IMG/VR virus record: IMGVR_UViG_3300036768_000940
Coordinates: 1-21,023 of that record
Length of the DNA: 21,023 bases
Reading direction: 5' to 3' (one strand)
From: a virus
Shown: positions 1 to 21,023 of the stretch, piece by piece
How positions within the stretch are numbered: position 1 is the stretch's first letter
Layout: each line of letters opens with the position of its first letter
Notes under the pieces: generated by a model
Told to the model about the DNA's origin: nothing
The model's database searches: none
Seen by the model: the letters and a program-made list of their open reading frames with translations, nothing else
Made by a program: the position numbers and the translations under genes

Positions 1-669
1 ATCCTTTAAAATCTCAAGCGGAACAAATAAACTACCAATAACTGTGGATCTGTCTTTTGGATCTTTGGCTATTAAGTTAGATAAAACGCCCACAACTTGC
101 CCATCTTCATCTACGACCGCAGAACCACTTATACCATACCATGCATGCATATCCGATTCCGCGTATATCCCAAAATAATTAAACCGAACATTCCTAATAA
201 TACCTCTTACAAGAGTGGGCACCCCTGCTGGGAAGCCAAATGCTTTTATGCTCTGTCCGCTTCTATAAGAAGAAGCTAAATCTAAAGTTTTATTAAACTT
301 CATTCGTATAAATATCAAACAAAGATCAGAATTAGAGGCTACTCTCAATATTTGACCTATTCCTGATTTTCCATCCCTACGAATTACTTCTACAGGTTTG
401 TAGTTATAAATTCCATCAGAGTTAATAGTAGCAACACTACATACATGCTTATTAGTTACTATATAAGAGCCTTTATCAGTTTGTTTTATTACAAAACCAG
501 AACCTTGACCGCAAAATTTATCTCCGCATAAAGAAATCTTAACAGCCGCATCTTTTATTAGTTCCTCTACCATAATCCTTTTATTGTTTAGATAAAATTG
601 CCAAGAAACAATAATAGTTACTATAACGAGGATAATAACACTTAATTTTAAATATCTTACATTTCTCAT
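1..669 (-). CDS. Membrane-anchored trypsin-like (S1/HtrA-type) serine protease, 3' end outside the window
   Basis: The reading frame is open from an ATG at 669 to the window edge (223 codons, no stop), so the C-terminus is missing. A short positive N-terminus (MRNVRYLK) is followed by a hydrophobic segment at about residues 9-23, which suggests a signal anchor with the protease outside the inner membrane. The S1 triad can be read: His75 in YIVTNKHV, Asp115 in SNSDLCLIF and Ser181 in GISGSAVV, with a GSGFVI strand before the His. This is the chymotrypsin fold in its DegP/HtrA-like bacterial form. Cysteines 48, 53, 77 and 117 could form disulfides. AGGAG lies about 5 bases before the ATG, and the gene starts 7 bases after the stop of the preceding gene. 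No PDZ domain is visible, but it could lie beyond the edge. The substrate is unknown. Confidence 0.8.
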   Translation of the reverse strand, partial: MRNVRYLKLSVIILVIVTIIVSWQFYLNNKRIMVEELIKDAAVKISLCGDKFCGQGSGFVIKQTDKGSYIVTNKHVCSVATINSDGIYNYKPVEVIRRDGKSGIGQILRVASNSDLCLIFIRMKFNKTLDLASSYRSGQSIKAFGFPAGVPTLVRGIIRNVRFNYFGIYAESDMHAWYGISGSAVVDEDGQVVGVLSNLIAKDPKDRSTVIGSLFVPLEILKD

Positions 670-676
670 ACATCTC

Positions 677-937
677 CTAATGAAGTCGAGTTGGATCTTT
701 TACTTCTTGTTCTTGCACCAAATTGGTAATAAAGTCAATAATATTTCCTAAAGTTTTAACTTTTTCACTTAATTGGGTTACGGCAGGATGTTCTTCTCCA
801 TAGTTATCTAATACGGCTAAATATCTAGAAGTCTCGTGCTCATAAAAAATACTCAAAGCTTTAATACTGGCTAAAAGGTCACTCTTCTTAACAAGTATGT
901 GCTCACTAGGCCTTTTTATCTTTTTAGAGCGCGTCAT
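677..937 (-). CDS. Small, probably helical protein of unknown function
   Basis: This 86-residue protein has a basic N-terminus (MTRSKKIKRP) and a predominantly helical-looking body (DLLASIKALSIFYEHETSRYL, QLSEKVKTLGNIIDFITNLV). It has no cysteines, signal peptide or membrane segment. Its ATG overlaps the stop of the ClpP-like protease gene by four bases (ATGA), so the two are probably translationally coupled. It sits between the prohead-type protease and the trypsin-like protease. Position suggests a small head or assembly factor, but that is inference from neighbours only. I do not recognise the family. Confidence 0.7.
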   Translation of the reverse strand: MTRSKKIKRPSEHILVKKSDLLASIKALSIFYEHETSRYLAVLDNYGEEHPAVTQLSEKVKTLGNIIDFITNLVQEQEVKDPTRLH

Positions 938-1539
938 GATTCTAAAACCTCATCGGCAAGGCCTAATGCCACAGCTTGTTCAGGATTAAGAAATGTGTCG
1001 AAATTACACATTTGTTGAACCTTTTTTAAAGTAAAATTAGGATGTTTTTCCCTGATACGCTCTAAATATAAAAGTTCCATCCAAGTATTAAATTTTTTAC
1101 CTTCTTCTGCCCATGAATAAACAATCTTAGGATGGTCGTGTGTACCCCAAGTACCATAATGAATCATCATCCTCGAATTAGGAGCCATTACCCGTTTATC
1201 AGCAGCTTGGAAAATAATAGACCCCATAGACATAGCATGTCCATATACAATAATGGTTACATGATTTTTGCACGCTTTAATGGCATCATAAATAGCCAGG
1301 CCGTGATACGCATCACCTCCTGGATTATTCATAATTATGGTAATTGGCTTATCTCCAGCAGGGGCTGAAGAATCAAATATGTGTAAAGCCTTAATGACTC
1401 GTTCAGCCATGGCCCCATCAGTACCTGACTCTCCTGTCTCTGGATCGTGCGAAACCGAACCCATATAGATAGTTCGAGTAGGGATGTATAATTCATACTC
1501 GAAAAACTTATCTATATCATCCCTTACAAGTTTAGCCAT
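934..1539 (-). CDS. ClpP-like (S14) protease, probable prohead maturation protease
   Basis: The 201-residue protein has the ClpP fold signature in order: a substrate-groove segment PITIIMNNPGGDAYHGLAIYD at 65-85, nucleophile Ser104 in YGHAMSMGSIIF, His127 in MMIHYGTWG, and Asp181 in CNFDTFLNPEQAVALGLAD. The full Ser-His-Asp triad is present and the length is close to that of host ClpP (about 200 residues). In many siphophages and myophages a ClpP-type protease in the head module cuts scaffold and capsid proteins during prohead maturation, and that is the likely role here given the terminase, portal and minor head genes upstream. No separate scaffold domain is fused to it. The capsid gene itself is not in the window. 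A Shine-Dalgarno-like AAGGAAT precedes the ATG. Confidence 0.9.
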   Translation of the reverse strand: MAKLVRDDIDKFFEYELYIPTRTIYMGSVSHDPETGESGTDGAMAERVIKALHIFDSSAPAGDKPITIIMNNPGGDAYHGLAIYDAIKACKNHVTIIVYGHAMSMGSIIFQAADKRVMAPNSRMMIHYGTWGTHDHPKIVYSWAEEGKKFNTWMELLYLERIREKHPNFTLKKVQQMCNFDTFLNPEQAVALGLADEVLES

Positions 1540-1548
1540 AAAGATTCC

Positions 1549-2094
1549 TTATGCTTGTTGTGCTTTTTTAGCCTCTCGTGCTTTTTGAATCTCAAGTGCT
1601 TTAGTAGCTACACTAGAAGGAATTTCCGAAAACACTTTACGAACTTGAACTTCAAATTGAGCTGTTTTTCCAGCAATCTCTTTAGCACCATAATCTTCAG
1701 GAAACTTCACATCAAAAACCTTAACTTCACCTACACGCATTCCTAACAGATTTTGCTGAAAATCGCTTAAAAACTGATGGACTTCCATATCAACGAAAAC
1801 TCCAATCCCTTCTCCACCTTCAAAGTTGTCACCAAGGGTTCCGTCTTCATTTTTCAAAGTGCCCACGAAATCAATATATAAAAGGCTTTTGTTAGTAACT
1901 ACCCCATTAGGATCATCTCGCATGATTGACATTGAAGCAAGATTCGAAGTTTCAAGTTTTAAGTTTCGTATTTGTTGATTCGTAACTACTGCCAAGCCTT
2001 GAATCATTTTAATTGCGTTTTCAGCTCGGTCTCCTACTTGCTCTTGTAATTCACGTTTAGTCATTTGCTTTCTATTTTTAAAGCCACCTGCCAT
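1549..2094 (-). CDS. Trigger-factor-like FKBP-type peptidyl-prolyl isomerase
   Basis: Residues about 72-155 of this 181-residue protein match the isomerase domain of trigger factor. The visible features are a strand LLYIDFVGTL, then DNFEGGEG, then FQQNLLGMRVGE and VKVFDVKFPEDYGAKEIAGK, ending in QFEVQVRKV. The family's core (FEGG, GF/FQ..L.GM..GE, FPEDYGA..LAGK, F.V.V..V) is kept in order. The ribosome-binding and large C-terminal chaperone domains of full trigger factor (about 430 residues) are absent. Instead there is a 70-residue helical N-terminus and a short lysine/alanine-rich helical tail. Such domains catalyse cis-trans isomerisation at proline and assist folding. It lies between the minor head side and the ClpP-like protease, where scaffolding genes often sit, so a role in head protein folding is plausible but inferred. 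The RBS GGAGAGG precedes the ATG. Confidence 0.8.
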   Translation of the reverse strand: MAGGFKNRKQMTKRELQEQVGDRAENAIKMIQGLAVVTNQQIRNLKLETSNLASMSIMRDDPNGVVTNKSLLYIDFVGTLKNEDGTLGDNFEGGEGIGVFVDMEVHQFLSDFQQNLLGMRVGEVKVFDVKFPEDYGAKEIAGKTAQFEVQVRKVFSEIPSSVATKALEIQKAREAKKAQQA

Positions 2095-2111
2095 TGTACC
2101 TCTCCTTTTTA

Positions 2112-2618
2112 TTAATTCGACTCAACGTCGAAGTTTAAATCTTCTGGTTGGATACTAAAACGAACACCCCTCTTAGTTGTAACAAAAAGTAAGCCATCAG
2201 ATAGTTCTTCGAGAACTAATACCCTTTCCATAGGTGCAACACTATTACGTTGATATATAGGAATTGCGTCTAAAGATATAACCTCAGCCTGACGTCCAAC
2301 ATAACTGCCCGTGGCTGGCTGAGCTTTATCGGGGTTGTTTGTGGGTTTACTAACTGTTGCTTGCGGGGTAGTTGATTTAGTTTGTGCTCTACGTGCCAAT
2401 AGCTTTAATATTTTAATTTCTTCTGCGGTAAATGCTTCTGAATTTTGACTACCCTCATCCTCAGAAGCTAACTTCATTAAAGCCTCAGTAATAGCAGCAC
2501 TGACTTCATTTTTTACATCTTCTGGAGTATCTTTAGGTAGAGTGATTTTGGCATTTACTAACGCCTTTTTACGAGCTATTTGTCGCTCAAGTTCTGCAAT
2601 CTTCTCCTGAACGCTCAT
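2112..2618 (-). CDS. Unknown protein in the head module, coiled-coil start and structured C-terminus
   Basis: The protein has 168 residues. The N-terminal 25 residues (MSVQEKIAELERQIARKKAL) read as a short coiled coil. A helical region follows, then a low-complexity Ser/Thr/Pro/Gln linker at about 80-108, then a compact C-terminal part (ERVLVLEELSDGLLFVTTKRGVRF) that looks like a small beta domain. I do not recognise the family. A scaffold-like or head-tail assembly role would fit the position after the minor head gene, but nothing in the sequence proves it. It is the first gene after a good promoter and has a strong GTGGAGG site before its ATG, so it may be set apart from the genes upstream in level or timing. 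Confidence 0.75.
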   Translation of the reverse strand: MSVQEKIAELERQIARKKALVNAKITLPKDTPEDVKNEVSAAITEALMKLASEDEGSQNSEAFTAEEIKILKLLARRAQTKSTTPQATVSKPTNNPDKAQPATGSYVGRQAEVISLDAIPIYQRNSVAPMERVLVLEELSDGLLFVTTKRGVRFSIQPEDLNFDVESN

Positions 2619-2637
2619 TAATCCTCCACTTAATTAC

Positions 2638-2653
2638 TCAAGTTTTTACTTGA
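2638..2653 (-). other. Short hairpin in the leader of the 2112-2618 gene
   Basis: TCAAGT and ACTTGA form a perfect 6-bp inverted repeat around a TTTT loop, in the transcript between the promoter at 2664-2692 and the ribosome binding site. There is no U-run directly after it in the minus direction, so it is not a good terminator. It may protect the 5' end of the mRNA or be chance. Confidence 0.35.
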
Positions 2654-2663
2654 TATCTATTTT

Positions 2664-2692
2664 AAAATATCGTACTTTAATAAAAGTGTCAA
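2664..2692 (-). promoter_or_regulatory. Sigma70-type promoter inside the head module
   Basis: On the minus strand a perfect -35 TTGACA (2687-2692) is followed after exactly 17 bases by TATTTT (2664-2669). It lies in the 90-base gap between the minor head gene and the 2112-2618 gene, one of the longer gaps in this otherwise tightly packed module. Transcription would begin near 2657 and read through the unknown gene, the prolyl isomerase and both proteases. Confidence 0.65.
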
Positions 2693-2708
2693 GTATCGAT
2701 TTCTGAGA

Positions 2709-3536
2709 CTATTTGGGATCTTCTTCGCCTGGAAGAAGGTAGTGAAGCTGGCAGCGACAACGAGGATGAGTAGATCCGATTACAGGCTTCCATTCATTTT
2801 TAGGCTTACCGTCATTTGAGCCGTTATCTAGCAACTCTTCAAGGGTATAAACTTTAGGCGTACCATCTTTATTTTGGTAGAAGCTGGAACACCAAGCACA
2901 AAGCCTATCGTCATTTATAACTCTCTTATAAACTCTAATGACTTTACTGGGTAAAAATCCTGTTTTACTGCGCGCCTCATCAATAGCGGCATTATTTATA
3001 AGGTTCGTTAAAGCTACCGTAGCACCTCTGGTGAAATTACTCGTGACGGTATAAATGGCAGCACCAACCATCACCATAAAGTCTTTAAGCATTTTTTCTT
3101 TTTTAGCAGCTTCGGCTTCGGCATTTTTAATCTTATCTAAACGAGCCTCATCATTAAGCCTTAAAATTCCTTGGCGAATTCTCTTTTTAAGTTCTTCTTT
3201 GGAATTTTGAATAGCATCATACATTTGACGCTTAGCTTGTTCTATGCTATAAGCTTCCACATCACTAGCAATCGCAAGAGCAGATGATAAACCAGCTAAG
3301 GCTATTAAGTCCCTAAGAGAAACATTCTTACGACCCGCTTCACTACTACGATGTCTGGCAATTAAATATAAACTTTCAATTAAAGGACGATTGATTTCAA
3401 CTAACCCAGCAGCCGTGGCTTTACGTTTATCTTCCTCAGATAAAACCGAATAACCAACCATCATGATCAGAAATGATAAATAAGCCTCGTCAATAGCTTG
3501 ATCTATCCTATCCTGAAATTTTTGTTCTAAAAACAT
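2709..3536 (-). CDS. Minor head protein, SPP1 gp7 / Mu gpF-like
   Basis: This 275-residue protein ends in the hallmark of the phage head morphogenesis family: RLCAWCSSFY at 211-220, a spacer with YTLEELL, then GSTHPRCRCQLHYL at 254-267. The Cys213/Cys216 and His257/Cys260/Cys262 set probably binds a metal. The N-terminal 200 residues are mostly helical, as in the family. Members of this family sit with the portal, are packaged in a few copies per virion and help head assembly and DNA ejection. The position downstream of the portal fits. Its ATG overlaps the end of the 3508-3741 gene by 29 bases and has a weak ribosome binding site, which suggests coupled translation. Confidence 0.85.
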   Translation of the reverse strand: MFLEQKFQDRIDQAIDEAYLSFLIMMVGYSVLSEEDKRKATAAGLVEINRPLIESLYLIARHRSSEAGRKNVSLRDLIALAGLSSALAIASDVEAYSIEQAKRQMYDAIQNSKEELKKRIRQGILRLNDEARLDKIKNAEAEAAKKEKMLKDFMVMVGAAIYTVTSNFTRGATVALTNLINNAAIDEARSKTGFLPSKVIRVYKRVINDDRLCAWCSSFYQNKDGTPKVYTLEELLDNGSNDGKPKNEWKPVIGSTHPRCRCQLHYLLPGEEDPK

Positions 3537-3741
3537 CTTCTGCTACACCCTTTATGGAATTTGTTATTTCTTGCATCATATCGTCAAATCTTTGGCATAT
3601 AAGGTCATGAGCTTTATTCATGGCATCGTCAGCATAACGCTCGCCATGATCGCACTCCGACTTAGCCTTTAGAGCTTTTTCCATAAACTCTTCGGCATCT
3701 AATAATGTTTCGCCTTTATCAAGTTCAACTTTAATTCTCAT
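3508..3741 (-). CDS. Small helical protein of unknown function between homing endonuclease and minor head genes
   Basis: The 77-residue protein starts with a beta-like MRIKVELDKGETLL and continues as charged amphipathic helix. It has no recognised motif. Its ATG overlaps the stop of the homing endonuclease gene (ATGA) and its 3' end overlaps the minor head gene, so all three should be on one transcript. Before the endonuclease arrived it would have followed the portal gene directly. It could be a small portal- or head-associated protein, but this rests on location alone. Confidence 0.7.
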   Translation of the reverse strand: MRIKVELDKGETLLDAEEFMEKALKAKSECDHGERYADDAMNKAHDLICQRFDDMMQEITNSIKGVAEDVFRTKISG

Positions 3742-4943
3742 TCCCGCTCCAAAACAAATTTTAAATTACCAGTACCATACACTTTAAGAGCATTCTCAAA
3801 CTTATCATTGCCCCAAGAAGCTCTTCGGTTATATAGCTTCCCGTTTAATAACCAATCAAAGTCGACGCTAGTCATTCCAACATACCTAAAACCAGCTTTT
3901 CGATAAATATCTCCGTTCGAATAACGAGCATTAGCATAGCTAATTATATTACTACTTGATAGCTTTAGTCCAGCCTTCAATAATTTACTAAATCCCCCAA
4001 CCACTTGATACCCGAGCTTAGTACAAAACCTCGCAATCTCTAAACCTTCTTTATGATTTCTAAAAGTAATTAAAGCAACTAACTCACTCTCATTATATAA
4101 ACCTAAAGCTACGATTGAAGGTGTATAGCCTTGGAGATGGTTAGCATTTAGAAAGTCTTTTTCGCTAGATTTGTCTACAGACTTTACGCTCAAATTCCTA
4201 GCAAACAGCTTCTTATCAAACGATCCTAACTTAGCTCGGATCATGCTCAAAACTATAGCACGTTTAAATTCATATTCTCCCGCCCAAAATTGCAATAACG
4301 TATAGCCTCGCTCCTTAGCCAATTGGTATTTTTTACGATGGTAGTATTTATCTCTAAACTTTGAGGAATGCCAATACTCTCCGTTAAGCTCTACAGCGAT
4401 ATTACCAATTACAAAATCCAATTCTAAATGAGAACCTTGAATCTTCACATTACGTTTAATTTGCGGGGTTATCCCTAATAAATCTTTATAAAAAGCCTCT
4501 TCTAAACTAGACCTAGGAGCGCACATTGGGCAAACAGGGGATTGAAGGAAATTGTTCGTATTGCGCTCGAATTTATGCCCTTTACTACACCTATAAACTC
4601 TGGCACGACCATTAATTTTAGAAACAACTTCAATACCCAAACCAAGACTTTTAACAGTTAGAGCATGTCGGTCTACGATGTTGGAATTTACAATTTTACC
4701 GACGGTGTTTTCGTTAACACCCGTGATCTTGGAAATTTGTCTATTGGTTAATCCCTTAGCATTAAGTTCTAAAATCTGCTCACGATTTACAACGGAGTGT
4801 TTTGCTTTAGTTTCAAGGCCGTTTTTCTTAAGAAAGTTGCGGACCGCCGTAAAACTTACGCCTAACGATTTGGCCATCCTTTCCATGGACAAGCCGTCGT
4901 TTAAAAGCTTTATGACTTCTTCTTTACGGGAATCCAACAACAT
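3738..4943 (-). CDS. Free-standing Vsr-like (EDxHD-type) homing endonuclease
   Basis: The 401-residue protein has two N-terminal helix-turn-helix-like units (about 8-42 and 55-87, with LSMERMAKSLGVS and LTNRQISKITGV). A probable zinc finger follows (Cys119, His123, Cys138, Cys141). Then comes a Vsr/restriction-type nuclease core at about 145-225: SSLEEAFYKDLLG, LELDFVIGNIAVELNGEYWH, H202, and TLLQFWAGEYE. The C-terminal 160 residues are the domain that often follows this core in phage homing enzymes (LITFRNHKEGLEIARFC, ISYANARYSNGDIYRKAGF). Such enzymes cut a conserved gene in a related genome and spread by repair. It starts 2 bases after the portal stop and overlaps the next ATG by 4 bases. 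That is a clean insertion in the head operon, with only a weak ribosome binding site. Confidence 0.8.
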   Translation of the reverse strand: MLLDSRKEEVIKLLNDGLSMERMAKSLGVSFTAVRNFLKKNGLETKAKHSVVNREQILELNAKGLTNRQISKITGVNENTVGKIVNSNIVDRHALTVKSLGLGIEVVSKINGRARVYRCSKGHKFERNTNNFLQSPVCPMCAPRSSLEEAFYKDLLGITPQIKRNVKIQGSHLELDFVIGNIAVELNGEYWHSSKFRDKYYHRKKYQLAKERGYTLLQFWAGEYEFKRAIVLSMIRAKLGSFDKKLFARNLSVKSVDKSSEKDFLNANHLQGYTPSIVALGLYNESELVALITFRNHKEGLEIARFCTKLGYQVVGGFSKLLKAGLKLSSSNIISYANARYSNGDIYRKAGFRYVGMTSVDFDWLLNGKLYNRRASWGNDKFENALKVYGTGNLKFVLERE

Positions 4944-4945
4944 TT

Positions 4946-6763
4946 TTAATCCGAGATATAGTACTCAATGATTGACTTTTTAGCTTCTTTAGGCTCTTCT
5001 TCCTTGCTGTCGTCTTTTACATCACTATCTTCATCTTTTGTATCCTTATCTTTCTCATCAGCATCTGAGTCATCAATCTCGTCCATAAGTTTATCTAATT
5101 CATCGCTAATTGGATCTTTACCTCCTTCAGCTCCACTAGGAGCACCTTGATCCGTAGGTGCACCGCCATCAACAGGGCCTGGTTGTGCAACTTGAGCTTG
5201 CTTTTGGGCTAGATATTGAGAGTAAATAGCATTAAGAACTATGTTACCATTCTCAATCGGTTCCTTACCCATTTCGATTCGAGCTTCATTAATGGTTTTC
5301 CAAATTCTAGTTTCTTTTTCGAGTCGATCCACTTCTTGTTGTCTTGTTTCAGCATCAAGACCAACAAATTCAAAATAATATTTTTTCGCATATTCAGGGT
5401 TCCATCTAGGAAGTATCTGATTGTTGATGATGTTTTGGATATAATCTAGTAAAGGCTTAAGACCTTTATCACGACTAGCTTTAATACGAGTTTCGTTAGA
5501 AGTCTCGTTTAAAGTTGAAGTATTAACTTTACTAATGTCAAAGTTAATTTCCGCAGGGTCGATCTGGTATACCGCACAGCAAATACGAATTAGGTAGTTC
5601 ATCCACTGCTCAAATTCCATTTCCCTATTAGATTGAGCAAGCGGAACCCACCTAACTTCGTCTGCCATACCAATAACAGGCGGCCTAAATGAGTTACGAG
5701 TATTAGAGATTTGGCTAAACCATTGACGCTTAAACCCCTCAAGCTGTGCTCGGGAAATATTATCACCTTTGATGTGCAGCAAACCTTTAGAACCTATACC
5801 TTGAACGAAAAAGTTACGGTTATGCGCTTCAGCGTAAAGGTGCGCAGTAATAATTTGAACGAGCAGCTCAAGTTCTCCTATAGCGTAGCCATTATCTTCA
5901 GGATCTACTGAAGGGTTAGCTGGCTCAAATACGAACCAATCCTCTGACCAAGCGGCAATAACTTGACCTCTAACAACCTGAACATACCTATAAGGTTTGT
6001 CAGTTTTTCTCATGGCCTCAGCAGGAGAAATACCACGAGCAATCATGTTTTCCACCATCAACTTTTGAAGTTGTTCTGCCGAACGCTTAGTAGCGTACTT
6101 TATAGTGCCTGCGGAAACGGGATAAAAATGATGGCATCGTTCACCGTTTCTTTGGGGGATTAATTCAATTGCGACGTAGTTATAAGTTAAACGGTCACGA
6201 GTAATGATTTTTAAAAACTTATCAAAATCCATCCGCTTCTGAGTAGTATCGGACTCCTCAACGGGCATACCGCAGTGCTTAATAAACTCTTCGATTTCCG
6301 CGATTTCTTTTTGCTGTTGTTTTTTAAGTTCTATTCGCTTCTTTTCAAACTCGTATTTTTTCTTTTCGTACTCTTCTTCTGAGAGACTTGGATCAGCGAG
6401 TTGAAGTTTTTCGTCTTCGCTTAAGTCTGCTGGCTCATTAGCCACAATCACCCAGCCTGGTGAGTATCTATTTTTTTGTCGTTTACTAAACATTGATACT
6501 TGGGCGATACGAGTTTGATGTATGGCAATAACAACTGAGTCCCTTCGAGCCATTGCTCTAAGCGCAGCATTACCAATACTACTAGTTTTTTCTTTCCAAC
6601 TATATTGCTCATTACCAGCATAATCAAGCTCAGTTATAGCCAAACGATTTGCGGTGTCAGTAGCTTGAGGAGCTGGATCTATATTTGATCGAGCTTTAAC
6701 GATATAAGAATCTAAACCAGCGTTAATAGCCTCTGCGATTTTATCTATAATTCCTTTTGCCAT
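4946..6763 (-). CDS. Portal protein
   Basis: The 605-residue protein forms the dodecameric channel at the capsid vertex through which the terminase pumps DNA. Support comes from length, from position directly after the large terminase, and from family-like segments. These include the stretch from GLLHIKGDNISRAQLEGFK to RPPVIGMADEVRWVPLAQSN (about 310-360), then EFEQWMNYLIRICCAVYQIDPAEI, the helical NETSNETRIKASRDKGLKPLL, and the late WKTINEARIEMGKEPI motif typical of SPP1/HK97-type portals. A long charged helix at 115-155 precedes the core. The C-terminus, after about 525, is a Gln/Pro/Gly linker and a very acidic Asp/Glu/Lys tail of about 60 residues, probably disordered. AGAGG precedes the ATG. 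Confidence 0.88.
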   Translation of the reverse strand: MAKGIIDKIAEAINAGLDSYIVKARSNIDPAPQATDTANRLAITELDYAGNEQYSWKEKTSSIGNAALRAMARRDSVVIAIHQTRIAQVSMFSKRQKNRYSPGWVIVANEPADLSEDEKLQLADPSLSEEEYEKKKYEFEKKRIELKKQQQKEIAEIEEFIKHCGMPVEESDTTQKRMDFDKFLKIITRDRLTYNYVAIELIPQRNGERCHHFYPVSAGTIKYATKRSAEQLQKLMVENMIARGISPAEAMRKTDKPYRYVQVVRGQVIAAWSEDWFVFEPANPSVDPEDNGYAIGELELLVQIITAHLYAEAHNRNFFVQGIGSKGLLHIKGDNISRAQLEGFKRQWFSQISNTRNSFRPPVIGMADEVRWVPLAQSNREMEFEQWMNYLIRICCAVYQIDPAEINFDISKVNTSTLNETSNETRIKASRDKGLKPLLDYIQNIINNQILPRWNPEYAKKYYFEFVGLDAETRQQEVDRLEKETRIWKTINEARIEMGKEPIENGNIVLNAIYSQYLAQKQAQVAQPGPVDGGAPTDQGAPSGAEGGKDPISDELDKLMDEIDDSDADEKDKDTKDEDSDVKDDSKEEEPKEAKKSIIEYYISD

Positions 6764-6775
6764 CTTTAACCTCTT

Positions 6776-8557
6776 TTAGAAAATAAACCAAAACCCACCA
6801 TCATCGTCATCGCCCTCATTAACTTTATTGCCTCCCTCATCATATTCTGCCCTATTATCATAGAATTGTTCAACCCCCGCTACTTGAGCCATATCCTCAG
6901 CGGTAGGCATGGCAATAAAACGCCCTAATTCGTCTCTAGTTTTGATAGTCGTAGTTTCATCACCTTCATCAGTATACCCGATATAGATGGGGCTTGTCTT
7001 GTCAAACTGATAACAAATTAAAGCTACGACCTGGGCTAGGTCATCATGACATCCTGGAGCGTGTTGAATTTGAATTTTACCACTTTGTGTTCGTTTTTCC
7101 CTCAAGTCTTTTAAGTGCTTAATTAATAAGGAATTATCCACCAAAGCCAAAGTCTTAGAGTTAATATTGATCTGCATGGAGTACATATACTTAAGCTTAG
7201 ACTGCTGAGCTACTTTAAACTCTTTAACTTGAACCCCTTCTTGTTGCATCAAAGCCTTAACGGAAGCAAAGGCATACTGATCCGCTATACAGTAAGGGAC
7301 TCGATACCTTTTCATTTCCGTGGCTATTAAAGGGATGATTTTCGCTGGGTCTAGTTCTTGTCCTGGTAGTCCCCGCCAGCTTAAAATTTTATCAACGACG
7401 ATTTTAGACCGCTTCTCTTTCGCATCACGATCCCAATAATACTCTTTATGTCCTATACCAAATCCCCAGTAATCATTCTTAGTGGCATAATCCATAACAG
7501 CTACATAACGGTATTTAGGATTATAAGGCAGCTCGTCAATACCTGGCATTCTAGCTTCGTCAATCAAATTAGGATCCAAATAAGAAACTTCCGAGGCCGT
7601 ATACTGCGCTCCATACTCCCTGTTAAAGAACGAAATACCCTTTTTCTTTTGCTTTTCAAGATACTTGACTGGAATTGTAGGATTTGCATACCAACTAGGA
7701 ATTTGAAGGTGTAGGATATCGGGATCTTTGCTGTTCTCAAAATCACCAAACATAAGACCTGATTGGCCGTTAGGGGAAGAAATCTTAAGGATCAAAGCCA
7801 TACCGTCGACTTGTTGGAACTGTGCAAGAGCGGGGGATAAGGCTTCGTAAATGGCGGTATCGGTGTTTTTAGCATCAGTACCGTCCATAACACCCATAAA
7901 ACAAGCCTCGTCCATAATAGCAAAAGGAACCGCCATACCCCGAAGTTTGGAAATATCAGCAGCAATAACCTTAATAACAACTTTGTTGTTTAACCTAATA
8001 TGACCGCCGATTAAAGCGTCCTTCTTACCAATCTTATCCTCATCATATTCGTCCTGGAAATTATCAATTCTACCATCCAAAAACTCATCGAACAAATAAG
8101 TAGACCTTAACATCATGTTCTTAATGGCCGCGTAAATTTCCCCAGCTTGCTCTTTAGTAGGAGAAACAATCGGTATAGTAGCGTGTGGTGAAGTTCCAAG
8201 ATAAGGAGTATAGTCGAACTGAGTAGCGAAATAAACAGCAATACCCGCACCAATAGTAGTAGACTTACCAGAACGACGGCCCCAAGCTAAAGACACATCC
8301 GAATATATAGTAGGCTCGTAATAATCTTTGCCCGAAAAAAACTTAAACATCTCAACTTCGTTGGCAAATCCCCTTTCTTGAAACTCATGCGAAATGGGAA
8401 TCGGGGTTGTTTCGTCCAAGGGCTCACCTTGAATAGCTTTCAAAGTCATCTTTTGAGCGGGGGATAAATTCTTAATCCCCAAAGTAGCTTCCCATTCAAA
8501 AAACTCAAGTAAAGAAAGGCCGAGCTTAGTTGGTGGCCTGGTTACTTTCTTTGACAA
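6776..8557 (-). CDS. terL: Terminase large subunit (ATPase and nuclease)
   Basis: This 593-residue DNA packaging motor has all the expected motifs in order. Walker A is LAWGRRSGKST at 90-100, Walker B is FAIMDEA with Asp216/Glu217, and the coupling motif is KISSPNG at 258-264. The RNase H-like nuclease acidic residues are Asp356 in VAVMDYATKND, Asp426 in YCIADQYA and Asp505/506 in CHDDLAQVVAL. It hydrolyses ATP to push DNA through the portal and cuts concatemers into genome lengths. The start is a TTG placed about 3 bases after GGGGG. No ATG in this frame lies upstream of it, and MSKK gives a normal N-terminus. The C-terminus is Asp/Gly-rich. It follows the small terminase by 14 bases. Confidence 0.95.
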   Translation of the reverse strand: MSKKVTRPPTKLGLSLLEFFEWEATLGIKNLSPAQKMTLKAIQGEPLDETTPIPISHEFQERGFANEVEMFKFFSGKDYYEPTIYSDVSLAWGRRSGKSTTIGAGIAVYFATQFDYTPYLGTSPHATIPIVSPTKEQAGEIYAAIKNMMLRSTYLFDEFLDGRIDNFQDEYDEDKIGKKDALIGGHIRLNNKVVIKVIAADISKLRGMAVPFAIMDEACFMGVMDGTDAKNTDTAIYEALSPALAQFQQVDGMALILKISSPNGQSGLMFGDFENSKDPDILHLQIPSWYANPTIPVKYLEKQKKKGISFFNREYGAQYTASEVSYLDPNLIDEARMPGIDELPYNPKYRYVAVMDYATKNDYWGFGIGHKEYYWDRDAKEKRSKIVVDKILSWRGLPGQELDPAKIIPLIATEMKRYRVPYCIADQYAFASVKALMQQEGVQVKEFKVAQQSKLKYMYSMQININSKTLALVDNSLLIKHLKDLREKRTQSGKIQIQHAPGCHDDLAQVVALICYQFDKTSPIYIGYTDEGDETTTIKTRDELGRFIAMPTAEDMAQVAGVEQFYDNRAEYDEGGNKVNEGDDDDGGFWFIF

Positions 8558-8571
8558 ATTACCCCCATATA

Positions 8572-9177
8572 TTAAGACTGTGATTTTTTACTGTAAGTCG
8601 CATTTACGACGTCTTTAATTAAAGCCTTTTGATCGTAATCAGGATTTAGTTTTTTTGTTTCTAAATGAATTTTTGCCAAGGCTGCGTAGTCTATTTTCTC
8701 TGTTACGTTTCTAGTAACCGTTTCGGACTTAGTTCGCTCAACTCCACCATTAGCAGCGAAGTAATGTAATTTGGTGAGTTTTTCTACCGCCTCAGTTAAA
8801 ATTTTTAATGGCACGGGAGAACCTTGCTCTTCCCCATCAAACACATAACGCTCAAAATCCAAAACTAATTTGTAAGTCACTTTTAAAAGTTTGGCGTAAG
8901 TTTCTTTGGCTATATCCTCAATCTCAGACCGCTCGAGTTTCTGTTTTTCCTCAAGCTCTTTGGCTCTACGTTCGTCCCACTTAAGCTCTTTGCGGTATTT
9001 ACCAACGGTCTTGTCAGACAAATTGAACTTTTCGGCAATCGAAGTTAAAGTTTTACCCCTACGATACTCCTGATACATCTGCTCTAAATCAAAATCGCTC
9101 GGGCGATATTGTTTAGTAGGTATTTCCGAAACAGGATTGGGGGCGTATTCTTGTATCCCTTTTGGCTTTCTTGACAT
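8572..9177 (-). CDS. terS: Terminase small subunit (DNA recognition)
   Basis: I chose the ATG at 9177 (MSRKPKG) over an upstream GTG because GGAG lies 5 bases before the ATG. The 201-residue protein has a helix-turn-helix at about 30-60 (LEQMYQEYRRGKTLTSIAEKF, then LSDKTVGKYRKELKW) and a long helical oligomerisation region. It ends in a shorter C-terminal part (IDYAALAKIHLETKKLNPDY) that would contact the large subunit. Small terminases bind the packaging start site and load the large subunit. The identification rests on the DNA-binding domain, the size and the place immediately before the large subunit; sequences of this family are very diverse. Confidence 0.8.
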   Translation of the reverse strand: MSRKPKGIQEYAPNPVSEIPTKQYRPSDFDLEQMYQEYRRGKTLTSIAEKFNLSDKTVGKYRKELKWDERRAKELEEKQKLERSEIEDIAKETYAKLLKVTYKLVLDFERYVFDGEEQGSPVPLKILTEAVEKLTKLHYFAANGGVERTKSETVTRNVTEKIDYAALAKIHLETKKLNPDYDQKALIKDVVNATYSKKSQS

Positions 9178-9197
9178 ATTCACTCCAATTTCACCAT

Positions 9198-9206
9198 ATT
9201 ATACCA
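9198..9206 (-). promoter_or_regulatory. Extended -10 promoter before the terminase genes
   Basis: On the minus strand TGGTATAAT is a perfect extended -10 element (TG-N-TATAAT). No good -35 is found 17 bases upstream, as is usual for this class. Initiation near 9191 would leave a short leader containing the GGAG site of the small terminase gene. A start of late transcription here is plausible but not proven. Confidence 0.5.
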
Positions 9207-9215
9207 TAAATCCAT

Positions 9216-9764
9216 TCATTTAGCTGATGCTACGTGCCTGTCTATGGCTTGGAAAATCTTGTTTAATTGCTTCTCGTAAATACGTCTTAACTCGGGTTTA
9301 TTGGAATGATATCTAGTAAACCAGTTTAAATCGGTACTTTCGTATCGCTGTTTATAGGTTTTAAGGACTTTTACGGAAATATGAACACTATACCTAACGT
9401 CCGATATCATCCTTTCACGATCTATATTAAAGTGCTCACCCCAAACACTAAATCTAACTTGCCCTAAACCGTAGTCTTCACACTCATTTTCACGGCAGTT
9501 TTGGGGGTCTAACCTTAACGAAGACTCCTTAAAAAATATCGCCGTAACCAAACGCCAATCAATTCCCGCTTCACTCGTTTCTTTGTGTATCGCCTTTGCC
9601 ATCTCCAGACTCAAGCTCTGATTGAGCTTTGGTTGGAGCTTCAACAGGGTTGATTGTATTATGATTTCCTGTGGCACTGGCTTGCGTGAATACTCCAGAT
9701 AGTTCGGTGTAATCTGACTCGGAATGAAAATCAGACTTATTAGAAACATTAACTGGTGTATCAT
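9216..9764 (-). CDS. Secreted lytic transglycosylase (SLT-type), probable lysis or entry enzyme
   Basis: I chose the ATG at 9764 (MIHQLMFLISLIFIPS) because AAAGGAG precedes it by about 6 bases; an upstream GTG would put that site inside the gene. The 182-residue product has an N-terminal hydrophobic segment (2-16) like a signal sequence or anchor, without a lipobox cysteine. The catalytic region is goose-type/SLT: IDWRLVTAIFFKESS with likely acid Glu80, DYGLGQVR at 97-104, and RYHSN at 151-155 in the place of the usual Tyr-containing motif. It would cleave peptidoglycan between MurNAc and GlcNAc. Its first 65 codons overlap the end of the upstream gene in another frame. Because it lies beside the terminase genes it could also be virion-associated. 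Confidence 0.75.
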   Translation of the reverse strand: MIHQLMFLISLIFIPSQITPNYLEYSRKPVPQEIIIQSTLLKLQPKLNQSLSLEMAKAIHKETSEAGIDWRLVTAIFFKESSLRLDPQNCRENECEDYGLGQVRFSVWGEHFNIDRERMISDVRYSVHISVKVLKTYKQRYESTDLNWFTRYHSNKPELRRIYEKQLNKIFQAIDRHVASAK

Positions 9765-10113
9765 GGTTCGCTCCTTTCTTACCACGCCAACGCCTCAACT
9801 CGACTGATAGTTGATAAGTTGGCAGGTATTCTTGTAACCAATCAAATAGGGAATCAATAAACTTATCCCTTTTCCCTAACAAAATCATTAATAAAATGCT
9901 CCAAATCGAGCAATACACCCTCATATATAACTTTTGTTCGGTACGATCAATATCAATTTCTACATTCCGTACTTGGGGGAAATTAATGTAGGTAGAGACT
10001 ATGATGGTATTAATGGAAAAATCCGAAATAATACCCTGCTTACGAAGCCAATCATCCCCAGCAGCTAAGGCGTGTCTTATCATTTCTTTATCTTCAATAT
10101 TATTGAGTTTCAT
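9571..10113 (-). CDS. Unknown protein with central hydrophobic segment, 3' end overlaps the transglycosylase gene
   Basis: The 180-residue protein has an ordered N-terminal half (DWLRKQGIISDFSINTIIVS), a hydrophobic stretch VYCSIWSILLMILLG at about 70-84 that may be a membrane segment, and a short amphipathic part. The C-terminal tail of about 70 residues is polar and low in complexity (Ser, Thr, Asn, Asp). This tail is encoded in the 194 bases shared with the transglycosylase gene, in a different frame. No strong ribosome binding site precedes the ATG, but a promoter -10 ends 7 bases upstream. It could be a membrane partner in lysis (holin- or spanin-like), but I do not recognise a family and the topology is not diagnostic. 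Confidence 0.6.
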   Translation of the reverse strand: MKLNNIEDKEMIRHALAAGDDWLRKQGIISDFSINTIIVSTYINFPQVRNVEIDIDRTEQKLYMRVYCSIWSILLMILLGKRDKFIDSLFDWLQEYLPTYQLSVELRRWRGKKGANHDTPVNVSNKSDFHSESDYTELSGVFTQASATGNHNTINPVEAPTKAQSELESGDGKGDTQRNE

Positions 10114-10119
10114 GAGGAT

Positions 10120-10148
10120 AGTATCTTATAAAAAACTCATAGCGTCAA
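10120..10148 (-). promoter_or_regulatory. Candidate promoter directly before the lysis-region gene
   Basis: TTGACG (10143-10148) and GATACT (10120-10125) on the minus strand are 17 bases apart. The first expected transcribed base falls at about 10113, the A of the ATG of the next gene. That gene has no visible Shine-Dalgarno sequence, which fits a leaderless transcript. The -10 is only four of six bases to consensus. Confidence 0.4.
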
Positions 10149-10174
10149 GAAAATTCTGAGCCGATACGAAGTTA

Positions 10175-10354
10175 TTAACTTTCATCAACGACTTTGAGAA
10201 AAGGAAACATCAGAGCCGTTATAAAGGCTATTACGAAAAAGAATAGAGAGCCAGTTTCAGTTTCTGGATTGATAAAAAAAGGCCCTATGAGATTAATCAA
10301 GAACAACAAAATTAACGCAATAAAAAAGTTGTTCTTATTAAAATTAATCCTCAT
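10175..10354 (-). CDS. Small protein with two predicted membrane segments
   Basis: I chose the ATG at 10354 (MRINFNKNN) because GGGAG lies about 7 bases before it. The 59-residue product has two hydrophobic stretches, FFIALILLFLINLIGPFF and LFFFVIAFITALMFPFL. They are separated by a short polar loop with PETETG, and the ends are short and charged. Size and topology resemble class II-type phage holins, and it lies near a lytic transglycosylase, so holin is a reasonable guess but cannot be settled from sequence. It overlaps the upstream gene by 11 bases. Confidence 0.65.
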   Translation of the reverse strand: MRINFNKNNFFIALILLFLINLIGPFFINPETETGSLFFFVIAFITALMFPFLKVVDES

Positions 10355-10682
10355 CTTCACTCCCTTCGCCTTCATCCTCATCCAAAGGGTAATACTCAGT
10401 CATATCGGAAGTGATGTCCAACAAACGCTGCTTTAAGATTTCTAACATCCCGATATACCCTACAAAATCGAAATCTTCCAAATCGCCCCCTAGCATCGAC
10501 TCAGCACCGTCGGGAAAAGTACGAAGTGCAATGATAAAGCTTTCGATTTCTCCCTTTCGTGCCCGCTCGGCTAGTTTTTCTAGCAGCTCAACTACCATAG
10601 CATTTGCGGATTCTTTTTGGGCTTTCTTCCGATCGAATTCCAAAGCTATCAAATTTGGTTTTTTATTGTTTGAGTTGTCCAT
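10344..10682 (-). CDS. Acidic-tailed protein of unknown function
   Basis: The start is the ATG at 10682 (MDNSNNKKPN), preceded by AGGAAGG at about 7 bases; the longer frame upstream lacks such a site. The 112-residue product has a helical middle (ALEFDRKKAQKESANAMVVE and LLEKLAERARKGEIESF), a segment FDFVGYIGMLEILKQRLL, and a highly acidic C-terminal tail (DEDEGEGSEDED). It has no membrane segment or catalytic motif. It overlaps its neighbours on both sides (20 and 11 bases), so it is part of a compact operon. I do not recognise the family. Confidence 0.7.
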   Translation of the reverse strand: MDNSNNKKPNLIALEFDRKKAQKESANAMVVELLEKLAERARKGEIESFIIALRTFPDGAESMLGGDLEDFDFVGYIGMLEILKQRLLDITSDMTEYYPLDEDEGEGSEDED

Positions 10683-10884
10683 TAAAATCACCTTCCTTCT
10701 GTAATTTATTAATGCGCTTGATACCATTATCCCTGTTTTTATTGCAAACTTCAACTGCTTTTAGATTTTGACCATTATCAACTATGCAATTAACATAATA
10801 ATCGTAACAAACTGAATGAGCTTCACTCTCCCCAGCACCACATAACATTATAATGATCGTTGCGATTTCACTTGGCGATAGCAT
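10663..10884 (-). CDS. Small cysteine-containing protein of unknown function
   Basis: This 73-residue protein begins MLSPSEIATIIIMLCGAGES and has four cysteines (15, 26, 33, 47), two tyrosines next to one of them, and a basic C-terminal half. The N-terminus is mildly hydrophobic but short for a signal peptide. A strong TAGGAGG lies about 6 bases before the ATG. It is the first gene after the reductase, behind a hairpin, and overlaps the following gene by 20 bases. Function unknown. Confidence 0.6.
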   Translation of the reverse strand: MLSPSEIATIIIMLCGAGESEAHSVCYDYYVNCIVDNGQNLKAVEVCNKNRDNGIKRINKLQKEGDFNGQLKQ

Positions 10885-10896
10885 AAAAACCCTCCT

Positions 10897-10923
10897 AAAA
10901 GGTTTGCCGCGTGAAGCGGCAAA
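10897..10923 (-). terminator. Hairpin after the reductase gene, possible weak terminator
   Basis: TTTGCCGC and GCGGCAAA form a perfect 8-bp stem around a 5-base loop, just after the reductase stop. In the minus direction it is followed by CCTTTT, a poor U-run, so termination may be partial. It could instead act as a processing or stability element between the reductase and the small genes downstream. Confidence 0.5.
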
Positions 10924-10929
10924 TCCCCT

Positions 10930-13485
10930 TTAAACACCACAAACACCACCTACACACTCTGCTTCTTTTTCCTCGAACACAACACCTTCATTAGCAAGAG
11001 CTTCGTCCAAAGACACTGCAGTCAAAGGCTGACCTCCACGACATCCATCAGGATATACCGTAAAGCCTCGAAGTCTCTTAGCGTATTTTAAAAGTATCAT
11101 AGCGTTTTGCTCGAGTGTCTCTTCGTTGTTTTTTTCTGATCCCCAAGCTGGCATGTTGCAGGTAGATGAAATAGACATATCAACATACTGCTGTACATCA
11201 GCTTGGAACTTCACTCGCTCTTTAAAAGAAATATCATAAGAGTCTTGGATATGTTCTAGTTTAACTCCTTGCTCAAGAAGTCGTTTCACTGCTCCATCAA
11301 CGACGTATTGATACATCCATTTACCCTCTTTGTAATAACGACGTTTATACGCCTTACAGAACAAAGGCTCAATACCAGTAGTAGTTTCTGCTAGGATACC
11401 GATGGTACCTGTTGGGGCAATGGCCCTAACACCTTTTGGCACTGCAACTCCTAATTGCTTAGCACCTACAAATGCAGAAGCATCTGATTCCCTCTCATAA
11501 GTAGCAAGCCATTGATGCAACTCAGGAACACATTGATACTTATACCCTCTAAGCATTAGCCATTCGTGTATACCACCAAGACCTAAACCAATTCTATTAT
11601 TCTTTAAACCTACCTCTTTAATTTTTTCAGTAGGCACATCGGAGTAAATACCACCACATAACAAAAATAAGGTTCCGTATTTTACGACTTCTCGGAATTC
11701 TTCTCGGTCCTTACAACGATTCATCCATACGGTTCCTAAGTTACACTTATCAGAATCATCTTCAGAAACTACCTCAGTACAAGCGTTTCTTAAAGATTCA
11801 GCATCTCGTCTGAAGTTAAAAGCCATACCAGGCTCTGCGGTTGAGAATGCTTGACGACAGTTCTCAAGCCATATTTGCTTTGCTTTTGCGTGATCAGGAT
11901 GATTTTCGTCTTCAATAGCTATGAAGAAGTTAGTATCATAGATCACTGAAATATTAGTAAATTCCATTGGGAGTCTGAAGTTTAAATCTTTCTCCTTCAT
12001 GGCTTTAAGTTCTGGGGAATGATCTTTTAAATGGATAAACTCCATAACATCTTTATGATCCCAGCTCAAACCTGCCCATATAGCGGACCTACGTTGACCG
12101 CCTTGCATGATGTGTCTACCAGTTTCGTTAACCATTTCCATTAAAGCTAAAGGTCCTGTACAAAACCCTCCAGTACGTTTAATTGGAGTTCCTTTGGGAC
12201 GAACAGCAGAATAATCCACCCCAATACCACCGCCAGTAAGAAGTGCGGCACACGCCTTACTCATAAGATCCGCCCAACCTTCTCGAGTATCTTCTGCTCT
12301 GAATAAGAAACAGTTAGAAGTTAAAACTCCATTGGCCAACATGAAAGTATGAGTTTTCGGCGCAACTACACAATAAACCTTTGCTTGATGTGACGGCTGT
12401 ACATCCACTACATCTAAGTACATTTCCCTTTTATAAAAATTTCTATCTTTCATGTTCTCTTGATGATGAGGCAGAATAATCGGAGCAGAAAAAGGCTCGA
12501 TATGGATGAAGCATAGCTCTCGAGAAACACCGTCATAAGGACTGACTTTAGATTTTACTTCAATGGAACTAACTACACAACCTCCAGCAACAGCTATTTC
12601 TCGAAGTTTTTTTGCACGCTCCATTCCTTCGCAAGTAAGTAAAACTGAGCCACCTAAAGAAGCATGACCATCAGTAGCTATAAGGCCTGCTATAAATCCC
12701 CGTGCATATTCTGGAGTATAAACCTCGGGAATTTCTTTATAACGCTCTGGTTGAAATCCTATCTCCATACCAACTTTTGTCTTTCTAACAGTTTGGTATT
12801 TTTGTTTAGTATCAAATCCCACCTCAATTTCTTTGTTTTCAAAATAAGATGCTAAAACTTCCTTTTTTGGATTTACGATGACAATTTCGGTATAGCCTGT
12901 TTTTGGGTTTTTATAACCGTCACCGAAAATTATTCCATGTCGAATACCTTCTGGATCTAGTGCGATAGAAGTATCCCCTTGAGTTAACATTACGCGTTTT
13001 ACTTCTTTAGTAGTAACTCTGGAGCCATCAGGTTGTATCCACAAGTGATCTTCTGTAGTAAGAAACTCATCTCCATTGGATAAAGTCATTTTATACAAAG
13101 TCTGAACCCCAAATTCTCGGACTTCTGCTTGTTCCCATTCTCCCTTCCAGTTCTTAACTTCGACTTGCTGTCCGACTTTGTCCTTCAAAGAAAATACGCC
13201 AGTTTTAGTAACGAATCTAGTATCACCATCAAAACAATTGTTCACTTGGTGAAAGGGACGACCAGCAGAGTATAAATAACGCCCGCCTGGGATGAATTTA
13301 CGTTCCTTCATGAATTTAAGGATCTTAGCTTTGGCTTTGGCGTCAAGAAGCTGCCCACAAACGGCGTTGACCACACGCTCACAGGTATCATGCCAAGTCT
13401 CAGTACCATTCATTGAGTACTTTTGCATGAAAATATCGTAGGCGAATTTGTTTGAAAACACGTCGTAACTCTGTTTTTCTGACAC
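10930..13485 (-). CDS. nrdJ: Class II (adenosylcobalamin-dependent) ribonucleotide reductase containing an intein
   Basis: The 851-residue precursor makes deoxyribonucleotides for phage DNA synthesis. Removing the intein (residues 84-391) leaves a 543-residue enzyme, which is short for the family and has no ATP-cone. Class features are GGGIGVDYSAVRP at 418-430, GGQRRSAIWAGLSWDH, the radical site NACTE with Cys569 and Glu571, CNLGTV with Cys581, and PTGTIGILAETTTGIEPLF. The active-site redox pair is Cys392 (first residue after the intein) and Cys581. A CX4C pair (844, 849) at the C-terminus would shuttle electrons. No NrdB-type small subunit is present nearby, as expected for class II. Start is a GTG 7 bases after AAGGAGG. 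It follows the RuvC-like gene by 21 bases. Confidence 0.9.
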   Translation of the reverse strand: MSEKQSYDVFSNKFAYDIFMQKYSMNGTETWHDTCERVVNAVCGQLLDAKAKAKILKFMKERKFIPGGRYLYSAGRPFHQVNNCFDGDTRFVTKTGVFSLKDKVGQQVEVKNWKGEWEQAEVREFGVQTLYKMTLSNGDEFLTTEDHLWIQPDGSRVTTKEVKRVMLTQGDTSIALDPEGIRHGIIFGDGYKNPKTGYTEIVIVNPKKEVLASYFENKEIEVGFDTKQKYQTVRKTKVGMEIGFQPERYKEIPEVYTPEYARGFIAGLIATDGHASLGGSVLLTCEGMERAKKLREIAVAGGCVVSSIEVKSKVSPYDGVSRELCFIHIEPFSAPIILPHHQENMKDRNFYKREMYLDVVDVQPSHQAKVYCVVAPKTHTFMLANGVLTSNCFLFRAEDTREGWADLMSKACAALLTGGGIGVDYSAVRPKGTPIKRTGGFCTGPLALMEMVNETGRHIMQGGQRRSAIWAGLSWDHKDVMEFIHLKDHSPELKAMKEKDLNFRLPMEFTNISVIYDTNFFIAIEDENHPDHAKAKQIWLENCRQAFSTAEPGMAFNFRRDAESLRNACTEVVSEDDSDKCNLGTVWMNRCKDREEFREVVKYGTLFLLCGGIYSDVPTEKIKEVGLKNNRIGLGLGGIHEWLMLRGYKYQCVPELHQWLATYERESDASAFVGAKQLGVAVPKGVRAIAPTGTIGILAETTTGIEPLFCKAYKRRYYKEGKWMYQYVVDGAVKRLLEQGVKLEHIQDSYDISFKERVKFQADVQQYVDMSISSTCNMPAWGSEKNNEETLEQNAMILLKYAKRLRGFTVYPDGCRGGQPLTAVSLDEALANEGVVFEEKEAECVGGVCGV
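12313..13236 (-). mobile_element. Intein with LAGLIDADG-type homing endonuclease inside the reductase
   Basis: The in-frame 308-residue insert starts at Cys84 (CFDGDTRFVTKTG, block A) and has block B LTTEDHLWI (Thr144, His147). Two degenerate LAGLIDADG motifs follow: RHGIIFGDGY (Asp189) and GFIAGLIATDGH (Asp272). It ends with blocks F and G, VYCVVAPKTHTFMLANG then VLTSN, with terminal Asn391 followed by Cys392 of the host protein. Splicing would join VNN to CFLFRAED. Cys1, terminal Asn and Cys+1 are all present, so it should splice by the standard route. The penultimate residue is Ser390 instead of the common His, a variation known in some active inteins. Both LAGLIDADG acidic residues are kept, so the endonuclease may be active. 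Confidence 0.92.
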
Positions 13486-13506
13486 GGATTGACCTCCTTC
13501 TTTGGT

Positions 13507-14139
13507 TTATTTTTGGTAGATGTTGAGCAGGTACGAAGTCGTCATGGCGATTGCGTCGCAAATGTCGGCATTCTTACTGTCTTCATCTACGTCTAGTTTT
13601 AGGTTATAAACTTGCTCAACATACCGTTGGGCAAGATGTTTCTTAGTAATCTCAGGTTTCTTTTTGCCCACTTTCCTACTCCCTTTAAAAAGTTTTATAT
13701 GAGCGTTGTGGGCTTTATCCTCATCCGTAAGTTTCAAACTTAAATGATTCCTCCAACCCTCACGACCATCCGAATCATAATAGTAGAGTGAATCAATCAA
13801 GTTTGGTGAATGTTGATCTATATAGTGTAAGACGAAAAAGTGTAAGGCGTCTAGGGATTTTTGGGAAATTCTTTGTACACCCTTATTAACCTCTTCTATT
13901 ACAAGTTGATCGGGGTTGTAGTAGCGGACAAGATCGGATATCTTCTGAGCTAAGTCTAAAATCCTAGCAAGAGCTGCTCTGGGGTATTTTAGCTTGTTAA
14001 TACCCTTAACTTGAGGTGTGATGTGGCCGTATCTTAATAGACCTTTGGTGTCAACGTCTATTAAAGCAAAACCCGTGGACGTAGTAGATAAGTCCAGGCC
14101 TAATACGGTACTTATATTTTTTTGATCTTTTTTAGCCAC
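13507..14139 (-). CDS. RuvC-like Holliday junction resolvase / phage branched-DNA nuclease
   Basis: The 210-residue protein has the RuvC fold pattern: Asp16 in VLGLDLSTTSTGFALID, Glu82/83 in QLVIEEVN, and Asp192/Asp195 in NADICDAIAMT. These match the four metal-binding acids of RuvC. The region between, including a basic loop (KGSRKVGKKKPEITKKH at 152-168), probably contacts DNA. In phages such enzymes resolve branched intermediates before packaging. It is longer than E. coli RuvC (173 residues), and no RuvA or RuvB is nearby. The start is a GTG with AGAGG about 5 bases upstream, overlapping the zinc-ribbon gene by 28 bases. Specificity (Holliday junction or flap) cannot be told from sequence. 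Confidence 0.8.
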   Translation of the reverse strand: MAKKDQKNISTVLGLDLSTTSTGFALIDVDTKGLLRYGHITPQVKGINKLKYPRAALARILDLAQKISDLVRYYNPDQLVIEEVNKGVQRISQKSLDALHFFVLHYIDQHSPNLIDSLYYYDSDGREGWRNHLSLKLTDEDKAHNAHIKLFKGSRKVGKKKPEITKKHLAQRYVEQVYNLKLDVDEDSKNADICDAIAMTTSYLLNIYQK

Positions 14140-14420
14140 CCGTACCTCTTAGCATCATCTAATCCATACTTATCAATTTTCTCAGCCAACTCATACCGAT
14201 CATGGTGATCCCGCATTCGCTTACGCATCATTCGCTCTTGATTTTTTCTGAGCTGTGTGCCCCGATACCTATCCCTGGTTTCATAAATAGTGGAGTTCAC
14301 CTCCACAGGAAGTAAAGCTTGGTTTGATGTCCCGCACCTGGGACATTCACTGGTTTGGTCTTTTAAAAGCCGAGACCATTCATGACCGCATTTTTCGCAC
14401 TTAAACTTCCTTAAAGCCAC
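14112..14420 (-). CDS. Zinc-ribbon protein
   Basis: The 102-residue protein opens with a four-cysteine ribbon: CEKCGHEW (Cys8, Cys11) and CPRCGT (Cys26, Cys29). The rest is a strongly basic helical region (RGTQLRKNQERMMRKRMRDHH) that could bind nucleic acid. The start is a GTG about 8 bases after TTGGAG. It overlaps the RuvC-like gene downstream and the 14401-14718 frame upstream, so it is coupled to the recombination nuclease. It may be a DNA- or RNA-binding accessory factor; no enzyme motif is seen. Confidence 0.7.
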   Translation of the reverse strand: MALRKFKCEKCGHEWSRLLKDQTSECPRCGTSNQALLPVEVNSTIYETRDRYRGTQLRKNQERMMRKRMRDHHDRYELAEKIDKYGLDDAKRYGWLKKIKKI

Positions 14421-14718
14421 TTTTTAACTCCAACAATTTTTCGGGGGGATTGAATTTAGTATAACAATTCGGGGGGACTAGGTCAACCACCTTACAACCT
14501 CTAATAAAATCCTTATCATTCACAAATTTAGCCATTTTAATATTCTTACCCAGAGTGAGTTTGTGGGCGTGAAATTTCACATTCCTCAGTGAAAAATGTG
14601 ATTTTTCACACCAATTGAAGTGCGACAAACGTGACATTTTTTCAAAAAAATGGAACTTTTCACCAACAAATTTACTCCCATTTAACTTGACCACCAAACT
14701 GATGAGCAAACCATTCAA
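14401..14718 (-). CDS. Doubtful small gene, start uncertain
   Basis: The frame is open for 105 codons from a TTG at 14718 that has GGAG 5 bases upstream, but this start lies inside the preceding gene. An internal ATG at 14535 would give 44 residues (MAKFVNDKDFIRGC onward) without a good ribosome binding site. The part between the two starts covers the palindrome cluster at 14569-14652 and reads as an odd Phe/His/Lys-rich stretch, so the 44-residue version, or no gene at all, is possible. The C-terminus (VDLVPPNCYTKFNPPEKLLE) looks protein-like. Function unknown. Confidence 0.4.
   Translation of the reverse strand: MNGLLISLVVKLNGSKFVGEKFHFFEKMSRLSHFNWCEKSHFSLRNVKFHAHKLTLGKNIKMAKFVNDKDFIRGCKVVDLVPPNCYTKFNPPEKLLELKSGFKEV
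14569..14652. promoter_or_regulatory. Cluster of three palindromes with GTGAAA half-sites
   Basis: The cluster holds a perfect 12-bp palindrome GTGAAATTTCAC (14569-14580) and a perfect inverted repeat at 14589-14609 with 9-bp arms GTGAAAAAT and ATTTTTCAC around GTG. A third inverted repeat at 14635-14652 has 8-bp arms CATTTTTT and AAAAAATG. An extra half-site TTTTCAC follows at 14657. Two of the three share the GTGAAA/TTTCAC half-site, as expected for a dimeric repressor, and all can also fold as RNA. Confidence 0.45.
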
Positions 14719-14917
14719 TTACGCTCCTCATCTCTTCAAGTGTTCCGAAATCACCCTCCTTAGATAACGACACCTGCTCACCGCACACCAAAAGCTTCCC
14801 ATCAAGTCCTAAAAACCTATTGATGTCCCAAGGAATCGGAATACTTCGTTCTCGCATTTCGTCAATCGCACGAAGTTGTTTAGGTTTAGATGTGATCTTT
14901 CGAGAAGCTTTCGCCAT
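14672..14917 (-). CDS. Small basic-then-neutral protein of unknown function
   Basis: The start is the ATG at 14917 (MAKASRKITSKPKQ), because GGAGG precedes it by about 6 bases; an earlier ATG sits on top of that site. The 81-residue protein has a basic N-terminus, then RAIDEMRERSIPIPWDINRFL, then a short beta-like part (KLLVCGEQVSLSKEG), and ends in helix (EEMRSVIEWFAHQFGG). I do not recognise the family. The ordered look and strong ribosome binding site support expression. Confidence 0.6.
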   Translation of the reverse strand: MAKASRKITSKPKQLRAIDEMRERSIPIPWDINRFLGLDGKLLVCGEQVSLSKEGDFGTLEEMRSVIEWFAHQFGGQVKWE

Positions 14918-14958
14918 AATACCCTCCATCTTTATTTAAGCTATTCACCTCGGAACTA

Positions 14959-15174
14959 TTAATGGATACTCGGATCACCATCAAATAGATCACTTATTTG
15001 ATCCATTAAACCGTTAACATAAGCCTGATTGTCTACGTCAGGCCCTAAGTTAATAAAGTAAACCTTAAAACCTGAATCTTCCAACGACTCCACCCAAATG
15101 GCTATCTCATCGTTAATCTCGTTAACGAGCCTTTCGACTTTAGCGCAGTTAGATTGCCCTTTAATTAAAATCAT
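14959..15174 (-). CDS. Small unknown protein, paralog of the 15264-15479 gene
   Basis: The start is the ATG at 15174 (MILIKGQSN), preceded by AAGGAGGG. The 71-residue protein aligns without gaps over its whole length with the neighbouring 71-residue protein: IKGQSNC.K.ER.VN.I.DE.A.W.ESLE..GF, and both end in a His. The C-terminal helix (NGLMDQISDLFDG) also appears as a fragment at 16120-16203. A good promoter lies just upstream. Function unknown; a tandem gene duplication is clear. Confidence 0.65.
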   Translation of the reverse strand: MILIKGQSNCAKVERLVNEINDEIAIWVESLEDSGFKVYFINLGPDVDNQAYVNGLMDQISDLFDGDPSIH

Positions 15175-15210
15175 TCTACCCTCCTTTTTATTTCTCACTT
15201 GACGTATTTA

Positions 15211-15239
15211 AATATATATTTATTTACCAAAATAGTCAA
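15211..15239 (-). promoter_or_regulatory. Sigma70-type promoter between the two paralogs
   Basis: On the minus strand TTGACT (15234-15239) and TATATT (15211-15216) are exactly 17 bases apart in the 89-base gap before the gene starting at 15174. Initiation near 15204 gives a 30-base leader with the AAGGAGGG site. Confidence 0.6.
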
Positions 15240-15263
15240 CTTTTATTTAAACTGCCCCCGCTA

Positions 15264-15479
15264 TCAATGAACATTTGGAATCTCAGCAAGGAATTCATCG
15301 ACTATTCGAGATAGGTAGTTGTTGTAAGCTTTCTCATCTTTTTCCGATCCGAAATAGGTGAAGGAAAACTCAAAACCTAATTTTTCCAACGACTCCATCC
15401 AGGAAGCTACCTCGTCGTCAATTTTGTTGACTATTCTTTCGATCTTGTTACAGTTAGATTGACCTTTGATTAATACCAT
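15264..15479 (-). CDS. Small unknown protein, paralog of the 14959-15174 gene
   Basis: This 71-residue protein (MVLIKGQSNCNKIERIVNKI) has the same length and pattern as its downstream neighbour: a conserved N-terminal KGQSNC, a DDEVASWMESLEKLGF helix, then a strand and a C-terminal helix. The second half has diverged more than the first. AAGGAGGG precedes the ATG. The pair probably arose by tandem duplication; retention of both suggests use, but no function is recognisable. Confidence 0.65.
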   Translation of the reverse strand: MVLIKGQSNCNKIERIVNKIDDEVASWMESLEKLGFEFSFTYFGSEKDEKAYNNYLSRIVDEFLAEIPNVH

Positions 15480-15492
15480 TTTGCCCTCCTTT

Positions 15493-15696
15493 TTAAAAAT
15501 AAACTTCAGTTAAATCCTCGGTTATGTACGCACAACCGATTTGTGAACTATTTAATATCCCTTTCAACCATTCAATAGCCTCGGTGAACGAGTTGAACGG
15601 TCTAGATAACACCACACAATTCTGTTGCACTAAATACCAAGTGTGGTTATTAAAGACGTGCCTAACGATCAAGCACCTATCGTATTGAGTCTTCAT
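15493..15696 (-). CDS. Small unknown protein (67 residues)
   Basis: MKTQYDRCLIVRHVFNNHTW and WYLVQQNCVVLSRPF look like beta strands, followed by a helix FTEAIEWLKGIL and a final strand (CAYITEDLTEVYF). It resembles a small single-domain protein of beta-beta-alpha-beta layout. GAGGAGGG precedes the ATG, and the ATG overlaps the stop of the remnant at 15693-15779. Its leader and first four codons are nearly repeated before the mini-ORF at 16120-16203, so this gene took part in local duplication. Confidence 0.6.
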   Translation of the reverse strand: MKTQYDRCLIVRHVFNNHTWYLVQQNCVVLSRPFNSFTEAIEWLKGILNSSQIGCAYITEDLTEVYF

Positions 15697-15779
15697 TTTG
15701 CCCTCCTCTCAGCTTTGTGTTCTAGACGAACTTGTTTTTCGTGAGTCCTAGTATTGCCTGGGACTTCGCGATCTAGCAT
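15693..15779 (-). pseudogene. Remnant duplicate of the 3' end of the 16200-16409 gene
   Basis: A 28-codon frame ends HEKQVRLEHKAERRAK and a TGA that overlaps the next ATG. The 16200-16409 protein ends QELQKQARLENKAARRAK, also with a TGA overlapping the next ATG, and the following GAGGAGGG-type leader is nearly the same at the DNA level. There is no good ribosome binding site at a normal distance from its own ATG. It is most simply a decayed copy of a gene end, though a translated micro-ORF is not excluded. Confidence 0.55.
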
Positions 15780-15837
15780 TAATGTTTTCTACTCCCATTA
15801 TACAAATAATACTCCCTACCCCGCCGCCGCATTCCCT

Positions 15838-16056
15838 CTATTCTGCCTCTTCTTGCCCTACTTCCACTTCTGAAGTAAAGACAGGTTCACGAAACTCTGG
15901 ATAATTACTCACCAATTCATCCCACTGTTTGCGAAATTCCTCAATGTTCTCGACAAGATCTGAAGGGTCTAAATCAGAGTAGACCCCAGCTATCCTGTAA
16001 GTTGAAGTTGTCTCTTCCTTTTTCTCTACTGGTTTAGATGACTTTAATTTGTTCAT
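15838..16056 (-). CDS. Small acidic protein of unknown function
   Basis: The 72-residue product has a basic start (MNKLKSSKPVEKKEE), then TYRIAGVYSDLDPSDLVENI, a helical middle (EFRKQWDELVSNYPEF) and an acidic end (EVEVGQEEAE). AAAGGAGG lies about 6 bases before the ATG. It has no recognised domain. Its neighbours are other short unknown genes on the same strand. Confidence 0.6.
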   Translation of the reverse strand: MNKLKSSKPVEKKEETTSTYRIAGVYSDLDPSDLVENIEEFRKQWDELVSNYPEFREPVFTSEVEVGQEEAE

Positions 16057-16119
16057 TAGTTGCCTCCTTTTAGGTTTATTTATTGTTTTTTATTTAACTC
16101 TTAGTCACCATCATAGCCT

Positions 16120-16203
16120 CTAAATGAGTACTAACCCATTATCAAATAGATCACTTAGCTGATCCATTAGATGATTAGCATACTCCCCACTTTGAGTTCT
16201 CAT
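16120..16203 (-). pseudogene. Chimeric mini-ORF joining two local gene ends
   Basis: A 27-codon frame starts MRTQ, like the MKTQ start of the 15493-15696 gene with the same leader, and continues with ANHLMDQLSDLFDNG. This matches the C-terminal helix of the 14959-15174 protein (VNGLMDQISDLFDGD). The matching DNA includes an identical run of 17 bases (ATCAAATAGATCACTTA at 16141). This looks like a deletion product that fused the start of one gene to the end of another. The ribosome binding site is good, so it may be translated. Confidence 0.55.
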
Positions 16204-16409
16204 TTTGCCCTCCTCGCAGCTTTGTTTTCTAGCCGAGCCTGCTTTTGTAGCTCTTGAACCATACCAGGCAATACTTCTAAAGCCGTGTACGCTCCGTACT
16301 CTTTAATAAACTCCTGCAAAACTTGCTTTAAATTAAGTATGAGCAAGGCTGGTTCGCTAAGGGCTTGTACCCTGGTTTTGCTTCTTATTTTGATAACGTT
16401 AGTTTTCAT
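16200..16409 (-). CDS. Small helical basic protein of unknown function
   Basis: The 69-residue protein has a basic N-terminus (MKTNVIKIRSKTRVQ), a long helical middle (LLILNLKQVLQEFIKEYGAY) and a basic helical end (KQARLENKAARRAK). Its stop overlaps the ATG of the mini-ORF at 16120-16203. It follows the AAA ATPase gene by 21 bases with AGGAGGG before its ATG, so it is probably co-transcribed with the ATPase. Its 3' end has a degraded copy at 15693-15779. Function unknown; DNA binding is possible from the charge only. Confidence 0.65.
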   Translation of the reverse strand: MKTNVIKIRSKTRVQALSEPALLILNLKQVLQEFIKEYGAYTALEVLPGMVQELQKQARLENKAARRAK

Positions 16410-16430
16410 AAAAATCCCTCCTTTTATTAA

Positions 16431-17204
16431 TTAAGCTACGTTTTCGTTATCGACGGACTCACCGCCTGAAGTTAGAGCCATAGGAGCTAAACCGCCGTTT
16501 AAACTTTTTAGTTCAAAGAAAAAGTCTGGTTGCTCTTGAAACCCTTTAAACTCGAAAGATACTTGAGTGATGTGACTTACTGGCTTAGTTAAAAACATCG
16601 CAGCATCATACCAAGACCTTAGATCACTAGTACCTCTGATATTTTCGGCTGCGACTTTAGATTTGGAAGCTTTGTTATGATGAACTAGCATGATTGCTGA
16701 ACCTGATTCACGCTGTAAAGCTCTTAATTTAGTTAGTATCTTTGACATCTGCGCAGTAGATGACTCAGAAGTATTTGGGATCAAACGAACTAAAGGATCC
16801 AAAATAACTAATAAGGGGCGATCAGCTAAAATCTTATTCCTTAGCCATTCGAAATGTTCTGGGTTATCAAGAGCGAAGTTCTGACCCGCTACGATTTCAA
16901 TTTGAGGTACTTGATTGATTTGAATACCTCTTGCTTTACATATCTGCTCTAGACGCTGTAAAATGATGGCTTCGCTGTCTTCGCCCTGAATCATTAAAAC
17001 GGGACCTTGCTTTAAAACTGGATATACCCCGAAACAATCAGTACCCGTGGCGACACTAACTAAAAGCTCCCCAGCTAACCATGACTTCCTAGTCTTAGGA
17101 TCCCCCGACACTAAACATGTTGACGACATGGGCAACAACCCTTCGATCAACCATTGGTTATTTGAGCTTTTCTCTAGGTCTGTTAGTTTTTTGCTCTGAA
17201 ACAT
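16431..17204 (-). CDS. RepA/RecA-like hexameric AAA ATPase
   Basis: The 257-residue protein has the RecA-fold ATPase pattern of the RepA (RSF1010)/AAA_25 group. Walker A is SGDPKTRKSW with GDPKTRKS at 34-41, an acidic GEDS with Glu75 follows, and Walker B is LLVILDPLVRL with Asp136. The sensor-like IMLVHHNK is at 171-178 and RGTSDLRSWYDA at 190-201. It covers the ATPase core and little else, so it lacks primase or zinc domains. Such proteins act as replicative helicases or recombination ATPases on single-stranded DNA. It is preceded by GGAGGA and is second in the cassette that begins with the repeated element at 17587-17750. A helicase role is likely; a RecA/Sak4-like annealing role is the main alternative. 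Confidence 0.78.
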   Translation of the reverse strand: MFQSKKLTDLEKSSNNQWLIEGLLPMSSTCLVSGDPKTRKSWLAGELLVSVATGTDCFGVYPVLKQGPVLMIQGEDSEAIILQRLEQICKARGIQINQVPQIEIVAGQNFALDNPEHFEWLRNKILADRPLLVILDPLVRLIPNTSESSTAQMSKILTKLRALQRESGSAIMLVHHNKASKSKVAAENIRGTSDLRSWYDAAMFLTKPVSHITQVSFEFKGFQEQPDFFFELKSLNGGLAPMALTSGGESVDNENVA

Positions 17205-17257
17205 ACTTTCCTCCTCCTTCTTACTTAAGATAACTTAGTAAAACAATCAAGTATTTT

Positions 17258-17548
17258 TTAAGCCGCCTTAGTATTAATATTTAAAAAATCTAAGTCAGAT
17301 ACGATTTCACCAGTATCGTCCCAAATTAAAACGGTACGTCCACCATGACCGTGAAGTAAAACTACGTCAACCCAATTTTCAAACTTGGTTACGGTTTTAA
17401 TTTCACGAGTCGAACCGTCAGCTAAACGTGCGTCTACAATCCACCTAACGCACGCACAGCCAGTTGAGCTTACATACCCTATGGCAACATAACCCGTGCC
17501 TGAAACGCCGCTTAAATCTCGTCTTCTATAAAGCTTAAATGATCTCAT
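17258..17548 (-). CDS. Conserved protein of unknown function with SGVSGTG motif
   Basis: The 96-residue protein begins MRSFKLYRRRDLSGVSGTGYVAIGYV, has CACVRWIVDARL in the middle and ends LLHGHGGRTVLIWDDTG. I recall this pattern (basic-aromatic start, SGVSGTG, a CVRW-like strand, HGHGG with a final W) from small hypothetical proteins widespread in bacteria and phages, but I know of no function. The composition suggests a small beta-rich domain. It is first after the repeated element at 17587-17750, with AAAGGAGG before the ATG, so it should be expressed early and well, in front of the AAA ATPase. Confidence 0.7.
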   Translation of the reverse strand: MRSFKLYRRRDLSGVSGTGYVAIGYVSSTGCACVRWIVDARLADGSTREIKTVTKFENWVDVVLLHGHGGRTVLIWDDTGEIVSDLDFLNINTKAA

Positions 17549-17586
17549 TTTATACCTCCTTTGTTATGGTTTGTACCTATATACAA

Positions 17587-17750
17587 GGCAAAGCTGATGC
17601 CAGCTCTTAAGCGAATATATTTGAGCTGGAGAAGTGTTAGGCGTAAAAGGAGTGTACAGGCGAAGGTGGTTTTGTGGTCTAAGTTACTGAAAATAAGGAA
17701 TAAAAATAGTTTTCGTCAGGTTTTTTGACATGTTTAAAAGTTTGACGGGG
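17587..17750 (-). repeat. 164-bp upstream element, copy 1
   Basis: This element ends 38 bases before the start codon of the 17258-17548 gene. It aligns without any gap to copies at 19104-19267 and 20229-20392. Three blocks are conserved: a hairpin block nearest the gene (GCCAGCTC with GAGCTGG around an AT-rich loop), a TGAAAATAAGG block that on the minus strand reads CCTTATTTTCA, and a distal TTGACATGT and TTGACGGGG block. On the minus strand CTGACG and TATTTT are 18 bases apart, a plausible promoter. Confidence 0.8.
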
Positions 17751-17772
17751 GTATGGGCTGATGATAAGCAGT

Positions 17773-17810
17773 AAAAAAATAAAACAGCGGGTACTAAGGC
17801 CCGCTGTTTT
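17773..17810 (-). terminator. Strong rho-independent terminator of the second cassette
   Basis: AAAACAGCGGG and CCCGCTGTTTT form a perfect 11-bp stem around an 8-base loop, followed on the minus strand by TTTTATTTTTTT. It lies 35 bases after the small gene at 17846-17983 and just before copy 1 of the repeated element, so it separates cassette 2 from cassette 3. Confidence 0.9.
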
Positions 17811-17845
17811 GAGGATTTTAAGGTGATTTTAAGTGCTATGAGTAT

Positions 17846-17983
17846 TTAGTTTGAATCGTTAGTGCTGGGTGATTCGTCTTTGGTTTCGGTACTAAGTACT
17901 TCACCCTTTTGCTTTAAAATATCCTCGAATAGGATATTGGCTGCCCCTATGGGTAGTTGTGGGATTGTGGCGTCGTTTTTCAT
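17846..17983 (-). CDS. Very small protein (45 residues) at the end of the second cassette
   Basis: The frame reads MKNDATIPQLPIGAANILFE, then DILKQKGEVL and a polar Ser/Thr/Asp tail, ending in TAA. A perfect AAAGGAGG lies about 6 bases before the ATG, as strong as for any gene here. A terminator follows at once, so the ORF fills the space between a ribosome binding site and a transcript end. There is one helix-like segment and no membrane stretch. Function unknown. It is not related to the paralog family upstream as far as I can see. Confidence 0.65.
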   Translation of the reverse strand: MKNDATIPQLPIGAANILFEDILKQKGEVLSTETKDESPSTNDSN

Positions 17984-18005
17984 GTATACCTCCTTTGTTT
18001 ATATT

Positions 18006-18395
18006 TTAATTAAATTTATATGATTCGACCCAACTCATTAATTTTTCATACGAAAATGAATTGAGTTTTTTAGTGATTTCGGCCAATAGTTTTTTACATT
18101 TTGTCTGTTCGCGGTCTTTAGTGAGACATAAGGCTAGCTCGATAACCCCCTGAAAGTTCGTTTCATTTACGGGCGAAAGCGGGTTTAAGCCGTGTTGTGT
18201 GACGAGGGTTGAAAGGAAAACCTTGTATTTATTTCCTTCCTGAAGGATGACCATTTCAGCTTTTCCTGAAAGAGCGGGGTGACTAAGTGCAAAGCCTTTA
18301 CACTCTCCAGGTGTTAGGTATTTTGACACTTTAAATCCCTGATCGATTAAGATACGCTCTAGTTGTACTAGTTGTATTGATCGTATTAAAGTCAT
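18006..18395 (-). CDS. Member of a local paralog family of unknown function (copy C)
   Basis: The 129-residue protein begins MTLIRSIQLVQLERILIDQG and then follows the family pattern: GFKVSKYLTPGECKGFALSH, HPALSGKAEMVIL, YKVFLSTLV and GLNPLS. Residues 1-75 match the proteins at 19729-20190 and 19435-19695; the last 50 residues are a separate helical tail with a Lys-rich segment. A 9-bp tandem duplication (TACAACTAG twice) near the start lengthens the N-terminus relative to MTLIQLERIL in the 19435-19695 copy. AAGGAGGG precedes the ATG. It is second in cassette 2. Confidence 0.7.
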   Translation of the reverse strand: MTLIRSIQLVQLERILIDQGFKVSKYLTPGECKGFALSHPALSGKAEMVILQEGNKYKVFLSTLVTQHGLNPLSPVNETNFQGVIELALCLTKDREQTKCKKLLAEITKKLNSFSYEKLMSWVESYKFN

Positions 18396-18427
18396 ATAAC
18401 CCTCCTTATAGTTTGTATTAATATGAT

Positions 18428-19066
18428 TTATCCATTAAGCTGCTGTGCGGCGGCACGTCGATTTAATTTACGTCTATGAGCTGCTCGAAACTTTGCATAC
18501 AACCACTCGCCTAGTGTTATTTGGTCGTAAACGTTAGTTATTGGTGAAAGTGTGGTATCACTAGCTTGAGGATAACGCACAACGGCCTCGCCCTTAATTA
18601 AACTTTGATACATATTTATTAAGTTTTGATAAATAGTATCTTTGGAACTTTTAGCAGTTTTAATATGAGATGCATCTCGGAGACCTTCCATATACAGTTT
18701 GTCGACCAATATTTTGAGGGCGTCAACTTCACGTTGACGTAAGAAGCTCAAGTTCTCGAGCGGCTGTAAAAAGAATTTATTAATTTCTTCTACAAAATAC
18801 TGCGCATCTTCTACTAGAAATCGAATTTCTCGCATGATACTTCTTTCATCGGCCAAGCTAACCCTGCTTACAGGCAAAAATCCAGTTTTACAGGGCAGGG
18901 ACACAAAAACACTAAATCTGCGTGGCGAAGTGGCTAAAACAACAGCCTCGAGCAAGTTTTCTAGTTTAGGATGTTTAAATTTAAAACAATGCCCCTCTTC
19001 GCACTCTTCATGGTGGGAAAGTGTGAAACCTAAGTCTTTAATTTGTTTTAAAATTGAGTCTTTCAT
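18428..19066 (-). CDS. Longest, most diverged member of the local paralog family (copy B)
   Basis: I chose the ATG at 19066 (MKDSILKQIKDLGF) because AAAGGAGG precedes it; a longer frame starts inside the repeated leader. The 212-residue protein keeps the family core in residues 10-70: GFTLSHHEECEEGHCFKFKH, HPKLENLLEAVVL, RRFSVFVSLP and GFLPVS. It then adds about 140 residues: a helical part (VDALKILVDKLYMEGLRD), a linker, and a basic C-terminus (LYAKFRAAHRRKLNRRAAAQ) that could bind nucleic acid. It has Cys/His residues where other copies do not (EECEEGHC). It is first after copy 2 of the upstream element. Function unknown. Confidence 0.7.
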   Translation of the reverse strand: MKDSILKQIKDLGFTLSHHEECEEGHCFKFKHPKLENLLEAVVLATSPRRFSVFVSLPCKTGFLPVSRVSLADERSIMREIRFLVEDAQYFVEEINKFFLQPLENLSFLRQREVDALKILVDKLYMEGLRDASHIKTAKSSKDTIYQNLINMYQSLIKGEAVVRYPQASDTTLSPITNVYDQITLGEWLYAKFRAAHRRKLNRRAAAQQLNG

Positions 19067-19103
19067 ATATACCTCCTTTGTTATTGGTTTTATTAATATA
19101 TAT

Positions 19104-19267
19104 GGCAAAGCTGATGCCAGCTTTAAAACGAATATATTCGAGCTGGCGGATATTAAGTGTAAAAGAACTATATAGCGCGCTCCTAGTTTTTAGGCCTAAG
19201 TCATTGAAAATAAAGAGCTAAAATAACATTCGTCAATTCCTTTTACATGTCAAATTCTTCGACGGGG
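19104..19267 (-). repeat. 164-bp upstream element, copy 2
   Basis: This is the best-formed copy, ending 37 bases before the ATG at 19066. GCCAGCT (19116-19122) and AGCTGGC (19141-19147) can pair around CGAATATATTCG, itself a perfect 12-bp palindrome. AAAGCTG (19107-19113) and CAGCTTT (19118-19124) make a rival 7-bp stem. On the minus strand TTGACG and TATTTT are 18 bases apart, and TTGACA lies further upstream. It is the presumed promoter and leader of cassette 2. Confidence 0.8.
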
Positions 19268-19360
19268 ATATAGTGAATATGAAACTATTTCAGTCAAGTA
19301 TATCAACTAAATATATTAATAACGACACTCTTAATAAAAAAAATAAATAGGATAACAAAA

Positions 19361-19397
19361 TAAAAAAAAGAGGCAGCCTATATATAAGCTGCCCCCT
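19361..19397 (-). terminator. Rho-independent terminator of the first cassette
   Basis: On the minus strand GGCAGC and GCTGCC form a 6-bp stem (19388-19393 with 19372-19377), extended by GAG/CTC past a small bulge. It is followed by TCTTTTTTTTA. It lies about 40 bases after the stop of the 19435-19695 gene. The 90 bases between it and copy 2 of the repeated element show no further feature. Confidence 0.85.
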
Positions 19398-19434
19398 CAT
19401 ATGAATATTGAGAGATGATGATTTTAATAAAATT

Positions 19435-19695
19435 TTAGAATAACTGCTCGATGATTGACAATACTTTAGTTTTATCTACGGTCCGTATGGACGATATCGG
19501 ATTGATGCCAGTTTTCTTTACTGGAGTGGATAAAAATATGTTGAAGCGGTCTTCGTTTTTAGTTATCACTACGTCTTGCTCAATGGGATAGCTGGGTAGT
19601 GTGGCTGCGAAGCCTTTGCCCTCTTCGGGGGATAAATACTTAGTTACTTTGAAGCCTGCACCAGTTAGAATTCTTTCTAGTTGAATTAAAGTCAT
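19435..19695 (-). CDS. Shortest member of the local paralog family (copy D)
   Basis: At 86 residues this is nearly the bare family core: MTLIQLERILTGAGFKVTKY, LSPEEGKGFAATLPSYP, DVVITKNEDRFNIFLSTP, and KKTGINPISSIRT, ending in a short helix. It shows that residues 1-75 are a self-standing domain. The pattern G-F-x-V-[ST]-K-Y-L-[ST]-P-E-x-G-x-G-F-A is shared with the 19729-20190 protein. AAACCTCC on the plus strand (GGAGGTTT) marks its ribosome binding site. It is second in cassette 1 and is followed by a terminator. Function unknown. Confidence 0.7.
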   Translation of the reverse strand: MTLIQLERILTGAGFKVTKYLSPEEGKGFAATLPSYPIEQDVVITKNEDRFNIFLSTPVKKTGINPISSIRTVDKTKVLSIIEQLF

Positions 19696-19728
19696 ATAAA
19701 CCTCCTTTATAGTTAGTATTAATATTAA

Positions 19729-20190
19729 TTAAAATTCAAGACACTCATAAGTCTGTATTAAATCAGAACACAATGAGTGCACTGTCTTAGAGTTAGATAT
19801 TTTCATGGCCCTAAGTGCAATGGACTTGAATGAAGTATCGCCCCCGTTCATTGTTTCTCTGTATTGATCAATAGTAAGTTGTTGTGAAATATCAGTCCAT
19901 AGTTTTTTGCAGGCCATAAATATATGCGATTTTAAGTGATACATGACGTATTTAGGAACTTCATAACCGTACACCACACTTACATACGATGTCCGATGTA
20001 TCCCGCCCTTTTCTGTGGGAGTCGAGCGAAAGATTTCGTATCTCTCCCCATCATATAAAACAACGATTTCAACTTTATCGGATAAAGCGGGATGGCTAAG
20101 CGCAAAGCCTGTACCATCTTCAGGCGTTAGGTATTTTGACACTTTAAATCCTTGTTTAGTTAGGTTGATTTCTAGTTGTTCTAAGTTCAT
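19729..20190 (-). CDS. Member of the local paralog family, first gene of cassette 1 (copy A)
   Basis: The 153-residue protein starts MNLEQLEINLTKQGFKVSKY and continues LTPEDGTGFALSHPALSDKV, then EIVVLYDGERYEIFRSTPTE. The core (about 1-70) is closest to copy C at 18006-18395 (GFKVSKYLTP, FALSHPALS). The tail of about 80 residues is helical and unlike the tails of the other copies. AGGAGG precedes the ATG, downstream of copy 3 of the repeated element. Same core with different tails suggests a shared binding or fold role with varied partners. I know of no described family. Confidence 0.72.
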   Translation of the reverse strand: MNLEQLEINLTKQGFKVSKYLTPEDGTGFALSHPALSDKVEIVVLYDGERYEIFRSTPTEKGGIHRTSYVSVVYGYEVPKYVMYHLKSHIFMACKKLWTDISQQLTIDQYRETMNGGDTSFKSIALRAMKISNSKTVHSLCSDLIQTYECLEF

Positions 20191-20228
20191 TTTGTCCTCC
20201 TTTTGTTAGTTGTTTTATTAATATATAT

Positions 20229-20392
20229 GGCAAAGAGGATGCCAGCTTTAAAACGAATATATTCGAGATGGCGGAGTGTAGGTGTAGATAAAGTAGATAG
20301 TAGAGAGCGTAGTTTTCGAGATAAGTTATTGAAAATAAAGAGAAAAAATAGAATTTGTAGGTTAAATTGACATGTAAAATAGATTGACGGTA
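20229..20392 (-). repeat. 164-bp upstream element, copy 3
   Basis: This copy ends 38 bases before the ATG at 20190. It has the same length and no gap against the other two. The CGAATATATTCG palindrome, TATTGAAAATAAAGAG and TTGACATGT blocks are kept, but one base change in AGATGGC and two in AAAGAGG weaken both alternative stems seen in copy 2. The distal part reads TTGACATGT then ATTGACGG. It is the presumed promoter and leader of cassette 1. Confidence 0.75.
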
Positions 20393-20873
20393 GGTGGATT
20401 GAGTTAGAGATGTAGATTGAATTAAGAAATAGATTGAATAAATTTGTAGATTGAATTAAGAAATAGATTGAGTCGATAAATAGATTGAATAGATTCGGGT
20501 CGTAGATAAATTGAACGAGGAAGTAAATTGATTGATAGATTAATTAATAAATTGAATAGATTGAATTAATTAATGAGTAAATTAAATTAATATACTGTAT
20601 TAATTAATATTAATAAATTAATATAAATATATATAAATTAATTTAATAAATTAATAAGTAAATTGAATCAATTTAATTAATAAGTAAACATATATAAATT
20701 AATTAAGTTAGTAAATTAATTTAATTAATAAATTAATAGATAAATTAAATTAATATATCGTATTAATTAATATAAATAAATAAATATATATAAATTAATT
20801 TAATAAATTAAATTAATTAATATATTAATTAATGAACTAAATTAATTAATTGTATTAATTAATACAATTAATT
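20393..20873. other. Gene-free, extremely AT-rich tract, candidate origin or spacer
   Basis: I see no gene in this 480-base tract. The first part (to about 20570) is poor in C on the plus strand and built from variants of TAGATTGAAT. The second part is almost only A and T, made of TTAATTAAT and TATATAAATTAAT words. A segment beginning at 20581 recurs imperfectly from 20744 (about 75 bases), so the tract grew by duplication. Such DNA melts easily, which suits a replication origin. Confidence 0.6.
20411..20471. repeat. Pair of identical 27-bp direct repeats with iteron-like TAGATTGA words
   Basis: The same 27 bases, running from TGTAGATTGAATTAAG to AAATAGATTGA, occur at 20411-20437 and 20445-20471, 34 bases apart. 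Each contains TAGATTGA twice, and further copies of this octamer follow at about 20481 and 20550. Short direct repeats next to an AT-rich tract are the layout of iteron-type origins, but no initiator protein is identified here. Confidence 0.6.
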
Positions 20874-21023
20874 AGGGCCGTTATTTTTATTGGCCCTTAA
20901 TTAGGGCCGTTATTTTTATTGGCCCTTAATTAGGGCCGTTATTTTTATTGGCCCTTAATTAGGGCCGTTATTTTTATTGGCCCTTAATTAGGGCCGTTAT
21001 TTTTATTGGCCCTTAATTAGGGC
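20874..21023. repeat. Identical 29-bp tandem repeats, palindromic, running off the window
   Basis: Five full copies start at 20874, 20903, 20932, 20961 and 20990, with a sixth cut by the edge. All are identical. The unit consists of AGGGCCGTTATTT, then TTATTGGCCCTTAATT. The junction GGCCCTTAATTAGGGCC is a near-perfect palindrome, and GGGCC/GGCCC can also pair within a unit. No spacers are present, so this is not a CRISPR array. The true copy number is unknown because the array reaches the last base. Confidence 0.9.

Follow-up and report, generated by a model that had tools for sequence, protein, structure and literature searches.

What does a prolyl isomerase of the trigger-factor type do in a phage genome, and is it tied to the building of the head? 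This question is raised by an open reading frame in a viral sequence of 21,023 nt (IMG/VR record IMGVR_UViG_3300036768_000940, positions 1 to 21,023), which is called the window here and is a fragment that ends before any major capsid protein (MCP) gene. The reading frame occupies positions 1549-2094 on the minus strand. It encodes 181 aa from an ATG start, and a Shine-Dalgarno sequence, AAGGAG, lies upstream. Over these positions the plus strand is broken by stops. Sequence and predicted fold both mark the product as an FKBP, referred to below as the isomerase.

The peptidyl-prolyl isomerase (PPIase) domain was assigned from sequence and fold to approximately residues 61-158 (positions 1621-1914, minus strand). 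The NCBIfam tig profile TIGR00115 matched residues 65-155 with an E-value of 3.9e-19; the score against the full-length equivalog, 68.8 bits, was well under its cut-off of 180.2. The Pfam profile FKBP_C (PF00254) gave 38.3 bits and passed its cut-off of 21.1, which was also passed by the isomerases of four large relatives. PDB entry 1l1p, the PPIase domain of Escherichia coli trigger factor, was matched at 5.6e-10, and the top matches of the domain were trigger factors throughout. An AlphaFold model, computed as a monomer from an alignment of seven family members, reached a pLDDT of about 74-91 in the PPIase-domain block. Superposition on E. coli trigger factor (1w26) gave a VIA Z of 14.7 at 1.4 Å over 95 residues, and many other FKBPs gave values of 10-12. 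A search of a viral structure library returned no match to the model at E<=0.001, which still leaves room for viral FKBPs. The ribosome-binding domain that forms the N-terminus of trigger factor (PF05697) was absent from the isomerase in the Pfam search and from the contigs of five relatives. No Pfam match was obtained to the C-terminal substrate-binding or arm domain, and about 23 residues extend beyond the PPIase domain. Profile matches and predicted model together confirm the product as a trigger-factor-type PPIase domain without ribosome-binding and arm domains. A sequence-only reading of this DNA had noticed the match to the trigger factor isomerase domain and the lack of the ribosome-binding domain, and had named structure prediction as a check; the prediction returned an FKBP fold, and both the domain match and the missing ribosome-binding domain were borne out. 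Bacterial contamination of the window was considered and rejected, because the isomerase gene sits among phage genes and is kept in other phage contigs.

The same reading had noticed new helical ends, and these were recovered in the model. At the N-terminus, a helix is predicted for residues 13-57 (positions 1924-2058, minus strand), where it would replace the ribosome-binding domain. Although model confidence is low here, the segment of about 45 residues has an amphipathic periodicity in all seven copies tested (shuffle p <0.001 to 0.06). This one long helix may be the counterpart of the dimerisation helices of Mip- and FkpA-type proteins. It is among the best-conserved stretches of the isomerase in close relatives. 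A second predicted helix covers residues 161-180 at the C-terminus. The N-terminus carries a GF[K/R]..TK motif, of which GF is present in 9/9 isomerase sequences. The three most divergent sequences have GFR (RKGFRQ/V) and the window copy reads GFKNRK. Comparison of the N-terminal segment with known phage families gave nothing convincing in PHROGs and no match by tblastn.

We then considered the active site, using E. coli trigger factor numbering. In the alignment, the window isomerase keeps F168, F177, E178, F198, Y221 and F233, and carries the substitutions I195L, P196S, G197D and H222G. All five close members, which form the subclade of the window, have L[S/G]DF in place of the IPGF segment. 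In the divergent members this loop reads IPGF (L017 and L018), VPGF (L028) or IAGF (L020). In trigger factor itself, the backbone NH of I195 is key, and nearby proline substitutions cost most of the activity, while I195L has a smaller effect than these (PMC6166725). Judging from the alignment, the family as a whole is likely to have PPIase activity, whereas for the subclade of the window this is uncertain. Retention of the trigger factor loop in divergent members suggests that the ancestral protein was catalytic.

Relatives were gathered by IMG/VR scans with the isomerase and the portal protein. The contigs are fragments or of uncertain completeness, and the nine full isomerase sequences come, every one, from uncultured phages. 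The genes of the window named in the following lie on the minus strand. A probable terminase small subunit (8572-9183; match under the curated cut-off) and the terminase large subunit (6776-8557) precede an SPO1-like portal gene (4946-6763). After the portal follow p77, a small conserved reading frame (3508-3741), and a putative minor head gene (2709-3536) with a weak Phage_min_cap2 match and homologues in Herelleviridae and Bacteroides phages. Directly upstream of the isomerase lies p168 (2112-2618), with a helical N-terminus and a weakly supported SH3/KOW-like C-terminal barrel (best Z 7.1), the fold search suggesting no function. A ClpP-like serine protease of 201 aa begins 9 nt downstream of the isomerase (934-1539). 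It is followed by the small conserved frame p86 (677-937) and a trypsin/HtrA-like protease (1-669) that has a hydrophobic segment at its N-terminus and whose gene is truncated where the window ends. The order portal, p77, putative minor head, p168, isomerase, ClpP-like, p80-100 (p86 in the window) and trypsin/HtrA-like is conserved. In 8/8 other contigs spanning the site (L002, L003, L004, L009, L017, L018, L020 and L028) the isomerase follows directly after p168, which also precedes it in a ninth contig, L005, that stops within the isomerase gene. The synteny survey for which the sequence-only reading had called thus found the gene in every relative that spans the site, plus one truncated copy. 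The gap between the two genes was 11-27 nt in the copies measured, and the Shine-Dalgarno sequence, AGGAG, is purine-rich. The pair is intact even where a homing endonuclease stands after the portal or an antisense island before p168.

Several further features of this region were recorded. The homing-endonuclease-like frame of the window (3738-4943, minus strand) lies directly after the portal; L003/L012 and L014 carry copies of 82-83% identity at this position, and L002, L004 and L009 have none. Several relatives have an antisense gene island between the minor head gene and p168, as at L004:2417-7368. By eye, its genes are DNA-ligase-like, macro-domain-like and phosphoesterase-like; the corresponding gap in the window is just 90 nt. 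A vitamin-B12-type ribonucleotide reductase gene (10930-13485, minus strand) holds an intein-like insert at residues ~85-389; in L016 the gene is free of this insert. In L011, an insert of about 1 kb (7294-8339) splits the terminase large subunit gene at codon 96. Two conserved genes on the minus strand, 9216-9785 and 9571-10113, share 215 nt that are read in different frames. Relatives show this overlap too, and one of the pair looks transglycosylase/lysozyme-like by eye.

The nearest matches of the portal in the phage-record collection were SPO1-like Herelleviridae with 35-37% identity. By their genes, the window and its relatives are SPO1-like uncultured phages, of about 110-118 kb where long contigs exist. 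FKBP_C was searched in the whole genomes of four phages that have some head genes in common with them (SPO1, Lysinibacillus phage LysYB1, Bacteroides phage DAC16 and Chryseobacterium phage MA9V-3), and none was found. Bacterial genome contigs scanned with the portal and the isomerase yielded no relative and hence no host assignment. A GroEL gene was present in 5/5 large relatives searched, for example at L023:4663-6312; the 21-kb window, itself a fragment, has none. Among the tblastn matches in the phage collection (H1-H23), several that are UNVERIFIED or human faecal clones look bacterial and carry tig, and H15 is annotated tig-clpP-clpX.

The isomerase had been described as lying inside the head module, at a place where a scaffolding gene is often found. 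An HK97-type MCP search was negative, and an SPO1-type MCP was then found in the large relatives. Four of these, with 110-118 kb (G001, G005, G006 and G007), carry the MCP (phrog_752, E 4e-72 to 2e-77) and a head protease (phrog_1028) next to each other and away from the isomerase. In contig coordinates, the distance is ~33 kb in G001, 74 kb in G005, 41 kb in G006 and 78 kb in G007. Circular permutation of the genomes, if present, would bring the values for G005 and G007 down to roughly 32-37 kb. The head protease beside the MCP is a protein separate from the ClpP-like neighbour of the isomerase, which may nevertheless have a part in the head. In SPO1, the scaffold gene 3.3 lies between protease and MCP, and G001 has a scaffold-sized frame of 298 aa, without family match, at this very position. 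Since the cassette lies elsewhere and in G001 has its own scaffold-sized frame, the isomerase does not take the place of the scaffold, and this assignment was rejected, although the window itself ends before the MCP. Of the head-module claim, the location after the portal and putative minor head gene stands, but protease and MCP are elsewhere in the four large relatives. At some 33-78 kb in contig coordinates from these genes, the place of the isomerase gives no reason to infer a role specific to the capsid.

The history of the gene was followed together with that of its neighbour. Comparison of the window with four close relatives (L002/L009/L012/L016) gave a dN/dS of ~0.07 at 73-77% identity. 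Values were similar for portal and TerL and higher for the genes of the minor head protein, p168 and the trypsin-like protease. As dS approaches or has reached saturation, all these ratios are rough. The isomerase gene is under strong purifying selection. The phage isomerase domains grouped in a single clade (support 0.84) that excluded the nine trigger-factor sequences, as would be expected if the PPIase domain was acquired once, long ago. In 8/8 relatives the ClpP-like gene comes next after the isomerase, in single copy and usually overlapping or within 15 nt, and its alignment shows Ser/His/Asp motifs. However, two non-orthologous ClpP-like types fill this slot in one phage clade, apparently by gene replacement in place. 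While the isomerases of the window and the four close relatives are 73-77% identical, their ClpPs share 28-31%; against L028, the isomerase is 36% and the ClpP 49.5% identical. The window has its ClpP type in common with L028, and the second type is that of the other relatives. The phage ClpPs show no clear grouping with bacterial ClpP or with the head proteases sampled. Capture of a host tig-clpP pair, which has the same order in the bacterial operon, was therefore rejected: the two histories are discordant and the phage ClpPs stand apart from bacterial ClpP. ClpP was exchanged independently of the isomerase, so the two were not simply kept as a captured pair.

These data allow several readings besides a folding helper. 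The isomerase could be a substrate adaptor that captures unfolded or specific proteins, such as assembly failures or host proteins, and hands them to the ClpP-like peptidase. The constant neighbour with its catalytic motifs and the trypsin/HtrA-like protease next in line would fit, as would the finding that a ClpX/ClpA/ClpB-type C-terminal domain, searched as a single AAA+ family, was not found in five contigs. Yet ClpX of the host may act with the phage ClpP, and the isomerase tolerates two distant ClpP types; the discordance makes a tightly co-evolved adaptor-protease interface less likely, and we regard an adaptor as unlikely. A structural protein of the virion or its assembly is in our judgement similarly improbable. 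Here the FKBP fold would act as a peptide-binding module, for instance at the portal/neck or with the minor head protein, and catalysis would be dispensable in the window subclade. The invariant place behind portal, minor head and p168, the conservation of the N-terminal helix in close relatives and the L[S/G]DF loop of all five close members are consistent with this. Those same members nevertheless retain the aromatic pocket and the acidic residue, divergent members retain the trigger factor loop expected of a catalytic ancestor, and the isomerase matches no known virion protein family.

Still less can be said for a ribosome-docked mini trigger factor, in which GF[R/K]...TK would be a remnant or mimic of the trigger factor GFRxGKxP loop and the protein would fold nascent late proteins at the exit tunnel. 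GF is invariant and GFR occurs in the three most divergent sequences, and the ribosome loop was the lone match when the N-terminal segment was aligned to trigger factors by hhalign. But this match was not significant (P 0.059, probability 0.9%) and the loop assignment was rejected; nothing else of the ribosome-binding domain is present, and the window copy reads GFKNRK. We consider such docking very unlikely. A scaffold that had taken up an isomerase fold, as the sequence-only reading had also suggested, would suit the helical termini and the place downstream of the portal. Gene order speaks against it, given the separate phrog_1028/phrog_752 cassette in four large relatives and the scaffold-sized frame within it, ~33 kb off, in G001; this reading is hardly credible.

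The best reading is a dedicated helper, based on the trigger-factor-type FKBP fold, the purifying selection, the invariant place among packaging genes and the GroEL of the same genomes. That the isomerase stands beside portal genes in every relative examined suggests that these phages supply their own folding helper, and GroEL in all large relatives searched, together with the packaging-gene neighbourhood, hints at virion proteins as clients. We give about an even chance to a late foldase/holdase for virion proteins, a trigger-factor-derived PPIase that dimerises via its N-terminal helix and works with the phage GroEL. The isomerase would be made late along with portal, minor head and p168, a timing that is assumed from the types of gene that make up the cluster. 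By analogy with Mip, FkpA and FKBP22, it would dimerise through the N-terminal helix, bind virion proteins in their non-native state and catalyse prolyl isomerisation as it holds them. It may cooperate with the phage GroEL, as their co-occurrence suggests, and the neighbouring ClpP-like and HtrA-like proteases may clear failed products. The altered IPGF, the low confidence of the N-terminal helix and the two proteases directly downstream count against a foldase, and the two proteases make proteolysis or quality control a plausible context as well. Of the earlier proposal of a dedicated isomerase or folding helper for capsid assembly, the phage-borne helper survives as the best reading; the capsid-specific link finds no support in the gene position. 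A wider version, in which an SPO1-like lineage has its own proteostasis set of stand-alone trigger factor isomerase with a new targeting helix, GroEL, ClpP-like and HtrA-like proteases, and in which the isomerase is a foldase needed for virion assembly off the ribosome, is put forward tentatively, as a possibility against which we lean.

Compared with bacterial trigger factor (Tig), the phage protein belongs to the same PPIase subfamily, with 32-49% identity over the domain, the same predicted fold and most pocket residues; it differs by the lack of ribosome-binding and arm domains, the new N-terminal helix and the IPGF altered in the window subclade. In the way it may work it resembles Mip/FkpA/FKBP22-type FKBPs, which likewise have a long N-terminal helix and then a C-terminal FKBP domain, but its PPIase domain is of the trigger factor type and no separate alpha1-alpha2 dimerisation domain is predicted. 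SIB1 FKBP22, with long helix and FKBP domain, forms a V-shaped dimer that cradles non-native protein clients (PMC3179164). In the bacterial tig-clpP-clpX operon, a ClpP-type gene comes after the gene with the trigger-factor-type domain, as in the phage, where clpX is missing from the cluster and ClpP was exchanged. In SPO1, the portal is ~36% identical and the protease and MCP families are shared with the relatives of the window, but portal, protease, scaffold and MCP are contiguous and FKBP_C has no match, unlike in these relatives. FKBPs have been described in phages before: in bS21-encoding Bacteroidetes phages, an FKBP-type isomerase is reported to belong, like the MCP, to the 100 genes with the highest transcription (PMC9723584). 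As that report describes them, these phages transcribe the isomerase with late genes and have Clp protease and chaperone genes in their genomes; from this description they appear to be a different lineage (PMC9723584).

Proline isomerisation is a slow step of protein folding. The small isomerase suits the question which virion proteins require isomerisation, and would be a natural case of a trigger factor PPIase domain working without the ribosome-binding domain. It is established that phages provide chaperonins and co-chaperonins. If the reading as a folding helper is true, they would also supply proline isomerisation, through a trigger-factor-derived isomerase without ribosome domain that is fixed beside the portal genes.

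Follow-up and report, generated by a model that had tools for sequence, protein, structure and literature searches.

Three elements of exactly 164 bp, reiterated upstream of three minus-strand transcription units in a 21,023-bp viral record from IMG/VR (the window, i.e., the whole stretch of DNA that was analysed), share an architecture that, on balance, points to each of them being an enhancer-dependent promoter for the host sigma-54 factor (RpoN). This reading was drawn from the sequence and rests on a candidate -24/-12 site at one end of each element, tandem palindromes at the other and a spacer of fixed length between them.

Layout and conservation of the elements

The elements, genes and terminators of the three units are located as follows.

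17587..17750, minus strand: element copy 1, 5' of the phrog_7499 gene
17258..17548, minus strand: unit 1 gene, phrog_7499 family, 64% identical to homologs in related phage contigs L020 and L021
19104..19267, minus strand: element copy 2, 5' of a three-gene cassette
18428..19066, minus strand: unit 2 gene C, also of the paralogous family
18006..18395, minus strand: unit 2 gene D, paralog, 41% to gene A
17846..17983, minus strand: unit 2 small gene, 45 aa, with a weak homolog in L021
17781..17810, minus strand: strong intrinsic terminator closing unit 2, 11 pairs
20229..20392, minus strand: element copy 3, 5' of a two-gene cassette
19729..20190, minus strand: unit 3 gene A, paralog, residues ~96-149 being 50-53% identical to L020/L021 genes
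19435..19695, minus strand: unit 3 gene B, paralog, 41% to gene A
19367..19398, minus strand: strong intrinsic terminator closing unit 3, 14 pairs

A preliminary description of this DNA had reported three equally long copies, each ending 37-38 nt before an AGGAGG-led gene, and two cassettes closed by strong terminators, and all of this was confirmed. Across the three copies 89 columns were invariant, whereas 2,000 shuffles averaged 13.3 such columns and never exceeded 25, and the distances from element end to ATG (17548, 19066 and 20190) were 38, 37 and 38 nt for copies 1, 2 and 3. Ungapped identity over the 164 columns amounted to 110 between copies 1 and 2, 104 between copies 1 and 3 and 117 between copies 2 and 3 (63-71%), and the similarity extended ~40 nt beyond the gene-proximal end, via the ribosome-binding site up to the ATG. 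Because MAFFT preferred to place a few one-base gaps that compensate each other within the variable middle, the term "gap-free" used earlier is to be read as equal total length, with compensating indels in the middle being possible. A search of the record's own DNA, which had been proposed together with a search of other phages, returned exactly these three copies; the element DNA had no match in annotated phages and two element patterns had none in IMG/VR. Additionally, an Rfam family search of the elements gave nothing credible.

Conservation within the elements was arranged in blocks, with two well-kept ends, including a strongly conserved upstream block, around a saturated stretch of ~38 nt whose length is fixed. 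The flanking blocks reached up to 91% mean pairwise identity, compared to 31% in the spacer, which is near chance, and element positions 81-100 held no invariant column (0/20).

17633..17670, minus strand: sequence-saturated spacer of fixed length, copy 1, element positions 81-118
19150-19187 and 20275-20312, minus strand: homologous spacers of copies 2 and 3, same element positions

A length kept across a saturated spacer agrees well with the earlier suggestion of fixed spacing between protein-binding blocks. The motifs named in that suggestion were present, although on mixed strands: in copies 1 and 3 TTGACATGT is a plus-strand motif, in copy 2 a minus-strand one, and CTTTATTTTCA occurs on the minus strand of copies 2 and 3, with CCTTATTTTCA at that place in copy 1.

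The genes A-D found in units 2 and 3 are paralogs of one another, and copy 1 stands before a gene unrelated to their family. Searches for this family in IMG/VR and in annotated phages gave no match, and the predicted fold of gene A, a confident model (pLDDT 89), had no structural match. No host was found by searching TerL in 84,980 genomes.

A candidate sigma-54 core and predicted starts

The gene-proximal end of the elements reads CTGGCATC-N4-TTGCC, with GG-N10-GC, exactly 10 bp between, in all three copies. Scored over the 13 positions of the sigma-54 consensus YTGGCACG-N4-TTGCW, each copy matched at ten, the mismatches being TGGCAT for TGGCAC, then C for G, and a final C for W.

17587..17603, minus strand: proposed sigma-54 -24/-12 site, copy 1, CTGGCATCAGCTTTGCC, 10/13
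19104..19120, minus strand: proposed sigma-54 -24/-12 site, copy 2, CTGGCATCAGCTTTGCC, 10/13
20229..20245, minus strand: proposed sigma-54 -24/-12 site, copy 3, CTGGCATCCTCTTTGCC, 10/13
17549..17576, minus strand: predicted 28-nt leader with AGGAGG, copy 1, start 17576 as placed from the -12 position
19067..19093, minus strand: predicted 27-nt leader with AGGAGG, copy 2, start 19093, placed likewise
20191..20218, minus strand: predicted 28-nt leader with AGGAGG, copy 3, start 20218, placed likewise

The only two variable columns within the candidate site, both changed in copy 3, fall in the unconstrained N4. In the zone that would give a leader of 15-60 nt, a 10/13 match arose in 0.10-0.25% of shuffles per copy, and in 0.6% of trials a permuted consensus equalled 10/13 in every copy. 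This is a modest result; the copies are homologous, so that the agreement among their matches is not independent. The chance expectation for 10/13 matches in the whole window was ~2.3. None of the 21 other upstream regions in the window scored as high as 8 against the sigma-54 consensus, and the consensus sequences for sigma-70, -28, -32 and E scored worse than that for sigma-54 at the elements. A conserved stretch of ~24 nt, CCAGCTCGAATATATTCGTTTTAA, directly upstream of the -24 is left unexplained by the sigma-54 reading.

Upstream palindromes and a proposed mechanism

The far end of the elements carries two tandem palindromes, GTCAA-N5-TTGAC twice, 17 bp apart, and a conserved T-rich block lies next to them.

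17715..17746, minus strand: proposed activator (UAS) pair, copy 1, palindromes GTCAAACTTTTAAAC and GTCAAAAAACCTGAC, centres at -163 and -146 from the predicted start
19232..19263, minus strand: proposed activator (UAS) pair, copy 2, palindromes GTCGAAGAATTTGAC and GTAAAAGGAATTGAC
20357..20388, minus strand: proposed activator (UAS) pair, copy 3, palindromes GTCAATCTATTTTAC and GTCAATTTAACCTAC
17680..17708, minus strand: conserved T-rich block, IHF-like TTTCAGTAACTTA, copy 1, 8/9
19197..19225, minus strand: conserved T-rich block, IHF-like TTTCAATGACTTA, copy 2, 8/9
20322..20350, minus strand: conserved T-rich block, IHF-like TTTCAATAACTTA, copy 3, 8/9

Tandem palindromes at -163/-146 had a P of 0.0065 in a word-agnostic column shuffle. 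Such pairs occurred in the window only within the three elements, with 0.05 expected per window, a count for which the palindrome word was picked after the elements had been seen. Their distance would fit the roughly 80-160 bp upstream expected of sigma-54 activator sites. The IHF-like match of 8/9 with a T-tract is weak, with ~33 chance matches per 21-kb strand. A genome scan for a host regulon with the tandem GTCAA-N5-TTGAC pattern (80 loci) returned, among the matches listed, mostly actinobacterial sites; just 3 of the 178 oriented tandem-palindrome sites among those listed were followed by a 10/13 sigma-54 match, so that the pairing was no more than occasional.

In the mechanism that we propose, sigma-54 polymerase would sit closed on the -24/-12 site while a dimeric AAA+ enhancer-binding activator occupies the two palindromes ~150 bp upstream; both proteins would be of host origin. 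A search of nine phage records for an enhancer-binding AAA+ domain found none. The DNA between activator and promoter would be bent, probably at the T-rich block, and looping would let the activator open the promoter. Such a looping geometry would account for a 38-nt spacer that is constant in length though its sequence drifts. Transcripts would start 27-28 nt 5' of the ATG and end at each unit's terminator; with a start per element and a terminator per unit, the units would thus be co-regulated yet transcribed separately.

Alternative readings

The preliminary description had placed a promoter in the upstream blocks, and a possible, though clearly less probable, alternative is that a phage or host promoter of another class lies there (TTGACG ... 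TATTTTCA), with the palindromes bound by a repressor and the remainder forming a long transcribed leader. The strong conservation of the upstream block is consistent with this, and copy 2 carries TTGACG-N18-TATTTT, a 9/12 match. However, the best sigma-70 scores in the upstream 210 nt were 8, 9 and 8 of 12, values equalled by 56-99.7% of shuffles, so that the sigma-70-type promoter (TTGACA-N16-18-TATAAT) was rejected. Additionally, the -35 is lost in copy 3 (CCTACA), and a long leader does not account for the saturated spacer of fixed length.

It is unlikely that the gene-proximal block is an RNA leader hairpin acting as an mRNA stabiliser or in translation control, similar to the hairpin-bearing leaders of related phages; the hairpin mentioned earlier near the gene found no support at the RNA level. 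A stem GCCAGCT/AGCTGGC is possible in copy 2 and is one pair shorter in copy 1, and several L020/L021 leaders fold at the same place (z -2.9 to -4.8), but shuffled sequences fold as well as the leaders in the window do (z -0.3 to -1.6). The covariation term was unfavourable (+0.12), with three pairs broken without repair, and copy 3 breaks the stem uncompensated. The stretch reads better as a sigma-54 -24/-12 site, and in the sigma-54 model the start site would fall after this stem.

That the copies arose by recent, unselected duplication of a cassette together with the DNA upstream of it, an outcome that the preliminary description had set against its own proposal, is contradicted because conservation is in blocks. 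Duplication did occur, given the paralogy of genes A-D, but neutral recent copies would be uniformly similar and copy 1 precedes an unrelated gene, making this account very improbable. Hardly credible is the notion that small plus-strand ORFs (MPALKRIY...) are genes and that the elements are conserved as coding sequence: plus-strand frames, 38-55 aa long, occur in every copy, but no frame on either strand has an excess of third-position changes, copy 2 stops earlier and there is no ribosome-binding site.

Comparison with known systems

The arrangement resembles the FleQ-IHF-sigma-54 layout at fleSR of Pseudomonas, which combines a FleQ box with GTCAAT/ATTGAC half-sites, IHF and sigma-54 (PMC10723142), in its GG-N10-GC core near the predicted start, its fixed spacing, its palindromes ~150 bp upstream with GTCAA/TTGAC half-sites and its T-rich, bend-like block between. 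Unlike fleSR, the elements lie in a phage and are reiterated three times, and the -24 reads TGGCATC. FleQ has a single 14-bp box, GTCAAT-N2-ATTGAC, whereas the elements carry a tandem pair with N5 (GTCAA-N5-TTGAC), one bp longer and similar only in its half-sites.

Cluster K mycobacteriophages carry Start-Associated Sequences (SAS) of 13 bp and extended SAS (ESAS), the latter being inverted repeats of 17 bp whose spacer varies (PMC3203893, PMC12699233). Like the elements, these motifs recur where some of the non-structural phage genes begin; they have inverted repeats immediately upstream and a ribosome-binding-site tail in common. The elements differ in their 164-bp fixed length and sigma-54-like core, and no sequence relation was seen: the SAS consensus GGGATAGGAGCCC (PMC3203893), expected next to starts with a 17-bp inverted repeat upstream, was absent from the window leaders by inspection.

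Related phages and a possible swap of promoter class

Two related phage contigs (L020 and L021) carry the same module with reiterated leaders before orthologous genes, and textbook sigma-28 sites precede most genes of this module. The sigma-28 (FliA) consensus, TAAAGTTT-N11-GCCGATAA (PMC2859248), was found in relatives L019-L021; overall, 22 sites were detected in 5 of 9 phage records, seven of them matching 16/16, while a reversed-pattern control gave 0. Sigma-28 promoters apparently drive the orthologous module in these sister phages. In contrast, the best match in the window was 13/16, with none of at least 12 in the elements, and a sigma-28 matrix trained on the relatives also found nothing in the elements. 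The first gene of the orthologous module in L020 has instead an 11/13 sigma-54 site with a predicted start 28 nt before its ATG, a leader length also predicted for copies 1 and 3 in the window.

No Sigma70_r2 domain was found in the related phages, and a phage-encoded sigma factor was rejected, with no r2 and with r4 matches that were weak and mostly to short ORFs. With the relatives apparently using sigma-28 for the module and yielding no Sigma70_r2 match, reliance on host alternative sigma factors would be a habit of the group. The earlier idea of a repeated promoter/leader that co-regulates accessory genes fits well, given the reiterated leaders in the two related phages, but the elements are probably promoters for a host alternative sigma factor and not phage-specific in the T7 sense.

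More tentatively, this phage group may tie its accessory/replication module to the host flagellar hierarchy, with sigma-54 and an activator resembling FleQ serving one lineage, and reiterated sigma-28 sites its sisters. Infection would then be tuned to motile cells, and promoter class would have been swapped while genes and leader tails were kept.

Implications

Tailed phages are taught to use the main sigma factor of the host, or a polymerase or sigma factor of their own. A word search of the open-access literature found no described case of phage promoters such as these. If confirmed, the present reading would mean that these phages couple some of their genes to special host states, e.g., swimming. 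A module run by host sigma-54 with its own enhancer sites, alongside sigma-28 sisters, would, if true, show that a phage can depend on a programme of its host, flagellar assembly for example, and would represent promoter-class turnover around a conserved gene set.

Structure of the repeated elements

The window is a 21,023-bp tailed-phage contig fragment, catalogued as a virus record. Its real genes lie on the minus strand and include those for terminase, portal, ribonucleotide reductase, RuvC and an AAA_25 ATPase. Strong terminators close transcription units 3 and 2 right before the next copy of a 164-bp element.

Elements and the genes that they head
17587-17750, minus strand: copy 1, unit 1, phrog_7499 gene, ATG at 17548
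19104-19267, minus strand: copy 2, unit 2, genes C and D, ATG at 19066
20229-20392, minus strand: copy 3, unit 3, genes A and B, ATG at 20190

Genes A to D are mutual paralogs, and the phrog_7499 protein of unit 1 is unrelated to them, so the element is not merely carried along with one gene. A search of the whole record for further occurrences, as the preliminary description had suggested, returned these three copies only. Ungapped identity between copies was 110, 104 and 117 of 164, with 89 columns invariant across all three (shuffle mean, 13). Read towards the gene, conservation is high over positions 1-80 and 119-164 and close to the chance level over positions 81-118; mean pairwise identity is 31% in the poorest 30-nt stretch (positions 81-110), and positions 81-100 contain no invariant column. 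The copies had been described as aligning without gaps; their total length is indeed identical, but MAFFT sets a few compensating single-base gaps at positions 81-118, so that the absence of indels strictly means no net length change. A saturated sequence of fixed length between kept blocks argues for a spacing constraint and against recent unselected duplication of the copies.

Promoter-like blocks

The gene-proximal block ends in CTGGCATCAGCTTTGCC in copies 1 and 2 and in CTGGCATCCTCTTTGCC in copy 3. The hallmark of sigma-54 promoters is GG-N10-GC, and their consensus, reportedly that of Barrios et al. in 1999, is YTGGCACG-N4-TTGCW. All three block ends carry GG-N10-GC and match this consensus at 10 of 13 positions, and the bases in which copy 3 departs from copies 1 and 2 sit in N4. 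With the start placed 12 nt past the -12 C, the predicted leaders of copies 1, 2 and 3 are 28, 27 and 28 nt long and include AGGAGG. About 2.3 such matches per window are expected by chance on both strands; only 0.10-0.25% of shuffled upstream regions had an equal match in the right zone, and a permuted consensus did as well across the three copies in 0.6% of trials, values that are not to be multiplied across copies because the copies are homologous. Sigma-70 matches in the upstream regions were no better than in shuffles, and no sigma-28 promoter was found in the window's elements.

The upstream block holds a pair of imperfect palindromes at positions 5-19 and 22-36, both of the form GTCAA-N5-TTGAC and 17 bp apart (scores of 8+9, 9+9 and 9+7 out of 10; P = 0.0065 in a word-agnostic shuffle of alignment columns), with centres at -163 and -146 relative to the predicted start. 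No other tandem pair of this kind occurs in the window. The ACATGT of TTGACATGT, one of the blocks proposed earlier, is conserved, but it just marks where the two palindromes meet. The IHF consensus is WATCAR-N4-TTR, and the T-rich block at positions 43-71 holds TTTCARTRACTTA, which fits it at 8 of 9 positions, such matches being common in AT-rich DNA.

The simplest account of the fixed length, the two far-upstream palindromes, the bend-like block and the -24/-12 core would be an activator-dependent, looping sigma-54 promoter. The parallel is Pseudomonas fleSR, which combines FleQ boxes (GTCAAT-N2-ATTGAC), IHF and sigma-54 (PMC10723142). The half-sites of the window's palindromes are like those of FleQ boxes, but their spacing differs by one base, and FleQ itself is therefore not claimed.

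Other features of the window

Directly upstream of element 3, 20397-20870 is extremely AT-rich and of low complexity with 17-bp TAGATTGAA-type repeats, possibly a replication or end region. The contig end (20868-21023) consists of 5.4 identical copies of the 29-bp unit TTAATTAGGGCCGTTATTTTTATTGGCCC, which form terminator-like hairpins on the plus strand. Further duplications adjoin the cassettes at 15020-15495 and 15685-16246: the genes at 14959 and 15264 resemble paralogs, and 15685 and 16192 share a repeated 55-bp region with a ribosome-binding site. The ribonucleotide reductase (10930-13485) has an intein-like insertion at about residues 86-389 that is lacking in its homolog in record L010. 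A 401-aa ORF (3738-4943), homing-endonuclease-like by look only, is 82-83% identical to relatives L004/L005, with neighbours lower (about 55-76%), and has no match in L008-L011, a pattern that would be expected of a mobile gene.

Related phages

Relatives were reached through TerL and the AAA_25 ATPase. Two contigs, L020 (118 kb) and L021 (78 kb), hold the window's module (gene A-like, phrog_7499 gene, g16200 and AAA_25), and there too reiterated leaders precede many genes. Sites resembling CTAAAGTTT-N11-GCCGATAAG lie in these leaders, several of which fold as stable hairpins of differing sequence ahead of the ribosome-binding site. The pattern AAGT-N12-16-CCGATAAG gave 22 sites in 5 of 9 records, including 8 in the 118-kb phage and 10 in the 78-kb phage, always on one strand and within 8-10 kb in these two large contigs; the reversed-pattern control gave no matches. 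At seven sites, all 16 positions agree with the sigma-28 consensus of E. coli, TAAAGTTT-N11-GCCGATAA (PMC2859248).

Reiterated putative sigma-28 (FliA) promoters of textbook form in related phages
G007: 83534-91761
G009: 63450-73298
L019: 665 and 3152
G002: 22-47

The first gene of the L020 module is without a sigma-28 site but has TTGGCATGCGGCGTGCA, an 11/13 match for sigma-54 with a predicted start 28 nt before the ATG. Neither a Sigma70_r2 nor an enhancer-binding AAA+ domain was found in the nine phage records, which are possibly fragments. A possible regulator is a 98-aa phage protein (G007:64242-64367; L028 1357-1653) that has an HTH_8 DNA-binding domain of the Fis/NtrC type (E 3e-12) and lacks an AAA+ domain.

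The accessory modules of L020 (4000-11000) and L021 (3000-11000) are dense in TCTCA-NNN-TGAGA, a palindrome with its arms invariably 3 bp apart, with 13 and 5 full copies, respectively, in coding and non-coding DNA alike. The count of GTCTCA/TGAGAC half-sites in about 20 kb is 66 (L020) and 69 (L021), compared with 2-8 in other parts of the 118-kb phage; the palindrome is absent from the window. One close relative has a terminase large subunit (L017 9120-10700) with an in-frame intein-like insertion inside Walker A (GRR|C...N|SGKST).

Sigma-54 promoters are known in bacteria. Repeated start-associated phage elements are likewise known, as the SAS/ESAS of cluster K. A limited word search of open-access papers returned none that describes phage modules with sigma-54 promoters or with reiterated sigma-28 promoters, and the host search found no host for this phage. 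Both sigma-28 and sigma-54 act in the flagellar programme of many Gram-negatives. We conjecture that sigma-28 promoters in the sister phages, together with a sigma-54-like core in the window, would fit a tie to that programme.
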